64,000 nucleotides of DNA, taken from assembly GCF_900200035.1 (NCBI RefSeq), contig NZ_FZTC01000022.1, forward strand, positions 1-64,000, read 5' to 3'. Positions within the stretch are counted from its first letter, which is position 1. Each line of letters opens with the position of its first letter. Shown piece after piece: positions 1 through 64,000 of this stretch. Made by a program: the position numbers and the translations under genes. The notes beneath the pieces are model-generated. The model worked only from the letters and a program-made list of their open reading frames with translations, was not told the DNA's origin and made no database searches. This DNA comes from Klebsiella grimontii (GTDB lineage Bacteria; Pseudomonadota; Gammaproteobacteria; Enterobacterales; Enterobacteriaceae).

Positions 1-46
1 CGTTAGTCGCGGAACGACGGACAATGTCTTGCGATTGATAAGCCAT
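1..46 (-). CDS. fdnH: Formate dehydrogenase iron-sulfur (beta) subunit, N-terminal fragment
   Basis: Only the first 15 codons lie in the window; the gene runs off the left edge. The visible peptide MAYQSQDIVRRSATN closely resembles the remembered N-terminus of E. coli FdoH (MAYQSQDIIRRSATN), so this is the 4Fe-4S electron-transfer subunit of a membrane-bound formate dehydrogenase. It begins 12 bases after the stop codon of the alpha-subunit gene, with a GGAG ribosome-binding site in the gap, as expected for an fdnGHI/fdoGHI operon. FdoH-like rather than FdnH-like wording would be equally fair; the symbol is by position. Confidence 0.8.
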   Translation of the reverse strand, partial: MAYQSQDIVRRSATN

Positions 47-58
47 AATTCGTCTCCG

Positions 59-3000
59 TTACGCCTTTTCCACGTTCACGAGGAAAGCTTTATATTCAGG
101 CGTCTGCGAGTTCGCGTCCCCCACCGATGGCGTCAGCGTATTGGCCAGGAATCCTTTCCGCGTCGCCCCCTCAAAACCCCAGTGGCACGGAATACCGATG
201 GTATTCACCGTACGGCCATCAATAGTCAGCGCCTGTATTCGCTTAGTCACTACCGCTTTGGCTTTAATAAACCCGCGCTTCGACATCACTTTTACCGTGT
301 CCCCCGCGACGATGCCCTTCTCCTTCGCCAACGCCTCGCCAATTTCAACAAACTGCTCGGGCTGAACGATGGCGTTCAGCCGCGCATGCTTGGTCCAGTG
401 ACGGAACAGTTCGGTGATCGAGTAGGTTGTCGCCACGTAGGGGAACTCATCCGCTTTGCCCATATTCGCCAGGTCATCGTGATAGATGCGCGCTACCGGG
501 CTGGAGACCACCTTCGGGTGCAGTGGGTTGGTGCCAATCGGCGATTCGACAGGCTCATAGTGTTCCGGGAACGGGCCATCGTTTAGTTTGTCCAGCGAGA
601 ACAGGCGCGCCACGCCTTCCGGATTCATGATAAACGGCCCGACGTTGGTGTTCGGCGCCGCCTGGCTATAGTCGGCGACGTCCATACCGGTCCAGCGTTT
701 GCCGTCCCAGTTCAGCAGCGAGCGCTGCGGATCCCAGGGTTTACCCGCCGGGTCCGCGGAGGCGCGGTTGTAGAGGATGCGGCGGTTCGCCGGCCAGGAC
801 CATGCCCAGCCGGGCGTACAGCCTAAACCATACGGGTCGCTATTATCGCGGTTCGCCATCTGATTGCCCTGCTCGGTCCAGCAGCCGCAGTAAACCCAGC
901 AGTAGCTGCTGGTTGAACCGTCATCTTTTAGCTGCGCGAAGCTGCTCAGCTGCTGGCCTTTTTTGACAACTACCCGGCCCTGCTCGTCAACGATATCGCG
1001 CAGCGCCTTGCCGTTGGCCTCCCTGGCGACCTCTTCCGGCTGCGGGTCGAGGGGATCGTGATAATCCCAGGACATATTCAGCACCGGCGCCGGGTTTGCG
1101 CCGCCCTCTTGCCGATACAGATCGCGCAGGCGCATAAACAGGCGTCCGAGAATTTTGCCATCGTGGAGCGCTTCGCCCGGCGGTTCGGCCGCCGCCCAGT
1201 GCCACTGTAGCCAGCGGCCCGAGTTGGCGATCGAACCGTTCTCTTCGGCGAAGCAGGAGGACGGCAGGCGGAAGACTTCGGTCTGGATATCTGCAGGACG
1301 CACGTCGTTCATTTCGCCGTGGTTCTGCCAGAAATTCGACGACTCGGTCACCAGCGGATCGATCACCACCAGATATTTGAGCTTCGCCAGCGCGCGGGCG
1401 GATTTGTTTTTATCCGGGAACGCCGCCAGCGGGTTAAATCCCTGTACCACGTAGCCGTTGATTTTGCCCTGGGCCATTAGCTCGGCCTGGGTCATGACAT
1501 CGTATAAACGATCCCATTTCGGCAGCCAGTCATAGCCCCAGCTGTTTTCCGCGGTTGCGGCATCGCCCCAGAAGCTTTTCATCATGCTGACGAAAAACTT
1601 CGGCGTATTTTGCCAGTAGTTCACTTCGTTCACGCCCAGCGCCGCGGGGGTGATTTGTGAAATATAGCTCTGATAATCAACCTGTTTTTCCGACGGTAGC
1701 GGCATATATCCCGGCAGATTAGTCGAAAGCAGCCCCAGGTCGGTATAGCCCTGAATATTGGAGTGCCCGCGCAGCGCGTTAACGCCGCCGCCGGCCATGC
1801 CGATATTGCCCAGCAGCAGCTGCAGCATCGCGGCCGCGCGGATGGTCTGCGCTCCGGTGGTGTGGTGGGTCCAGCCGAGGGCATACAGGATTGTCGCGGT
1901 TCGATTCGCAGCGCTGGTGCTGGCTAACAGTTCGCAAATGCGCTGAAAATCGTGTAACGAGGTGCCGCACAGGCGGTTGACCAGCTCTGGCGTATAGCGC
2001 TCAACGTGCTGCTTCAATAGATTCCAGACGCAGCGCGGATGGTTCCACGTATCATCGCGCCTGGCGAGGCCGTTCGCGTCGAGTTCATAGTTCCAGCTGG
2101 TTTTATCGTACTGACGCTTCTGCGGATCAAAACCGCTAAACAGCCCCTCGTCGAAATCATAATCTTCCCGCACGATCATGCTGGCGTTGGTGTAGTGACG
2201 CACGTACTCATGCTGTATCCGATCGTGTTCGATAAGATAGCGGATCGCGCCGAGCAGGAAAGCGCTGTCGGAGCCGGCGCGAATGGGCGCGTACAGGTCA
2301 GCCACCGCCGCGCTGCGGTTAAAGCGCGGATCAACGACGATCACCGTCGCATTATTTTTAATTTTGGCTTCGATAACCCATTTGAACCCTACCGGATGCG
2401 CTTCCGCCGCGTTGCCGCCCATAATCAGCACCACGTTGGCGTTTTTAATATCCACCCAGTTGTTGGTCATCGCCCCACGACCAAAGGTTGGCGCCAGCGC
2501 CGATACCGTCGGGCCATGGCAAAGGCGCGCCTGGCAGTCAATCGATACCATCCCCAGCGCGCGGGTAAATTTACCGTCAAGGATCCCGGTTTCATTGCTC
2601 GCCGCCGAAGAGCACAGCATGCTGGTTGAGGTCCAGCGGTTGACGGTGACGCCCTGGGCATTCTTTTCGATAAAGTTGGCGTCGCGATCATCTTTCATCA
2701 ATCGCGCGATACGATCGATGGCCTCATCCCAGCTCATACGCGTCCACTTGTCCGAGCCCGGCGCGCGGTACTCCGGATAGCGTAAACGGTTATCGCTGTG
2801 AATATAGTCCAGTACGCCTGCGCCTTTTGGGCACAGCGATCCGCGGCTCACGGGATGATCGGGGTCGCCTTCGACGTGATAAATGCGTTCACGCACGTTT
2901 TTGGCGTTATCTCCGAAGCTGTACATGAGGATCCCGCAGCCGACTGAACAGTAGGTGCAGTTATTACGGGTTTCTTTAGCTTTTAAGAGTTTATATTGAC

Positions 3001-3109
3001 GCGTCTCTGCGTGAGCGGAAAACGAGGGAAGAAAACCAAGCGATGCTACGGTCGTCCCTGCCATACCACCCGCGCAGATGCGAAAGAACTGCCTGCGACT
3101 GAGCTCCAT
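59..3109 (-). CDS. fdnG: Formate dehydrogenase-N/O alpha subunit, cysteine (non-selenocysteine) form
   Basis: This is the molybdopterin-guanine-dinucleotide catalytic subunit that oxidises formate to CO2 at the periplasmic face and passes electrons to the beta subunit. The 1016 residues match the family length. A twin-arginine signal (SRRQFF, residues 4-9) is followed by a 4Fe-4S motif with Cys51, Cys54, Cys58 and Cys93. The active-site stretch reads DCQARLCHGPTV, whereas remembered E. coli FdnG and FdoG read DNQARVUHGPTV. The selenocysteine position is therefore Cys197, encoded by TGC (minus strand, 2521-2519), and no UGA recoding is needed. The rest of the protein aligns with FdnG/FdoG to the conserved C-terminus (LTPSVGDANSQTPEYKAFLV). 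A GGAGG ribosome-binding site precedes the ATG. fdnH follows directly. A third, FdnG-like paralogue alongside Sec-containing ones elsewhere in the genome is possible but not visible here. Confidence 0.93.
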   Translation of the reverse strand: MELSRRQFFRICAGGMAGTTVASLGFLPSFSAHAETRQYKLLKAKETRNNCTYCSVGCGILMYSFGDNAKNVRERIYHVEGDPDHPVSRGSLCPKGAGVLDYIHSDNRLRYPEYRAPGSDKWTRMSWDEAIDRIARLMKDDRDANFIEKNAQGVTVNRWTSTSMLCSSAASNETGILDGKFTRALGMVSIDCQARLCHGPTVSALAPTFGRGAMTNNWVDIKNANVVLIMGGNAAEAHPVGFKWVIEAKIKNNATVIVVDPRFNRSAAVADLYAPIRAGSDSAFLLGAIRYLIEHDRIQHEYVRHYTNASMIVREDYDFDEGLFSGFDPQKRQYDKTSWNYELDANGLARRDDTWNHPRCVWNLLKQHVERYTPELVNRLCGTSLHDFQRICELLASTSAANRTATILYALGWTHHTTGAQTIRAAAMLQLLLGNIGMAGGGVNALRGHSNIQGYTDLGLLSTNLPGYMPLPSEKQVDYQSYISQITPAALGVNEVNYWQNTPKFFVSMMKSFWGDAATAENSWGYDWLPKWDRLYDVMTQAELMAQGKINGYVVQGFNPLAAFPDKNKSARALAKLKYLVVIDPLVTESSNFWQNHGEMNDVRPADIQTEVFRLPSSCFAEENGSIANSGRWLQWHWAAAEPPGEALHDGKILGRLFMRLRDLYRQEGGANPAPVLNMSWDYHDPLDPQPEEVAREANGKALRDIVDEQGRVVVKKGQQLSSFAQLKDDGSTSSYCWVYCGCWTEQGNQMANRDNSDPYGLGCTPGWAWSWPANRRILYNRASADPAGKPWDPQRSLLNWDGKRWTGMDVADYSQAAPNTNVGPFIMNPEGVARLFSLDKLNDGPFPEHYEPVESPIGTNPLHPKVVSSPVARIYHDDLANMGKADEFPYVATTYSITELFRHWTKHARLNAIVQPEQFVEIGEALAKEKGIVAGDTVKVMSKRGFIKAKAVVTKRIQALTIDGRTVNTIGIPCHWGFEGATRKGFLANTLTPSVGDANSQTPEYKAFLVNVEKA

Positions 3110-3760
3110 TGTGCCTCCAGCTTAAACTTAAGACAGGAAAAGGGACAATGATTATACGGGTATTTTTGGCTTTTGCATCTGCTGTTAACATTTACGACAA
3201 AAAACAAACAATTAATCCATTTCATTTCAAATAGTTAAAATCCATCGCCTTAAAACAGGGGCCGGGAATGTTAACGCCATGCTAATCATTGTCATCCCCT
3301 GGCCGTCTACAAACCTTCGGACCGTACCCAACTTCGTTTGATGAGGTGGGCGATGTGCCGCCGTTATCCGGCCATCAATAACAACGGTAATTAACGTTTA
3401 ATATAACTATCGGGTTTTATATGCGCTGATTAAATAATTTATTGCCACTTTTTATATAACTATCGCGTGAATTCATGGCATAACATCGTAAATCCGTATG
3501 TCGTGACTGAACTTTCCGCTTGCTTATTATGCATCTCCCCCATACGTTAACTTTGATTAAGGATCTTCTTACAGCAGGTCTGGCCAGTTCCCCGGCGCGT
3601 AGATAACGCTGGAATAATATCTTCGGCACCAGCAGAATGCTGCGTTGTCCAGCCCTACACGTATATTTCCCGAATGGCGGAGGGTTATCTGTGCCAGTAG
3701 CAGAGTCCCTGTTCGTTTATACCGTACTGATTTATTAATCCATGCCGCAAGGGGGCGTGA
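3110..3760. other. Intergenic region between the formate dehydrogenase operon and a sensor kinase
   Basis: These 651 bases separate divergent genes and contain no convincing ORF. They should hold the promoters of both units. Parts are AT-rich (about 3180-3240 and 3395-3480). I looked for an FNR-type TTGAT-N4-ATCAA site and found only a half site (TTGATTAAGGATC near 3553), so anaerobic control of the formate dehydrogenase cannot be read from the sequence. Confidence 0.5.
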
Positions 3761-5731
3761 TTGAATCGTTCGTGCGCTTTTTTTGATCTTATTCGCAGGA
3801 GCCACAGCGCGTATTTCTGGGCAATGTGCGGCGTCATTATTTCCCTGCAGTGGTGGGCGCCGGCGCGCGCGGAAGTCCGCCAGTTGGGTATCGATATCCC
3901 GGTCTACTGGTACGCCGACGCCAGCGACACGATGCCCCTCGACGCCTTTCTTTCGCTGCCACAGGAGGCGCTAAAAACGGCGCCGCTTATCCCGTCGTTC
4001 GGTTATTCGTCAAAGACCTACTGGCTACGTACTTCGCTCCCGGCGGCCTGGTTTGCAGGCGAGCAGCGCTGGCTGCAGCTCGGTCCGTCGTTTGTCGATC
4101 GCTTGAGCGTATTTTATCGCCCCTGCGGCAGCGATGCCCCCTGGAAACAAAAAGAGTTTGGCGACCACGCTTCCGCCCGCGATAACGATCTCGACTACCG
4201 CGAAAGCGTGCTGATTTTACCGCCCCCGTCCACGGCGGCTGGCTACGAGATGGTCTTCCGTCTCCAGAGCACCAGCACCCTGATCCTGCTGGCGACGCTC
4301 TCGTCGCCGCAGGAGTTCGTGCGTTCGGCCACCCTCGATACCGCCTTCTGGAGTTTCTATTTTGGCCTGGCGGTGATTGCCAGCGGTATCGCCCTGTGGC
4401 TTGCCGTCGCGCTGCGCCGACGCCTGCTGTGGGGGATCTGCCTGTTCTCGCTCAACTATCCGCTCGTCGCGGCCCTTCATGGCTACCCGGAATGGCTCTT
4501 TGGCGACGCCCTGCTGCCGGTGCAGGATTACATGATTAGCTGCCTGTCGCTGGTGAGCTACGCCACCGCGCTGTGGTTGCATAGCGAAGTTTTCGATTTG
4601 AAGAAAAACATGCCGCGGCTGCATCAACTGCTGCTGGCGGCGATCGCCTTAAACATTGTTCTGCAGATCAGTATCCCGCTAGGGTTTTACGGCCAGGCGA
4701 TGCAGATTGAAGCGGGGATATTCTTCATCGCCGCGCCGATTCTGTTGATCACCTCATGGATGCTGTGGCGGCGCAAAGCGGTTGATATCAACACCCTGCT
4801 GTTGGGGCTGCTGCCGCCGGTATACGTCGTCTCCGCCGGGCTGGCGCTGCTCTCTATCCACGGCGTCATTCCGTTTCATAACATGGTTTATTCCACCTGG
4901 CAGTACGCGCTGATTATCCATATCGTCACCGTCCTGATCATCGCGGTACTGCGGGTGCGGGCGGAAAACCGTACCCTGGTGCGCAAGCAGCAGCTGGCGC
5001 GGGAACTGCAGATTGAACGCGAGGCCAGCTTCCACCAGCGCCAGTTTATGGGAATGGTGGCGCATGAGTTCAGAACGCCGCTGGCGATCCTCCAGGCGGC
5101 GCTGGAAAACCAGCGCCTGAGTCCCGCAACCGTCACCCAGAGCTTGCGCCTCGACCGCATGCAGCGCGCGACAACCCGCCTGGTGCAGCTTACCGATAAT
5201 TGCCTGGCCGACGCCCGCCTCTCCTCCCGAGACCTGCACGCCGACAAGCAGGATGCCGAACTGCTGCCGGTCATCCATATGGCGGCGACCGTCGTGGATC
5301 TTTCGCTTAATCATTATTTGAATGTCACCCTTGAGGGGCAAACTGTCGGCCCGCAATCCCCTTCGCCGGTGCTGTTTATTGATAGCGGGCTGCTGTGTAT
5401 TGCGATCGCCAACCTGCTCGATAACGCGGTTAAATATGCTGCAGCAGGCGAAATAAGAATCGAGATTTATCAGCAGGAAAAGCACGTTGAATTACGCATT
5501 GGCGATCGCGGTCCCGGCATCCCGCCGGAACAGGTCGAGCATATTTACGAGCGCTACCGACGCGGCGAAACGCACACCACAACGCCGGCCGGGACCGGTC
5601 TTGGGCTGTACGTCGCCCGACAAATCATCCAGGCCCACGGCGGGGGCCTGTGGCTGGCAGAAAATAGCTCAGCCGGATGCGAATTTGCGCTCACTCTCCC
5701 GCTGACGGGACAGCAGAAGGACAAACCATGA
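3761..5731 (+). CDS. 7TMR-DISM sensor histidine kinase
   Basis: This 656-residue protein has the layout of a 7TMR-DISM sensor kinase: an N-terminal export signal, a periplasmic DISMED2-type beta domain (about residues 38-165), a block of seven membrane helices (about 185-390), a HisKA domain with the H box VAHEFRTPL (His435) and an HATPase_c domain with NLLDNAVKY, DRGPGIP and GTGLGLYVA. The predicted start is TTG, preceded by AGGGGG. The next in-frame ATG (3824) lacks a ribosome-binding site but would also leave a signal peptide. The stop codon overlaps the response-regulator start (ATGA). The DISM domain usually senses small carbohydrates or similar ligands; the signal here is unknown. The gene is divergent from the formate dehydrogenase operon, which is a possible but unproven target. 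Confidence 0.85.
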   Translation: MNRSCAFFDLIRRSHSAYFWAMCGVIISLQWWAPARAEVRQLGIDIPVYWYADASDTMPLDAFLSLPQEALKTAPLIPSFGYSSKTYWLRTSLPAAWFAGEQRWLQLGPSFVDRLSVFYRPCGSDAPWKQKEFGDHASARDNDLDYRESVLILPPPSTAAGYEMVFRLQSTSTLILLATLSSPQEFVRSATLDTAFWSFYFGLAVIASGIALWLAVALRRRLLWGICLFSLNYPLVAALHGYPEWLFGDALLPVQDYMISCLSLVSYATALWLHSEVFDLKKNMPRLHQLLLAAIALNIVLQISIPLGFYGQAMQIEAGIFFIAAPILLITSWMLWRRKAVDINTLLLGLLPPVYVVSAGLALLSIHGVIPFHNMVYSTWQYALIIHIVTVLIIAVLRVRAENRTLVRKQQLARELQIEREASFHQRQFMGMVAHEFRTPLAILQAALENQRLSPATVTQSLRLDRMQRATTRLVQLTDNCLADARLSSRDLHADKQDAELLPVIHMAATVVDLSLNHYLNVTLEGQTVGPQSPSPVLFIDSGLLCIAIANLLDNAVKYAAAGEIRIEIYQQEKHVELRIGDRGPGIPPEQVEHIYERYRRGETHTTTPAGTGLGLYVARQIIQAHGGGLWLAENSSAGCEFALTLPLTGQQKDKP

Positions 5732-6426
5732 CACTACGCGTAGCTATCATTGAAGATAGCGCAGATCTACTCGACGAGCTGCTGGCTTTTCTGCGCCATC
5801 GCGGCTTTGACGCCTGGGGCGTCGGCAGCGCCGAGGCCTTCTGGCGGCAGCTGCATCGCGATCCGGTTGATATCGTACTTATCGATATTGGCCTGCCGGG
5901 CGAAGACGGGTTTAGCGTGCTGGACTATCTGCACGAGATTGGCCAGTTCGGCCTGGTCGTCATTACCGCCAGAGGGCATGAGCAGGATCGGCTCCAGGCC
6001 TTAAACGCCGGCGCCGACCTCTATCTCATCAAGCCGGTCAACTTTTCCGACCTCGCGGAGAGTATCCACGCGCTGGGCTCCCGGCTTCGCCAGCAACAAC
6101 CGGCGGAAGGCGTCAATCCGGCGCCATCAGCGGAGCGATCAGCCCCTTCCCACTGGATTCTCCAGAGCGAGCGCCTGGTGGCGCCATCGGGGCGGATCCT
6201 GCCGCTAACGCAGCAAGAGTACCGGCTGCTGGAAGTCTTAATGCGTAATCGCAATGAAGTGTGCAGCAAAGTTGACCTGCACACTTCGCTGTTTACCGAT
6301 GAGGGCGAGCCGGAACTGCACCGCATCGACGTGGTGATCAGCCGCCTGCGCCACAAGGCCCGCCTACAGGGCATCACCCTGCCGATTCGCGCGATTTTTG
6401 GCAAAGGGCTGGCGTTTCTCTCCTGA
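5728..6426 (+). CDS. OmpR/PhoB-family response regulator
   Basis: The 232-residue product has a receiver domain with the acidic pair Glu9/Asp10, phospho-acceptor Asp53 (in IDIGLPG), Thr80 and Lys102. A winged-helix DNA-binding domain of OmpR type follows (about residues 140-230, with LTQQEYRLLEVLM and the DVVISRLRHK recognition region). The start at 5728 is chosen because it overlaps the kinase stop as ATGA and has AGAAGG upstream; an in-frame upstream extension lies wholly inside the kinase gene. It is the cognate partner of the preceding 7TMR-DISM kinase. Its regulon is unknown. Confidence 0.92.
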   Translation: MTLRVAIIEDSADLLDELLAFLRHRGFDAWGVGSAEAFWRQLHRDPVDIVLIDIGLPGEDGFSVLDYLHEIGQFGLVVITARGHEQDRLQALNAGADLYLIKPVNFSDLAESIHALGSRLRQQQPAEGVNPAPSAERSAPSHWILQSERLVAPSGRILPLTQQEYRLLEVLMRNRNEVCSKVDLHTSLFTDEGEPELHRIDVVISRLRHKARLQGITLPIRAIFGKGLAFLS

Positions 6427-6792
6427 CCTTTCCCCAGCCGGCAGCGGCGACGCCGCCGGCCACCGTTCCGCCATCCGCGCGGGGTCATGGCGAATATGTT
6501 TTCAGCCTGGCGTTTCTTGTTAATTTTTTTCAGTTTTTGAGAGGAATGAGAGAAATGAGACTGACAGCACATTAAGAATTTTCTTACATTGACCGGGCGT
6601 CGTGAGCGTTTCGACCCAAAGCGACCTGAGCTATCAGGCTATTGCTGAATTCAGCGCGAGCCGAATGCAGGCCGCTTGTCATGCGCATTTCGTCCGCGCA
6701 TCGCGAGCACGGTTTAACGAAGAGTATAAAAATATTCACGTGCCTGCGAGGTACATTTTTAACACCAAAAATTAAGTTAAAGGATCTCAATT
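6427..6792. other. Gene-free region with a GC-rich hairpin
   Basis: No coding sequence is supported here. Just after the response-regulator stop, 6437-6460 forms a strong hairpin with GCCGGC arms, but no T-run follows, so it is at best a poor intrinsic terminator. The remainder is moderately AT-rich toward 6700-6790 and presumably carries the promoter for the small membrane-protein gene. Confidence 0.4.
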
Positions 6793-6933
6793 ATGGCCAT
6801 GCAAACATGGTTAGCCTTATTGCTGTGCATATTTTGCCTTTGCGTATCTGTTTATAGTCTTGTGTCGTATATCCGCGACAGGCGAAAACAGAAATTTCCG
6901 TTTTCAGCAAAGAACTCTACGCGCAGAAAATAA
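6793..6933 (+). CDS. Small single-pass membrane protein (46 aa)
   Basis: An ATG preceded by AAAGGA at about nine bases opens a 46-codon frame ending in TAA. The product begins MAMQTWLALLLCIFCLCVSV, which is a clear membrane helix (about residues 5-25), and ends in a strongly basic tail (YIRDRRKQK ... STRRK), predicting an inward-facing C-terminus. The frame is too short for ordinary gene callers. Small one-helix proteins of this type often act as modulators of membrane complexes, but I recognise no specific family. It sits between a two-component system and a LuxR-type regulator. Confidence 0.6.
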   Translation: MAMQTWLALLLCIFCLCVSVYSLVSYIRDRRKQKFPFSAKNSTRRK

Positions 6934-7041
6934 CTAAAGTCACATTAATAATAACGAAATCTGCATAGCAACAATCACCGCATACGCCCGGAGGATTGAT
7001 CACAACATGGCGTTATGTTGATATATCAGGGAAATAACGCC

Positions 7042-7659
7042 ATGAAAAAAGTAAACATCGCCATCAACACCAGAAATACCTTTCTCAGAGAATCATTGGT
7101 TTCCGTCGTCAATGAGCTCATCAGCCGCAGCGGGAATCTTAAAGTCGCTTTTTCTTATAAGCATAATGATTTTTTAGATAAAGATATCATCATCGCTGAA
7201 GTTCTCCCCGGCGAGATCTATCTGTGCAATACCAGCATAAAGAACCGTAAAAAAAACAGTTCGGTGATTATCCTGCACAGCTATGACAAGCTGCCGGAAA
7301 AAGAGCTGATCGTTAACTGTCTCAAGGGCGTTATCTTTGTTTCTATCAAATCGGTCAATATCGATGAGATGTTCGAAATTATTGCCCAGGAGCTAAAAAG
7401 GAGCGAAATTCTCCCCGACGCGCAGAGCAGCAACTCCACGCTCGTTTGCACCCATTGCCCGCATAAAATGCTCTCCAAATCGCAGGCTGCCGTCGCCACC
7501 GGCATCATCGATGGCTTTGATATCATTAAAATTTCCGCCCTCAACAAAGTCACCCCCAAAACCATCACCTGGCACAAAAGCAAAATCATGGAAAAATACC
7601 GTCTTAATAACAATCATGACTTTTTTCAGTTCATTAACTTGTTAAAAGAGCGCTGGTAA
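7042..7659 (+). CDS. LuxR-type (RcsA/FimW-like) HTH regulator
   Basis: The 205-residue product has a divergent N-terminal half and a C-terminal LuxR/FixJ helix-turn-helix (about residues 143-200: LSKSQAAVATGIIDG, then ISALNKVTPKTITWHKSKIM). There is no recognisable receiver phosphorylation site or autoinducer domain, so it resembles enterobacterial accessory regulators of surface structures rather than a response regulator. A CTHCPHK segment just before the HTH is unusual. I chose the ATG at 7042 because AGGGAA lies about eight bases upstream; an upstream ATG at 7015 has no ribosome-binding site. AT-rich codon use compared with neighbours hints at acquisition. Target genes are unknown. Confidence 0.75.
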   Translation: MKKVNIAINTRNTFLRESLVSVVNELISRSGNLKVAFSYKHNDFLDKDIIIAEVLPGEIYLCNTSIKNRKKNSSVIILHSYDKLPEKELIVNCLKGVIFVSIKSVNIDEMFEIIAQELKRSEILPDAQSSNSTLVCTHCPHKMLSKSQAAVATGIIDGFDIIKISALNKVTPKTITWHKSKIMEKYRLNNNHDFFQFINLLKERW

Positions 7660-7885
7660 ACTCGCGCTGTGCCCGCCGGTGAGCGCATTCTGTACGTTAA
7701 AATTAGGAATTTGACGGCTTGTTAGCGACGGGATTCCGAAAAAGATCGGTAACCTCAAAAACATCTACTCAGGGGTAACAGGCTGCGGGTACCATTACCC
7801 GGTTCCTCAATGTGAAAATACCGGAGCGTATTTTTATATAATAAGAACAACGTCTTTATCGAGGAATCTGTTACTTCGTCACATT

Positions 7886-7917
7886 GCCCCTTGCGTGCCT
7901 GTTAGGGGCCTCTTTTT
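7886..7917 (+). terminator. Possible intrinsic terminator after the LuxR-type regulator
   Basis: Arms GCCCC (7886-7890) and GGGGC (7905-7909) enclose a 14-base loop and are followed by CTCTTTTT on the plus strand. The stem is short and lies about 230 bases past the regulator stop, so the call is tentative. Confidence 0.35.
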
Positions 7918-7957
7918 CTCTGCGGAACGCGCCCCCGTCAGAGAGGGCGCGCGACGA

Positions 7958-9232
7958 TCAGGCTTCGGCCTGCTGAGGCGCGGCTTCAGCCTCCGGGACC
8001 TCTTCCTGCAGTTGACCTTCATTTTTTGACAGCATCGCCGTCGCAATCCCATTACCCAGCACGTTAATCGCTGAGCGCCCCATATCGAGGAAATGGTCAA
8101 TGCCCATCAGCAGCAAAATACCCGCCACCGGAATATTGAAGCTCGGGATGGTCGCGGCCAGCACCACCAGCGCCGAACGCGGTACCCCGGCAATCCCTTT
8201 CGAGGCCAGCATCAGCGTCAGCATCATCACGGTAATTTCGCTAAAGCTCAGCTGAACATTATAGGCCTGAGCGATGAACATGGCGGCAAAAGAGCAGTAC
8301 ACCATTGAGCCGACCAGGTTAAAGGAGTAGCCGATGGGCAGCACAAACGACGCGATATTTCGCGAACAGCCAAATTCCACCAGGCGCTCCAGGGTCTTCG
8401 GATAGGCCGCTTCGGAACTGCTGGTGGTGAACGCCACCAGCACCGGGTCTTTCAGCATATTCAGCAGGCGAAAAACCTCTTTTTTGAGCACCATATACCC
8501 CACCGCCAGCAGCACCGCGCTGGTCAGCAGGATCGCGACATAGTATCCGCCGATAAACGAGGCGTAGTTAAGCAGGATCCCCAGCCCCTGCGAGGCGATA
8601 ACCGAAGAGATAGCGGCGAAAATCGCCAGCGGCGCGACGTACATCACGTACCCGGTCACCTTCAGCATAATGTGGGAAACCACGTTGAGCGCCGCCACCA
8701 GCGGAGCATTGAATTTCTCCCCCAGCGACGCCCCGGCAATACCGAAGAACATCGAGAACACCACGATTTGCAGAATCTCGTTGCTGGCCATCGCTTCGGT
8801 AATGCTGGTCGGGATGGTATGGGTCAGAAAGCCTTTCAGGCTCATCCCGCTCACCGCCAGCCCGGTATCCACGGACTCTTTCGGGATCGCCAGGTTCAGA
8901 CCGGCGCCGGGATGCTCAAGGGTGACGATCACCAGCCCGACCAGAATGGAGAGAATTGACGAGGTAATAAACCACACCATGGCTTTACCGCCGACCCGGC
9001 CAATAGTCGCCGTTTCGCCAAGGCGCATAATGCCGACCGTCAGGGTACTGAAGACTAATGGCGCTATCACCATTTTAATCAGGCGCAGGAACACATCGGT
9101 TAGCAGCGTAATGTTTTCCGACCATGCGGTAATGGTCGTTTGCCCGGCGTAAGCGTGGATGGCCGCGCCGGAGAGGATCCCCAGCAGCATGAAGATGACG
9201 ATGAACAGCGTGAGTTTGTTTGCACTTGCCAC
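7958..9232 (-). CDS. Dicarboxylate/amino-acid:cation symporter (DAACS family)
   Basis: A 424-residue polytopic inner-membrane transporter of the DctA/GltP/GltT fold. Diagnostic segments are the serine-rich re-entrant loop (AFTTSSSEAAYPKTLE), the HP2/TM7 region (SYSFNLVGSMVYC) and the substrate-site helix (LLLMGIDHFLDMGRSAINVLGN). The family takes up C4-dicarboxylates, glutamate or aspartate by Na+ or H+ symport; substrate cannot be fixed from sequence. The C-terminus ends in an acidic Glu/Ala/Gln-rich tail. It is a monocistronic unit; its AT-rich promoter region is 9233-9420, shared with the terminator of the peptide-transport operon upstream. Confidence 0.88.
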   Translation of the reverse strand: MASANKLTLFIVIFMLLGILSGAAIHAYAGQTTITAWSENITLLTDVFLRLIKMVIAPLVFSTLTVGIMRLGETATIGRVGGKAMVWFITSSILSILVGLVIVTLEHPGAGLNLAIPKESVDTGLAVSGMSLKGFLTHTIPTSITEAMASNEILQIVVFSMFFGIAGASLGEKFNAPLVAALNVVSHIMLKVTGYVMYVAPLAIFAAISSVIASQGLGILLNYASFIGGYYVAILLTSAVLLAVGYMVLKKEVFRLLNMLKDPVLVAFTTSSSEAAYPKTLERLVEFGCSRNIASFVLPIGYSFNLVGSMVYCSFAAMFIAQAYNVQLSFSEITVMMLTLMLASKGIAGVPRSALVVLAATIPSFNIPVAGILLLMGIDHFLDMGRSAINVLGNGIATAMLSKNEGQLQEEVPEAEAAPQQAEA

Positions 9233-9423
9233 AAAAATTAACCCCTGATTTATTTAACGTGTTGTTTTTTAATGTATATATGCTTTATTTATTGGAATAC
9301 ATTAAACATTCACCACATAAATTGAATAAAAGCACGCGGGGTTACAACTCTTTTTTAGTTTTTATAGTAAAAGTTAATGTGCTCGTTGATATGCATCAAA
9401 CCGCGTCGCGCCGCCGGAAAGAT

Positions 9424-9457
9424 GAAAAAGGCGCCGGCGTCAGAGGACAACCGGCGC
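9424..9457 (-). terminator. Intrinsic terminator of the pip-peptide ABC operon
   Basis: On the minus strand GCGCCGG and CCGGCGC form a perfect 7-bp stem with a 13-base loop and are followed at once by CTTTTTC. It lies ten bases past the stop of the substrate-binding-protein gene, the last gene of the operon. Confidence 0.75.
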
Positions 9458-9466
9458 AAAGAGGCA

Positions 9467-10981
9467 CTAGCGTTTTACGGTATCCTCCAGGAAGAAACGT
9501 CCCAGCGGATTCTGATAAAAACCGTCGATATTTTTGCGGCTGACGTTGCGGTACGGGCTGTAATACAGATCGACCCAGTTCACGTCGGCCTTGGCCATTT
9601 TTTGCAGGTCGATATACATCTGCTCGCGCTTTTTACCGTCCATTTCGACGCGCGCGGCAGCCACCAGCGCTTTTACCTGCTCGTTATGATAGCGGGTCAT
9701 ATAGTTCATATTGGCATCGTGACCCAGCACGAAGGTGGTTTTCTGATCGGGGTCAAGAATATCGTTGGTCCAGTACATCACCGAAATATCGTACTCTCCG
9801 GCCACCAGCATATCCCAGCTCTGGCTCGGGTCGACTTTTTGCAAATTCACCGTCACCCCGGCTTTCGCCAGCTGCTGTTGCAGCAAAATGGCAATCTGCT
9901 CATCGACTTCATCCCCGGCGTTGACCACGTAGTTCAGCTTCAGATCGGCAGCGCCCGCCGCTATCAGCATCGCTTTGGCCTTCTGCGGATCGTACGGCCG
10001 GCGAAGATTATCCTGGTAGTGGTAAAGCGCCCCGGCGGGAATATAGGAGTTGGCCACCTGGCCGTAGCCAAAGGTCACGGTCTTCACGATTGCGTCTTTA
10101 TCAATCGCGAAGTCCAGCGCCTGGCGCACCTCCACCTTGCCCAGCGCGCCGTGAGAATGGTTGATCAGCAGATGGTCCTCGCGCGTGGAGGGGTCCAGTT
10201 CCACCTTCAGATTGGCATCCTTTTGTAACGATGCAATGCGCGAGAAAGGCACGGTCAGCGCGGCGTCGAGCTCGCCGGCCTGCACCTTCAGCATGCGGGT
10301 ATTATCGTCCGGAATGGTTAACCACTCCACGCCATCGAGGCTGACGTTTTTCGCCTGCCAGAAGTGCGGGTTCTTCACCAGCACGATCTTTTCCCCGCGC
10401 AGCCACTCTTTCACGCTAAACGCGCCGGAGCCCACGGGTTTTTCGGCAAACGCCTCTTCGCCTTCCGCTTTCATCGCCTTCTGCGAAATCACCGAGGCGT
10501 TCGGCAGGGCCAGCTGCGACAAGAACGGCGCTGACGGCGATTTCAGCGTCACTACCAGCGTGCGCGGGTCCGGGGCTTCCGCTTTGGCAATAATGCTATA
10601 GGAGTCGCGCCACAGCGAGCCTTCATCATCGCGGATACGCATCAAGCTAAACGCCGCATCGCTGGCGGTTAGCGGTGTGCCGTCAGAGAAGGTCGTGTCG
10701 CGAATTTTAAAAGTGTAGACCTTGCCATCCGGAGAAATCGTCCAGCTCTCAGCCACGCCCGGCTCCAGCTTCGTCCCGCTCTTATCCACCCGCACCAGCG
10801 GGTCAAAGACGTTGGAAAAGACCCAGTTATCCGCGTTTTGCGCCGATTTTATCGGGTCAAACGTGGTGCTGTCCTCCCGGCGGCCAATGGTCAATACCCC
10901 CGCCGCCTGGGCCATTTCGCTCACCACGCTAAGCGCCAGAAAAACGCTCGCCGCCAGTAATTTAACTTGCCTGTGCTTCAT
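9467..10981 (-). CDS. Peptide ABC transporter substrate-binding protein (DppA/OppA type)
   Basis: A 504-residue periplasmic binding protein with a Sec signal peptide ending near AQA-AGVLTIG and the family-5 extracellular solute-binding pattern (NVFDPLV, LEPGVAESWTISPDGKVYTFKIR, DGTPLTASDAAFS, GSGAFSVKEW, PYDPQKAKAML). It delivers peptides to the inner-membrane complex encoded upstream. The ATG at 10981 is preferred over the TTG at 10984 because GGGGGAT lies eight bases upstream. The start overlaps the end of the ATPase gene by 20 bases, so the binding protein is the last gene of the pip-B-C-D-F-A operon, an uncommon place for it. The exact peptide substrate is unknown; the linked iminopeptidases point to proline-containing peptides. 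Confidence 0.88.
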   Translation of the reverse strand: MKHRQVKLLAASVFLALSVVSEMAQAAGVLTIGRREDSTTFDPIKSAQNADNWVFSNVFDPLVRVDKSGTKLEPGVAESWTISPDGKVYTFKIRDTTFSDGTPLTASDAAFSLMRIRDDEGSLWRDSYSIIAKAEAPDPRTLVVTLKSPSAPFLSQLALPNASVISQKAMKAEGEEAFAEKPVGSGAFSVKEWLRGEKIVLVKNPHFWQAKNVSLDGVEWLTIPDDNTRMLKVQAGELDAALTVPFSRIASLQKDANLKVELDPSTREDHLLINHSHGALGKVEVRQALDFAIDKDAIVKTVTFGYGQVANSYIPAGALYHYQDNLRRPYDPQKAKAMLIAAGAADLKLNYVVNAGDEVDEQIAILLQQQLAKAGVTVNLQKVDPSQSWDMLVAGEYDISVMYWTNDILDPDQKTTFVLGHDANMNYMTRYHNEQVKALVAAARVEMDGKKREQMYIDLQKMAKADVNWVDLYYSPYRNVSRKNIDGFYQNPLGRFFLEDTVKR

Positions 10982-11996
10982 CAAAAGATCCCCCTGTTAA
11001 AGGAAAAACGGTCTCATCGCCCGCGAGGTTGAGCACGCAGGCATAAGCGCGATCGGCAATCTGCCGGGTTGGTGGTGGTGCGCCGGTGCGGCACTGCACC
11101 TGCGCATAAGGGCAGCGCGGATGAAATGCACAGCCTTGTGGAACGGCAACGGGACTGGGCGGCTCGCCCCCCAGCAAATTTTTCGGTAGGGGTTTATCCG
11201 GGTCGATTTCCGGGATCGCCGAGACCAGCGCGGCGGTATAGGGATGCAGCGGACGGGTGAAGACCGCCTCTGCCGGCCCCTCTTCCACAATCCGCCCAAG
11301 GTACATTACCGCCACCCGATCGCAGAGCCGCCGCACAATCGCCAGATCGTGAGCGATAAACAGAATCGCCAGCCCCATCTTCTCCCGCAGATCCATCAGC
11401 AGGTTGACGATCTGTCCCTGAATAGAGACGTCCAGCGCCGCGACGCACTCATCGGCCACGATCAGCCGCGGCTCCATGGCCAGCGCTCTGGCAATACCGA
11501 CGCGCTGGCACTGGCCGCCGCTAAGCTGGGCCGGTTTCGCGCTGGCCTGCTGCGGGCGCAGGCCCACCAGGGTGAGCAGTTCCGCTACCCGCAGCGCCTC
11601 CTGCCCGCGGGGCACTTTTTGATGCACGCGCAGCACCTCGGCGATGCTCTCTCCCACGCTCTGCCGCGGGTTCAACGAGGCAAAGGGATCCTGGAAAATC
11701 ATCGCGCTTTGCTGGCGCAGACGGGCGATATCGCTGGTTAAGCCATGGGTAATACGCTGCCCCTCGAACCGCACCTCGCCATCGGCTACCCGTTCAAGCT
11801 GTAACAACGCTCGGCCAAGCGTGCTCTTGCCGCTGCCGGATTCGCCGACCAGACCGAGCGTTTCGCCAGGAAAGATCTGCATCGTGACCTGGTTCACCGC
11901 GTGCACGACCCGCTTCGGCTGCCAAAGACCACCCGACACCGGGAAGGTGACGCAAAGATTATCGGCCTCAAGCAGCGGCCAGTGAGCGTTAGCCAT
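10962..11996 (-). CDS. Peptide ABC transporter ATP-binding protein (DppF/OppF type)
   Basis: A 344-residue ATPase with Walker [10 protein letters not shown], signature LSGGQ, Walker B LIVADE and H-loop FIAHD, followed by the oligopeptide-transporter C-terminal extension with the cysteines of the CAFHPRCPYAQVQC motif, which in this family binds an iron-sulfur cluster. The start at 11996 shares one base with the stop of the upstream ATPase gene (TAATG) and has GGAGGG just before it; a longer in-frame reading from 12038 has no such support. One oddity is ADECVAALD where most relatives have ADEPVSALD. Confidence 0.9.
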   Translation of the reverse strand: MANAHWPLLEADNLCVTFPVSGGLWQPKRVVHAVNQVTMQIFPGETLGLVGESGSGKSTLGRALLQLERVADGEVRFEGQRITHGLTSDIARLRQQSAMIFQDPFASLNPRQSVGESIAEVLRVHQKVPRGQEALRVAELLTLVGLRPQQASAKPAQLSGGQCQRVGIARALAMEPRLIVADECVAALDVSIQGQIVNLLMDLREKMGLAILFIAHDLAIVRRLCDRVAVMYLGRIVEEGPAEAVFTRPLHPYTAALVSAIPEIDPDKPLPKNLLGGEPPSPVAVPQGCAFHPRCPYAQVQCRTGAPPPTRQIADRAYACVLNLAGDETVFPLTGGSFDEAQAS

Positions 11997-12976
11997 TATC
12001 CCTCCTGTCGGGTCAGCGTGGGTAAGCGGTGATGACAAGCCACCGCGTGGCTATGGCGATCCTGCCCGTAATGCAGCGGCGGCGGCTGCAGGCACGCCTC
12101 ATCGGCGCGGCGGCAGCGCGGATGAAAGCGACAGCCTGATGGAAAGTGGTCGGCGCTCGGCGGCTGGCCGTCGATGATTGTCAGCCTCCCCCGTCCGCCT
12201 TCGCTGGCCGGCTGACAATCAATAAGCCCGCGGGTATAGGGGTGCAGCGGCCCGGCGAGCACTTCGCGTTTGTCGCCCACCTCGCAGAGCCTGCCGCCGT
12301 ACATCACCGCGATCCGGTCGCAGGTTTGCGCCACCACCCCGAGATCGTGGGTGATCATAATGACCGCCAGCCCCAGCTCGGCACGCAGGTCGCTGAGCAG
12401 GCGCAAAATCTGCATCTGCACGGTGACGTCCAGCGCGGTCGTCGGTTCGTCGGCAATCAGCAGCCGCGGTTCCGACGCGAGGGCGACGGCGATCATCGCC
12501 CGCTGGCGCATACCGCCGGAAAATTCGTGCGGATAGCTATTGAGCCGATTCTGCGGGTCCGGGATGCCGACCTGGCGCAGCAGGGCCAGCGCATCTTCCC
12601 GCGCCTGACGGCGGTTTGCCGCAAAATGGAGGCGCCGGCTTTCCGCGATCTGCTCCCCAATGGTCATCACCGGATTGAGATGGCTGGTCGGGTTCTGGAA
12701 AATCATACCGATTTCCCGCCCGCGCACCGCCGACATTTGCCCTTCGCTGAGGGGTAAGATATCCCGGCCGTCGAGCACAACCTCACCGCCGCTAATCCGC
12801 AGTCCGTCCCCCGGCAGCAGGCGCATCAGCGCCCGGCAGGTCACGGTTTTTCCCGACCCGCTTTCGCCAACCAGCCCCAGCATCTCCCCGGCTTCAAGCG
12901 TGAATGAGACGTTATCGACCAGCGCGATATCCTCGCCGCCCGTGACCGCCAGGCGATTCACCTTCAGCAAACTCAT
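11996..12976 (-). CDS. Peptide ABC transporter ATP-binding protein (DppD/OppD type)
   Basis: The second ATPase of the importer, 326 residues, with Walker [11 protein letters not shown]-loop IFQNP, signature FSGGMRQR, Walker [13 protein letters not shown] and the C-terminal extension [15 protein letters not shown]. Together with the DppF-type partner it energises uptake through the two permeases. Its ATG overlaps the stop of the DppC-type gene (ATGA), and its own stop overlaps the next start, indicating translational coupling. Confidence 0.92.
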
Positions 12977-13818
12977 CCCCGTCCTCCTAACTTGTCACCG
13001 AGCCCATCGGCCAGCAGGCTAAAGCCCATCGCCAGCAGCACGATGGCGAGCCCTGGAAAGGTGGTTATCCACCACGCGGTAGTGATAAAGCTCTGCCCTT
13101 CGGCCACCATAACGCCCCATTCGGCGGTTGGCGGCTGCACGCCGAGCCCGAGATAGCTCACCGCGGCTCCGTTCAGCAGCACCAGTACGCAGTCGGACAT
13201 CGAAAAAACGATCGCTCCGGTTAGCGCGTTCGGCAGCAGATGGCGGAACAAAATCCGCAGATGGCCGTAGCCCAGACTGCGGGCCGCCAGAATAAAATCG
13301 CGCTGTTTCAGCGTCAGTACCTGAGCGCGTACCAGCCGGGCGTAGGAGACCCAGCCCACCATCGCCATGGCGATGTAAAAGCTGCTCAGTCCCGGCCCGA
13401 GAATGGCGATGATTGCCAGCATCAGCACCAGAAACGGAAAGGCCAGCACGATATCAATAACCCGCATCACCAGCGCATCGACCACGCCGCCAGAATAGCC
13501 GGCAAGCGCCCCCAGCGCGGTACCGAGCATAAAGGGGAACAGCACCCCCAGCAGGCAGATTTGGAGATCGACCCGCGCGCCCCACAGCACGCGGGAAAAA
13601 ACGTCGCGGCCAAAGTTGTCGGTACCGAAGAGATGCGCGCCGCCCGGCGGCAGCAGGCTGGAAGAGGCGTCCTGGGCAATCGGATCGAACGGCGCGATCC
13701 ACGGCGCCAGACAGGCGACCAGCAGCCATAGTCCGACGATCGCCAGCCCGGCGTAGAGCGCCTGCTGACGCGGGATAGCCCGCTGACGCAGACGGGAAAA
13801 CGTCGCTATCGCCTTCAT
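12973..13818 (-). CDS. Peptide ABC transporter permease (DppC/OppC type)
   Basis: A 281-residue inner-membrane permease with an N-terminal OppC-type cytoplasmic segment and first helix (GLAIVGLWLLVACLAPW), the HLFGTDNFGRDVFSRVLWGAR motif region shared by DppC-like proteins and the EAA-type cytoplasmic loop (AARSLGYGHLRILFRHLLPN) that contacts the ATPases. Start and stop both overlap neighbours by four bases (ATGA), so it is co-translated with the DppB-type permease. Confidence 0.92.
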   Translation of the reverse strand: MKAIATFSRLRQRAIPRQQALYAGLAIVGLWLLVACLAPWIAPFDPIAQDASSSLLPPGGAHLFGTDNFGRDVFSRVLWGARVDLQICLLGVLFPFMLGTALGALAGYSGGVVDALVMRVIDIVLAFPFLVLMLAIIAILGPGLSSFYIAMAMVGWVSYARLVRAQVLTLKQRDFILAARSLGYGHLRILFRHLLPNALTGAIVFSMSDCVLVLLNGAAVSYLGLGVQPPTAEWGVMVAEGQSFITTAWWITTFPGLAIVLLAMGFSLLADGLGDKLGGRG

Positions 13819-14753
13819 AGTTTTATCCTCGGGTCGAGGGCCACGGTCAGAATATCCGCCAGCAGGCTGACCGCTACGGTAGCAAGGGCAAAGACCATCA
13901 CCACGCCCTGCACCACCATGTAGTCGCGGCTAAAAATCGCCTTAACCAACAGCTGTCCGAGGCCGGGGATGGCAAACACGCTTTCGATAACCACCGTACT
14001 GCCGATGAACCAGCCAATATTCACCGCCAGCAGATTGATGGTCGGCACCAGAGAATTCGGCAGCACGTGCCGCCAGAAGATACGTCTTTCCTGCTGTCCC
14101 CGCGCCCGGGCCGCCACCACATAGTCGCTATTCATCTCCATCAGCAGGCTGGCGCGCAGGTTGCGAATCAATACCGCCGACAGCGCCAGCGCCACGGTCA
14201 GGCACGGCAGAACCATATGGTGCAGCTGGTCTACAAAATCGCTGCCGTAGCCGGAGACCGGAAACCAGCCGAGCACGATACTGAACAGCAGAATCAACAT
14301 GATGCCGAGCCAGAACGCCGGAAACCCGAGCCCGGCGGTCGTAAACAGACGAATCAGCCGATCGGCGAGGCGCCCGCGCTGGCGTGCGGCCATCGCCGCC
14401 AGCGGTACCGTCAACGCTATCGCCAGCAGAACGCTGCCGAGCACCAGCCACAGCGTCGGTTCCAGACGCGAAGCAATCAGCTTCAGGGTATCGACCCGGT
14501 AAACAATTGACTTACCCAGCTCGCCCTGCAGCAGATTGCGCAGAAAATAGCCGTACTGAACCCACAGCGGTTCGTCGAGGCCAAACTGCGCGCGGATGCG
14601 GGCCAGCGCCGCCGGCGTGCTGCGCACCCCGAGCAGAATACGCGCCGGATCGCCGGGGATGGCGCGCACCATCATGAAGGTGATCAGGCTGATACCCAGC
14701 AGAACCGGCAGCAGCTGTAGCGGGCGAAGAAGCAGAAAGCGGTAACGGTGCAT
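13815..14753 (-). CDS. Peptide ABC transporter permease (DppB/OppB type)
   Basis: A 312-residue permease with the family N-terminus (LLPVLLGISLITFMMVRAIPGDP), about six membrane helices and the EAA loop (ARARGQQERRIFWRHVLPNSLVPT). The ATG at 14753 forms TGATG with the stop of the upstream iminopeptidase and has GGGAGG at six bases; the TTG one codon earlier is not needed. The overlap means the iminopeptidase is the first gene of the transport operon, linking cytosolic peptide cleavage to import. Confidence 0.92.
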   Translation of the reverse strand: MHRYRFLLLRPLQLLPVLLGISLITFMMVRAIPGDPARILLGVRSTPAALARIRAQFGLDEPLWVQYGYFLRNLLQGELGKSIVYRVDTLKLIASRLEPTLWLVLGSVLLAIALTVPLAAMAARQRGRLADRLIRLFTTAGLGFPAFWLGIMLILLFSIVLGWFPVSGYGSDFVDQLHHMVLPCLTVALALSAVLIRNLRASLLMEMNSDYVVAARARGQQERRIFWRHVLPNSLVPTINLLAVNIGWFIGSTVVIESVFAIPGLGQLLVKAIFSRDYMVVQGVVMVFALATVAVSLLADILTVALDPRIKL

Positions 14754-15652
14754 CAACAGCCTCCCGCGTCGCGCTGGCGCGCCAGAAAATCGAGCAGCAC
14801 CGGGTAGTAAGCCTGCGGCTCTTCGTAAAATGGCATATGGCTGCTGTTGGCAAAAATGGCTATTTCGGCGTTCGCCAGGCCCTGCTTCATTTTCAGGGCG
14901 CAGGCGGGCGTCAGCTCATCGTGCTGGCCGCTGGTGATCAGACAGGGCGCGCGGATTGACGCCAGCTCAGCGCTGCGGTTCCAGTTTTTTAAATTGCCGG
15001 TATAGAGGAATTCGTTCGGCCCCTGCATGGTGGTATACGGCCCCATATTCCAGTCGCCGAGCGAGCGGGTAACCGGCTCCGGCCAGACGTCGAGACGGCA
15101 CACGTGGCGATAATTCAGCAGAGTAATCGCCGCCTGATAGGCCGGATGATCCAACCAGCCGAGCGCTTCGTAGCGCTGCATCATCGCGACGGTTTCTGGC
15201 CCCAGCGCCCCGCGCAGACGGTTCAGCTCCTGCACCAGATGCGGCATATCGGCGACGGTGTTTTCCAGAATCAGCGAGCGAATTGCGCCAGGATGGTGCA
15301 ACGCCACTTCAATCGCCAGCCATCCGCCCCATGAGTGACCAAGCAGATGCACCTGACCGAGCCCCAGCGCCTGACGCACGGTCTCCACTTCACGCACGTA
15401 GCGTGCCATCGTCCACAGGCTGGCATCATCCGGCCGGTCGGACTTGCCGGTACCCAGCTGGTCAAAAGCGATCACCCGATAACCGTGCTGCTTCAGGCAG
15501 GAGTGGGCTTCGCGCAGATAATCGCAGGGCAGCCCCGGCCCGCCGTTGAGGCAGAGAACGGTCTCCTCGCCGTCGCCAAACTGATAGGCCACGACGTTAT
15601 ATCCCTCCACCGCAATGTTATGGTACTGATCGGGCGCTATTTCGCTCCACAT
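14753..15652 (-). CDS. Proline iminopeptidase-type alpha/beta hydrolase, first gene of the peptide-uptake operon
   Basis: A 299-residue cytoplasmic serine hydrolase of peptidase family S33, which removes N-terminal proline from peptides. The oxyanion-loop motif is NGGPG (residues 36-40, usually HGGPG), the nucleophile elbow GHSWGGW places Ser107, and the acid and base are likely in SGQHDELTPA and SSHMPFYEEP. The ATG at 15652 is chosen for its GAGGAGT site; the frame extends upstream without a usable start signal. A lux-box-like element (15725-15744) lies about 80 bases upstream, and the divergent gene encodes a LuxR-solo regulator. It shares family and context, though not close identity, with the second iminopeptidase at 16691-17623. 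Family members can act on other amides or esters, so exact substrate is inferred. Confidence 0.88.
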   Translation of the reverse strand: MWSEIAPDQYHNIAVEGYNVVAYQFGDGEETVLCLNGGPGLPCDYLREAHSCLKQHGYRVIAFDQLGTGKSDRPDDASLWTMARYVREVETVRQALGLGQVHLLGHSWGGWLAIEVALHHPGAIRSLILENTVADMPHLVQELNRLRGALGPETVAMMQRYEALGWLDHPAYQAAITLLNYRHVCRLDVWPEPVTRSLGDWNMGPYTTMQGPNEFLYTGNLKNWNRSAELASIRAPCLITSGQHDELTPACALKMKQGLANAEIAIFANSSHMPFYEEPQAYYPVLLDFLARQRDAGGC

Positions 15653-15724
15653 GGTGTACTCCTCATCGTCGATGGCCCGGTTCTGGCGTTGCGTTAACGC
15701 TAACGGCAACGCCGGAGGCTGAAC

Positions 15725-15744
15725 AGTTAGCAAAAATACTAGTT
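15725..15744 (-). promoter_or_regulatory. lux-box-like element upstream of the iminopeptidase/ABC operon
   Basis: On the minus strand the 20 bases begin AACTAGTATTTTTGCTAAC. They match the element at 16608-16627 at all but a few positions and form an imperfect inverted repeat (CTAGT ... GCTAA). The centre lies about 82 bases before the start codon of the operon. Position and similarity suggest a binding site of the LuxR-type regulator encoded between the two elements; this is inference. Confidence 0.65.
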
Positions 15745-15853
15745 TTGCGCGGCGCCGGTGCGGCACCGGAATTGCATGCCTTTTGCGCTAACTATTGACG
15801 GATTTGCACAAATCGTGCCCGTCGCAGGTCTCGTTTTAGATGAAGGGGGTTAT

Positions 15854-16606
15854 ATGCGACTGGAATTTGAACGCCCCGGCAGCGCGCGGGCGGCTAGCCT
15901 GGATGAGGCATTCAGCGGACTTTTTCAGGCCACCCGGAAGTTAGGATTTGACGCGGTCATTTACGACTACACGCCGGTCCCGCGTTCTCTGGAAGGGGAG
16001 CTGATTACGCCTTCGCTGCTGAAAACGTGCAATGTGCCGGAAGATATGCGCCAGCTATGGTGCGAGCGCGGATATTACCAGCTTGATCCGGTGCAGCACT
16101 GCGCGCTCGAAAGCTGCGCGCCTTTTGTCTGGTCCTATCAACGACCGGACAACAGCATGCTGCGCGGGAGGCTGAACAATCACGCCACCGCGGTCACCGA
16201 CTATATGCGCGAACATAATATGCCCTGCGGGGCGACGGTTCCCCTGCATCTCCCCAACGGCAGTTTCGTCACTCTCACCGGCATCCATACCGGCCAGCGT
16301 CAGGAACGGGAAATCAGCGCCACCCTGGCGCAGCTGATGCTGCTCGCCCACCAGTTTCAGGAGTCGGCGTTTCCGCTGTTTGACAGCACCCTGCTTACCT
16401 GCCGCCATGTGAAGCTAAGCAACCGCGAGCGCGAATGCCTGGCGTGGTCCGCCGAAGGACTTACCGCTAAAGAGATCGCCCGCAAGCTGCACCGCTCGGT
16501 GGCGACGGTGACGCTGCATCTTAATACCGCGGCCAAAAAGCTCGGCGCCAGCAACCGCGTACAGGCGGTAGTCCGCGCCCTGCACTACCGCCTGCTCGAC
16601 AGCTAA
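15854..16606 (+). CDS. LuxR-solo regulator of the plant-responsive (OryR/XccR/PsoR/PipR) type
   Basis: A 250-residue protein with an N-terminal autoinducer-binding domain (about 15-165) and a C-terminal LuxR HTH (about 185-248). Aligned by eye to TraR, the pocket residues Asp70, Pro71, Trp85 and Gly113 correspond to Asp78, Pro79, Trp93 and Gly126. TraR Trp57 and Tyr61 are replaced by Met65 and Trp69, the two changes that define LuxR solos answering plant-derived compounds instead of acyl-homoserine lactones. The DNA-binding residues Glu192, Leu196 and Gly202 are intact. The ATG at 15854 follows AAGGGGG by four bases; the upstream in-frame extension lacks a ribosome-binding site. No luxI gene is present. 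Flanking iminopeptidase genes and a peptide ABC operon are the arrangement reported for the PipR locus of a Populus-associated Pseudomonas. Confidence 0.88.
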   Translation: MRLEFERPGSARAASLDEAFSGLFQATRKLGFDAVIYDYTPVPRSLEGELITPSLLKTCNVPEDMRQLWCERGYYQLDPVQHCALESCAPFVWSYQRPDNSMLRGRLNNHATAVTDYMREHNMPCGATVPLHLPNGSFVTLTGIHTGQRQEREISATLAQLMLLAHQFQESAFPLFDSTLLTCRHVKLSNRERECLAWSAEGLTAKEIARKLHRSVATVTLHLNTAAKKLGASNRVQAVVRALHYRLLDS

Positions 16607-16607
16607 G

Positions 16608-16627
16608 AACTAGCATTTTTGCTAGTG
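16608..16627 (+). promoter_or_regulatory. lux-box-like element upstream of the second iminopeptidase
   Basis: Starting two bases after the regulator stop codon, this element contains the perfect inverted repeat ACTAGCA-N4-TGCTAGT. Its centre is about 73 bases before the ATG of the iminopeptidase gene. Its near-copy stands at a similar distance before the other iminopeptidase on the opposite strand, so both are likely operators or activator sites of the LuxR-type protein between them. Confidence 0.72.
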
Positions 16628-16690
16628 TTCAGCCGCGGTTGCCACCCTTTACCCTGAAAGCCGGTCCACTTAGCAGGGTAAAGATGATTC

Positions 16691-17623
16691 ATGTATACCA
16701 TCAGCGAAGGTTACGCCCCGTTTCGGCGCTATCAAACCTGGTTTCGCGTTTGCGGCGATATCGATAGCGGGCTCACGCCGCTGGTCATCGCCCACGGCGG
16801 GCCGGGGTGCACGCATGATTATGTTGATGCGTTCCGCGATATCGCCCTCAGCGGGCGGGCGGTGATCCACTACGATCAGTTAGGCAACGGACGCTCAACC
16901 CATCTCCCGCAGCAGCCCGCCGATTTCTGGCAACCGGCGCTGTTCCTCGACGAACTGGCCAACCTGCTGCAGCATCTCAATATTGCCGATCATTACGCCC
17001 TGCTCGGCCAATCGTGGGGAGGTATGCTCGGCGCGGAGCACGCCGTGACGCGGCCAAAGGGGTTAAAGGCGCTGATTATCGCCAACTCCCCGGCGTCGAT
17101 GGCGCTGTGGCTACAGGGAGCGGCCAGGCTGCGGGCGCAGTTGCCCGCCGACGTCCAGCAGACGCTGCTGGCCCATGAGGCGGCGGGAACGCTGGACAGC
17201 GCGGAATATAAGGCGGCAAGCCAGGTATTTTATCAACGCCACGTCTGTCGCCTCGATCCCTGGCCGGCGGAAGTGCGGCGCACCTTCGACGCCATGGATG
17301 CCGACCCGACGGTTTATCACGCCATGAATGGCCCCACCGAATTCCACGTCATCGGCAGCATGAAAGCGTGGACGATTATCGACCGCCTCGCGCGCATTGA
17401 CGTTCCGGTCCTGCTGATTTCCGGGCGCTACGATGAAGCCACCCCGGAGGTGGTACAACCCTTTATGGACCACATCCCCGACGCGCGGTGGGTCATTTTC
17501 GAAGCCTCAAGCCATATGCCGCACGTCGAAGAGCGCGAGCTGTGCATGAAGACGGTAAACGACTTTTTAAGCCGCGCGATAAACGAAAAGCCGCTTACAG
17601 CGCCAGCCCGCCTCCGCCGCTGA
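16691..17623 (+). CDS. Proline iminopeptidase-type alpha/beta hydrolase, second copy
   Basis: A 310-residue S33-family hydrolase with the classical oxyanion motif HGGPG (residues 35-39), nucleophile Ser108 in GQSWGGM, probable acid in [10 protein letters not shown] and base in SSHMPHVEE. It shares sequence blocks with the copy at 14753-15652 (for example [12 protein letters not shown] against NYRHVCRLDVWP), so the two are paralogues that have diverged considerably. It is a single-gene unit downstream of its own lux-box-like element. The last 29 bases overlap the end of the convergent hydrolase gene on the other strand. Confidence 0.88.
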
Positions 17624-18713
17624 ACGGCCGCTCGCCGGCGATTTTCATTACTTCGGCCCCCAGGGTGACAAACGGCGCCCGACGGCTGGCATAAATCAGC
17701 CCGCCCGATGTCGGGCGCACCGCTTTGACCATATCGGTCAGCGGATCGATGATTTCCGCGACCACATCGTCGGCGCTGACCCACTCGCCGGGCTGTTTTA
17801 ACAGCACCAGGATGCCGGTCGCCGGGGCGGTAACAATCTCCCCGGCGGCAAACGGCAGCATTACCGTTTCCTGCTGCGGAATCTCAGGCTTCGCGCCGGC
17901 CAGTACGCCGCGGTACTGCAGATAGCGATAAAGACGTTCGGCATCGTCGCAGGCGGTGGCGTGATCCACCTCCTGCTGGCCGCGCAGTTCGACGGTCACC
18001 GCCATACAGCCGGGCTGCTGCTGCGAGCGCGATGAATCACGCGCCGCCAGGCGCTGCCACGGCAGGCCGCAGGCCTCATCAAACGAATGACCGCCGCTCT
18101 CCTGCGACAGCAGCACGGCGCCAATACCGAGGAAAGCCGCCAGAACTTTCGCCTCGCGTTGCCAGGCCGGGTCGGCGTAGAGATGCAAAATCGCCTGGTC
18201 ATCGCAGTGCAGATCGAGTACCAAATCGGCATCGCAGGCGAGGCCCAGCAGATGATGGCGCAGGGCCTGAACTTCGCTGACCACGGGCAGCGCCGCCAGC
18301 GCCTCCCGCATCGCCGCGCGCACCTGCTGCAGGTACTCGCGGCGCGAACCGGGCGATGGCGCACGCAGATAGGGCTGCGCCAGGGCAGCCAGATCGGGGA
18401 AATCGCGGTTAAAATTACGCCCGCTTGCCAGATCGAAACGACCTATGCCGCCGCTGAGCAGCACCTGGGCCAGCCCCGGCGGGTTGGCCACCGGCACGAG
18501 AATGATTTCGCCGCGCAGCTCGCCGCGCCGTTCCGCCTGACTGAGTAATCTTTTAAGATAATGCAGAACCAGCATGCCCGGAATTTCATCGGCGTGCAGC
18601 CCCGCCTGCAGATAGACCTTCTCTCCTGTGCCGGGCGCGCCGAAATGAAAATGGCTTAATTGCCGCTGCCCACCGAGTGCATGTTCAGGTAATGTATAGT
18701 GTTTAATTTTCAT
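17595..18713 (-). CDS. Succinylglutamate desuccinylase/aspartoacylase-family (M14-like) hydrolase
   Basis: A 372-residue zinc hydrolase. The metal site is recognisable from GLHADEIPG (His40, Glu43) and DLHCDDQ, and GRNFNRDFP is the substrate-carboxylate region typical of the family. The C-terminal third (about 275-372) is a beta-barrel-like AstE/AspA extension. Relatives remove acyl groups from acylated amino acids such as N-acetylaspartate or N-succinylglutamate, or cleave amide bonds of modified amino acids. It is divergent from the Lrp/AsnC-type regulator, whose reading frame begins within its start region, and precedes a basic-amino-acid transport cluster, so an acylated amino acid related to arginine is a reasonable but unproven substrate. 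Confidence 0.78.
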
Positions 18714-18727
18714 TGGACGTCCTGGTT

Positions 18728-19183
18728 GTGGAAAAGAAAATCCGGCTTGACCGTATCGATCACAAGATCCTTGAAATCCTGCGCCGGGATGGCCGCATTT
18801 CTTATCAAAAGCTCTCGGAGCAGGTAAACCTTACCGCCCGTCCGTGCCTGGAACGGGTGCGCAGCCTCGAGCGCGACGGCATTATTCGCGGCTACAGCGC
18901 CATTGTAGAACTGCCCGAGCCGGAGCACGCGTTTGTGGTGCAGGCGCAAATCGCGCTGGCCGACCACGGGCGATCGCAGCCGGTGTTTGAACAGGAGATG
19001 CGCCAGACGCCCGAAGTGCTGGACTGCTGGCTGGTCAGCGGCAGCTTCGACTTTCTGGTGCGTATCGGCTGCCGCAGCATGGCGCACTACTGCCAGCTGG
19101 CGGATAGCTGGCTGACCAGTAAAAAGTTTCACGTCGATAAAATCGTCACCCTCACCGAACTGCAGGCCATTAAGCGCTCTTGA
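18728..19183 (+). CDS. Lrp/AsnC-family transcriptional regulator
   Basis: About 151 residues: an N-terminal winged helix (DRIDHKILEILRRDGRISYQKLSEQVNLT) and a C-terminal RAM ligand-binding domain (FVVQAQIAL ... VLDCWLVSGSFDFLVRI). Such proteins sense amino acids and usually control adjacent transport or catabolic genes. The start is uncertain. A GTG at 18728 with GGAC upstream fits family length; a TTG at 18713 would overlap the divergent hydrolase start. The neighbouring hydrolase and amino-acid uptake genes are its likely targets. Confidence 0.85.
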   Translation: MEKKIRLDRIDHKILEILRRDGRISYQKLSEQVNLTARPCLERVRSLERDGIIRGYSAIVELPEPEHAFVVQAQIALADHGRSQPVFEQEMRQTPEVLDCWLVSGSFDFLVRIGCRSMAHYCQLADSWLTSKKFHVDKIVTLTELQAIKRS

Positions 19184-19909
19184 CTAGCCGCGACGGATAA
19201 ACGCCAGCCAGCGCCGCTCGGCGCGCGCGAAGGTGAAAATCAGCAAAAAGGTGCAGAGCAGATACAGCGCCGCGGCCATCAGAAACGGAATAAACGGCGA
19301 ATAGGTCATGGCGTAGAACGCGCGGGCCACGCCGGTAATATCCAGCAGGGTCACGGTGCTGGCCAGCGACGTGGCGTGCAGCAAAAAGACCATTTCATTA
19401 TTCAGCGCCGGGATCCCGCGCCTCAGGGTCGCGGGCAGAACCAGACGGCGAATAATTTGCCATTTCCCCATCCCGTAGGCTTCTCCGGCGATCCACTCCT
19501 GGCGCGGGAAAGTCACCATCATCCCCGCCAGCAGCTCCGCAACGTACGCGGCAGTGTTGAGAACCAGCGCCAGGGTGGCGCAGAAGGTCGCATCGCGAAA
19601 CAGCAGCCAGAACGGCTGGTCGTTCATCCAGCCCGTTTGTACGATATCGAACTGCGACAGGCCGTAGTAAATCAGCATCAGTTGGAGATAGAGCGGCGTG
19701 CTGCGAAAAAAATATGTAAACGCGCGAATGGGCAGCGCCAGCCCGCGCGGACCGTACACCTGCCCCACCGCCATCGCTATCGCCAGCGCCATTCCGGGAA
19801 CGATGGAGAGTAAAAACAGCTCCGCCGTGACCGCCAGTCCGCTGGCGGCGCCGTTGCCGTCGCTCCACAAAAAGCTCGGAATCGCATCGATAAAGGTTTG
19901 CAGATTCAT
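19184..19909 (-). CDS. Polar amino-acid ABC transporter permease (HisM/ArtM type)
   Basis: A 241-residue inner-membrane permease of the His/Glu/Gln/Arg class, with the conserved TYFFRSTPLYLQLMLIYYG segment and the EAA loop (GEAYGMGKWQIIRRLVLPATLRRGIPAL). It pairs with the permease upstream; the genes overlap as ATGA. It ends immediately next to the stop of the Lrp/AsnC gene, which is convergent with it. Confidence 0.9.
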   Translation of the reverse strand: MNLQTFIDAIPSFLWSDGNGAASGLAVTAELFLLSIVPGMALAIAMAVGQVYGPRGLALPIRAFTYFFRSTPLYLQLMLIYYGLSQFDIVQTGWMNDQPFWLLFRDATFCATLALVLNTAAYVAELLAGMMVTFPRQEWIAGEAYGMGKWQIIRRLVLPATLRRGIPALNNEMVFLLHATSLASTVTLLDITGVARAFYAMTYSPFIPFLMAAALYLLCTFLLIFTFARAERRWLAFIRRG

Positions 19910-20598
19910 AAGGCCGCCCCCGCCGTGGAAGAGCGCAGCGCGTAACGCTTCGCCAGGCGGCTGAACAGCCAGCTGGAGAGCGCGGTAATCACCATGTAAA
20001 TCAGCGAGACCAGAAAATAGAAGAGGAACGGCTTTTGCGTGGCGCGCCCAGCCTGTTCGGCCAGCCAGACCATATCCTCAAGGCCGAGGATCGACACCAG
20101 CGCTGACGCTTTCATCAGCCCCAGCCAGTTGTTGTTGATGCCCGGGATCGCGAAGCTCAGCATCTGCGGCAGCATCACCCGGCGGAATACCGTCCAGGGT
20201 CGCATCCCGTAGGCCTGCGCGGCTTCGGTTTGCCCGCTATCGACGGTCAGAAACGCGCCGCGAAAAGTCTCGGTGTAATAGGCGCCGAAAACAAAGCCAA
20301 TCGCCAGCACGCCGGAGATAAAAGTATTGAAGCGCACCGGCCCCAGCCCCACCAGACCCAGCAGCAGGTTAACCAGCATCTCGCCGCCGAAAAACAGCAG
20401 CAGCATAATCACCAACTCCGGGATCCCGCGTACCAGCGTAGTGTAGGCGGTGGAAAACAGGCGCAGCCACGGCGGGCCGAAGAGCTTAATCAGCGAGTTA
20501 ATCAGCCCCAGCAGCAGAGCGACCAGTAATGAAGAGAGCATCACGCACAGCGAAAGCGCCGCGCCGCGTAACAACAGGGGTAAATAGTCTGCGACCAT
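19906..20598 (-). CDS. Polar amino-acid ABC transporter permease (HisQ/ArtQ type)
   Basis: A 230-residue permease, partner of the HisM-type protein. It shows the TTLVRGIPELVIMLLLFFGG motif and the EAA loop (AAQAYGMRPWTVFRRVMLPQMLSFAIPG). The two permeases would form the heterodimeric channel for the binding protein encoded upstream at 20663-21436. No ATP-binding subunit gene is found in this cluster. Confidence 0.9.
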   Translation of the reverse strand: MVADYLPLLLRGAALSLCVMLSSLLVALLLGLINSLIKLFGPPWLRLFSTAYTTLVRGIPELVIMLLLFFGGEMLVNLLLGLVGLGPVRFNTFISGVLAIGFVFGAYYTETFRGAFLTVDSGQTEAAQAYGMRPWTVFRRVMLPQMLSFAIPGINNNWLGLMKASALVSILGLEDMVWLAEQAGRATQKPFLFYFLVSLIYMVITALSSWLFSRLAKRYALRSSTAGAAL

Positions 20599-20662
20599 AT
20601 TCAGCCTTCCGCGGAGGTCGTAAAGGGGCGCAGGCCAGCGCCCACGCCCGCACCTTTACGAC

Positions 20663-21436
20663 TTATTTGCCATAAATATCAAAGCTAAAGTATTTTTTCT
20701 GAATGGCGTCATAGGTCCCGTCGGCGCGGATTGCCTTAATGGCCCCGTTCAGCGCATCGCGCAGCGCCGGATTGTCTTTATTGACCGCAATCCCGACGTC
20801 GGAGGAGATGCCGCCGTCCTGGATAACCGGGCCGGCAAAGGCGAATTTCTGCCCGCGTGGGGTATCAATAAAGCCGGTCGCCGCCTGGATATTATCCTGC
20901 AACGCGGCGTCGATGCGCCCGGAGAGCAGGTCGAGGTAGACGTTATCCTGGTTAGCGTAACCGACAATCTTCACGCCATGATTGGCCCAGTTGGCCTTCG
21001 CAAACGCTTCATGGGTAGAGCCGGTCTGAACGCCGACGGTTTTGCCTTTCAGGCTGGCGGCATCCGGCAGCAGCGGGCTGCCTTTGCGCGCCACCAGCTG
21101 CGCCGCGCTGCGGTAGTAGCGGTCGGTGAAATCCACTTCCTTTTTACGTTCATCGGTAATATTGAGCGAGGCTATAATGGCATCGAACTTATGCGCGTTG
21201 AGGGCGGCGATCATGCTCTCAAACGGCTGCTTCACGAAAACGCATTTGGCTTTTAGCTGGGTGCACAGCGCGTTGGCGATATCAATATCAAAGCCGGTGA
21301 TTTCGCCGCTGGGCGCCAGCACGTCAAAAGGCGGATAGCCGCCATCGACGCCAAAGCTGATGGTGTCAAACTGCTGGGCGGCCAGCGGCGCGCTCAGCGC
21401 CATACAGGCCAGTAATGCGGCAAGGCGTATTTTCAT
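20663..21436 (-). CDS. Basic amino-acid ABC transporter substrate-binding protein (ArgT/HisJ-like)
   Basis: A 257-residue family-3 periplasmic binding protein with a Sec signal peptide (cleavage near PLAA-QQFD) and conserved blocks GVDGGYPPFDVLAPSGEITGFD, IIASLNITDERKKEVDFT and TVGVQTGSTHEAF. The pattern is closest to lysine/arginine/ornithine-binding proteins. It sits between the permease genes and the dimethylargininase-like gene, suggesting arginine or a methylated arginine as ligand. Confidence 0.88.
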   Translation of the reverse strand: MKIRLAALLACMALSAPLAAQQFDTISFGVDGGYPPFDVLAPSGEITGFDIDIANALCTQLKAKCVFVKQPFESMIAALNAHKFDAIIASLNITDERKKEVDFTDRYYRSAAQLVARKGSPLLPDAASLKGKTVGVQTGSTHEAFAKANWANHGVKIVGYANQDNVYLDLLSGRIDAALQDNIQAATGFIDTPRGQKFAFAGPVIQDGGISSDVGIAVNKDNPALRDALNGAIKAIRADGTYDAIQKKYFSFDIYGK

Positions 21437-21463
21437 TTTGATTCCCCGGTGTTGGCGCGATGA

Positions 21464-22225
21464 TTAAAAACGCAGTGAGAGGCAGGTCAGGCCGCCATCC
21501 ATTTTCTTAAATTCGCTGGTGTCGAGCTGCACGATAGGCATTCCCAGCTTGCTGATTTCGCCGAGGGTATGGGGATAGCCCTGCGGCGTAATTAAGCTAT
21601 CGTTGATCCACAGCGTATTTCCGGCGTAGGCCTCCTCCTCCGGGATCACGATGCTGTTGAAACCGCTAAATGCCGGATGGTTAACGTAGCCTTCCGTCAG
21701 CAGCAGCGTATTGCGGCCCACGTAGTTGACGATTGATTTCAGATGCAGACCGGCGCTGACTTCGATCGCCGCGACCTGATAGCCGTGCGGCTCAACGGCG
21801 GCGGCAAACTCGCGGATCCCCTGCTCATCGGTGCGCGCCGTCAGGCCGATAAAAAACTGCTTATCCACTAACAGCACGTCGCCGCCGTCCATATGCCCGC
21901 GCTCGCTCATCCGCGCCAGCGGACGAAACCCCGCCAGCACCGGCGCAATGGTATCGACTTCGCCCTGACGGCTCGGCGCGCCCGGATGGGTAATCACCGC
22001 CAGTTCCGGCATGACCACGGCGGTATCTTCAACAAAGTGCGCATCAGGATAATCCGCCGCCGGAGGCAGCACCGTGACCTTCAGGCCAAGCTGCAGCAGG
22101 GTTTCCACATAGGCGAGAAACTGGCGGGTGGTGGCGGCGATATCCGGCGCGCCCAGCTGGGCGGTAGTTTGTCCCGCGCCGCAGGTGGCGGCCGGTAGGC
22201 GGGCGATAGCCTGGGTAAAATGCAT
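21464..22225 (-). CDS. Dimethylarginine dimethylaminohydrolase-like amidinotransferase-fold enzyme
   Basis: A 253-residue protein of the guanidino-modifying superfamily. It aligns along its length with remembered Pseudomonas aeruginosa DDAH. The catalytic Cys is Cys248 (DGGLTCLSLRF, against DGGVSCMSLRF), the His is His161 (GLHLKS), and the substrate-binding block is HFVEDTAVV. The acidic residue Glu114 of the Pseudomonas enzyme appears as Asp113 (MDGGDVL). The family hydrolyses N-omega-methylated arginine to citrulline and methylamines, and some members use arginine or other guanidines. It is the first gene of an operon with the amino-acid uptake genes, so the cluster probably imports and degrades arginine derivatives. 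Confidence 0.85.
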   Translation of the reverse strand: MHFTQAIARLPAATCGAGQTTAQLGAPDIAATTRQFLAYVETLLQLGLKVTVLPPAADYPDAHFVEDTAVVMPELAVITHPGAPSRQGEVDTIAPVLAGFRPLARMSERGHMDGGDVLLVDKQFFIGLTARTDEQGIREFAAAVEPHGYQVAAIEVSAGLHLKSIVNYVGRNTLLLTEGYVNHPAFSGFNSIVIPEEEAYAGNTLWINDSLITPQGYPHTLGEISKLGMPIVQLDTSEFKKMDGGLTCLSLRF

Positions 22226-22609
22226 AAAGAACCCTCTGGTATTGGTCGCATTGTTTAAGGCAAAACGGTGAGTGAATTTGATTATTAATCAGATGCCGCC
22301 GCCAATCAGGCTGAATCACTTCCCCGGGCCGCTTATTCACGCTGTATATCAGTTCAGGTTCAACGTATTCCGCTGTTGGCCCCCTGAAAGCGCCGAATGA
22401 GGGTAATAAGCAGCCCTGTTCGCCAGGCCGGTAGTCGAAAATGACTAAGCGTAAATTGCGCGTAAATATTCACCGTAAACGGCTCAGCGAAAAGCCTTTT
22501 TTACAGACATATCTGGACAGTCTTTTCATAATTCCTCCATTTTTAAGCGGCGTTCGCTGGCTAAACTAGTATCATTCCGTGAAACGTTTCAGGATGAGAT
22601 AGCAAATTA
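22226..22609. other. Divergent promoter region between the DDAH-like operon and mdtA
   Basis: The region has no ORF of note. Toward the DDAH-like gene there is a short palindrome TGATTATTAATCA (22279-22291) that could serve the Lrp/AsnC-type regulator. Near mdtA a CTCCAT core (22535-22540) recalls part of the BaeR box, but the rest of that box matches poorly. The 12-bp palindrome at 22580-22591 is listed separately. Confidence 0.4.
22580..22591. promoter_or_regulatory. Perfect 12-bp palindrome TGAAACGTTTCA in the mdtA leader
   Basis: The sequence TGAAACGTTTCA is a perfect palindrome of the type bound by Cra (FruR) and some other LacI-family proteins. It ends 18 bases before the mdtA ATG and so lies in the untranslated leader or core promoter. 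Binding is inferred only from the match. Confidence 0.45.
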
Positions 22610-23854
22610 ATGAAAGGTAGCAATAAAAGCCGTTGGGCAGCCGTGCTGGTGGTGGCAATCATCGCGGGTGCCGCGTACTGGTTTTGGCAGGGTCGCGAAG
22701 CGGCAAACGCGCCGTCGGCAACGGCGGCAGGTCCGGGGCCCGGCGGCGGGCGTGCTGGCCGTTTTGGCGCCGCCCTCGCGCCGGTGCAGGCGGCAACCGC
22801 CGCCAGCGAAGCGGTGCCCCGCTATCTTTCCGGCCTCGGTACGGTAACGGCGGCGAATACCGTCACCGTTCGCAGCCGCGTCGACGGTCAGCTGCTGGCC
22901 ATCCACTTTACCGAAGGCCAGCAGGTCAAAGCGGGCGATCTGCTCGCGGAAATCGACCCCAGCCAGTTTAAGGTCGCCCTCGCCCAGGCCGAAGGCCAGC
23001 TGGCGAAAGATCGGGCAACCCTGGCCAACGCCCGCCGCGATCTGGCGCGCTACCAGCAGCTGGTGAAAACCAATCTGGTTTCCCGTCAGGAGCTGGATAC
23101 CCAGCAGTCGCTGGTCAGCGAAACCCAGGGCACGATCAAAGCGGACGAAGCCGCCGTCGCCAGCGCCCAGCTGCAGCTGAACTGGAGCCGCATCACCGCG
23201 CCGATCGACGGCCGGGTCGGCTTAAAGCAGGTGGATATCGGCAACCAAATCTCCAGCGGCGATACCACCGGGATCGTGGTGCTGACGCAAACCCACCCGA
23301 TCGACGTCGTGTTTACGCTGCCGGAAAACCAAATCGCCACGGTGGTACAGGCGCAAAAGGCGGGGAAAAAGCTGGTCGTCGAAGCCTGGGACCGCACCAA
23401 TAAACAGAAAATCAGCGAAGGCTCACTGCTGAGCCTCGATAATCAGATTGACGCCACCACCGGCACCATCAAGCTGAAAGCGCGCTTTACTAACCTGGAC
23501 GATGCCCTGTTCCCGAATCAGTTCGTTAACGCCCGGATGCTGGTCGATACCGAGCAGAACGCGGTGGTGATCCCAACCGCCGCGCTGCAAATGGGTAACG
23601 AAGGCCATTTTGTCTGGGTTCTGAACGCTGAGAACAAAGTCAGCAAGCACACCGTCACGCCGGGTATTCAGGACAGCCTGAAAGTGGTGATTAACGCCGG
23701 GCTTTCCGCCGGCGATCGCGTAGTGACCGACGGTATCGACCGTCTGACCGAAGGCGCGAAGGTTGAAGTGGTGGAAGCCCAGAATGCGGCTAGCGCCGCC
23801 GAACCGGCGAAAGCCACCAGCCGCGAATACGGTAAAAAAGGAGCGCGCTCCTGA
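22610..23854 (+). CDS. mdtA: MdtA, periplasmic adaptor of the MdtABC efflux pump
   Basis: A 414-residue membrane-fusion protein linking the RND transporters to the outer-membrane channel TolC. It has an N-terminal membrane anchor (about residues 9-26), a lipoyl/alpha-hairpin pair ([33 protein letters not shown]) and barrel domains, and it matches remembered E. coli MdtA through to the C-terminal KKGARS. It opens the mdtABCD-baeSR operon; its stop overlaps the mdtB start (TGATG). In E. coli the operon is activated by BaeR under envelope stress and gives resistance to novobiocin and bile salts. Confidence 0.97.
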
Positions 23855-26800
23855 TGCAAGTGCTACCGCCGAGCAGTACGGGCGGCCCATCCCGTCTGTT
23901 TATCATGCGCCCGGTCGCCACCACGCTGTTAATGGTGGCCATTATGCTGGCCGGGATTATCGGCTATCGTTTCCTACCGGTTTCGGCGCTGCCGGAAGTG
24001 GACTACCCGACGATTCAGGTGGTAACGCTCTATCCCGGCGCCAGCCCGGACGTGATGACCTCGTCGGTGACCGCCCCGCTGGAGCGGCAGTTTGGCCAGA
24101 TGTCCGGCCTTAAGCAGATGTCCTCCCAGAGCTCCGGCGGCGCGTCGGTGGTCACGCTCCAGTTCCAGCTCACGCTGCCGCTGGACGTCGCTGAGCAGGA
24201 AGTGCAGGCGGCCATCAACGCCGCCACCAACCTGCTGCCCTCGGACCTGCCTAACCCGCCGGTCTACAGCAAAGTGAACCCTGCCGATCCGCCAATTATG
24301 ACCCTCGCGGTCACCTCTTCCGCCGTGCCGATGACCCAGGTCGAAGATATGGTCGAGACCCGCGTGGCGCAAAAAATCTCCCAGGTTTCCGGCGTCGGGC
24401 TGGTGACTCTGGCGGGCGGGCAGCGCCCGGCGGTACGCGTCAAGCTCAACGCCCAGGCCATCGCCGCCCTCGGCTTGACCAGCGAAACGGTACGCACCGC
24501 GATTACCAGCGCTAACGTCAATTCGGCGAAGGGTAGCCTCGACGGCCCGTCGCGGGCGGTTACCCTCTCCGCCAACGATCAGATGCAGTCGGCGGAGGAT
24601 TACCGCCGGCTGATTATCGCCTGGCAGAACGGCGCGCCGATTCGCCTCGGCGACGTCGCTACCGTGGAACAGGGCGCGGAAAACAGCTGGCTCGGAGCAT
24701 GGGCCAACAATCAGCGGGCGATCGTCATGAACGTCCAGCGCCAGCCGGGGGCGAATATTATCTCGACCGCCGACAGCATCCGCCAGATGCTGCCGCAGCT
24801 GACCGAAAGCCTGCCGAAATCAGTCAAAGTACAGGTGCTTTCCGACCGCACTACCAACATCCGGGCGTCGGTTAGCGACACCCAGTTCGAGCTGATGCTG
24901 GCTATCGCCCTGGTGGTGATGATTATTTACGTCTTTCTGCGCAACGTCCCGGCGACAATTATTCCCGGCATCGCCGTGCCGCTATCGCTGGTCGGCACCT
25001 TTGCGGTAATGGTGTTTCTCGATTTCTCGATTAACAACCTGACGCTGATGGCCCTGACCATCGCCACCGGCTTTGTGGTCGATGACGCCATCGTGGTGAT
25101 CGAAAACATCTCGCGCTATATCGAGAAAGGCGAAAAGCCGCTGGCCGCCGCCCTGAAAGGGGCCGGAGAGATTGGCTTTACCATTATCTCGTTGACCTTC
25201 TCGCTGATTGCGGTGCTGATCCCGCTGCTGTTTATGGGCGATATCGTGGGCCGCCTGTTCCGCGAGTTCGCCATTACCCTGGCGGTGGCGATCCTGATCT
25301 CCGCGGTGGTGTCGCTGACCCTGACGCCGATGATGTGCGCCCGCATGCTCAGCCATGAATCGCTGCGCAAGCAGAACCGCTTCTCGCGCGCCAGCGAACG
25401 CTTTTTTGAGCGGGTGATTGCCGTCTACGGCCGCTGGCTGAGCCGGGTGCTGAATCATCCGTGGCTGACCCTGAGCGTAGCCCTCAGCACCCTGGCGCTG
25501 TCGATTATGCTGTGGGTGTTTATTCCGAAAGGCTTCTTCCCGATTCAGGACAACGGTATTATCCAGGGCACGCTACAGGCGCCGCAGTCGGCGTCGTTCG
25601 CCAATATGGCCGAGCGCCAGCAGCAGGTGTCGGCGGCGATACTCAAAGATCCGGCGGTGGAAAGCCTGACCTCTTTCGTCGGCGTCGACGGCACCAACCC
25701 GGCGCTGAACAGCGCCCGCCTGCAGATTAACCTCAAGCCGCTGGATGAACGCGACGATCGTGTGCAGACGGTGATCGGCCGTCTGCAAAACGCGGTGAGC
25801 GGCATCCCCGGCGTCGAGCTCTATCTCCAGCCGACCCAGGATCTGACCATTGACACCACCGTCAGCCGGACCCAGTACCAGTTCACCCTGCAGGCGAATT
25901 CGCTGGACGCGCTGAGCAACTGGGTCCCGCAGCTGCTGGCCCGGCTGCAGGCGCTGCCGCAGCTCTCCGACGTCAGCAGCGACTGGCAGGATAAGGGGCT
26001 GGCGGCGTATATCAACGTTGATCGCGACAGCGCCAGCCGCCTCGGCATCAGCATGGCGGACGTCGATAACGCCCTGTATAACGCCTTTGGTCAGCGTCTG
26101 ATTTCCACCATCTATACCCAGGCGAACCAGTACCGCGTGGTGCTGGAGCATGATACCCAGGCCACGCCGGGGCTGGCGGCGCTGGACAATATCCGCCTCA
26201 CCAGCAGCGACGGCGGGATCGTGCCGCTCACCGCGATCGCCAAAGTCGAGCAGCGCTTTGCTCCGCTGTCGATTAACCATCTCGATCAGTTCCCGGTCAC
26301 CACCATTTCGTTTAACGTGCCGGACAACTATTCGCTGGGCGATGCGGTCGAGGCGATTCTTAGCGCCGAGCAGGCGCTGGACTTCCCGAGCGACATCCGC
26401 ACCCAGTTCCAGGGCAGCTCGCTGGCCTTCCAGTCGGCGCTCGGCAGTACCGTCTGGCTGGTGGTCGCCGCGGTGGTGGCGATGTATATCGTCCTCGGCG
26501 TGCTGTATGAGAGCTTTATTCACCCGATCACCATTCTCTCCACCCTGCCGACGGCGGGCGTCGGCGCGCTGCTGGCGCTATGGCTGGCCGGGAGCGAGCT
26601 GGACGTTATCGCCATTATCGGCATCATCTTGCTGATCGGCATCGTCAAGAAAAACGCCATCATGATGATCGACTTCGCGCTGGCCGCCGAACGCGAACAG
26701 GGTATGCCGCCGCGCGAGGCGATTTATCAGGCCTGTCTGCTGCGTTTTCGCCCGATCCTGATGACCACCCTCGCCGCCCTGTTCGGCGCGCTGCCGCTGA

Positions 26801-26976
26801 TGCTCAGTACCGGCGTCGGCGCGGAGCTGCGGCGACCGCTGGGGATTGGTATGGTCGGTGGCCTGATGCTCAGCCAGGTGCTAACGCTGTTCACCACGCC
26901 GGTTATCTATCTGCTGTTCGACCGCCTGTCGCTGTATATGAAGAGCCGCTTCCCGCGGCGTGAGGAGGAGGCGTAG
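23854..26976 (+). CDS. mdtB: MdtB, RND multidrug efflux transporter subunit
   Basis: A 1040-residue RND inner-membrane transporter with twelve predicted helices and two large periplasmic loops. Proton-relay aspartates sit in [16 protein letters not shown], and the C-terminal [14 protein letters not shown] and [11 protein letters not shown] motifs are intact. It forms a heteromultimer with MdtC (in E. coli reported as two MdtB to one MdtC) and works with MdtA and TolC. It is translationally coupled to mdtA and ends directly before mdtC. Confidence 0.97.
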
Positions 26977-29900
26977 GTGAAGTTTTTCGCCCTCTTCATT
27001 TATCGTCCGGTGGCGACGATTCTGCTTTCGCTCGCCATTACGCTGTGCGGCATCCTCGGCTTCCGCCTGCTGCCGGTGGCGCCGCTGCCGCAGGTGGATT
27101 TCCCGGTGATCATGATCAGCGCCTCGCTGCCCGGCGCGTCGCCGGAGACCATGGCCTCGTCGGTGGCGACCCCGCTGGAGCGCTCTTTGGGGCGGATTGC
27201 CGGGGTCAATGAGATGACCTCCTCCAGCTCGCTCGGCAGTACGCGAATCATTCTCGAATTCAACTTTGACCGCGATATCAACGGCGCGGCCCGTGACGTG
27301 CAGGCGGCGATTAACGCCGCGCAAAGCCTGCTGCCGAGCGGCATGCCGAGCCGTCCGACCTACCGCAAAGCCAACCCGTCCGACGCGCCGATCATGATCC
27401 TCACCCTCACCTCGGATACCTGGTCCCAGGGTGAGCTGTACGACTTCGCCTCTACCCAGCTGGCGCAGACCCTTGCCCAGATTGACGGCGTCGGCGACGT
27501 TGACGTCGGCGGCAGTTCGCTGCCCGCGGTGCGCGTCGACCTCAACCCGCAGGCGCTGTTTAACCAGGGCGTGTCGCTGGACGCGGTGCGAACCGCCATC
27601 AGCAACGCCAACGTGCGTAGACCGCAGGGGGCGCTGGAAGACGCGACCCACCGCTGGCAGGTAGCGACCAACGACGAGCTGAAGACCGCCGCCGAATACC
27701 AGCCGCTGATCGTGCACTACAATAACGGCGCGGCGGTGCGCCTCGGCGACGTCGCCAACGTCACCGATTCGGTGCAGGACGTGCGCAACGCCGGGATGAC
27801 TAACGCCAAACCGGCGATTTTGCTGATGATCCGCAAGCTGCCGGAAGCCAATATCATTGAGACGGTGGACAGCATTCGCGCCCGCCTGCCGGAGCTGCAG
27901 CGCACCATCCCGGCCTCAGTCGATCTGCAGATCGCCCAGGACCGTTCGCCGACCATCCGCGCCTCGCTGGAGGAAGTCGAGCAAACGCTGGTGATTTCGG
28001 TGGCGCTGGTGATCCTCGTGGTCTTCCTGTTCCTGCGCTCAGGGCGCGCGACGCTGATCCCGGCGGTGGCCGTTCCGGTATCGCTGATCGGCACCTTCGC
28101 CGCTATGTACCTGTGCGGTTTCAGCCTCAACAACCTGTCGCTGATGGCGCTGACCATCGCCACCGGCTTCGTGGTCGATGACGCCATCGTGGTGCTGGAG
28201 AATATTTCCCGCCATCTCGAAGCCGGCATGAAGCCGCTGCAGGCCGCGCTGCAGGGGAGCCGGGAAGTCGGCTTTACCGTCCTGTCGATGAGCCTGTCGC
28301 TGGTGGCGGTGTTCCTGCCGCTGCTGCTGATGGGCGGCCTGCCGGGAAGGCTGCTGCGCGAATTCGCCGTCACCCTGTCGGTGGCGATCGGCATCTCGCT
28401 GGCGGTCTCTCTGACCCTGACGCCGATGATGTGCGGCTGGCTGCTGAAAAGCGGCAAGCCCCACCAGCCGACGCGCAAGCGCGGGTTTGGCCGCCTGCTG
28501 GTGGCGATTCAGGGCGGCTACGGTAAGTCGCTGAAGTGGGTGCTGAAGCACAGCCGCTTAACCGGCCTGGTGCTGCTCGGCACCATCGCGCTAAGCGTCT
28601 GGCTCTATATCTCGATTCCCAAAACCTTCTTCCCCGAGCAGGACACCGGGGTGCTGATGGGCGGCATCCAGGCGGACCAGAGCATCTCGTTCCAGGCGAT
28701 GCGCGGCAAGCTGGAGGACTTTATGAAGATCATTCGTGAAGATCCGGCGGTAGACAACGTCACCGGTTTTACCGGCGGCTCGCGGGTCAACAGCGGGATG
28801 ATGTTTATCACCCTGAAGCCGCGCGATGAGCGCCATGAGACGGCGCAGCAGATTATCGATCGACTGCGCAAAAAGCTGGCGAAGGAGCCGGGGGCCAACC
28901 TGTTCCTGATGGCGGTACAGGATATCCGCGTCGGCGGTCGTCAGGCCAACGCCAGCTATCAGTACACCCTGCTGTCAGACGACCTCGCGGCGCTGCGGGA
29001 ATGGGAGCCGAAAATCCGCAAAACGCTGGCGGCGCTGCCGGAGCTGGCGGACGTTAACTCCGACAGTCAGAATAACGGCGCGGAGATGGACCTGATCTAC
29101 GATCGCGATACCATGTCGCGGCTCGGCATCAGCGTGCAGGACGCCAACAATCTGCTGAACAACGCCTTCGGCCAGCGGCAGATCTCCACCATCTACCAGC
29201 CGCTGAACCAGTATAAAGTGGTGATGCAGGTCGACCCGGTCTACACCCAGGACGTCAGCGCCCTCGATAAGATGTTTGTGATCAACAGCGAAGACAAGCC
29301 GATTCCGCTTGCTTATTTCGCGAAATGGCAGCCGGCCAACGCGCCGCTGTCGGTGAATCACCAGGGACTCTCGGCGGCATCGACCATCTCCTTTAACCTG
29401 CCTACCGGCAAGTCGCTGTCGGAAGCCAGTGACGCCATCAACCGGGCGATGACCCAGATTGGCGTGCCGTCCAGCGTACGCGGGTCGTTCGCCGGGACCG
29501 CGCAGGTGTTCCAGGAGACCATGAACTCGCAGGTGATCCTGATCCTGGCGGCCATCGCCACGGTCTATATCGTGCTGGGGATCCTCTATGAGAGCTACGT
29601 TCATCCGCTGACCATTCTGTCGACCATTCCGTCCGCCGGCGTCGGCGCGCTGCTGGCGCTGGAGCTTTTCGATGCCCCGTTCAGCCTAATCGCGCTCATC
29701 GGGATTATGCTATTAATTGGTATCGTGAAGAAAAACGCCATCATGATGGTCGATTTCGCCCTTGAGGCGCAGCGCAACGGCAACCTGCCGCCGGAAGAGG
29801 CCATCTTCCAGGCCTGTCTGCTGCGTTTCCGGCCGATAATGATGACCACCCTGGCGGCGCTGTTCGGCGCGCTGCCGCTGGTGCTCTCCGGCGGCGATGG

Positions 29901-30054
29901 ATCCGAGCTGCGCCAGCCGCTGGGGATTACCATTGTCGGCGGTCTGGTGATGAGTCAGCTGTTGACCCTGTACACCACGCCGGTGGTCTATCTGTTCTTC
30001 GATCGTCTGCGGCTGCGTTTTTCGCGAAAAGTCCATCAACCGGTAAGCGAATAA
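26977..30054 (+). CDS. mdtC: MdtC, RND multidrug efflux transporter subunit
   Basis: A 1025-residue RND transporter, paralogue of MdtB and its obligatory partner. It has the TM4 proton-relay motif ([20 protein letters not shown]) and the C-terminal [18 protein letters not shown]. Translation starts at GTG immediately after the mdtB stop codon, the start used for this family. One base separates its stop from the mdtD ATG. Confidence 0.97.
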
Positions 30055-30055
30055 C

Positions 30056-31471
30056 ATGACAGACCTCCCCTCCAGCGTGCGCTGGCAGCTATGGATAGTG
30101 GCCTTCGGCTTCTTTATGCAGGCGCTGGATACCACTATCGTTAACACCGCTCTCCCCTCGATGGCGAAAAGCCTTGGGGAGAGCCCGCTGCATATGCATA
30201 TGGTTATCGTCTCCTATGTCCTGACGGTAGCGGTGATGCTGCCCGCCAGCGGCTGGCTGGCGGACCGCGTTGGGGTACGCAATATCTTTTTCTGCGCCAT
30301 CGTGCTGTTTACCGCCGGCTCCCTGTTCTGCGCCCAGGCCGCTACCCTCGATGGGTTAATACTCGCCCGCGTGCTGCAGGGCGTCGGCGGCGCGATGATG
30401 GTTCCCGTGGGCCGCCTGACGGTGATGAAAATCGTCCCGCGCAGCCAATATATGGCAGCGATGACCTTCGTCACCCTACCCGGCCAGGTGGGCCCGCTGC
30501 TCGGCCCGGCTCTCGGCGGAATGCTGGTGGAGTACGCCTCGTGGCACTGGATCTTTCTGATCAACATTCCGGTCGGTATTGTCGGCGCCATCGCCACGCT
30601 GTGCCTGATGCCCAACTACACCCTGCAAACCCGCCGCTTCGATCTCTTCGGCTTTGTTTTGCTGGCCGCCGGGATGGCGACGCTGACCCTGGCGCTGGAC
30701 GGCAACAAAGGGCTCGGGATCTCTCCCCTGTGGCTGGCGGGGCTGGTGGCGGTCGGCGTGGCGTCCATTCTGTACTATTTGCGGCACGCGCGCGGCAACC
30801 GCAACGCGCTGTTTAGCCTTAAGCTATTCAACAACCGCACCTTTTCGCTCGGCCTTGGCGGCAGCTTCGCCGGGCGCATCGGCAGCGGTATGCTGCCGTT
30901 TATGACCCCGGTGTTTTTACAGATTGGCCTCGGCTTTACGCCGTTCCACGCCGGTCTGATGATGATCCCGATGGTGCTCGGCAGCATGGGGATGAAGCGC
31001 ATCGTAGTCCAGGTGGTCAACCGCTTCGGCTACCGTCGGGTGCTGGTGGCCTCGACGATCGGCCTCGCGCTGGTCAGCCTGCTGTTCATGGCCGTCGCCC
31101 TCGCGGGCTGGTACTGGCTGCTGCCGGTGGTGCTGTTTATGCAGGGGATGATCAACGCCAGCCGCTTTTCCTCTATGAATACGCTGACCCTGAAAGACCT
31201 GCCCGACGATCTGGCCAGCAGCGGCAACAGCCTGCTGTCGATGGTCATGCAGCTGTCGATGAGTATCGGCGTGACCGTCGCCGGCATGCTGCTGGGTTTC
31301 TACGGCCAGCAGCATATCAGCGCCGATGCGCCGACCACGCACCAGGTCTTTCTCTATACCTACTTAAGCATGGCGGTGGTTATCGCGCTGCCCGCGCTGA
31401 TTTTTGCCCGCGTACCGGACGACACCACGGTCAATACCGTGATTCGTCGCCGTAAAAGGAGTGAGTCTTGA
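30056..31471 (+). CDS. mdtD: MdtD, MFS transporter of the DHA2 type
   Basis: A 471-residue major-facilitator protein with 14 predicted helices. Family marks are [19 protein letters not shown] in helix 1, [12 protein letters not shown] in the first loop and [13 protein letters not shown]. It belongs to the operon but is not part of the MdtABC pump; the E. coli protein has been proposed to export iron-citrate. Its stop overlaps the baeS TTG start (TTGA). Confidence 0.95.
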
Positions 31472-33003
31472 AGTTCTGGCGTCCCGGCATTACCGGCAAG
31501 CTGTTTATCGCGATCCTCGCCACCTGCATCGTGCTGCTGATCAGCATGCACTGGGCGGTGCGCATCAGCTTTGAACGCGGGTTTATCGACTATATCAAAC
31601 GCGGCAATGAACAGCGGCTGACGATGCTCGGCGATGCCCTGAGCGAGCAGTATGCCCAGCACGGCAGCTGGACGTTCCTGCGCAACAACGACCGCTTTAT
31701 TTTCCAGCTGCTGAAAACCTTTGAACGCGACAACGACGACCGCTCGCCGCCGGGCCGCGGTATGGGTCATGGTCCGAGAGATGAGCCGCACGGTGGCCCC
31801 GGCCCCGAAGAGATGCCGCCGGATGCCGCGCCGGACCGGCCGCTCGACGGTCCGCGCGGCGATCGTGGCGATCGCGGTCCCGGCCCCGATATGCCTCCCC
31901 ACGGCTGGCGCACCATGTTCTGGGTGGTCGATCAAAAAGGGCGCGTGCTGGTGGGCCCGCGCGAGCGCGTGCCGCAGGACGGGACCCGGCGCAGTATTAT
32001 GGTCGACGGCGTTGAGGTTGGCGCGGTCATCGCCTCGCCGGTTGAACGCCTGACGCGCAATACCGATATCAACTTCGACCGCCAGCAGAAGCGCACCAGC
32101 TGGCTGATTGTCGCCCTCGCCACGCTGCTGGCGGCGCTGGCCACCTTCCCGCTGGCGCGCGGCCTGCTCGCGCCGGTCAAACGACTGGTTGATGGGACGC
32201 ACCGTCTGGCGGCCGGGGATTTTTCCACCCGCGTCGCCGCCACCAGCAGCGATGAGCTAGGGCGTCTGGCCAAAGATTTTAACCAGCTGGCCAGCACCCT
32301 TGAGCGCAACCAGCAGATGCGCCGGGACCTGATGGCCGATATCTCCCACGAGCTGCGCACGCCGCTGGCGGTGCTGCGCGGCGAGCTGGAGGCGATTCAG
32401 GATGGGATCAGGAAATTCACCCCGGATTCCATCGCCTCCCTGCAGGCGGAGGTCGCCACCCTGACCAAACTGGTCGATGATTTGCACCAGCTGTCGATGT
32501 CCGATGAAGGCGCCCTCTCCTATCAGAAAAGCGCGGTGGATATCATCAACCTGCTGGAGGTCGCCGCCGGCGCGTTTCGCGAACGCTTCGCCAGCCGCGG
32601 ACTGTCGATCGGCGTTTCGCTGCCGGAAAGCGCGACGGTTTTCGGCGACCGGGATCGCCTGATGCAGCTTTTTAATAACCTGCTGGAAAACAGCCTGCGC
32701 TATACCGATAGCGGCGGCGGCCTGCAGATTAGCGCCAGCCAGAGCGGCGATAGGCTAATTCTCGATTTCGCCGATAGCGCCCCCGGCGTCACCGATGAAC
32801 AGCTGGAGCGGCTGGTTGAGCGTTTTTACCGTACTGAGGGGTCGCGCAATCGTGCCAGCGGCGGCTCTGGTTTAGGACTGGCGATTTGCCTTAACATCGT
32901 CGCGGCCCACGGCGGCACTTTACGTGTCGGCCATTCGCCTTTGGGCGGGGTTAGCATTAAAGTAGAGCTACCTCTGGAACGTAATTTATCGAGAGACGTA
33001 TGA
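31468..33003 (+). CDS. baeS: BaeS, envelope-stress sensor histidine kinase with an enlarged periplasmic linker
   Basis: A 511-residue kinase: helix 1 ([20 protein letters not shown]), a periplasmic sensor, helix 2 ([20 protein letters not shown]), HAMP, HisKA with [14 protein letters not shown], and HATPase_c with [14 protein letters not shown] and [14 protein letters not shown]. coli BaeS is 467 residues. The difference is a Pro/Gly/Asp-rich block at about residues 92-143 in the periplasmic domain, where E. coli has only a short KPGPG-like link. The start is TTG, overlapping the mdtD stop. BaeS phosphorylates BaeR in response to envelope damage, indole, flavonoids and metals in E. coli. Confidence 0.96.
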
Positions 33004-33722
33004 CTGAATTACCTGTTGATGAAAACACGCCACGCATTCTTATCGTGGAAGATGAGCCCAAGCTGGGTCAGCTGCTGATTGATTATCTTCAGGCGGCGGG
33101 CTATGCGCCGACGCTGATTAATCACGGCGATCGGGTTCTGCCGTACGTTCGCCAGACGCCGCCGCACCTGATCCTGCTGGATCTGATGCTGCCCGGCGCC
33201 AACGGGCTCACCCTGTGCCGGGAAATCCGCCGTTTTTCTGAGGTTCCGGTGGTGATGGTGACCGCCAAAATCGAAGAGATCGACCGCCTGCTGGGGTTAG
33301 AGATCGGCGCCGATGACTATATCTGTAAGCCCTACAGCCCGCGCGAGGTGGTGGCCCGCGTGAAGACCATTCTTCGCCGCTGCAAACCGCAGCGCGATCT
33401 GCAGGCGCTGGATGCGCAAAGCCCGCTGATTGTCGACGAGGGGCGCTTCCAGGCCTCCTGGCGCGACAAGCTGCTGGACCTCACTCCCGCCGAGTTCCGC
33501 CTGCTGAAAACCCTCTCCCAGGAGCCGGGTAAAGTCTTCTCGCGCGAGCAGCTGCTGAATCATCTGTACGATGATTACCGCGTGGTCACCGACCGAACGA
33601 TCGACAGCCATATCAAGAACCTGCGGCGTAAGCTGGAGTCGCTGGACGCCGATCAGTCGTTTATCCGCGCGGTGTACGGCGTTGGATACCGCTGGGAAGC
33701 CGACGCCTGCCGGCTGGCGTAG
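33000..33722 (+). CDS. baeR: BaeR, envelope-stress response regulator
   Basis: A 240-residue OmpR/PhoB-type regulator with phospho-acceptor Asp61 in [10 protein letters not shown], acidic pocket IVEDEPK and a C-terminal winged helix ([12 protein letters not shown] ... [15 protein letters not shown]). It starts inside the baeS stop (ATGA). It activates the mdtABCD-baeSR operon and other envelope genes in E. coli. A repeat unit follows the gene. Confidence 0.97.
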
Positions 33723-33777
33723 TTAGCCCCGGCTCGCGCTGCGCTTACAGGTTCACCGCCGTCCGCGGGCCGGGTAG

Positions 33778-33809
33778 CCCGGACAGGCGCGTCAAGCGCC
33801 GCCTCCGGG
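33778..33809. repeat. Single copy of the 32-bp hairpin repeat found in tandem at 54609-55020
   Basis: This is the reverse complement of the unit that starts CCCGGAGGCGGCGCTTGACG and ends CTGTCCGGG. The CCCGGA and TCCGGG ends pair, so the unit forms a hairpin. Flanking bases (GGTTCACCGCCGTC, GGGTAG) also match the spacer of the tandem array. It behaves as a dispersed REP-like element downstream of baeR. Confidence 0.8.
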
Positions 33810-34014
33810 GAAAAGCAGCGGCTGAAACCAGCAGAGAGCGGCCGCGCGATTCATGCCCTGTAAAGATTTGCCGCCCGCTGATCGCCAAAGATACCCGGCT
33901 GATATTTACTCCCCTCCCCCACGGCGCTACAATGCCCGCCCTTAATGTGGGGGCACTCCCCAACTCGCCGCACCGGGTGCGGCGAATCTGACCTGTCATC
34001 AGAACGAGAAAATC

Positions 34015-35376
34015 ATGTTTAAACCGGAACTCCTTTCCCCGGCGGGAACGCTGAAAAATATGCGTTACGCTTTCGCTTATGGCGCAGACGCCGTGTATGC
34101 GGGCCAACCGCGCTACTCGCTGCGCGTGCGTAATAACGAATTCAATCACGAAAATCTGCAGCTCGGCATCAACGAAGCCCACGCGTTGGGTAAAAAGTTC
34201 TATGTGGTAGTCAATATCGCGCCGCATAACGCCAAGCTGAAAACGTTTATTCGCGATCTGAAGCCGGTAGTGGAAATGGGGCCGGATGCGCTGATCATGT
34301 CCGATCCGGGGTTAATTATGCTGGTGCGCGAGAATTTCCCCGACATGGATATTCACCTCTCGGTACAGGCTAACGCCGTCAACTGGGCGACGGTCAAGTT
34401 CTGGCAGCAAATGGGGCTGACCCGCGTGATTCTCTCCCGCGAGCTGTCGCTGGATGAGATCGCCGAAATTCGCAGCCAGGTGCCGGAGATGGAAATTGAA
34501 ATCTTCGTTCACGGCGCGCTGTGCATGGCCTACTCTGGCCGCTGCCTGCTCTCGGGCTATATCAACAAACGCGATCCCAACCAGGGCACCTGCACCAACG
34601 CCTGCCGCTGGGAGTACAACGTTCAGGAAGGCAAAGAAGACGACGTCGGCAATATCGTTCACAAGCACGAACCGATCCCGGTGCAGAACGTCGAGCCGAC
34701 GCTGGGCATCGGCGCGCCCACGGACCAGGTGTTTATGATTGAAGAAGCCAAGCGTCCGGGCGAATATATGACCGCGTTCGAAGATGAACACGGCACCTAC
34801 ATCATGAACTCGAAAGATCTGCGCGCGATTGCCCACGTTGAGCGCCTGACCCAGATGGGCGTCCACTCGCTGAAAATCGAAGGCCGCACCAAATCACATT
34901 ACTACTGCGCCCGTACCGCTCAGGTCTACCGCAAGGCCATTGACGACGCTGCCGCAGGCAAACCGTTCGACGCCAGCCTGCTGGATACTCTGGAAAACCT
35001 CGCTCACCGTGGCTATACCGAAGGCTTTCTACGCCGCCATACCCACGATGACTACCAGAACTACGAGCACGGCTACTCCGTGTCCGAACGCCAGCAGTTC
35101 GTCGGCGAATTTACCGGCGAGCGCAAAGGCCAACTGGCCGCGGTGGCGGTGAAAAACAAATTTTCCGTCGGTGACAGCCTGGAGCTGATGACCCCGCAGG
35201 GCAACGTCAACTTTACCCTTGAGCATATGGAAAACGGCAAAGGCGAAATCATGCCGGTCGCGCCAGGCGATGGCCACACGGTATGGCTGCCCGTTCCGGA
35301 AGATATGGCGCTGCAGTATGCGCTGCTGATGCGCAATTTTGCGGGTCAGACGACCAGAAACCCACACGGAAACTAG
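34015..35376 (+). CDS. yegQ: YegQ/TrhP, U32-family tRNA hydroxylation protein
   Basis: A 453-residue U32 'peptidase'-family protein, now linked in E. coli to prephenate-dependent formation of 5-hydroxyuridine at tRNA position 34 (TrhP). The start MFKPELLSPAGTLKNMRYAFAYGADAVYAGQP and the cysteine cluster region (CMAYSGRCLLSGY, GTCTNACRWEY) are characteristic; these cysteines are thought to bind an iron-sulfur cluster. It is a single gene and is followed, as in E. coli, by the CyaR small RNA. Confidence 0.96.
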   Translation: MFKPELLSPAGTLKNMRYAFAYGADAVYAGQPRYSLRVRNNEFNHENLQLGINEAHALGKKFYVVVNIAPHNAKLKTFIRDLKPVVEMGPDALIMSDPGLIMLVRENFPDMDIHLSVQANAVNWATVKFWQQMGLTRVILSRELSLDEIAEIRSQVPEMEIEIFVHGALCMAYSGRCLLSGYINKRDPNQGTCTNACRWEYNVQEGKEDDVGNIVHKHEPIPVQNVEPTLGIGAPTDQVFMIEEAKRPGEYMTAFEDEHGTYIMNSKDLRAIAHVERLTQMGVHSLKIEGRTKSHYYCARTAQVYRKAIDDAAAGKPFDASLLDTLENLAHRGYTEGFLRRHTHDDYQNYEHGYSVSERQQFVGEFTGERKGQLAAVAVKNKFSVGDSLELMTPQGNVNFTLEHMENGKGEIMPVAPGDGHTVWLPVPEDMALQYALLMRNFAGQTTRNPHGN

Positions 35377-35410
35377 TTAATCGGGGTTATTTTTTCACGA
35401 TGTAAAGATA

Positions 35411-35453
35411 TTAGAAACGGATCACATACCGTTTCGTTCAAAGCAGATATCAT
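35411..35453 (+). promoter_or_regulatory. CyaR promoter with a CRP-like site
   Basis: TTAGA-N6-TCACA (35411-35426) resembles a CRP site with one perfect half. Its centre is about 42 bases before the first base of CyaR, as for a class II CRP promoter, and TATCAT (35448-35453) is placed as the -10 element. E. coli cyaR is known to be activated by CRP-cAMP. Confidence 0.6.
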
Positions 35454-35460
35454 CCATTTC

Positions 35461-35547
35461 GCTGAAAAACATAACCCATAAATGCTAGCTGTACCAGGAA
35501 CCACCTCCTTAGCCTGCGTAATCTCCCTTACGCGGGCTTATTTTTTT
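35461..35547 (+). ncRNA. cyaR: CyaR (RyeE) Hfq-dependent small RNA
   Basis: The sequence begins GCTGAAAAACATAACCCATA, continues with the conserved single-stranded seed around CCAGGAACCACCTCCTTAG and ends in a GC stem (GCCTGCG ... CGCGGGC) with a run of seven T, an Hfq-type terminator. It is almost identical to remembered E. coli CyaR, with one fewer A before TGCTAGC and compensating C/G changes in the terminator stem. CyaR represses ompX, nadE, luxS and others by pairing near ribosome-binding sites. Its place just after yegQ is conserved. Confidence 0.95.
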
Positions 35548-35620
35548 ATCTCTCCCCCATCCTTCCCTTTCTTCATGCGGTACACTTTATGCATTACTGA
35601 GCAACAAAGGTCCCCTGATA

Positions 35621-36514
35621 ATGTCCACGTTTCCAGCCAGCTTACTGATTCTGAATGGCAAAGGCGCCAATGAACCGTCGCTACGAGAGGCGGTTAAATT
35701 GTTACGCGACGAAGGAATTGATATTCACGTCCGCGTGACCTGGGAAAAAGGCGATGCCGCTCGGTTTATCGATGAGGCCCTGAAGCTGAATGTCGAAACG
35801 GTGATTGCCGGCGGCGGCGATGGCACCATCAATGAAGTGGCGACGGCGCTGGTCGAGCGCGACGGCGATATGGCGCTGGGAATTTTACCGCTGGGCACGG
35901 CGAACGACTTCGCTACCAGCGTCGGTATCCCCCAGGAATTGGCCAGCGCCCTGAAGCTGGCCATTGTTGGCCGCGACGTGGCGATAGATATTGCGCGGGT
36001 TAATGATAAGACCGGTTTTATTAATATGGCCACCGGCGGCTTTGGCACCCGAATCACGACCGAAACCCCGGAGAAACTCAAGGCCGCGCTCGGCGGCGTC
36101 TCTTATTTAATCCACGGCCTGATGCGTATGGACGCGCTCAAACCGGACCGCTGCGAAATCCGCGGCGAGAACTTTCACTGGCACGGCGATGCGCTGGTCA
36201 TCGGCATCGGCAACGGACGCCAGGCCGGAGGCGGCCAGCAGCTGTGCCCGGAAGCGTTAATTAACGACGGCCTGCTGCACCTGCGCATCTTCACCGGCGA
36301 AGAGCTGATCCCTACGCTGTTCAGCACCCTCGCCAATCCGGAAAACTCACCGAATATTATCGACGGCGTCTCATCGTGGTTTGAGATAACCGCTCCCCAT
36401 GAGATGACGTTTAACCTCGACGGCGAACCGCTAACCGGTAAAACCTTCCGGATGGAGCTCTTACCGGCCGCGCTGCGCTGCCGACTGCCGCCCGACTGCC
36501 CGCTGTTACGCTAA
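35621..36514 (+). CDS. yegS: YegS, lipid kinase of the diacylglycerol-kinase family
   Basis: A 297-residue DAGK/sphingosine-kinase-fold enzyme with the nucleotide motif [14 protein letters not shown] and [16 protein letters not shown], and a C-terminal beta-sandwich domain. E. coli YegS phosphorylates phosphatidylglycerol in vitro. It is a monocistronic unit; its stop codon directly abuts the stop of the convergent FidL-like gene. Confidence 0.95.
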
Positions 36515-36985
36515 TCAGGCTTCGCAAAGTAAAGACGGCGCCCGGCTGGTATACAGCAGCCGGGTACGCTCGTTAAGCCGCTGGATGTTCAGGTAAAACG
36601 GCACCTGCGGCTGCAGGAAAAACGAGGGCAGGATGCGCTTTATGTGCTCCTCCTGCTCGGTCTCGCCGATGCTGGCCGAGACGGTTTCTGAACGCAGGAA
36701 GTAGTGCCGGCCGTCGCGGGTAAAGCTAAACCAGATGTTCTGATTAATAGTAAACGACTCGCCCTGCGGCGGCGTAATTTCCCCGCGAACAATCACCAGC
36801 CCGCGGCTGCTATCAAATACATAGCGTAACGAAATATCGCCCTGGTAACCTGCGCTAAATAGCCGCAGCTCCCCGCTACACTGAAAATGGTTGCGCTGCC
36901 AGTATTGCCAGGATTTTATTGCTACCCCAGTTAATATGCCGATAAATACGATAGTGATTAACCAGTTAATTTCACGCCGGCGCAT
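36515..36985 (-). CDS. FidL-like membrane protein
   Basis: A 156-residue protein with one N-terminal membrane helix (INWLITIVFIGILTGVAIKS) and a periplasmic domain rich in beta structure with a single Cys shortly after the helix (HFQCSGELRLFSAG). This is the layout of FidL-like proteins, which in Salmonella accompany the ToxR-like regulator MarT. The start overlaps the end of the upstream regulator by 14 bases and has AAGGAGG, so the two are coupled. It probably modulates or stabilises the regulator, by analogy with ToxR/ToxS; this is inference. Confidence 0.68.
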   Translation of the reverse strand: MRRREINWLITIVFIGILTGVAIKSWQYWQRNHFQCSGELRLFSAGYQGDISLRYVFDSSRGLVIVRGEITPPQGESFTINQNIWFSFTRDGRHYFLRSETVSASIGETEQEEHIKRILPSFFLQPQVPFYLNIQRLNERTRLLYTSRAPSLLCEA

Positions 36986-37778
36986 TGACTACCTCCTTAA
37001 TGTAATATTTGGTGAGGCATTGATTATCACGCCATTGACTAAATTTTTGCTGACAGCTAATCACCGAAACGCGGGCTCCCCCAGGATAAAGCGTCAAATA
37101 AATCCACGAATATTTTTCACAATCAAATTTGCTACGATTGATAAAAGTCGTATGCCGAACGTGATCTACCACATCATTATTGGCAAAAAAATGACATTGT
37201 TGCGAAAATTTAGCATTAATGGGCACATAACTTTGCAAATAAGAGTCGAATTCTGTGTACCACGCAACAAAACCGCCCACCAGACAGCTCAACAGCGCCG
37301 CAAGCCCCCACAGAAGAGAGCTTCGCGGCCTTAACCGCTTTTTTCCCGGCACACTCGCAGCAGCGACCTCCTTATGCCCAGGCTCGTCAACGTGCGGGCG
37401 TTGTTCCTCCGCGACCGGCGTCTTTTCCGCCTCGTCCGGCTGAAATTCCGTCATCGTTAATGTCGCCTCCAGCCTGACGCCCACTCTCGGCACCGTAATA
37501 ATAATATCTTCCTCGACGCCCAGTTCCTTAAATGCGCGGCGCAGCAGGGAAATATTCTGATAGAAACCGTTGCTGGTCACCTGGGCACCATGCTTTATCC
37601 ACACTTCCTCGAAAAAGGTTTCACGGGCTACGTTTTTGCCATCCTGCTGAATAAGCAGCAACAGGCAGCGACTGGCCGGCATATTTAATGATACCGCTTT
37701 CGTCTCGTCAGCAATGAGTATTAAAACGCTACGTTGCGGAGTAAATTCCACTATTCCATTAATCGTATATTTTTCCAT
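36972..37778 (-). CDS. MarT/ToxR-like membrane-bound winged-helix regulator
   Basis: A 268-residue protein with a cytoplasmic OmpR-type winged helix (residues about 1-105, with PASRCLLLLIQQ, EVWIKHG and QNISLLRRAFKELG), a charged linker, one membrane helix (LLWGLAALLSCLVGGFVAWY) and a periplasmic domain with four cysteines (CHFF, FDCEKY, ISCQQ, NQCLTK) that may form disulfides. There is no receiver domain. Such proteins control adhesins or acid/virulence genes directly from the membrane. Its regulon is not evident; no fimbrial or adhesin gene is adjacent. Confidence 0.78.
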   Translation of the reverse strand: MEKYTINGIVEFTPQRSVLILIADETKAVSLNMPASRCLLLLIQQDGKNVARETFFEEVWIKHGAQVTSNGFYQNISLLRRAFKELGVEEDIIITVPRVGVRLEATLTMTEFQPDEAEKTPVAEEQRPHVDEPGHKEVAAASVPGKKRLRPRSSLLWGLAALLSCLVGGFVAWYTEFDSYLQSYVPINAKFSQQCHFFANNDVVDHVRHTTFINRSKFDCEKYSWIYLTLYPGGARVSVISCQQKFSQWRDNQCLTKYYIKEVVNAPA

Positions 37779-38155
37779 CCTGTTCCCTGAGCGTGGTAAT
37801 CATGTGGATGAGCGGCATGGGTACCGTATTTTAAATACGATAATCCTCCATGACGGAGATGACAGCTTAAGATTTTTCGCAAGCGAGTTTACTCTATTAC
37901 TCAGCGGATCTGGAGGCACAATACGCAGTTTTTCCTTGCTATTAACAAGGTTTAAGCGAATTTACAGAAGGGATGATTATGCAATTTAAACAGAAAATGG
38001 TCGTTTATGTCATTAAAAACCATAAATATAAATTATAGTTTCACGAAATTTCATTTATACGAAAGATATAATCATTTTAGATCTAAACACCACTTTTACA
38101 TTAATATACGATATTTATAACTATAAATACATATAATTTCAATGTTTTATCTAAA
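37779..38155. other. AT-rich intergenic region upstream of the MarT-like gene
   Basis: No ORF is supported. The stretch 37960-38155 is far richer in A and T than the window average, typical of H-NS-bound DNA. A perfect palindrome CGTATTT-T-AAATACG (37825-37839) stands about 47 bases before the MarT-like start and could be its operator. Confidence 0.5.
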
Positions 38156-38190
38156 ATATGGCGCACACTCCGGTAGAGAATGCGCCATAT
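38156..38190 (-). terminator. Intrinsic terminator of the dehydratase-ABC operon
   Basis: Perfect 10-bp arms ATATGGCGCA/TGCGCCATAT enclose a 15-base loop directly after the stop of the last ATPase gene. On the minus strand the stem is followed by TTTTAGAT. Confidence 0.75.
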
Positions 38191-38193
38191 TGC

Positions 38194-38970
38194 CTAATAG
38201 GCGGCCACCTCCCGCGCCATTTCGCGCGTATATTGCTGGCTGGCGTTAACCAGCATCTGCGTATAGGCCGTTTGCGCTTCGCCGTTGACCAGCGCGTCCA
38301 CCGTCAAAGTTTCGAGGATCTTGCCGTACTGCATCACCGCTACTTTCTGGCATAAGTGGGCAATAACGCCCAGATCGTGGGTCACCATCAGGTAAGTGAG
38401 CTTCGCCTCCTGCTGCAGCTCCGCCAGCAGGTTGAGGATCTCGGCCTGCACCGACACATCCAGGGCCGATGTCGGCTCATCCAACAGCAGCACACGTGGC
38501 TCAAGAATCAGCGCTCTGGCAATCGCCACGCGCTGCCGCTGGCCGCCGGAGAGCTGGTGCGGATAGCGTTCGCGAAAGGCGCGATTGAGGCCCACTTTGT
38601 CCAGCAGCGCATTGATCCGCCGGTCGCGATCGCGAATGCGATGAATCTGTAACGGCTCTTCGAGGATGTCGCCAATGGTGTGACGAGGATGCAGCGAACC
38701 GTACGGATCCTGAAAAACCATCTGCACCTGCCGGCAGCGCTCGCGGTTAATCTCGTGGCCTAAACGCTGACCATCGATTGCCAGCTCCCCCTGCCAGTGG
38801 GTAAACAGCCCCGCCAGACACTTCAGCACCGTGGTTTTACCGGAGCCGGACTCGCCCACCAGACCGTAGATCTCGCCGGGCTTAACGTGGAAACTGACCT
38901 CATACAGCACCTGATTGCGCTTCTCCCCTTCGCCGAACGCGAGGTTGAGATGTTGAACTTCAATCATCAT
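38194..38970 (-). CDS. ABC transporter ATP-binding protein (DppF/NikE type)
   Basis: A 258-residue ATPase with Walker [11 protein letters not shown]-loop [11 protein letters not shown], signature LSGGQRQR, Walker [13 protein letters not shown] and H-loop MVTHD. It is shorter than OppF-type proteins and lacks the C-terminal cysteine extension. Two consecutive ATG codons (38970 and 38967) follow AAGGAG. It is the last gene of a six-gene operon with a sugar-acid dehydratase-type enzyme. Confidence 0.9.
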
Positions 38971-38977
38971 CCGCTCC

Positions 38978-39850
38978 TTATTCCGTTAACCAGCTGGCCT
39001 GACGCTGCAGCACCGGCAGTATCGGGCGACGATGCTGCATATCCGGCAGCGAGTTAATCAATCCCTGAGTATAGGGATGGCGGGCGTTATCGAGATCCTT
39101 AGCGGCGATGGACTCCACCACCCGTCCGGCGTACATCACCAGCACGCGGTCGCAGAAGCTGCGCACCAGGTTGATATCGTGGCTAATAAAAATCAGCCCC
39201 AGCCCGCGCGACTGAACCAGGTCATCCAGCAGGCCCAGCACCTGCAGGCGCACCGACACGTCCAGCGCGGAAGTGGGTTCATCGGCGATCACCAGCTCCG
39301 GGTCGGTAATCAGCATCATGGCGATCATGATGCGCTGCCCCTGCCCGCCGGATATTTCATGCGGATAAAGCTGATAAACGCGCTCCGGCTGGCGAATACG
39401 CACCACCTCTAGCATCTCCAGCGCCTTTGCTTTGGCCTCATCTTTACGCCCCGGATGATGGGTAAGCCAGGCCTCGGCGATTTGCTTGCCGACGCAGACC
39501 ACCGGATTGAGCGAATATTTCGGGTCCTGCATAATCATGGAGATACGCTTACCGCGTACGCCGCGCATCTGCGCTTCGCTAAGATGCCGCAGGTCGAGGT
39601 CGGCAAACTGCATCCGGGCGGCGGTGACGCGGGCTTTTTTCGGATGCAGCTGCAGCAGCGCGCGCCCAACGGTGGACTTACCCGAACCGGACTCGCCGAC
39701 AATCGCCAGCTTTTCGCGCCCCAGCTGGAAGGAGACGCCGCGCACGGCATGGGTCACCGCGCTGCCGTTAACAAAGTCGACGCACAGATCGCGTACGTCG
39801 AGCAGCGGAGCATTACTCGCTGCGAGGATCGAGGATGTCACGTAGGCCAT
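38978..39850 (-). CDS. ABC transporter ATP-binding protein (DppD/NikD type)
   Basis: A 290-residue ATPase with Walker [10 protein letters not shown], signature ISGGQGQR, Walker [13 protein letters not shown] and H-loop FISHD. It pairs with the following ATPase. The start is ambiguous: the ATG at 39850 has AGGAG directly against it, while a GTG three codons later has better spacing. Either way it overlaps the end of the permease gene. Confidence 0.9.
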
Positions 39851-40718
39851 CTCCTAAAAAGTTGAACGCTAAGCTGTTGATCAGAATCGCCAGCCCCGGA
39901 ATCGTAACCACCCACCAGGACTCCATCATATAAGTGCGCCCGCTGGAGATCATCGCCCCCCACTCCGGCTCCGGCGGCTGGGCGCCGAGGCCGAGAAAGC
40001 CCAGACCGGCCGCGGTCAGAATGATCCCCGCCATATTCATGGTGATGCGGATAATCACCGACGGCAGACACAGCGGCACGATATGTCGCCAGAGGACGCG
40101 GGCCGATGACGCGCCCTGCAGACGTACGGCGGAGATAAAATCGGCCTGGCGCAGAGAGAGGGTTTCGGCGCGCGCCAGACGGGCAATCGGCGGCCAGGCG
40201 GTAAGCGTGATGGCGATAACCACGTGCTCCAGCCCCGGACCTAAGGCGGCGACGAACGCCAGCGCCAGAACCAGACTCGGGAAGGAGATGAAAATATCGG
40301 TAACGCGCATCAGCACCATATCGACTTTGCCGCCGAAATAGCCGGCGCTGACGCCGAGCAGCAGCCCGAGCGGACCGACGGTCACCGAGACCAGCAGCAC
40401 GATGTAAAGCGTGATGCGCGAGCCGTACACCAGGCGGCTAAAGATATCCCGGCCAAACTCATCGGTGCCGAACCAGTGCTGCGCGTTCGGCGCGACCAGC
40501 GCGCTGTTCAGGTCCTGCACCAGCGGGTTATAAGGCGCAATCAGCGGCGCGAAAATCGCCACCACCAGCAGAAGAAAGATAATTCCGCCGCCGATCGCCG
40601 TTAGCGGGTTGCGCGCCATTTTGCCGATAAACCCGGCCGTCCGCGACGCCGCGCGCCGCAGCCGCTGGCGGCCTTCACCCGTGCCGCCGGAAAGCGGCGA
40701 ATCCAGAGAAACGGTCAT
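39813..40718 (-). CDS. ABC transporter permease (DppC type)
   Basis: A 301-residue permease with the OppC-type N-terminal helix, the [21 protein letters not shown] block and the EAA loop ([23 protein letters not shown]). It overlaps the DppB-type gene by ATGA and the next ATPase gene by 38 bases, consistent with tight co-translation. Confidence 0.92.
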
Positions 40719-41752
40719 GATTTTGTCCTCGGGTCAAAGAATTGATACAGCATGTCGGAGAGCAGGTTGAGCATCACGAAGATCACCCCCACCAGCAGCA
40801 CGCAGCCCATCACCGCATTCATATCGCCCAGCAGCAGGCTGCCGGTGAGATAGGAGCCAAAGCCCGGCCAGGAGAAGACGGTTTCAATCAGTACCGCGCC
40901 TTCCAGCAGCGCGCCGTAGGCCAACGCCACCACCGTCAGCAGCTGCACGAGAATGTTGCGAAACGCGTGGTTCCAGATGACCTGACGCTCGGTCAGCCCC
41001 TTCACACGCGCGGTAATAATGAACTCCTGCGACAGCTGGGCCAGCATAAAGCTGCGGGTCATGCGGCTGATGTAGGCCAGCGAGTGAAAGCCGAGCAGCG
41101 AGGCGGGGAGAATCAGGTGGTTAATCGCGTTCCAGAACACCTGCCCGTTGCCCGCCAGCAGCGCATCGACGGTCATCAAACCGGTACGCCGCGGTACGAT
41201 ACCGTCCAGCCCAAGGTCTACCCGACCGGCGCCGCCCACCCAGCCAAGCCAGGCGTAGAACAGCAGCAGCCCCATCATCCCCACCCAGAAGATCGGCGTT
41301 GAGTAGCCCGCCAGGCTGATAATGCGCACCACATAGTCGGAAATACTGTTGCGTCGCGCCGCCGCCAGCACGCCCAGCGGGATGCCCAGCCCGGCGCCGA
41401 CGAGAATCGCCATCGTCGCCAGCTCCATGGTGGCCGGGAACACGCGGATAATATCGTCCACCACCGGTTTCCCGGTCAGCAGCGCGTTGCCCAGATCGCC
41501 GTGCAGTAGGTTGACGAAATAGATCCCAAACTGGGTGGTCAGCGATTTATCAAACCCCAGCTGCTGGTAAACCTGCTGATAGGTACTCTGATCAGCGTCC
41601 GGGCCGACAATCGCCAGCACCGGGTCGATGGGCATAACGCGGCCGATGGTGAAGGTCAGCAGCAGCAGGCCGAACAGGGTAATCACCACCTGCAGCAGCC
41701 GTTTTGATAAGCGCCGGCCGCGTGAGCCGGGCGCAAGGATTGCGGTGCTCAT
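40715..41752 (-). CDS. ABC transporter permease (DppB type)
   Basis: A 345-residue permease with six predicted helices, the FTIGRVMPIDPVLAIVG N-terminal block and the EAA loop (ARVKGLTERQVIWNHAFRNIL). Start and stop overlap the neighbouring genes by four bases each. Confidence 0.92.
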   Translation of the reverse strand: MSTAILAPGSRGRRLSKRLLQVVITLFGLLLLTFTIGRVMPIDPVLAIVGPDADQSTYQQVYQQLGFDKSLTTQFGIYFVNLLHGDLGNALLTGKPVVDDIIRVFPATMELATMAILVGAGLGIPLGVLAAARRNSISDYVVRIISLAGYSTPIFWVGMMGLLLFYAWLGWVGGAGRVDLGLDGIVPRRTGLMTVDALLAGNGQVFWNAINHLILPASLLGFHSLAYISRMTRSFMLAQLSQEFIITARVKGLTERQVIWNHAFRNILVQLLTVVALAYGALLEGAVLIETVFSWPGFGSYLTGSLLLGDMNAVMGCVLLVGVIFVMLNLLSDMLYQFFDPRTKS

Positions 41753-43371
41753 CCTTTCTCTCCTTCGCGGGTTTTGTAGACGTCACGCAGAAAAGTGGTG
41801 GCGGAGGGGTGCGGCTGATACTCCCGCACCTCGTTGCGCACCACCACCGAATCGACCATCTGCGAAAGCGGAATTAACGCCGGGATCAGCTGGTCGTAGC
41901 GCGCCTGAATGGCCTGGTAATCGGCGACCTGCTTTTGCGCATCGCGCTCCAGCAGGGCGTGGTCAATCATCGAATTGAGCTGCGGGTCGTAAAAGCCGGT
42001 GCGCCAGCCCTGGAAGTTGGTCAGGCGCGCCTCATCGCTGTTATCCGGGTTATAGACCAGCGCGCGCAGGCTGGAGTGCGGGTGCGGCTCCATGCCGCTG
42101 CCGCCGCGCCCCACCAGCAGGTCAAATTTACGCTCGCGCATCGCGCCATAAATCTGGTTACCGGTGCCGGTGATGATTTTGGCGTTAATCCCCGCCTGCA
42201 TCAGCGTCGACTGCACGGCGATGGCGATATTGAGAAACGGCTGATCCGCGAGCACCCGCAGCGTGGTATTAAACCCGTTGGGATAGCCCGCTTCCGCCAG
42301 CAGCTTTTTCGCCCGCGCCACGTCCAGCCTGTAGCCAGGATCGGGCAGCGTTGACGGCATACCCGCCTTAATCGGCCGCTGATGCAGCACCCCGTAGCCC
42401 GGCATCAGCGCTTTATTGATGCCCTGATAATCAATCAGATAGCGCACCGCTTCGCGCACTTTCGGGTTAGCGAAGTGCGCCTCTTTCATGCTCATCGCCA
42501 CGTAGTACATGGTGCCGCGCTGCACCGCGTCGACGGTCAGTTGAGGGTCGCCGCGCAGGGCGTTGATGTCGGAAACCGCCATATTGTTGGCAATATCGAG
42601 GTCGCCTTTTTCGATCATCAGGCGCAGGGTTTGCGACTCCTGGAAGTGGCGCAGCACCACGCGGCTCATTTTCGCCTCGCCGCGCCAGTAGTCAGGATTG
42701 CGCTTCATGCGCAGCACATCTTTTGCCTGCCAGGTTTCCAGCGTGAACGGCCCGGAACCGGCTTCATGGGTAGTCAGCCAGCGGTTGCCCCAGTCATTAT
42801 CCTGCTGGTGGCTTTGCACCGTTTTGCTGTCCAGCACCCCGAGGTTGCCCAGCGCCGCCAGCGAGTAGATAACCAGCTGCGGGTCGTTATCTTTCGGCAG
42901 CACGATCTGCACCGTGAAACTGTCCGGCGCGCTGACCTGGCCGTCGATATTTTTCTTACTAAAGCCGTAAGACTTCCACACCGAGGCCTGCGCGAGGTTG
43001 AGATGCAAAATACGCCGCATCGACCACACCACGTCGGCGGCGGTCAGCGGGTTGCCGGAGTGAAACTTTACGTCGTCGCGCAGATGAAAGGTCAGGGTTT
43101 TACCGTCCGGGCTGATGTCCCAGGATTTCGCCAGCGCGGGCCTGACGTTGGTGAGCTGCTCAGGATCAAGCTCCACCAGCGAGTCGTAGAGGTTAACCAC
43201 GATCCCCACCACTTCGTTCCCGGTCATCGCCGCCGGGTCAAGGGTGAGCAGGTTATTCATATTCATGCCGATGATGAGCTGATCCGGCGGCGTTTTCGCC
43301 AACGCCGCCCCGCTCCCCATCGACACGGCGAGCGCGAGTAAGCACGCTGCCAGTAAGGAGTTTTTTTTCAT
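41749..43371 (-). CDS. ABC transporter substrate-binding protein (family 5)
   Basis: A 540-residue periplasmic binding protein with a Sec signal (cleavage near ALA-KTPPDQ) and family-5 marks: SLVELDPEQL, PALAKSWDISPDGKTLTFHLR, NPLTAADVVWSMRRI, GSGPFTLETWQ and LDVARAKKLLAEAGYPNGF. The family binds peptides, nickel chelates, oligosaccharides and sugar acids. Because the operon starts with an enolase-superfamily dehydratase, an acidic sugar or a compound that contains one is the more likely ligand here. Confidence 0.88.
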   Translation of the reverse strand: MKKNSLLAACLLALAVSMGSGAALAKTPPDQLIIGMNMNNLLTLDPAAMTGNEVVGIVVNLYDSLVELDPEQLTNVRPALAKSWDISPDGKTLTFHLRDDVKFHSGNPLTAADVVWSMRRILHLNLAQASVWKSYGFSKKNIDGQVSAPDSFTVQIVLPKDNDPQLVIYSLAALGNLGVLDSKTVQSHQQDNDWGNRWLTTHEAGSGPFTLETWQAKDVLRMKRNPDYWRGEAKMSRVVLRHFQESQTLRLMIEKGDLDIANNMAVSDINALRGDPQLTVDAVQRGTMYYVAMSMKEAHFANPKVREAVRYLIDYQGINKALMPGYGVLHQRPIKAGMPSTLPDPGYRLDVARAKKLLAEAGYPNGFNTTLRVLADQPFLNIAIAVQSTLMQAGINAKIITGTGNQIYGAMRERKFDLLVGRGGSGMEPHPHSSLRALVYNPDNSDEARLTNFQGWRTGFYDPQLNSMIDHALLERDAQKQVADYQAIQARYDQLIPALIPLSQMVDSVVVRNEVREYQPHPSATTFLRDVYKTREGEKG

Positions 43372-43435
43372 ATCTATCGCCTGTAGGGTACTCAGGCGTC
43401 GCGACTCAGCACGCGCCTGTTTTTTTAGTTATTCA

Positions 43436-44590
43436 TCAGTCGTGGCTAACGGTATTGGCTTCGATCCAGGCAAAATTAATGTCTTCGCCGAGACCCGGAC
43501 GCTGGGACAAATGCACAAAGCCCTGGTCATCCATAGGATCGACAATGCTGTTGAGATAGGCCGCCGGCTCATCGTAGTCGAGGAATGGATGCAGCAGGCC
43601 GCGCTCGTACCAGCGGCAGTTGCGGATCGCGCCGACCACCGCCAGGCTTGCCGCGCCGTTGCCGTGGACTTCGCAGTCCATACCGAAGGATTCCGCCAGC
43701 GCCGCCACCTTCATGGTGGGGGTAATGCCGCCCACGCCGTTGGCCCCGGCGCGCAGGATGTCGCAGGCTCCGGCTTTCACCCACTCGGCGCGCATATGGT
43801 GCTTGCCGCCGAAGCTCTCCGGTCCGACGATGGGAATCGACAGGTTTTCCGCCAACCACGCGTAGGAGGACATCGAATCCTCCTCCATCGGCTCTTCAAA
43901 CCAGGCGAAGTTGAGTTTTTCCAGTTCTTTGCCAATCCACAGCGCCTCGGCGCGGCTGTACCAGTGATAGCCGTCAATCATCAGGTCGATATCCGGCCCT
44001 ACCGCTTCGCGCACCGCCGCGCAGGCTTTAATGTCCATCTTCGGATTGGGCGCAAAAGCGATCGGCGGCATCCAGGTGTGCAGCTTGATGGCCTTATAGC
44101 CGCGGGCGACCAGCTTTTCGGCAAAGGCGGCATACTCCTCCGGGGTCGACAGACCGCCCGGCAGATCGTCGCCGCACATGGTGCTGCCGTAGGCGGGGAC
44201 GGTATCGCGATAGCCGCCGAGCAGTTTGTACACCGGCATATTAAGCTTGCGGCCAATCAGGTCCCACAGCGCCTGTTCAACAAACGACAGCGCGCGCTCG
44301 GTCAGCTGATGGGCGCTGCCGCGCTGCCAGTGGTTAAGATCCTGCCAGATACGCTCGCGGTTAAACGGGTCCTGCCCCACCATCACCTTGCGAAAAAAGG
44401 TGTTCACCACGAACGGGCGTACCACTTCCGGCGGCGCAAACGAAAAACCCCGGGTGCCATCATCGGCGGTAATGGTCAGCATCGCCATTTTCGCCATGCT
44501 TTCCGCTCCCGGATGGGAGTGCCCGGCGCTGTCGGAAACCCGACGCGTGGGATACTGGAAAACGGTGACATTTACAGATTCAATTTTCAT
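43436..44590 (-). CDS. Mandelate racemase/enolase-superfamily sugar-acid dehydratase-like enzyme
   Basis: A 384-residue enzyme with the N-terminal capping domain and C-terminal barrel of the mandelate racemase subgroup. The catalytic base region is KAIKLHTW, the metal ligands are in LMIDGYHWY (Asp), FEEPM (Glu) and VGPESF (Glu), and the second base is in CEVHGNGAAS (His). Members dehydrate or epimerise acid sugars such as galactonate, rhamnonate or galactarate. The lack of a close remembered match leaves the substrate open. It is the first gene of an operon with a complete ABC importer, implying that the imported compound or its hydrolysis product is its substrate. A palindrome at 44654-44672 is a possible operator. 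Confidence 0.82.
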   Translation of the reverse strand: MKIESVNVTVFQYPTRRVSDSAGHSHPGAESMAKMAMLTITADDGTRGFSFAPPEVVRPFVVNTFFRKVMVGQDPFNRERIWQDLNHWQRGSAHQLTERALSFVEQALWDLIGRKLNMPVYKLLGGYRDTVPAYGSTMCGDDLPGGLSTPEEYAAFAEKLVARGYKAIKLHTWMPPIAFAPNPKMDIKACAAVREAVGPDIDLMIDGYHWYSRAEALWIGKELEKLNFAWFEEPMEEDSMSSYAWLAENLSIPIVGPESFGGKHHMRAEWVKAGACDILRAGANGVGGITPTMKVAALAESFGMDCEVHGNGAASLAVVGAIRNCRWYERGLLHPFLDYDEPAAYLNSIVDPMDDQGFVHLSQRPGLGEDINFAWIEANTVSHD

Positions 44591-44653
44591 GCTCGGTCCT
44601 TATCACGGCCAAATCCGATCTATAGAGGTAAATCGGCAAAGTGGTTTCACATT

Positions 44654-44672
44654 ATTGAAAAAACGTTTCAAT
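44654..44672. promoter_or_regulatory. Candidate operator of the dehydratase-ABC operon
   Basis: ATTGAAA and TTTCAAT form perfect 7-bp arms around a 5-base centre, 64 bases before the start codon of the first gene. The shape fits a LacI- or GntR-type operator. No regulator gene of that kind lies within the operon. Confidence 0.45.
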
Positions 44673-44824
44673 ATCTAATCTAAGCACAATTACGTAGCAG
44701 TGCCTCGGACAAACACCGCTAAGCAAGGCAATAAATTTGGGCATTGGCACAACAGGACGTGACTGTTTTCACAAAAGATGGGCGATATGTGAGAAGGATC
44801 GTCATGGTGAAAAAGGGGGCGTGA

Positions 44825-44873
44825 GCGCAGAAAAGAGAGTGACCGACCGGGTACATCCCGAGATGTTCTGCGC
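44825..44873 (-). terminator. Possible terminator of the dal operon
   Basis: GCGCAGAA and TTCTGCGC pair as 8-bp arms with a 33-base loop beyond the stop of the HAD phosphatase gene. On the minus strand the stem is followed after ten bases by CCTTTTT. The long loop and the gap before the T-run make this tentative. Confidence 0.4.
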
Positions 44874-44888
44874 CCACGAAAGAGTCAG

Positions 44889-45551
44889 TTATTCGACCGC
44901 TTCCGCCGCTGCGGTGAGGGTTTCCAGCAGCTCAGGTAAAGCCTGATAGCGGCCAGCGGCGGCCTGGAAGCGCGCATGCTGGCTATCTTCGGCAATAATC
45001 ACCGTGGCGATCCCTGCGGCCCGGGCCGCGCTAAAGCCGTTGAAACTATCTTCAATCACCAGGCACCGGCTGGCGTCGAGATTGAGCTTACGCAACGTCG
45101 TCAGATACACCGCCGGATGCGGCTTGCCCTGCGCTTCATCATCCGCGCTGGAGATAACGTCAAAATAGTGCCAGAGCGAGAGCTTGTTCAGCACCGCGGA
45201 GATAACCTGCCGGGATGAAGACGTGGCGAGCGCAATCTTATAGCCCGCGTGGCGAAAATAGCGTAACGCCTCATGCACCCCGCGCATCGCCTCGCCTTCG
45301 GCGGCGATCAGGCCGGTGATACGCTGCAGTATGGCCTCTTCAAGCCGCTGCGGGGCGAGGTCAAGCTGGCAATACTGACACCAGGTGCGGGCAATGTCGT
45401 CGAGGCGTTTACCTTTGGTCAGCCTTTCGCACTCCTCATCGCTCGCCGTTGCCCCCCAGCGGGCGAGGGCTTCGATTTGCGCCCGTCGCCACAGGGATTC
45501 GGAATCAATAATGACGCCATCCATGTCAAAAATTACTGCCTGAATACTCAT
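44889..45551 (-). CDS. HAD-family sugar-phosphate phosphatase (YniC/beta-phosphoglucomutase-like)
   Basis: A 220-residue HAD hydrolase with motif I AVIFDMDGVIIDSE (nucleophile and acid Asp), motif II ATSSS, Lys in GKPHPAVY and motif III VIEDSFNGFSAA; a helical cap lies between motifs I and II. Relatives dephosphorylate 2-deoxyglucose-6-phosphate and other hexose or polyol phosphates. The ATG at 45551 is chosen for its spacing to GAGG. It follows dalT by 48 bases on the same strand, so it may be the last gene of the dal operon and act as a detoxifying phosphatase for dead-end pentitol or pentulose phosphates; this role is inferred. Confidence 0.82.
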   Translation of the reverse strand: MSIQAVIFDMDGVIIDSESLWRRAQIEALARWGATASDEECERLTKGKRLDDIARTWCQYCQLDLAPQRLEEAILQRITGLIAAEGEAMRGVHEALRYFRHAGYKIALATSSSRQVISAVLNKLSLWHYFDVISSADDEAQGKPHPAVYLTTLRKLNLDASRCLVIEDSFNGFSAARAAGIATVIIAEDSQHARFQAAAGRYQALPELLETLTAAAEAVE

Positions 45552-45599
45552 CATCCACCTCGTTAAGGCTGGCATGCCGGGCATGCCAGCCGCATTACC

Positions 45600-46877
45600 T
45601 TAAGAGAACTCCACCTGCTCGCCGGCCGGCGCTTCCTTGCGGGTAAAACCCGGCTGCTCGACGCGAATAAACGCGCAGAGGAAAAAGGCCGCCACGTACA
45701 GCGCGGTATAGGCGATCACCACCCCGATAGTGCTGAAGAACGGCAGCAAAATCACCGCAATGGCCGGCGCGAGAAAGTTCGACATCCCCGCCGACAGGTT
45801 GTAAACCGAAATGGCCGCCCCTTTGTGCTTCGGCTCCAGCGCCGGGAAGACCGCCGCCAGCGGTACGAACGCGGCGACAAAGATCCCGAGGGCAATGGCC
45901 GGAATCATCGCCATCGCGAAGTTATGTCCGAAATGCTGCGGAATGTAGTAAAACGCCAGGCTGGAGAGCGCCATGCCGATGCAGCCAAACCAGCGCACCA
46001 CCTTCATCCAGCCCAGTTTTTCCCCGAGAATGCCCCACAGCACGTTAGAGAAAATGGTGGTGAAGAAGAACACCGCCCACACCTGCAACCACTCGGAGGT
46101 GGTAAAGCCCAGCTCATCGACAAACATCATCGGCATAATCACCGCGAAGCCGAACAGCGAGAGGGTATTGATAATCCGCACCATGCTCGACAGCAGAATA
46201 TTGCGGTTGGTATAGAGCAGCGTCGCCGCGCGCCCCAGTTCGGAAAACTTCTCGCGGGTGGTCAGGTTCTGCATATGGCGCGGCGTTTGAATATGGCGCA
46301 GGGAAGCCAGCGCGATGATGCCGCCGGTGACGCAAAAAGCCAGCGCCAGCCATAGCGTCCCCAGCTCGCCGATATGCGGAATGGTAAAGCTCGGAATATA
46401 GCTGCCGAAAACGCCGATGCCGATCGAGTAAACCGCCCAGAACCAGCCGATCGCCGAGCTGGCGTTATCGCTTTTCACGTTGTGGATAATGGCCACGATA
46501 AACGAGTAGAGGAACAGCGGATACGCGAAGCCGCGAATACCGTAAAAAACGAGGATCAGCGCATAGTTCGCATGGCCGAGGCCGAAGACGAGAAACAGCA
46601 CGTGGAACACGCACCACAGCACGAAGCCAATCATCATGGTTTTCAGCGGGGTAATAATTTCCGCCACCACGCCGGAGATCCACGCCGACAGCGCCGCGGC
46701 CAGGCCGTAGAGGGTAAAGGCAAATGAAGCCTGCGCCGGAGAGAAGCCGAGCTCTTTGATGTAATGCGAGAGAAATGCCAGTTCAAAACCGTCGCCGGTC
46801 ATGAATACGGCAATGGCGATGTATCCCCAGAGCAGGTTCAGGGGTAAGCCGAGCCACTGTTTATTATTGATAGACAT
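45600..46877 (-). CDS. dalT: DalT, D-arabinitol transporter (MFS)
   Basis: A 425-residue major-facilitator proton symporter with twelve predicted helices. It is almost identical in remembered blocks to Klebsiella pneumoniae DalT (MSINNKQWLGLPLNL, MTGDGFELAFLSHYIK, MQNLTTREKFSELGRAATL), differing mainly at the C-terminus. It imports D-arabinitol for the dehydrogenase DalD and the kinase DalK encoded upstream in the operon. Since no rbtT gene is present next to rbtK, it might also serve ribitol. Confidence 0.95.
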   Translation of the reverse strand: MSINNKQWLGLPLNLLWGYIAIAVFMTGDGFELAFLSHYIKELGFSPAQASFAFTLYGLAAALSAWISGVVAEIITPLKTMMIGFVLWCVFHVLFLVFGLGHANYALILVFYGIRGFAYPLFLYSFIVAIIHNVKSDNASSAIGWFWAVYSIGIGVFGSYIPSFTIPHIGELGTLWLALAFCVTGGIIALASLRHIQTPRHMQNLTTREKFSELGRAATLLYTNRNILLSSMVRIINTLSLFGFAVIMPMMFVDELGFTTSEWLQVWAVFFFTTIFSNVLWGILGEKLGWMKVVRWFGCIGMALSSLAFYYIPQHFGHNFAMAMIPAIALGIFVAAFVPLAAVFPALEPKHKGAAISVYNLSAGMSNFLAPAIAVILLPFFSTIGVVIAYTALYVAAFFLCAFIRVEQPGFTRKEAPAGEQVEFS

Positions 46878-46945
46878 AATGACCTCGTTTTAGGGTACAG
46901 GAGGCCGTTCCGGTCAGTTCACCGGAACGGTTATCGTGATAAAAA

Positions 46946-48415
46946 TTAGTGCTGCCGGTAGTTCAGATCATTTAAATACAAGGAGTTAAACTGCGCGTAG
47001 CGGCGCATCAGGGTCTGATGGCGTACCGGGTCAGCGCGCCAGGTCTGCCAGACCTCCGGTTTTTCACACACGGCGGCAAGCGGTTTGCCCGCCGCCAGGC
47101 AGGCCAGCCGCGCCGCGCCCAACGCGCCGCCGGTTTCTCCCCCTTTGTGGGTCACCACCGGCATATCGAGAATATCGGCCAACAGCTGCGCCCAGAACGG
47201 GCTGCGGGCGCCGCCGCCAACCAGTGAACATTGTTCGATCCGCGTCCCGCTCTCTTTCAGCACCCGCAGGCCGTCGTTGATGCCGAAGCTCACGCCTTCC
47301 AGCACCGCATAGCCGAGCTGGGCGCGCAGGCTGGAGTGGGTCATGCCCCAGAACATGCCGCGCGCGTCAGGATCGTTGTGCGGAGTACGTTCGCCGGAGA
47401 GATAGGGTAAGAAGAACGGCGCATGGGCCTTCTCCTCCTCGCTAAGTTGGGCAATCTCCTCCAGCAGCGCCACCTCCGTGGTGCCGGTCAGGCGGCAGAA
47501 CCACTGCAAACAGCTGGCGGCGCTGAGCATGACGCTCATCTGATGCCACAGATTCGGCAGAACGTGACAAAAGGCGTGTACCGCCGACTGCGGCGCCGGA
47601 CGATAGGCGTCGGTCACCACAAACAGCACCCCGGAGGTGCCAAGCGAAATAAACGCGTCTCCCGGCGAGACCGCGCCGACGCCGATGGCGCTGACCGCGT
47701 TATCGCCGCCGCCTCCGGCAACCGCTACCGAGGCGTTCAGCCCCCAGCGCTCGGCCACCTGCGGGTCAAGCGTGGCGGACACCTCGCAGCCTTCGACCAG
47801 CGTCGGCATCTGGCTGCGCGACAGGCCGCACTTATCCAGCAGAGAATCGGACCAGTCGCGCTTCGCCACGTCCAGCCACAGCGTCCCGGCGGCGTCAGAC
47901 ATATCGGAGACTTTCTTACCCGTCATCCGGTAGCGCAGATAGTCTTTCGGCAGCAGCACCGTGGCGGTGCGCTGAAAGTATTGCGGCTCGTGGCGGCGTA
48001 CCCACAGCAGCTTCGGCGCGGTAAAGCCCGGCATCGCCAGGTTTCCCGCCACCTGATGCAGCTCCGGCGCCATCTCTTCCAGCTCCGCGCACTCCGCGGC
48101 GCAGCGGGTGTCGTTCCACAGAATGGCCGGGCGAATCACCTCCCCCTCGGCATCCAGCAGGACCGCGCCGTGCATCTGCCCGGAAAGGCCGATCGCTTGA
48201 ATGGCCGGCCAGTGCTGGGCGCATTTTTCCCGCAGCGTGGCCATCAAATACTCCGTCGCCTCCCACCATGACTGCGGCGACTGTTCTGACCAGTGCGGAT
48301 GGGGACGCTGAATACTCAGCGGCGCGCTATGGCTGGCGATAACCTCATTGTTCTCATCAATGACCAGCGCTTTGACTTCCGATGTGCCGAGATCGATACC
48401 CAGATACATAGCCAC
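46946..48415 (-). CDS. dalK: DalK, D-xylulokinase
   Basis: A 489-residue FGGY-family kinase with the N-terminal phosphate motif YLGIDLGTSEVKALVID, the xylulokinase block AIGLSGQMHGAVLLD and the C-terminal signature GGGARSPFWAQLLADIL. It phosphorylates the D-xylulose produced by DalD to D-xylulose-5-phosphate, which enters the pentose phosphate pathway. Only three bases separate it from dalD; its ribosome-binding site (GAGGTGG) overlaps the dalD stop. Confidence 0.95.
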   Translation of the reverse strand: MAMYLGIDLGTSEVKALVIDENNEVIASHSAPLSIQRPHPHWSEQSPQSWWEATEYLMATLREKCAQHWPAIQAIGLSGQMHGAVLLDAEGEVIRPAILWNDTRCAAECAELEEMAPELHQVAGNLAMPGFTAPKLLWVRRHEPQYFQRTATVLLPKDYLRYRMTGKKVSDMSDAAGTLWLDVAKRDWSDSLLDKCGLSRSQMPTLVEGCEVSATLDPQVAERWGLNASVAVAGGGGDNAVSAIGVGAVSPGDAFISLGTSGVLFVVTDAYRPAPQSAVHAFCHVLPNLWHQMSVMLSAASCLQWFCRLTGTTEVALLEEIAQLSEEEKAHAPFFLPYLSGERTPHNDPDARGMFWGMTHSSLRAQLGYAVLEGVSFGINDGLRVLKESGTRIEQCSLVGGGARSPFWAQLLADILDMPVVTHKGGETGGALGAARLACLAAGKPLAAVCEKPEVWQTWRADPVRHQTLMRRYAQFNSLYLNDLNYRQH

Positions 48416-48418
48416 CTC

Positions 48419-49786
48419 TTATTTAATCAGCGTATAAACGGCGGCGATCTTCTCGCGCATCAGCGCCAGGAAATCGGCATTGTCGGCAAGCGTGCCAAAC
48501 AGCGCTGTATTGCGGGCGTACAGGGCCACCGGATCCTGAGCTTCAAACATTTCATGTACCGCCTGAGCGTCGAGGATACCGTCCTGGTACTGATACGGCA
48601 GGGTTCCTTTATGCCACTGTTCCATAAAGACGAAGAACAGCGCGGGCAGCATGGCGGTCGCTTCCGGGCGGACGCCGCGCTGGTAGCACTCCTGGAGGGT
48701 TGGCGCGATCATCGCCGGAATTTTCGAGAAGCCATCGGCGGCGACGCGCTGGTTGGTGTCCTGGATATACGGGTTGGTAAAGCGCTTGAGCACCACGTCA
48801 CGATAGGTCGGCAGGTCAATGCCGTTATCGCCGAGGCACGGAATCACATCCTCGGTGACGTAGCGGTTGGCAATGGCGTAGATGAAGTCGGTCAGCGTAC
48901 TTTCATGAATATACTGCTGGCCGATTAACGTCCCCGCCCACGCGATGCAGCTATGCGAAGCGTTGAGAATGCGGATTTTCGCCTCTTCATAAGGGATCAC
49001 CGACGCAACCATCTCCACGCCGACTGCTTCCAGCTTCGGGCGCTCATCGCGGAAGTTGTTTTCCACTACCCACTGGATAAAGGTCTCGCCCATCACCGGC
49101 GCTTTATCGTCAATACCGGTTTGCGCTTTGATGCGCGCGGGCAGGTCCGCCGCCGGACGCGGTGTAATGCGGTCGACCATGGTATTCGGACAGGTGGTGT
49201 TGACGGCCATCCAGTCAATCACCGCTTGCTTGCCGGTTAGCTGCAGAAACTCAACCATACCGTCGTGGAAGCGTTCGCCGTTATGGCGCACGTTATCGCA
49301 GTTCAGCAGGGTCAGCGGCCCGGCGTTGTCGGCCATGCGCTTTTCCAGAATCCGCGCGAGGGTGCCGTAAATGGTTTTGCACTCCCCTGCCAGATCGGCC
49401 TGCAAATCGGGGTTGCTGGTTTCCAGCTGATGGCGGGTATTCAGGTAGTAGCCCCCTTCCGTCACGGTAAAGGCGATAACTTTGGTCTGCGGGTTTGCCC
49501 CTTCGTTAATCAGCGGCTGCAGCCCGGCCTGCCACGGCAGCAGTTTTTGAATGGAGGTGATTTCTTCATATTCGCGCTCCCCTTCCGGGCTGACGGTTTC
49601 CAGCACGTAACGCCCCCCCTGCGCCGCCAGCGCCTGGACCACCTGCTCGGCGTCGTTGCGGATATTCCCCGCCGCGATATGCCAGCGCTTATCTCCGGAA
49701 GCGATCAAACGATGCAGATACCACGCCTGGTGAGCGCGATGAAAAGAACCCAGACCAATGTGAAGCCATGTGAATTGATTGTTCAT
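48419..49786 (-). CDS. dalD: DalD, D-arabinitol 4-dehydrogenase
   Basis: A 455-residue member of the long-chain mannitol-dehydrogenase family that oxidises D-arabinitol to D-xylulose with NAD+. The N-terminal nucleotide-binding region ([21 protein letters not shown]) and the catalytic block [15 protein letters not shown], which carries the Lys, Asn and His of the family, are clear. The ATG at 49786 has AAGGAG upstream and gives the length of the known Klebsiella enzyme; an in-frame extension from 49816 is not needed. First gene of dalDKT, divergent from dalR. Confidence 0.96.
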
Positions 49787-49823
49787 GTTCTGCTCTCCTT
49801 GAGTTGATGGGCTCACTGTAATT

Positions 49824-49891
49824 GATCATTTGACCGAAATAAGAGCCATGGATCACAAAAGAACAATTACCCAATCAAATTACAAATGACC
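49824..49891. promoter_or_regulatory. Candidate DalR operator region between dalD and dalR
   Basis: GATCATTTG (49824-49832) and CAAATGACC (49883-49891) are inverted copies of a 9-base element, differing at one position, in the divergent promoter region. They are plausible contacts for the repressor DalR. The spacing of about five helical turns would suit a looping arrangement. Confidence 0.4.
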
Positions 49892-49992
49892 AGAAAAGAG
49901 CAAAAGCTTGCCAGTTATCCCGACCACGGCCAGAATGCGGGTATTCGCCGGGTGAAATTATCGCCGCGGCCAGCAACTTAGGGCGGGAAACC

Positions 49993-50934
49993 ATGAGCAA
50001 AGAAGACGATATCCGGCTGGATCAGAAGGTCCGCGCCGCGTGGATGTACTACATCGCCGGGCAGAATCAGAGCGAAATCGCCAGCCAGCTTGGCACCTCG
50101 AGGCCGGTGGTGCAGCGGCTGATCGCCGCCGCGAAAGAAGAAGGGATCGTGTCGATTAGCCTGCACCATCCGGTGGCTAACTGCCTCGATTACGCGCAGT
50201 TGCTGCAGGAGAAGTACCGGCTTATCGAGTGCAATATCGTGCCCGCCTTTAACGAAGAAAGCACCCTCGATAGCGTGTCGTTCGGCTGCTATCAGCTGAT
50301 GGCCCGCTATCTGCAGGATGATAAAGAGAAAATCATCGGCCTGGGTTCCGGCCTGACCCTGAAAAAAGCGCTGCAGCGCATCGATTTCGATAGCCAGAAT
50401 ACCCGCTGCGTGGCGCTGATCAGCGCCATGGACGCCGACGGCCAGTGCAACTATTACGATGACGTCCCGCTGCTGCTGACCAGCAAAATTAAGGCCAAGT
50501 ACTATCAGTGGCCCGCGCCGCGCTACGCGCAGACCCAGGAGGAGTACGACATGTGGTGCACCAGCCGGCTGTTTTGCAGCGTTTCCACCGTCGCCCGCCG
50601 GGCGGACGTTATTTTTGTCGGCATTGGGCCATTAGGTACCCAAAGCCCGATTTTCAAAGACGGCTTTATCAATCAGGCGCAGATGGATGAGCTGACCGCC
50701 CGCGGCGGCATCGGCGAGATCATGGGGCGCTTTATCGATGCCGAAGGCGGCGTGGTTGACAGCGAAATCAACAGAATGATTACCAGCTATGACATTCGCC
50801 AGAACCAGTGTCCGCGTATCGCGGTGGCGTGCGGCGAGTACAAACGTCCGGCGATTCTGGCGGCGCTTAAAGGCGGCTGGATCAATGGCCTGGTGACCGA
50901 TGAACATACCGCCCGCTGGCTGCTGACGCGCTAA
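49993..50934 (+). CDS. dalR: DalR, repressor of the D-arabinitol operon (SorC/DeoR type)
   Basis: A 313-residue regulator with an N-terminal HTH (IAGQNQSEIASQLGTSRPVVQRLIAAAKEEG) and a C-terminal sugar-binding domain of the SorC family (IIGLGSGLTLKKAL, VIFVGIGPLGTQSPIFK). It is divergent from dalD and convergent with the ribitol repressor gene, the order known in Klebsiella. It likely represses dalDKT in the absence of D-arabinitol. Confidence 0.93.
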   Translation: MSKEDDIRLDQKVRAAWMYYIAGQNQSEIASQLGTSRPVVQRLIAAAKEEGIVSISLHHPVANCLDYAQLLQEKYRLIECNIVPAFNEESTLDSVSFGCYQLMARYLQDDKEKIIGLGSGLTLKKALQRIDFDSQNTRCVALISAMDADGQCNYYDDVPLLLTSKIKAKYYQWPAPRYAQTQEEYDMWCTSRLFCSVSTVARRADVIFVGIGPLGTQSPIFKDGFINQAQMDELTARGGIGEIMGRFIDAEGGVVDSEINRMITSYDIRQNQCPRIAVACGEYKRPAILAALKGGWINGLVTDEHTARWLLTR

Positions 50935-50955
50935 CGTCAACCGCCAGCAAGCGGC

Positions 50956-51957
50956 TCAGCGGCTGCTCATCAACAGCGGCGGGATTTCAATCCGCTGCTG
51001 GCTGGCATCGCCGGAATCGATAATCTGAAACACCGCTTCCAGCATCGCCGGCACGTCCTGCTGCACCATGTCGATATCGTGCCCCAGCAGATAGACAAAC
51101 GGGTCCCAGTCAAAGCAGCCCATCGGCGGCTGCTCGCTGCCGGTCAGTCCCGCCTGCGATAGCCAACGCACCACTCCTTCCAGCGATATCGTCGAGTTGA
51201 CAAATATCCCCGGCAATGAGGTGTTCGCGGCGCCAAACCGCGCTTGCAGGCAGGCCTCGACTTTACCTTTCGAATAACCGGGCGCCAGGATGTTCTCCTG
51301 CGGCACGCTCAGCCCCCGCTCCCGGTGCGCATCGTGAAAGCCGCGTAAACGCTCGCTGGTATTATGGTCGCCGCTGCGTCCGCCGATAAAGGTCAGCGGC
51401 GCCAGCGTCCCACGACGCCCGGCGCTGTTGGCGAGGATCTTATGCGTCAGCGCCTTCGCGCCGCCGTAGTTATCCGAAATCACCGATGGCGCAAGAGAAC
51501 CCGGCAGGTCGAGATTAACCACCGGAACCCCCGCCTGCTGGCATAAGGCGGTAATTTTATCCGGGTTGGTCGCCCCGGTCGCCACCACCCAGTCAACCTG
51601 CCAGGAGAGCATCGCTTTTACCGCTTCAATTTCCAGCTCCGGGCTACGGCGCGTACAGGTAATGATCGGCAGCAGGCTGCGCTCGCGGGCCATCTCCTCA
51701 AAACGCTCGGCGACTGAACCGAAATAGCGGTTATCGTATTTGGGGACAATCATGCCAATGACGTGCGATTTTTTACTGCGCAGCATGCTGGCCTGGCGGT
51801 TGATGGCATATCCCTGCTCTTCGGCAATCCGCGTGACCTTTTCGGCAAGCTTCGCGCTGATGCGGCGCTTTTTCCAGTTGCCGTTAAGAATGGCGCTGAC
51901 CGCGCTCGCCGAAACGCCGGAGAGTTCCGCCAGGTCGTAAATCGTGATTTTCTTCAT
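50956..51957 (-). CDS. rbtR: RbtR, LacI-family repressor of the ribitol operon
   Basis: A 333-residue LacI/GalR regulator with the HTH ITIYDLAELSGVSASAVSAIL, hinge region and a periplasmic-binding-protein-like effector domain (IGMIVPKYDNRYFGSVAERF). The ATG at 51957 is preferred to the GTG six codons upstream because the HTH should begin close to the N-terminus. It is divergent from rbtD, with a long inverted repeat in between, and so fits the ribitol repressor RbtR of Klebsiella. The inducer in that system is D-ribulose. Confidence 0.9.
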   Translation of the reverse strand: MKKITIYDLAELSGVSASAVSAILNGNWKKRRISAKLAEKVTRIAEEQGYAINRQASMLRSKKSHVIGMIVPKYDNRYFGSVAERFEEMARERSLLPIITCTRRSPELEIEAVKAMLSWQVDWVVATGATNPDKITALCQQAGVPVVNLDLPGSLAPSVISDNYGGAKALTHKILANSAGRRGTLAPLTFIGGRSGDHNTSERLRGFHDAHRERGLSVPQENILAPGYSKGKVEACLQARFGAANTSLPGIFVNSTISLEGVVRWLSQAGLTGSEQPPMGCFDWDPFVYLLGHDIDMVQQDVPAMLEAVFQIIDSGDASQQRIEIPPLLMSSR

Positions 51958-52005
51958 TTTTCCAACTTGCGTCACAAAATCATTTCGCTGTTAATTTCCC
52001 CACTT

Positions 52006-52050
52006 GCTCAATCGATGAAGCTGGAGCAACATGAGCTTCATCGATTGAGC
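52006..52050. promoter_or_regulatory. Perfect 17-bp inverted repeat between rbtR and rbtD
   Basis: GCTCAATCGATGAAGCT (52006-52022) and its exact reverse complement (52034-52050) flank an 11-base spacer. Each arm contains the smaller palindrome ATCGAT. The position in the divergent promoter region makes it the best candidate for the RbtR operator controlling rbtDK and rbtR. Confidence 0.7.
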
Positions 52051-52213
52051 TTGCATTTTACCCGCCGGAGCCTTCACGCATTGAGCGTTAATATTCCAGC
52101 GAACATCAAATAATGAGGCTCATATTCAATACCTTAACAAGTTTTCGCCCCTGGCGTCGAACGTGATGCCCTCGTGTTCGTTAGCGCCAACTGACTCTGT
52201 AAAGGATTATAAA

Positions 52214-52963
52214 ATGAACCACTCTGTCTCCTCTATGAATACTTCCCTCAGCGGTAAAGTCGCCGCTATCACCGGCGCGGCATCCGGTATCGGCCTCGAA
52301 TGCGCGAAAACCCTGCTCGGGGCTGGCGCTAAAGTGGTGCTTATCGACCGCGAAGGCGAGAAGCTCAACAAAATCGTCGCTGAACTAGGCGAAAACGCCT
52401 TCGCCCTGCAGGTTGACCTGATGCAGGCGGAACAGGTTGATAACCTGCTGCAGGGCATTTTACGCCTTGCCGGACGTCTCGATATTTTCCACGCCAACGC
52501 CGGAGCCTATATCGGCGGGCCGGTGGCTGAAGGCGACCCGGACGTATGGGACCGCGTGCTGCATCTCAACATCAACGCCGCCTTCCGCTGCGTGCGCAGC
52601 GTCCTGCCGCATCTTATCGCGCAAAAATCCGGCGATATTATCTTCACCAGCTCTATCGCGGGCGTGGTGCCGGTGATCTGGGAACCTATCTATACCGCGT
52701 CGAAATTTGCCGTCCAGGCGTTTGTGCATACCACCCGTCGCCAGGTTTCCCAGTACGGCGTGCGCGTCGGCGCCGTGCTGCCGGGTCCGGTGGTCACCGC
52801 CCTGCTGGACGACTGGCCAAAAGCAAAAATGGACGAAGCGCTGGCCAACGGCAGCCTGATGCAGCCGATTGAAGTGGCCGAGTCGGTACTGTTTATGGTC
52901 ACGCGCTCGAAAAACGTCACCGTACGCGACATCGTGATTCTGCCTAACAGCGTCGATCTCTGA
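52214..52963 (+). CDS. rbtD: RbtD, NAD-dependent ribitol 2-dehydrogenase
   Basis: A 249-residue short-chain dehydrogenase that oxidises ribitol to D-ribulose. The cofactor motif TGAASGIG is at residues 20-27, NAG in [12 protein letters not shown], and the catalytic Ser/Tyr/Lys are in FTSSIAGV and YTASK. It is nearly identical to the remembered Klebsiella aerogenes enzyme. The ATG at 52214 follows AAAGGA. The Klebsiella enzyme is a classic model of evolved xylitol use. Confidence 0.96.
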
Positions 52964-52993
52964 CCGTTCAACCAGCCTGTGTGAGAGGATTTT

Positions 52994-54601
52994 ATGCAAA
53001 GCGATACGCAACATATTATTGGCGTCGATGTCGGTTCGGGCAGCGTTCGCGCCGGGGTGTTCAATCTGCGGGGCGACCTTCTCGCCCACGCGACCCGGGA
53101 AATTACCCTGTTTCGCAGTGCCGGAAATGTGGTGGAACAGTCGAGCCGCGAGATCTGGCAGGCGGTGTGCTACTGCATTAAAACGGCGGTGGCCAGCGCC
53201 GGGGTCGCTCCATCGTCAATTGCCGGTATCGGCTTCGATGCCACCTGCTCGCTGGTGGTGATCGGCGAAAACGACGCGCCGCTGGCGGTCGGGCCTTCGG
53301 AAGATGCGGACCGTAACATTATCGTCTGGATGGATCATCGCGCCACTGGCCAGGCGGAAAAAATTAACGCCACGGGCCACCCGGTGCTGCAGTACGTTGG
53401 CGGCAAAATCTCGCCGGAGATGGAAACGCCGAAAATTCTCTGGCTGAAGGAGAACCGCCCGCACATTTACCAGCAGGCGCGCCACTTCTTCGATCTGGCG
53501 GATTATCTGACCTGGCGCTCAAGCGGCGATTTAGCCCGCTCGGCGTGTACCGTGACCTGTAAATGGACCTACCTGGCGCATGAACAACGCTGGGACGCCG
53601 GGTACTTCCGCCAGATTGGCCTCGAAGAGCTGGCGGATGAAGATTTTGTCCGCATCGGCCAGCGGATTGTCGATCCGGGAACCCCCTGCGGCGACGGCCT
53701 CTGCGCCAAGGCGGCAGAGGAGATGGGCCTGCCGGTCGGTACCCCGGTGGCGGTCGGTATGATCGACGCCCACGCGGGCGGCATCGGCACCGTCGGCGTG
53801 CTGAACGGCGCGGTCAACAATATGGCCTACGTCTTCGGCACCTCCTCCTGCACCATGACTTCCACTCAGGAAGCGGTGTTCGTGCCCGGCGTCTGGGGTC
53901 CTTACTATTCGGCGATGGTACCGGGATTGTGGCTGAGCGAAGGCGGACAGAGCGCGGCCGGGGCGGCCATCGACCAGTTGCTGAGCTTCCATCCGGCTGC
54001 GGCGGAGGCTCGCGACCGGGCGAAAGCCGCAGGCCTCCCGCTGCCGGTCTGGCTGGCGGATCGCGTGCTGGCGCAGGTGGAAACTCCTTCTGCGGCGGTT
54101 AACCTCGCCGCCGGGCTGCACGTGGTGCCTGAATTTTTAGGTAATCGGGCGCCGCTGGCCGACCCGCATGCGAAAGCGATTATCGCCGGACTGGGGATGG
54201 AGCGGGATTTGGACAATCTGATGGCGCTCTACGTCGCCGGGCTGTGCGGGATCGGTTACGGCCTGCGGCAGATTATTGACGCGCAGAAGACGTGCGGCAT
54301 CCGCAGCGAGAATATCGTCATCAGCGGCGGAGCCGGGCAGCATCCGCTGGTGCGCCAGCTACTCGCCGATGCCTGCGGCGTTACCGTAGTTAGCACCGCC
54401 AGCAGCGAGCCGGTGCTGTTAGGTTCGGCCATCCTCGGCGCGGTAGCAGGTAAAGTCGCCCCTTCACTGCCGGAAGCGATGAAGCAGTTTACGCGGGTGG
54501 ATAAAACCTATCGCTGCGTTGCGCAGTATAGCGCCGAGCATCAGCGGCGCTATGAAGCGTATAAAACGCTACAGCACACGGCGCGGCTGATTCGCGAATA
54601 A
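52994..54601 (+). CDS. rbtK: RbtK, D-ribulokinase
   Basis: A 535-residue FGGY kinase that converts D-ribulose to D-ribulose-5-phosphate. It has the N-terminal motif IIGVDVGSGSVRAGVFNL, the substrate block WMDHRATGQAEKIN and the C-terminal signature VISGGAGQHPLVRQLLADACG. GAGAGGA precedes the ATG. It follows rbtD by 30 bases. In Klebsiella the ribitol transporter rbtT is expected next; here a tandem hairpin repeat array follows instead. Confidence 0.95.
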   Translation: MQSDTQHIIGVDVGSGSVRAGVFNLRGDLLAHATREITLFRSAGNVVEQSSREIWQAVCYCIKTAVASAGVAPSSIAGIGFDATCSLVVIGENDAPLAVGPSEDADRNIIVWMDHRATGQAEKINATGHPVLQYVGGKISPEMETPKILWLKENRPHIYQQARHFFDLADYLTWRSSGDLARSACTVTCKWTYLAHEQRWDAGYFRQIGLEELADEDFVRIGQRIVDPGTPCGDGLCAKAAEEMGLPVGTPVAVGMIDAHAGGIGTVGVLNGAVNNMAYVFGTSSCTMTSTQEAVFVPGVWGPYYSAMVPGLWLSEGGQSAAGAAIDQLLSFHPAAAEARDRAKAAGLPLPVWLADRVLAQVETPSAAVNLAAGLHVVPEFLGNRAPLADPHAKAIIAGLGMERDLDNLMALYVAGLCGIGYGLRQIIDAQKTCGIRSENIVISGGAGQHPLVRQLLADACGVTVVSTASSEPVLLGSAILGAVAGKVAPSLPEAMKQFTRVDKTYRCVAQYSAEHQRRYEAYKTLQHTARLIRE

Positions 54602-54608
54602 GCGGGAT

Positions 54609-55020
54609 CCCGGAGGCGGCGCTTGACGCGCCTGTCCGGGCTACCGGCCCGCAGACGGCAGTGAACCCGTCGCCTGCTCTGCATGGCTTCCCGGAGGCGG
54701 CGCTTGACGCGCCTGTCCGGGCTCCGATCCTCAGATGGCAGTGAACCCGTCGCCTGCTCTGCATAGCTTCCCGGAGGCGGCGCTTGACGCGCCTGTCCGG
54801 GCTACCGGCCCACAGATGTCGGTGAACCCGTCGCCTGCTCTGCATGGCTTCCCGGAGGCGGCGCTTGACGCGCCTGTCCGGGCTACCGGCCCACAGACGG
54901 CGGTGAACCGGTCACCCTGCTCTGCATAGCTTCCCGGAGGCGGCGCTGACGCGCCTGTCCGGGCTCCGATCCTCAGACGGCGGTGAACCGGTAGCCCGGC
55001 CAAGCGCAGCGCCGCCGGGG
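54609..55020. repeat. Tandem array of about 81-bp units with a 32-bp hairpin core (REP/BIME-like)
   Basis: Five cores that begin CCCGGAGGCGGCGCTTGACG and end CTGTCCGGG lie at 54609-54640, 54690-54721, 54770-54801, 54851-54882 and 54933-54963 (the last lacks one T). A decayed unit occupies 54994-55020. Cores are separated by related 48-50-bp spacers of two alternating types (GGGCTACCGGCC and GGGCTCCGATCC) that share a GTGAACC-GTC element and CTGCTCTGCAT. Each core can fold as a hairpin. Reading frames that cross the array encode repetitive peptides and are not genes. A single copy lies after baeR. Confidence 0.9.
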
Positions 55021-55040
55021 AAGGCAGACGACGCGAGTGC

Positions 55041-56093
55041 TTAAGCGATAGTGACTTTGCCGTCCAGATAGACATCCTGCACGGCATTGATCAGCTTCAC
55101 GCCGTCGGCCATCGATTTTTTAAACGCCTTACGTCCCAGGATCAGCCCCATGCCGCCCGCGCGCTTATTGATAACCGCCGTGCGCACCGCGTCGGAGAGA
55201 TCGGTTTCGCCACCCGCCGCGCCGCCGGAGTTAATCAGCCCGGCGCGGCCCATATAGCAGTTCGCCAGTTGGTAACGCACCAGATCGATCGGATTATCGC
55301 TGGTGAGCTTGCTGTAAACCCGGTCATCGGTATAGCCGAAGTTCACCGCTTTATAGCCGCCGTTATTTTCCGCCATTTTCTGCTTCACGATATCCGCGCC
55401 GATGGTCGCCGCCAGGTGGTTGGCCTGGCCGGTTAAGTCTGCGGAAACATGGTAGTCGACGCCATCTTTCTTAAACGCCGAATTACGCAGATAGGCCCAC
55501 AGCACGGTCACCAGACCCAGTTCGTGCGCGCGTTCAAACGCAGCGGAGATTTCTTCGATTTGCCGACGAGACTGCTCGGAACCGAAATAGATCGTCGCCC
55601 CGACCGCTACGGCGCCCATATTGAATGCCTGCTCAACGCTGGCGTACAGCGTCTGATCGTATTCGGTCGGGTAGCTCAGCGTTTCGTTATGGTTCAGTTT
55701 GACCAGGAAGGGGATGCGGTGCGCATAGCGGCGCGACACCGAGGCCAGCACGCCATAGGTGGAGGCCACGCAGTTACAACCGGCCTCAATGGCCAGTTCG
55801 ACGATATTTTTCGGATCAAAGTACAGCGGGTTGGCGGCAAAAGAGGCGCCAGCAGAATGCTCTACGCCCTGGTCGACCGGCAGGATCGACAGATACCCGG
55901 TTCCCGCCAGGCGGCCGGTGTTATACAGGGTTTGCATATTACGCAGCACCGCCGGCGGACGATTGTTATCCACCATCACCCGATCGACATAATCCGCCCC
56001 CGGTAAATAGAGCTGGTCGGCTGGAATCGTCATACAGCGGTGCTGTAAAAGCGTGTCGGCATCTTTGCCAAGCAACTGCGTAATATCAGTCAT
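55041..56093 (-). CDS. fbaB: FbaB, class I fructose-bisphosphate aldolase (DhnA type)
   Basis: A 350-residue Schiff-base aldolase cleaving fructose-1,6-bisphosphate into dihydroxyacetone phosphate and glyceraldehyde-3-phosphate; in E. coli it is used mainly during gluconeogenic growth. Recognisable blocks are [37 protein letters not shown] and [20 protein letters not shown], the last probably holding the active-site lysine. GGGAG precedes the ATG. It is a single gene beside thiD, as in the E. coli region. Confidence 0.96.
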
Positions 56094-56109
56094 AGCTATC
56101 TCCCGTAAG

Positions 56110-56127
56110 TGCCGGTCGAAACCGGCA
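56110..56127 (-). promoter_or_regulatory. Strong hairpin in the fbaB leader
   Basis: TGCCGGT-N4-ACCGGCA gives a perfect 7-bp stem with a tetraloop, 16 bases before the fbaB start codon and just upstream of its ribosome-binding site. It could stabilise the mRNA 5' end or influence translation; no known regulator is implied. Confidence 0.4.
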
Positions 56128-56241
56128 TGCGTTTTCCCAACCCAATTATTTTGGGCAGGTTAAGCCTGGTACCGACTCAGCATATTTTCCAGCCGGGAGC
56201 CTATTTTTTCAGCATAGTCTGCTGACACGTTGTCTTGCCGG

Positions 56242-57042
56242 TTACCACCAGGCGTGGAAATGGTGGACCGGACCGATGCCGTGCCCCACTTCCAGCGAAT
56301 CGGCCTGCGCCAGCGCCGCAGAGAGCCAGCCCTTGGCTTCCGCCACGGTTCGCCCCCAATCATCGTAACGCGGACGCAGCGCCGCCAGCGCCGCCGACAG
56401 CGTACAGCCGGTACCGTGGGTGTTTTTGGTCTGGACTCTCGGCGCGGTAAAGCGCTGCTCCCCGTCGCGGGTAAAGAGCCAGTCAGGGCTTTCCGCATCA
56501 TCAAGATGGCCGCCCTTCATTAATACCGCTCCGCAGCCCATTCCCAGCAGCGCTCTGCCCTGCTCCAGCATCTCCTTTTCCGTTCGGGCATGTGGCGCAT
56601 CCAGCAGCGCCGCCGCCTCCGGCAGGTTCGGGGTGATCAGCGACACCTGCGGCAGCAGGCGCTGGCGAAGCGTCTCCACCGCCGAGGCTGAGAGCAGCGG
56701 ATCGCCGCTTTTTGCCAGCATGACGGTATCCAGCACCACGTTGGTTATCCGGTAGCGCGCCAGCCGTTCCGCCACCGCCTCGACGATATCGGTTTCCGCC
56801 AGCATCCCGATTTTGGTGGTATCGATGCGCACATCGCTGAAGACCGAATCGAGCTGCGCGGCGACAAAATCAGGCTCTATACGGTACACCGACTGGACGC
56901 CGCGGGTGTTTTGCGCCACCAGCGCGGTGATGACCGAGCAGCCGTAAGCGCCCAGCGCCGAGAAGGTTTTGAGATCCGCCTGGATCCCCGCGCCGCCGCT
57001 CGGGTCGGTGCCGGCGATGGTTAACGCGTTAATTCGTTTCAC
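56242..57042 (-). CDS. thiD: ThiD, hydroxymethylpyrimidine/phosphomethylpyrimidine kinase
   Basis: A 266-residue ribokinase-fold enzyme that phosphorylates HMP and HMP-P to HMP-PP for thiamine synthesis. Marks are [31 protein letters not shown] at the N-terminus and the anion-hole/catalytic block [15 protein letters not shown]. The start overlaps the thiM stop (ATGA), so both are read from the riboswitch-controlled thiM promoter. Confidence 0.97.
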
Positions 57043-57812
57043 AGGTCACCTCCCGCGTAGAGCGCATCGAGAAAGGCGGGAGTAAAGCTGCCGGGGCCGC
57101 CTTGCCGCGCCGCTTTTCCCCCCGCCAGCTTCATCAGACCGCAGGCCGCGGCCACGTTCTCCAGCCGATCGCCGGGCATCGCCGCAGCGGCGGCAACCAC
57201 CGCCGATAGCGCGCAGCCGGTGCCAACTACCCGGGTCATTAGCGGATCGCCGCCGGTGACCGCGCGCGTGCGCTGGCCATCGGTGATGTAATCGACCTCG
57301 CCGGTGACCGCGACCACGGTATTCAACTGGCGGGCCAGCGCCTGCGCCGCGGGCAGCGCTGCGGCGGCGGTATCGGTGGTATCGACGCCGCGCCCGCCGC
57401 CGCTCATTCCGGCCAGGGCCATAATTTCCGAGGCATTACCGCGAACGGCGGCAGGCTGCAGCGCCAGCAGCTCCCGGCAAAATTCTGTCCGTAAGGTCAG
57501 CGCGCCGACCGCTACCGGGTCCAGCGCCCAGGGCTTGCCCGCCTGCGTTGCGCTATGCGCCGCCGCACGCATCGCCGCCGCGCGTTCGACGGTCAGCGTA
57601 CCGACATTAATCAGCAGCGCATCGGCAATAGCGGCAAACTGGCTGGCTTCGTCCGGGTCGATAACCATCGCCGGGGATGCGCCAATCGCTAACAGGACGT
57701 TGGCGGTAAAGGTCTGCACCACGTCGTTCGTCATGCAGTGCACAAGAGGGGAATGACGGTGAAAAAGGTGCCGCAGATGGGCGATATGCGCGGGGTTCAG
57801 CAGGTCAGACAT
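57039..57812 (-). CDS. thiM: ThiM, hydroxyethylthiazole kinase
   Basis: A 257-residue ribokinase-superfamily kinase that salvages 4-methyl-5-hydroxyethylthiazole. It shows [21 protein letters not shown] near the N-terminus and the catalytic [14 protein letters not shown] block. It is the first gene of thiMD and is preceded by a TPP riboswitch. Confidence 0.97.
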
Positions 57813-57861
57813 CGTTTGCTCCCGCCAGGCGATGAAGAAGCGACGACCCTGCGGTCTCTGA

Positions 57862-57937
57862 CTTCCCTACGCTGGCATTATCCAGATCAGGTGGTACGGG
57901 TTTTTCTCAGCCTTCACAAAGAAGGGCACCCCGAGTC
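57862..57937 (-). promoter_or_regulatory. TPP (thi-box) riboswitch of thiMD
   Basis: On the minus strand the leader begins GACTCGGGGTGCCC, then has GGCTGAGAAA, ACCCGTACCACCTGATCTGG and ATAATGCCAGCGTAGGGAAG, the universally conserved elements of the thiamine-pyrophosphate aptamer. The following 45 bases to the ATG, with GGGAGCAAACG, resemble the E. coli thiM expression platform that hides the ribosome-binding site when TPP is bound. Confidence 0.97.
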
Positions 57938-58175
57938 ATTGAGAGATAAAAACGTTCTCAGCGGGCAGGTTACGGTAAGTCGCGGGACAACGCAAGCTGG
58001 CCTGGCGCGGTTAGAGGAGCGCACGCCGATCTGGATTTAACAATAAGCAATCAAATAATTAACAAAATAAACACTTTTTCAGATACGTGTTTATAGTTTA
58101 GAAGGCGTTACAGGATGTAACCCGGCGTCATATCGAAATTAACGAGTGAATCAGCGTAAACCCATGAGGATTCCG

Positions 58176-60152
58176 ATGAAATTAACACCGATTATGAAAA
58201 GTCTGGCTCTGGCAGGAATCATTTCGACCCTCTCCATGACCAGTTGGGCGGAAACGTCTCCCAAAGCAGCCGCCGCGGCAACCAAACAGGCAAACGACGC
58301 GCTGTACAAACAGCTTCCCTTCTCCGATAACACCGACTTTACCAACGCGCATAAAGGCTTTATCGCCGCGCTCCCTACGGAGGTGATTAAAGGCGAACAG
58401 GGCAACGTTATCTGGAACCCGCAGCAGTACAACTTTGTTAAAGAGGGTGAAAAGGCGCCGGATACGGTCAACCCCAGCCTCTGGCGTCAATCCCAGTTGA
58501 TCAATATTAGCGGCCTGTTTGAAGTGACCGAAGGCGTTTACCAGATCCGCAACCTCGATCTCTCCAACATGACCATTATCGAAGGCAAAGAAGGCATCAC
58601 CGTTGTCGATCCGCTGGTATCGGCGGAGACCGCAAAGGTCGGAATGGATCTGTATTACAAAAATCGCGGCAATAAGCCGGTCGTTGCGGTGATCTACACC
58701 CACAGCCACGTCGATCATTACGGCGGCGTTCGCGGCGTGGTCGATGAAGCCGATGTGAAATCCGGTAAAGTCAAAATCTACGCGCCTTCCGGTTTTATGG
58801 AAGCCGCCGTTGCTGAAAACATTATGGCCGGGAACGTAATGAGCCGCCGCGCCAGCTATATGTACGGCAACCTGCTGAAACCGGATGCCACCGGCCAGGT
58901 TGGCGCAGGCCTCGGCACCACGACCTCCGCCGGCACCGTCACGTTGATTGCTCCCACCAATATCATCGAGAAAGATGGCCAGAAAGAGACCATCGACGGG
59001 CTGACCTACGATTTTATGCTGGCGCCGGGCTCAGAAGCACCGTCGGAAATGCTGTGGTATATCGAAGAGAAGAAGCTGATTGAATCCGCAGAAGACGTCA
59101 CCCACACCCTGCATAACACCTACTCGCTGCGCGGGGCGAAAATTCGTGAACCGCTGCCGTGGTCGAAATATATCAACGCCGCCATCGTACGCTGGGGGGA
59201 CAAGGCCGAAATCATTATGGCCCAGCACCACTGGCCGACCTGGGGCAATGAGAACGTGGTTAACCTGCTGAAGAGCCAGCGCGATCTGTATCGATACATC
59301 AATGACCAGACCCTGCGCATGGCCAACGAGGGCCTGACCCGCGATGAGATCGCCGCCAAATTCAAGCTGCCGGACAGCCTGGCCAACACCTGGGCCAACC
59401 GCGGCTACTACGGTTCCGTCAGCCATGACGTAAAAGCGACTTACGTCCTCTACCTCGGCTGGTTCGACGGCAACCCGGCTACGCTGGATGAACTGCCGCC
59501 GGAAGAAGCGGCGAAGAAATTCGTTGATTATATGGGCGGCGCCGACGCTATCCTCAAGAAAGCCAAAGAGGACTACAACCAGGGCAACTATCGCTGGGTA
59601 GCGCAGGTCGTGAGTAAAATTGTCTTCGCCGATCCTGGTAATCTGGAGGCGCGCAATCTGGAAGCCGATGCCCTGGAGCAGCTGGGCTATCAGGCGGAAT
59701 CAGGACCGTGGCGTAATTTCTACCTGACCGGCGCTCAGGAGCTACGCAACGGCGTAGTGAAAGGCCCGACGCCGAACACCGCCAGCCCGGATACCGTACG
59801 GGCGATGACCCCGGAAATGTTCTTCGATTACCTTGCGGTGCATATTAATGGTGAGAAAGCCGGAACCGCCAAAGCGGTGTTCAATATCGACCTGGGTAAC
59901 GATGGCGGTAAATATAAGCTGGAGCTGGAAAACGGCGTGCTCAACCACACCGCCGATGCCGAAGCCAAGGACGCGGATGCTACCATTGCGTTGGATCGCG
60001 CCACGCTGAACAAAATCATCCTGAAAGAGGAAACGCTAAAACAGGCGCAAGATAAGGGTGAAGTGAAAGTGACCGGCGATGGCGCGAAGCTGGATGAGAT
60101 GCTGGGCTATATGGATAAATTTGAGTTCTGGTTCAATATCGTGACGCCGTAA
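58176..60152 (+). CDS. yjcS: YjcS-like periplasmic linear alkylsulfatase (metallo-beta-lactamase fold)
   Basis: A roughly 658-residue exported enzyme of the SdsA1/Pisa1 type. A Sec signal peptide (cleavage near SWA-ETSPKA) is followed by the metallo-beta-lactamase domain with THSHVDHYGG as the zinc motif and MAQHHWPTWG, then an alkylsulfatase dimerisation domain (about 400-530) and a C-terminal SCP2-like domain (about 535-658). It hydrolyses alkyl sulfates such as dodecyl sulfate to alcohol and sulfate. The ATG at 58176 has GAGG at six bases; upstream in-frame starts at 58146 (GTG) and 58164 lack support. It stands alone between the riboswitch region and the CRISPR array. Confidence 0.9.
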   Translation: MKLTPIMKSLALAGIISTLSMTSWAETSPKAAAAATKQANDALYKQLPFSDNTDFTNAHKGFIAALPTEVIKGEQGNVIWNPQQYNFVKEGEKAPDTVNPSLWRQSQLINISGLFEVTEGVYQIRNLDLSNMTIIEGKEGITVVDPLVSAETAKVGMDLYYKNRGNKPVVAVIYTHSHVDHYGGVRGVVDEADVKSGKVKIYAPSGFMEAAVAENIMAGNVMSRRASYMYGNLLKPDATGQVGAGLGTTTSAGTVTLIAPTNIIEKDGQKETIDGLTYDFMLAPGSEAPSEMLWYIEEKKLIESAEDVTHTLHNTYSLRGAKIREPLPWSKYINAAIVRWGDKAEIIMAQHHWPTWGNENVVNLLKSQRDLYRYINDQTLRMANEGLTRDEIAAKFKLPDSLANTWANRGYYGSVSHDVKATYVLYLGWFDGNPATLDELPPEEAAKKFVDYMGGADAILKKAKEDYNQGNYRWVAQVVSKIVFADPGNLEARNLEADALEQLGYQAESGPWRNFYLTGAQELRNGVVKGPTPNTASPDTVRAMTPEMFFDYLAVHINGEKAGTAKAVFNIDLGNDGGKYKLELENGVLNHTADAEAKDADATIALDRATLNKIILKEETLKQAQDKGEVKVTGDGAKLDEMLGYMDKFEFWFNIVTP

Positions 60153-60157
60153 ATCAG

Positions 60158-60182
60158 CCCCCGCGGCGGCCAGCTGCGGGGG
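60158..60182 (+). terminator. GC-rich hairpin after yjcS, overlapping a possible relic CRISPR repeat
   Basis: CCCCCGC and GCGGGGG pair as a perfect 7-bp stem with an 11-base loop just after the stop codon. A T-run is nearly absent (AACACTCTTT), so termination strength is doubtful. The right side reads GGGGGAACAC, like the end of a CRISPR repeat, and is exactly 32 bases from the first clear repeat. Confidence 0.4.
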
Positions 60183-60219
60183 AACACTCTTTAGAACCAT
60201 GTTCGGGAAACATTGACTG

Positions 60220-61468
60220 TGGTTTATCCCCGCTAGCGCGGGGAACACGCGGCCCCATGCAAAAAGTTTTGTGGGCTGTTCGGTTTATCCCCGCTAGCGC
60301 GGGGAACACTCATTATTGGAAAGGACGACTACCGGCCGCCCCGGTTTATCCCCGCTGGCGCGGGGAACACTGGGTATTCGACATGGGCGATGGCTATAAG
60401 TCCGGTTTATCCCCGCTGGCGCGGGGAACACCCAAAGGAGCGGATGAAGAAGAAGCGCGCGCACGGTTTATCCCCGCTGGCGCGGGGAACACCAACTTTT
60501 TGAAGCCTGGGTAAGGGATATCACCGGTTTATCCCCGCTGGCGCGGGGAACACTCAGCTGGGTGAAAAAACACAACATCATGGACCGGTTTATCCCCGCT
60601 GGCGCGGGGAACACGTCACTCACTTCGTTCTTATGGATGGAGACACCGGTTTATCCCCGCTGGCGCGGGGAACACGATTACTGGGATGAGGGTGTCACGG
60701 CAAAACGCGGTTTATCCCCGCTGGCGCGGGGAACACCCTGAAAGTGATGTTCGAATTTATCCGGTCCCCGGTTTATCCCCGCTGGCGCGGGGAACACATA
60801 ACGGTATCGCGGCCAGGCTGTATCGAGGACGGTTTATCCCCGCTGGCGCGGGGAACACGTGTAGAGCGCCGCTTGTGCGCTACCGATAAGCGGTTTATCC
60901 CCGCTGGCGCGGGGAACACCGAATGCCCTCTGTCGCGAATACGGGAACGAGCGGTTTATCCCCGCTGGCGCGGGGAACACCTCATCTTCATCATCATCGT
61001 TGTCATCGTCGACGGTTTATCCCCGCTGGCGCGGGGAACACCCGGGGTGACGTGTGAGCGGATTTATCAATCGCGGTTTATCCCCGCTGGCGCGGGGAAC
61101 ACTAACGTTACCCACCGCGCGGGATACAGGGTGCCGGTTTATCCCCGCTGGCGCGGGGAACACGATAGAAGCACCATTATCAGTCCACTCGCCAGCGGTT
61201 TATCCCCGCTGGCGCGGGGAACACTTTCGACGGGTCAGAGCTGGCCACGCGATAGCCGGTTTATCCCCGCTGGCGCGGGGAACACGACTGGTGGGAAACC
61301 CCGCATATCAACCGCGGCGGTTTATCCCCGCTGGCGCGGGGAACACGTAACGGACCGTGACCGCGCCTATCGAATTGGCGGTTTATCCCCGCTGGCGCGG
61401 GGAACACGGACAGATGTCCCGGCAACTGGGGAACGGAGGCGGTTTATCCCCGCTGGCGCGGGGAACAC
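60220..61468 (-). CRISPR. Type I-E CRISPR array, 21 repeats and 20 spacers
   Basis: Twenty-one 29-bp repeats recur at an exact 61-bp period, so all 20 spacers are 32 bp. On the plus strand each repeat starts CGGTTTATCCCCGCTGGCGC and ends GGGGAACAC; the crRNA orientation (GTGTTCCCCGCGCCAGC ... ATAAACCG) is therefore the minus strand. Repeats 1 and 2 (60220-60248, 60281-60309) have CTAGCG in place of CTGGCG, and the first also has a T at the first position. Decay at the left end and the AT-rich flank on the right place the leader on the right. The repeat matches the I-E (Cascade) consensus of enterobacteria. No cas gene lies in the window; flanks are yjcS and a LysR gene. Confidence 0.98.
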
Positions 61469-61630
61469 ACTAACCATATCTTATTGTTTTATAATAAATT
61501 TATCCGCCAAGAACAATCTACCAACATTTTTGCAACAAATTGATTTTTTTAAAGAGCCATAACTATTTGATTTTAAAAGGCACAAGAAACTATTCCGTTA
61601 CCTCTCTCGCATTTCACCACAACAAGCTGA
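61469..61630 (-). promoter_or_regulatory. CRISPR leader with IHF-like site
   Basis: This AT-rich stretch adjoins the intact, presumably newest, repeat and should contain the promoter of the pre-crRNA, read leftward. On the minus strand AATCAATTTGTTG (61545-61533) fits the IHF consensus WATCAANNNNTTR exactly. IHF binding in the leader is required for I-E spacer acquisition in E. coli, though there the site is nearer to the first repeat than the 65 bases seen here. Confidence 0.7.
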
Positions 61631-61644
61631 GAGAGCAACGGCCT

Positions 61645-62592
61645 CTACAGATTCACTTCCCGCAGCGAACTCAGTAATAATGTAAAACACGCTTCTATCA
61701 GCGGCGGCAGAGGCTGCGGCCCGCGCATCAGGGCCACGGTTCGCGTCAGCGCCGGCTGCTGAAGTTGCGCCACCTTTAACGCCGGATCCTGAAGGTGAGT
61801 GGTATAAAGCTCAGGCAGAATCGCCACCGCCAGCCGGGAACGCACCAGGCCGTAAAGCGTTTCAATATAGTCAACCTGATAACGCGTATGCAGCGTGAGG
61901 CGATGGCTCTCCGCCAGCGCGCCGACCAGGCGCTGAATATTGCCCTTTGAGAACACCGCGATATCGCGCCCCGCGAGCAGCTTCCACGGCAGATGCGGCT
62001 GCCCGGCCAGCGGATCGTCGCAGTGCAGCACCGCCACAAACGGATCTTCGCGCAGAGGATAAACCTGCAGCTCAGGCGGTAACGAACGGTCTATTGCGCC
62101 TACGGCAAAATCTATCTTTCCCGACTGCAGCTCGCAAAACAGGGCGTCGTTAGTCTGATCGTGAAACTCCACTCTCAGGCGCGGAAACGCCTGAGCCAGC
62201 GTTTGCGGCAGCCGAGGAAATAGCAGCGAGCTCACCGAGGGCACCAGACCGATACGCACCGTACCGTCGCCGCCGGCCTCGACTATCTGCTGCATATCCT
62301 GAAACGCCAGCTGCGCCACGCTCAGCACCCGCCGGGCGTGGGGCAAAATCGCCGCCCCCAGTTCGGTTAAGGTGACCGCCGAGGCGGTGCGGTTGACCAG
62401 CTTACCGCCCAGCACCGTCTCGATTTGCCGCAGCGCGCTGCTTAGCGCCGGCTGACTGATAGCCAACCGGTTAGCGGTGTCGGTGAAGTGACGTAGCTGG
62501 GCCAGGGTCACAAAGTACTGAATCTGCTTGAGAGAGAGCGCGGGCAGACGCTGCCAGGGTTCGGTCATCATGTTTTCGTCAACGGTGAGCAT
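61645..62592 (-). CDS. LysR-family transcriptional regulator
   Basis: A 315-residue LysR-type protein with an N-terminal HTH (LSLKQIQYFVTLAQLRHFTDTANRLAISQPALSSALRQIE) and a periplasmic-binding-like effector domain. The start is uncertain between 62592 and an ATG pair at 62571/62568; none has a strong ribosome-binding site. It is divergent from the adenine deaminase gene, with a T-N11-A palindrome in the shared promoter region, and probably controls that gene in response to a purine or related metabolite. Confidence 0.88.
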   Translation of the reverse strand: MLTVDENMMTEPWQRLPALSLKQIQYFVTLAQLRHFTDTANRLAISQPALSSALRQIETVLGGKLVNRTASAVTLTELGAAILPHARRVLSVAQLAFQDMQQIVEAGGDGTVRIGLVPSVSSLLFPRLPQTLAQAFPRLRVEFHDQTNDALFCELQSGKIDFAVGAIDRSLPPELQVYPLREDPFVAVLHCDDPLAGQPHLPWKLLAGRDIAVFSKGNIQRLVGALAESHRLTLHTRYQVDYIETLYGLVRSRLAVAILPELYTTHLQDPALKVAQLQQPALTRTVALMRGPQPLPPLIEACFTLLLSSLREVNL

Positions 62593-62597
62593 GCAGA

Positions 62598-62612
62598 ATA
62601 ACCCGAGGTTAT
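62598..62612. promoter_or_regulatory. Candidate LysR-regulator binding site
   Basis: ATAACC-CGA-GGTTAT is a perfect 6-bp-arm palindrome and contains the T-N11-A pattern (62599 to 62611) typical of LysR-type sites. It lies just upstream of the LysR start and 80 bases before the adenine deaminase start. Confidence 0.5.
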
Positions 62613-62691
62613 CGGGCGATAAATTTATTCATCTGGGCAAACGTTTGCTCTGCCCCTAGAGTATCCCCATTATCCTTGTGCCGGAGTTGTT

Positions 62692-64000
62692 ATGTCCAGC
62701 AGTGCTGAAACTCGCCGCCGCGCCGTGCAGGCCGCGCGCGGAGAATCCCCTTTCGATCTCTTATTAACCGACGCGCAGATTGTCGACATGGCCACCGGCG
62801 AAATTCGCGAGGCCGATGTCGGGATCGTCGGCGATAGGATCGCCAGCGTGCACCCGCGCGGCAGCCGCTCCGATGCCCACGAACGCCGCTCGCTGGCGGG
62901 GTGTTTCCTGTCTCCGGGGCTGATGGATACCCACGTCCATCTTGAAAGCTCTCACCTGCCGCCTGAACGCTATGCCGAAATCGTCCTGGCTCAGGGCACG
63001 ACGGCGGTATTCTGGGACCCGCACGAGCTGGCCAACGTGCTGGGCGTTGAGGGCGTGCGCTACGCCGTCGCCGCCAGCCGCCATCTGCCGCTGCAGGTGA
63101 TGGTCGCCGCCCCCTCCAGCGTACCGTCCACGCCGGGGCTGGAGATGTCCGGCGCCGATTTCGCCGGCGCGGAAATGGCCGCTATGCTGGCCTGGCCGGA
63201 AGTTTGCGGCGTCGCCGAAGTGATGGACATGCATGGCGTGCTGCACGGCAGCGAGAGGATGCAGGAGATTATCCAGGCCGGCCTGGACAGCGGCAAGCTG
63301 ATTGAAGGCCACGCGCGCGGCCTGAGCGGCGCGGATCTGCAGGCCTATCTCGCCGCCGGGGTCACCTCCGATCACGAACTCACCTCGGCGGAAGATGCGC
63401 TGGAAAAACTGCGCGCCGGGCTGACGGTAGAGATCCGCGGTTCGCACCCTTACCTGCTGCCGGATATCGTTAACGCACTGAAATCGTTGCCGCATCTCTC
63501 CTCGCAAATCACCGTCTGCACCGACGATGTGCCGCCGGATATGCTGCTGGAAAAAGGCGGCATTATCGCCCTGCTCAACCTCCTGATTGAGCACGGATTG
63601 CCGGCAACAGACGCCCTGCGTTTCGCCACCTTAAACGCGGCGATCCGGCTGCAACGTAACGATCTGGGGCTGATTGCCGCCGGACGCCGTGCCGATCTGG
63701 TGGTTTTCGATTCATTAAAAAAGCTCGCCGCGCGGGAAGTTTACGTCGCCGGTAAGCTGATTGCCCGCGCGGGCGCCCTGCTGGAGCCGATTCCGTCGGC
63801 GAGCGGCGTGACCCCGCCGCGCGATACCCTACAGATGCCGCCGCTCAGCCCAGCCGATTTTATCCTTCGCGTCGGCGCTATTCGCCACGGCGTCGCCCGC
63901 CTGCGGCATATTCGCGGCGCACGCTTCACCCAGTGGGGAGAGGTTGAGGTACAGGTCCGCGATGGCAAAGTGCAAATCCCGGACGGATTTAGCCTGATTT
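62692..64000 (+). CDS. ade: Adenine deaminase, 3' end outside the window
   Basis: At least 436 codons are visible with no stop; the gene continues past the right edge. The product is an amidohydrolase of the adenine deaminase (COG1001) type. Metal ligands are in LSPGLMDTHVHLESSH, then WDPHELANVLG, EVMDMHGVLHG, EGHARGLSG and TSDHELTSAEDAL, and TVCTDDVPPDML carries the catalytic Asp region. It deaminates adenine to hypoxanthine for purine salvage. GGAG lies a few bases before the ATG. The E. coli enzyme (YicP) is largely silent because of H-NS; here a divergent LysR gene offers dedicated control. Confidence 0.93.
   Translation, partial: MSSSAETRRRAVQAARGESPFDLLLTDAQIVDMATGEIREADVGIVGDRIASVHPRGSRSDAHERRSLAGCFLSPGLMDTHVHLESSHLPPERYAEIVLAQGTTAVFWDPHELANVLGVEGVRYAVAASRHLPLQVMVAAPSSVPSTPGLEMSGADFAGAEMAAMLAWPEVCGVAEVMDMHGVLHGSERMQEIIQAGLDSGKLIEGHARGLSGADLQAYLAAGVTSDHELTSAEDALEKLRAGLTVEIRGSHPYLLPDIVNALKSLPHLSSQITVCTDDVPPDMLLEKGGIIALLNLLIEHGLPATDALRFATLNAAIRLQRNDLGLIAAGRRADLVVFDSLKKLAAREVYVAGKLIARAGALLEPIPSASGVTPPRDTLQMPPLSPADFILRVGAIRHGVARLRHIRGARFTQWGEVEVQVRDGKVQIPDGFSLI

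Follow-up and report, generated by a model that had tools for sequence, protein, structure and literature searches.

A Klebsiella LuxR-solo locus, very probably of the OryR/PipR class, that may import, sense and degrade a ligand other than HEHEAA

An eight-gene cluster in the window (the whole stretch of 64,000 nucleotides of Klebsiella DNA that was analysed) is very probably a LuxR-solo locus of the OryR/PipR class of plant-associated bacteria (PAB), in which import, sensing and signal degradation with negative feedback come together around a ligand that is probably not HEHEAA. A peptide-like small molecule, probably plant-derived (an origin assumed from the class), would be captured by an AapF-like periplasmic solute-binding protein (SBP) and imported by the B-C-D-F transporter. 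Once in the cytoplasm it would bind the LuxR solo, and the ligand-bound protein would act at two lux-box-like repeats to raise expression of pip2 and of the pip1-transporter operon; the pip1 and pip2 peptidases may then break down the signal, forming a negative feedback loop. Import dependence, activation and signal degradation are proposed here by analogy with the genetics of Pseudomonas sp. GM79, in which an aapB mutant abolishes the response and peptidase mutants enhance it (PMC4981722). That import and sensing are coupled to peptidase action, as the initial annotation suggested, has been shown in that strain (PMC4981722), and would hold for the Klebsiella locus if the two systems work alike.

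All eight genes are complete and open, according to the open reading frame list and profile searches, within a cluster of about 8 kb (9467..17623). On the minus strand lie the genes for the SBP, the AapF counterpart (9467..10984; PF00496), an ABC ATPase F of DppF/OppF type (10962..12038; PF00005 and PF08352), an ABC ATPase D of DppD/OppD type (11996..12976; the same two profiles), permease C (12973..13818; PF00528 and PF12911), permease B, the AapB counterpart by position (13815..14756; PF00528 and PF19300), and pip1, a TIGR01250-family peptidase gene that heads the ABC operon (14753..15652). The LuxR solo (15854..16606) and pip2, a TIGR01250-family proline iminopeptidase gene (16691..17623), are on the plus strand. 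Junctions in the pip1-B-C-D-F-A operon overlap by 4, 4, 4, 43 and 23 nt at the listed coordinates, and the ATGs that seem likelier by eye for F (11996) and A (10981) cut the last two overlaps to about 1 and 20 nt. The same kind of reading favours ATG 15854 for luxR (250 aa), where the list has GTG 15758, and ATG 15652 for pip1 (299 aa), where it has GTG 15766. Two features described in the initial annotation are therefore confirmed: an intact luxR sits between two peptidase genes, both TIGR01250 members, and the peptide ABC operon overlaps at every junction, at two of them by less with the likelier ATGs. The search for this gene order that the annotation had proposed recovered it in Pseudomonas, in the rhizobial genera Rhizobium and Neorhizobium and in further enterobacteria, some of these loci being without pip1 or the transporter; an order that recurs identically across genera and even in a second class is not due to chance.

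Classification of the LuxR protein as an OryR/PipR-class ('class D') PAB solo is well supported. Both PF03472 (autoinducer-binding) and PF00196 (LuxR HTH) score above cut-off, and the gene is directly flanked by pip1 on one side and pip2 on the other. The class-defining substitutions W57M and Y61W (TraR numbering, with the equivalence of pocket positions taken from PMC7301841) are present as M65 and W69 in a pocket that also includes Q81, and V61, M65 and W69 align with Tyr63, Trp67 and Tyr71 of SdiA. In a tree whose outgroup branches were flagged as long, 52 rows, without named OryR, XccR or PipR sequences among them, split from 8 outgroup rows (SdiA and AHL-type) at 100/100. No luxI was detected, whether as a PF00765 match genome-wide, where control genomes were equally silent, or among the neighbouring ORFs scanned against Pfam. 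That the protein is instead an SdiA-like AHL receptor, near peptidase genes by accident, is extremely improbable: it has the Autoind_bind and GerE domains and SdiA is its top NCBIfam match, but its 54.4 bits fall far under the SdiA cut-off of 350, it is only 22.1% identical to the SdiA of its own genome, the three SdiA residues are replaced by Val, Met and Trp, and its clade stands apart. We reject this reading on the model score, the pocket residues, the tree and the presence of a separate true SdiA in the same genome (459.6 bits against the SdiA model). Placement among SdiA-like receptors, named in the initial annotation as a result that would overturn its PipR/OryR-type assignment, was thus not what the tree gave, and the assignment is upheld by the gene order in other taxa, the match of the SBP to AapF, the Met/Trp pocket, the tree and the conserved boxes.

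Each peptidase gene is preceded by a lux-box-like repeat. The inverted repeat ACTAGCATTTTTGCTAGT (16609..16626, plus strand) has its centre 73.5 nt ahead of the pip2 ATG, and that of ACTAGTATTTTTGCTAAC (15726..15743, minus strand) lies 82.5 nt ahead of the pip1 ATG; the corresponding spacings in GM79 are 71.5 and 91.5 nt (PMC4981722). Such repeats were found again in other enterobacterial genera, and in all but one of the 23 further enterobacterial-type loci with pip1 or permease B (22 of 23) the pip1-side box matches at 14-15 of its 18 letters, the shuffle control being that of the pip2 side. The pip2-side box is at or under the shuffle maximum in both rhizobial loci and in 14 of 22 Pseudomonas loci. 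Across the genome, a box pattern allowing up to 3 mismatches found 15 sites, fewer than the 53 that the reversed control pattern gave. The two boxes of the locus are alone in having no mismatch, which is so by construction because the pattern was written from them, and two other sites have 2 mismatches. By eye, nothing suggestive lies near these next-best sites (a long unassigned ORF; a membrane-type ORF with a nucleotidyltransferase-like ORF). With fewer sites than the control and uninformative neighbours, a wider LuxR regulon is unsupported.

The two peptidases score 268.5 and 261 bits against TIGR01250 (cut-off 167.65), and the catalytic Ser, Asp and His, together with two Glu, are invariant in 32 of 32 rows. 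They are only 36.3% identical to each other and fall into two clades, each with Pseudomonas, rhizobia and enterobacteria, which rules out a recent enterobacterial pip duplication; judged by sequence, pip1 and pip2 are two old paralogues. The initial annotation was thus right that the iminopeptidases are divergent, but their duplication does not belong to the enterobacterial version of the locus. From the family cut-off and its clade, pip2 is likely the PipA counterpart, and pip1, with a clade of its own, is likely that of AapA, an alanine aminopeptidase.

Novelty for the enterobacteria, implied by the same annotation, does not stand. The locus is already known: its Klebsiella version was published in 2024 as koyR of K. 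michiganensis (PMC11064500), a 'Klebsiella sp.' was placed in the XccR/OryR group in 2015 (PMC4338825), and PsrR has been published from Kosakonia (PMC7301841). By its published description, the koyR locus of strain LDS17 likewise places its LuxR solo between two pips with the ABC cluster to one side, and has lux-box-like repeats ahead of both pips and a Met/Trp pocket, an arrangement that its authors call highly similar to pipR (PMC11064500); LDS17 is another strain, set beside the window by description. Over 16.8 kb, the window shares 94.8% DNA identity with K. michiganensis DSM 25444, so it perhaps comes from a sister species. Six Kosakonia loci, with LuxR proteins 79.2-82.0% identical to that of the window, share the transporter, pip2 and the boxes but show no pip1; KO348 itself, whose psrR mutant is defective in root-endosphere colonisation (PMC7301841), is known to us by description. 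The PipR-AapA-F system of GM79 has eight matching genes, as the paper describes them, and similar box spacings (PMC4981722), whereas its pocket is Trp/Trp (per PMC7301841), and in five Pseudomonas with AapF-like SBPs the LuxR is 48.4-50.0% identical to ours. NesR-type rhizobial loci, here those on plasmids of Rhizobium WSM4643 and Neorhizobium NCHU2750 with S. meliloti NesR left out, share the gene order and both pips; their LuxR proteins are 46.8-48.8% identical over the alignment, and for their two ATPases the annotation gives a single gene of about 1.7 kb. OryR, XccR and XagR of Xanthomonas, as reviews describe them, belong to the same LuxR class and have a neighbouring pip gene; Xanthomonas oryR homologues are said to have no linked ABC transporter (PMC4981722), though tables in the reviews list a peptide transporter.

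In the literature consulted, few ligands are named for the class: HEHEAA and Ser-His-Ser for PipR, saponarin and 2-benzoxazolinone as listed for PsoR, and none for the enterobacterial branch. A HEHEAA-sensing system exactly as in GM79, with one ligand for both SBP and receptor, is in our view quite improbable. The SBP matches AapF (7KZ8/7KZ9) at 1e-233 with 70.4% identity, which settles its fold and agrees with the HEHEAA-responsive PipR-AapF subtype; furthermore, the gene order is that of PipR loci, and 46 of 49 SBP rows retain the Asp in YWTND, with a gap at that position in the other 3. The receptor, however, lacks the Trp/Trp pocket of PipR, having M65/W69, and it shares V61, M65, R66 and M118 with Kosakonia, whereas the five Pseudomonas with SBPs 94.6-95.4% identical to AapF have T, W, H and L at these positions. 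Its nearest tested relative, PsrR, gave no pip induction with HEHEAA, ethanolamine or rice root macerate and no PsrR-dependent pip activity in any condition tried (PMC7301841), and a review states that a close homologue of the HEHEAA-binding protein from 'another bacterial species' does not bind HEHEAA. Of the 63 SBP columns that set AapF apart from all five P. syringae-group SBPs, 36 show the P. syringae residue in the SBP of the window, 10 show that of AapF and 17 show neither. A 2021 structure study by Luo et al. reportedly found no HEHEAA binding by the P. syringae DC3000 protein, and we take P. syringae to be the other species of the review. Part of the divergence of SBP and receptor from the HEHEAA-type Pseudomonas is mere phylogeny. 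HEHEAA is doubtful as the ligand of the Klebsiella locus because the receptor resembles PsrR, which lacked a HEHEAA response, and the HEHEAA-type ligand considered in the initial annotation is unsupported. By analogy, the PsrR result would also count against pip activation by this receptor lineage.

Alternatively, the cluster could be an ordinary peptide-scavenging operon whose regulator answers to nutrient peptides and not to a plant cue, which we regard as unlikely. GM79 PipR responds to peptone, Ser-His-Ser and leaf macerate (PMC4981722), and the recorded source of K. variicola BM374-1, with a plasmid-borne locus, is human faeces. Yet a 2023 survey states that every one of its subgroup-0 solos is from a plant or terrestrial source, and GM79 gives a stronger, not a weaker, response when its peptidases are mutated, which fits signal removal (PMC4981722).

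The cassette is patchy within the genus, occurring in 8 of 20 genomes (its own included) and on plasmids in two K. variicola, and megablast against 20,395 Escherichia coli records gave no near match to the 8-kb locus. Among the 12 genus genomes without it, the flanking symporter was found in 8 and had no match in 4; it adjoins an AspA gene in four of the eight (L139, L140, L141 and L146), and in the others (L142-L145) the stretch beside it showed no AspA gene. Given this adjacency in locus-free genomes, the symporter and the AspA, Lrp and amino-acid ABC genes of the flanks were rejected as parts of the system. We tentatively suggest, as a reading that may well prove wrong, that in the Klebsiella-Kosakonia branch a mobile cassette has co-diverged and serves a ligand other than HEHEAA, that its receptor pocket, SBP and lux-box shifted together, and that it moves intact, with all eight genes, between chromosome and plasmids, one of them conjugative.

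What we observed directly is the gene set with its orthology, the boxes, the class of the pocket and the conservation of gene order, and our analysis is of value mainly because it cleanly confirms a system already in print and corrects what had been said on ligand and peptidase origin. One transferable cassette here holds a receptor, an importer of its own and two enzymes that may remove its signal, which makes it a handy tool in the search for a further ligand. Through this locus, a genus known chiefly for opportunistic infections of humans is connected to plant signals, and, if the cassette is indeed mobile, a strain may acquire or drop plant-signal perception in a single step.

The locus studied here (9467-17623 of the window, in a 6.17-Mb genome) comprises eight genes, all of them intact with open reading frames. 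On the minus strand, pip1 (14753-15652) is followed by permease B (13815-14756), permease C (12973-13818), ATPase D (11996-12976), ATPase F (10962-12038) and a periplasmic solute-binding protein (SBP; 9467-10984), each overlapping the next, by 4, 4, 4, 43 and 23 nt in succession when the listed starts are used. On the plus strand lie luxR, which begins at an ATG at 15854 and encodes 250 aa (15854-16606), and, 84 nt further downstream, pip2 (16691-17623). The window is 94.8% identical in DNA to Klebsiella michiganensis DSM 25444 over 16.8 kb around the locus, which points to this species or a near sister of it. This locus type is already known in Klebsiella. In 2015, flanking genes were used to assign both a Klebsiella sp. 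and a Rahnella sp. to the XccR/OryR group (PMC4338825). For K. michiganensis LDS17, a 2024 paper describes koyR as flanked by two pip genes, each preceded by a lux-box-like repeat, and accompanied by an ABC cluster, and considers the arrangement highly similar to pipR (PMC11064500). In the partial literature seen we did not meet the two-peptidase orthology, empty site or plasmid copies described below; our searches were aimed at other points, and we make no claim of priority for these three.

Beyond the locus, the 3' end of pip2 overlaps tail to tail, by 29 nt, that of an AspA/AstE-like deacylase gene (17595-18713, minus strand), from which an Lrp-type regulator diverges alongside an amino-acid-type ABC transporter (18713-21436). 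We treat the Lrp and transporter region as a separate unit because it is retained in four genomes of the genus that lack the pip cassette. The window also holds the CyaR sRNA (35459-35543, plus strand) and a TPP riboswitch (57847-57943, minus strand).

The regulator, a LuxR solo, has the Autoind_bind and GerE domains. An SdiA-type identity, which the initial annotation had named as one outcome that would count against its reading, is rejected: the protein scores 54.4 bits against the SdiA model, whose cut-off is 350, and in a LuxR tree the 52 locus-type proteins separate at 100/100 from eight other LuxR proteins, including the genome's own SdiA, with long outgroup branches flagged by the program. 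That true SdiA (459.6 bits) is the single further Autoind_bind match in the genome. In the alignment, Tyr63, Trp67 and Tyr71 of SdiA correspond to Val61, Met65 and Trp69 of the locus protein; such Met and Trp changes are described as marks of the plant-responsive class in the sections available of PMC10134790 and PMC4338825, and Gln at position 81 is a further mark (PMC7301841). Trp69 and Gln81 are each present in 52/52 rows. Position 65 is Met in 30 rows and Trp in 22; when grouped, a table covering 50 of the 52 rows has Trp in all 21 Pseudomonas rows and Met in all 29 enterobacterial-type and rhizobial rows.

The closest solved relative of the SBP by far is AapF (7KZ8/7KZ9, 1e-233; runner-up 9.5e-52), with 70.4% identity; a figure legend in the AlphaFold 3 paper gives 7KZ9 as AapF with HEHEAA bound. 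The two peptidases, 36.3% identical to one another, both score above the TIGR01250 cut-off. Ser, Asp, His and two Glu sites, which we take to be functional by reference to the Thermoplasma enzyme, are invariant in 32/32 rows for pip1 and in 52/52 for pip2, except for His (51/52, one gap). In a tree (57/84 rows) they fall into separate clades, and Pseudomonas, rhizobia and enterobacteria are represented in both. By position and clade, pip1 is likely the counterpart of AapA, the operon-heading enzyme of Pseudomonas sp. GM79, which prefers alanine, while PipA takes proline and alanine (PMC4981722, in the text available).

A close LuxR relative (E <=1e-40) is found in 8/20 genomes of the genus and 31/392 of the family, own genome included in each, and in 31/149 Pseudomonas genomes; absences in the latter two counts are less sure because scoring there covered some, not all, of the candidates in a genome, and the family count includes one LuxR with internal stops and one covering half of the protein. 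Among 29 named loci from a LuxR peptide-pattern search, pip2 adjoins luxR in all 29, the transporter is present in 25 and pip1 in 10, with one Trabulsiella locus truncated on its upstream side and, near a contig end, a Pseudomonas locus that lacks the SBP. The gene order recurs in Pseudomonas, where all eight genes are in place in 15/15 stretches taken from 32 matches. Two contigs of one Trabulsiella guamensis genome each carry luxR-pip2 (L043, L044), with orthologous transporter and pip1 absent near both.

Of eight cassette-less genus genomes checked beside the symporter, of dicarboxylate type, four (L139, L140, L141, L146) have symporter and AspA gene side by side, and are possibly empty sites relative to window 9232-17623; the other four have no AspA gene next to the symporter. 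In other cassette-bearing loci, the neighbouring genes match those of the window on either flank (L025, L028, L115), on the symporter flank only (L026, L027, L114) or on neither (L040/L116 and the plasmid locus L021). The complete cassette is plasmid-borne in K. variicola, at ~87% DNA identity to the window: in KV1, from banana sheath rot (L021, NZ_CP103421.1), it lies between transposase genes on an IncFIB plasmid typed as conjugative, and in BM374-1 (L148, NZ_CP063918.1) on a plasmid not typed as mobilizable. The Rahnella and rhizobial copies examined also sit on large plasmids; in the rhizobial loci L023 and L024 both ATPases are annotated as a single gene of ~1.7 kb. A LuxR 80% identical to that of Klebsiella falls inside the enterobacterial clade though its record (L035, NZ_SZPQ01000030.1) is titled Martelella alba, an alphaproteobacterium, which raises the possibility of a labelling error.

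An 18-nt near-palindrome, ACTAGCATTTTTGCTAGT (16609..16626, plus strand), has its centre 73.5 nt upstream of pip2, and a second, ACTAGTATTTTTGCTAAC (15726..15743, minus strand), has its centre 82.5 nt upstream of pip1. The two are the only window matches at <=3 mismatches (0.10 expected; at least two in 1/100 shuffles), and a genome-wide pattern search gave no support for a wider regulon. The box comparison took in 51 further loci (a single record underlies both L040 and L116). In the 27 enterobacterial-type loci, among them the Martelella-titled record that groups with them in the LuxR tree, the pip2 box matches at 16-18/18 letters in 25 and 13/18 in two (Rahnella, Brenneria), lies ~67-73 nt before the assigned start and exceeds the shuffle maximum in 27/27. 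With the shuffle comparison confined to the pip2 side, the opposite box reaches, by match count, 14-15/18 in 22/23 such loci having pip1 or permease B. The pip2 match to the enterobacterial box stays at or below the shuffle maximum in 2/2 rhizobial and 14/22 Pseudomonas loci. Five Pseudomonas with SBPs 94.6-95.4% identical to AapF have boxes at ~68-73 nt and at ~92-93 nt, spacings similar to the 71.5 and 91.5 nt published for GM79 (PMC4981722). Kosakonia without pip1 retain a box ~143-149 nt upstream of permease B, which suggests that transporter control is what has been retained.

HEHEAA as the Klebsiella ligand is the weak point of the initial annotation. In Kosakonia KO348, neither rice root macerate nor ethanolamine nor HEHEAA elicited pip activity that depended on PsrR, although the authors caution that their conditions may have kept the assay from working (PMC7301841). 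The window and Kosakonia LuxR proteins share V61, M65, R66, C70 and M118, where the five AapF-type Pseudomonas carry T, W, H, C and L; at position 57 the window has Lys versus Kosakonia Glu. AapF differs from five proteins of the P. syringae group at 63 SBP columns; there the window SBP has the P. syringae residue in 36, the AapF residue in 10 and neither in 17. Much of this divergence is phylogeny, and the columns were compared irrespective of ligand contact, so the comparison lowers the likelihood of HEHEAA rather than excluding it.

In GM79, the portions available of PMC4981722 report that an aapB mutant is unresponsive, that PipR is required and that peptidase mutants are more responsive. 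Carrying this chain over to Klebsiella by analogy, we infer that the transporter would import a signal, the LuxR solo would bind it, activation would follow at the two boxes and the peptidases would remove it. In Kosakonia, a psrR mutant colonises the root endosphere more poorly (PMC7301841).
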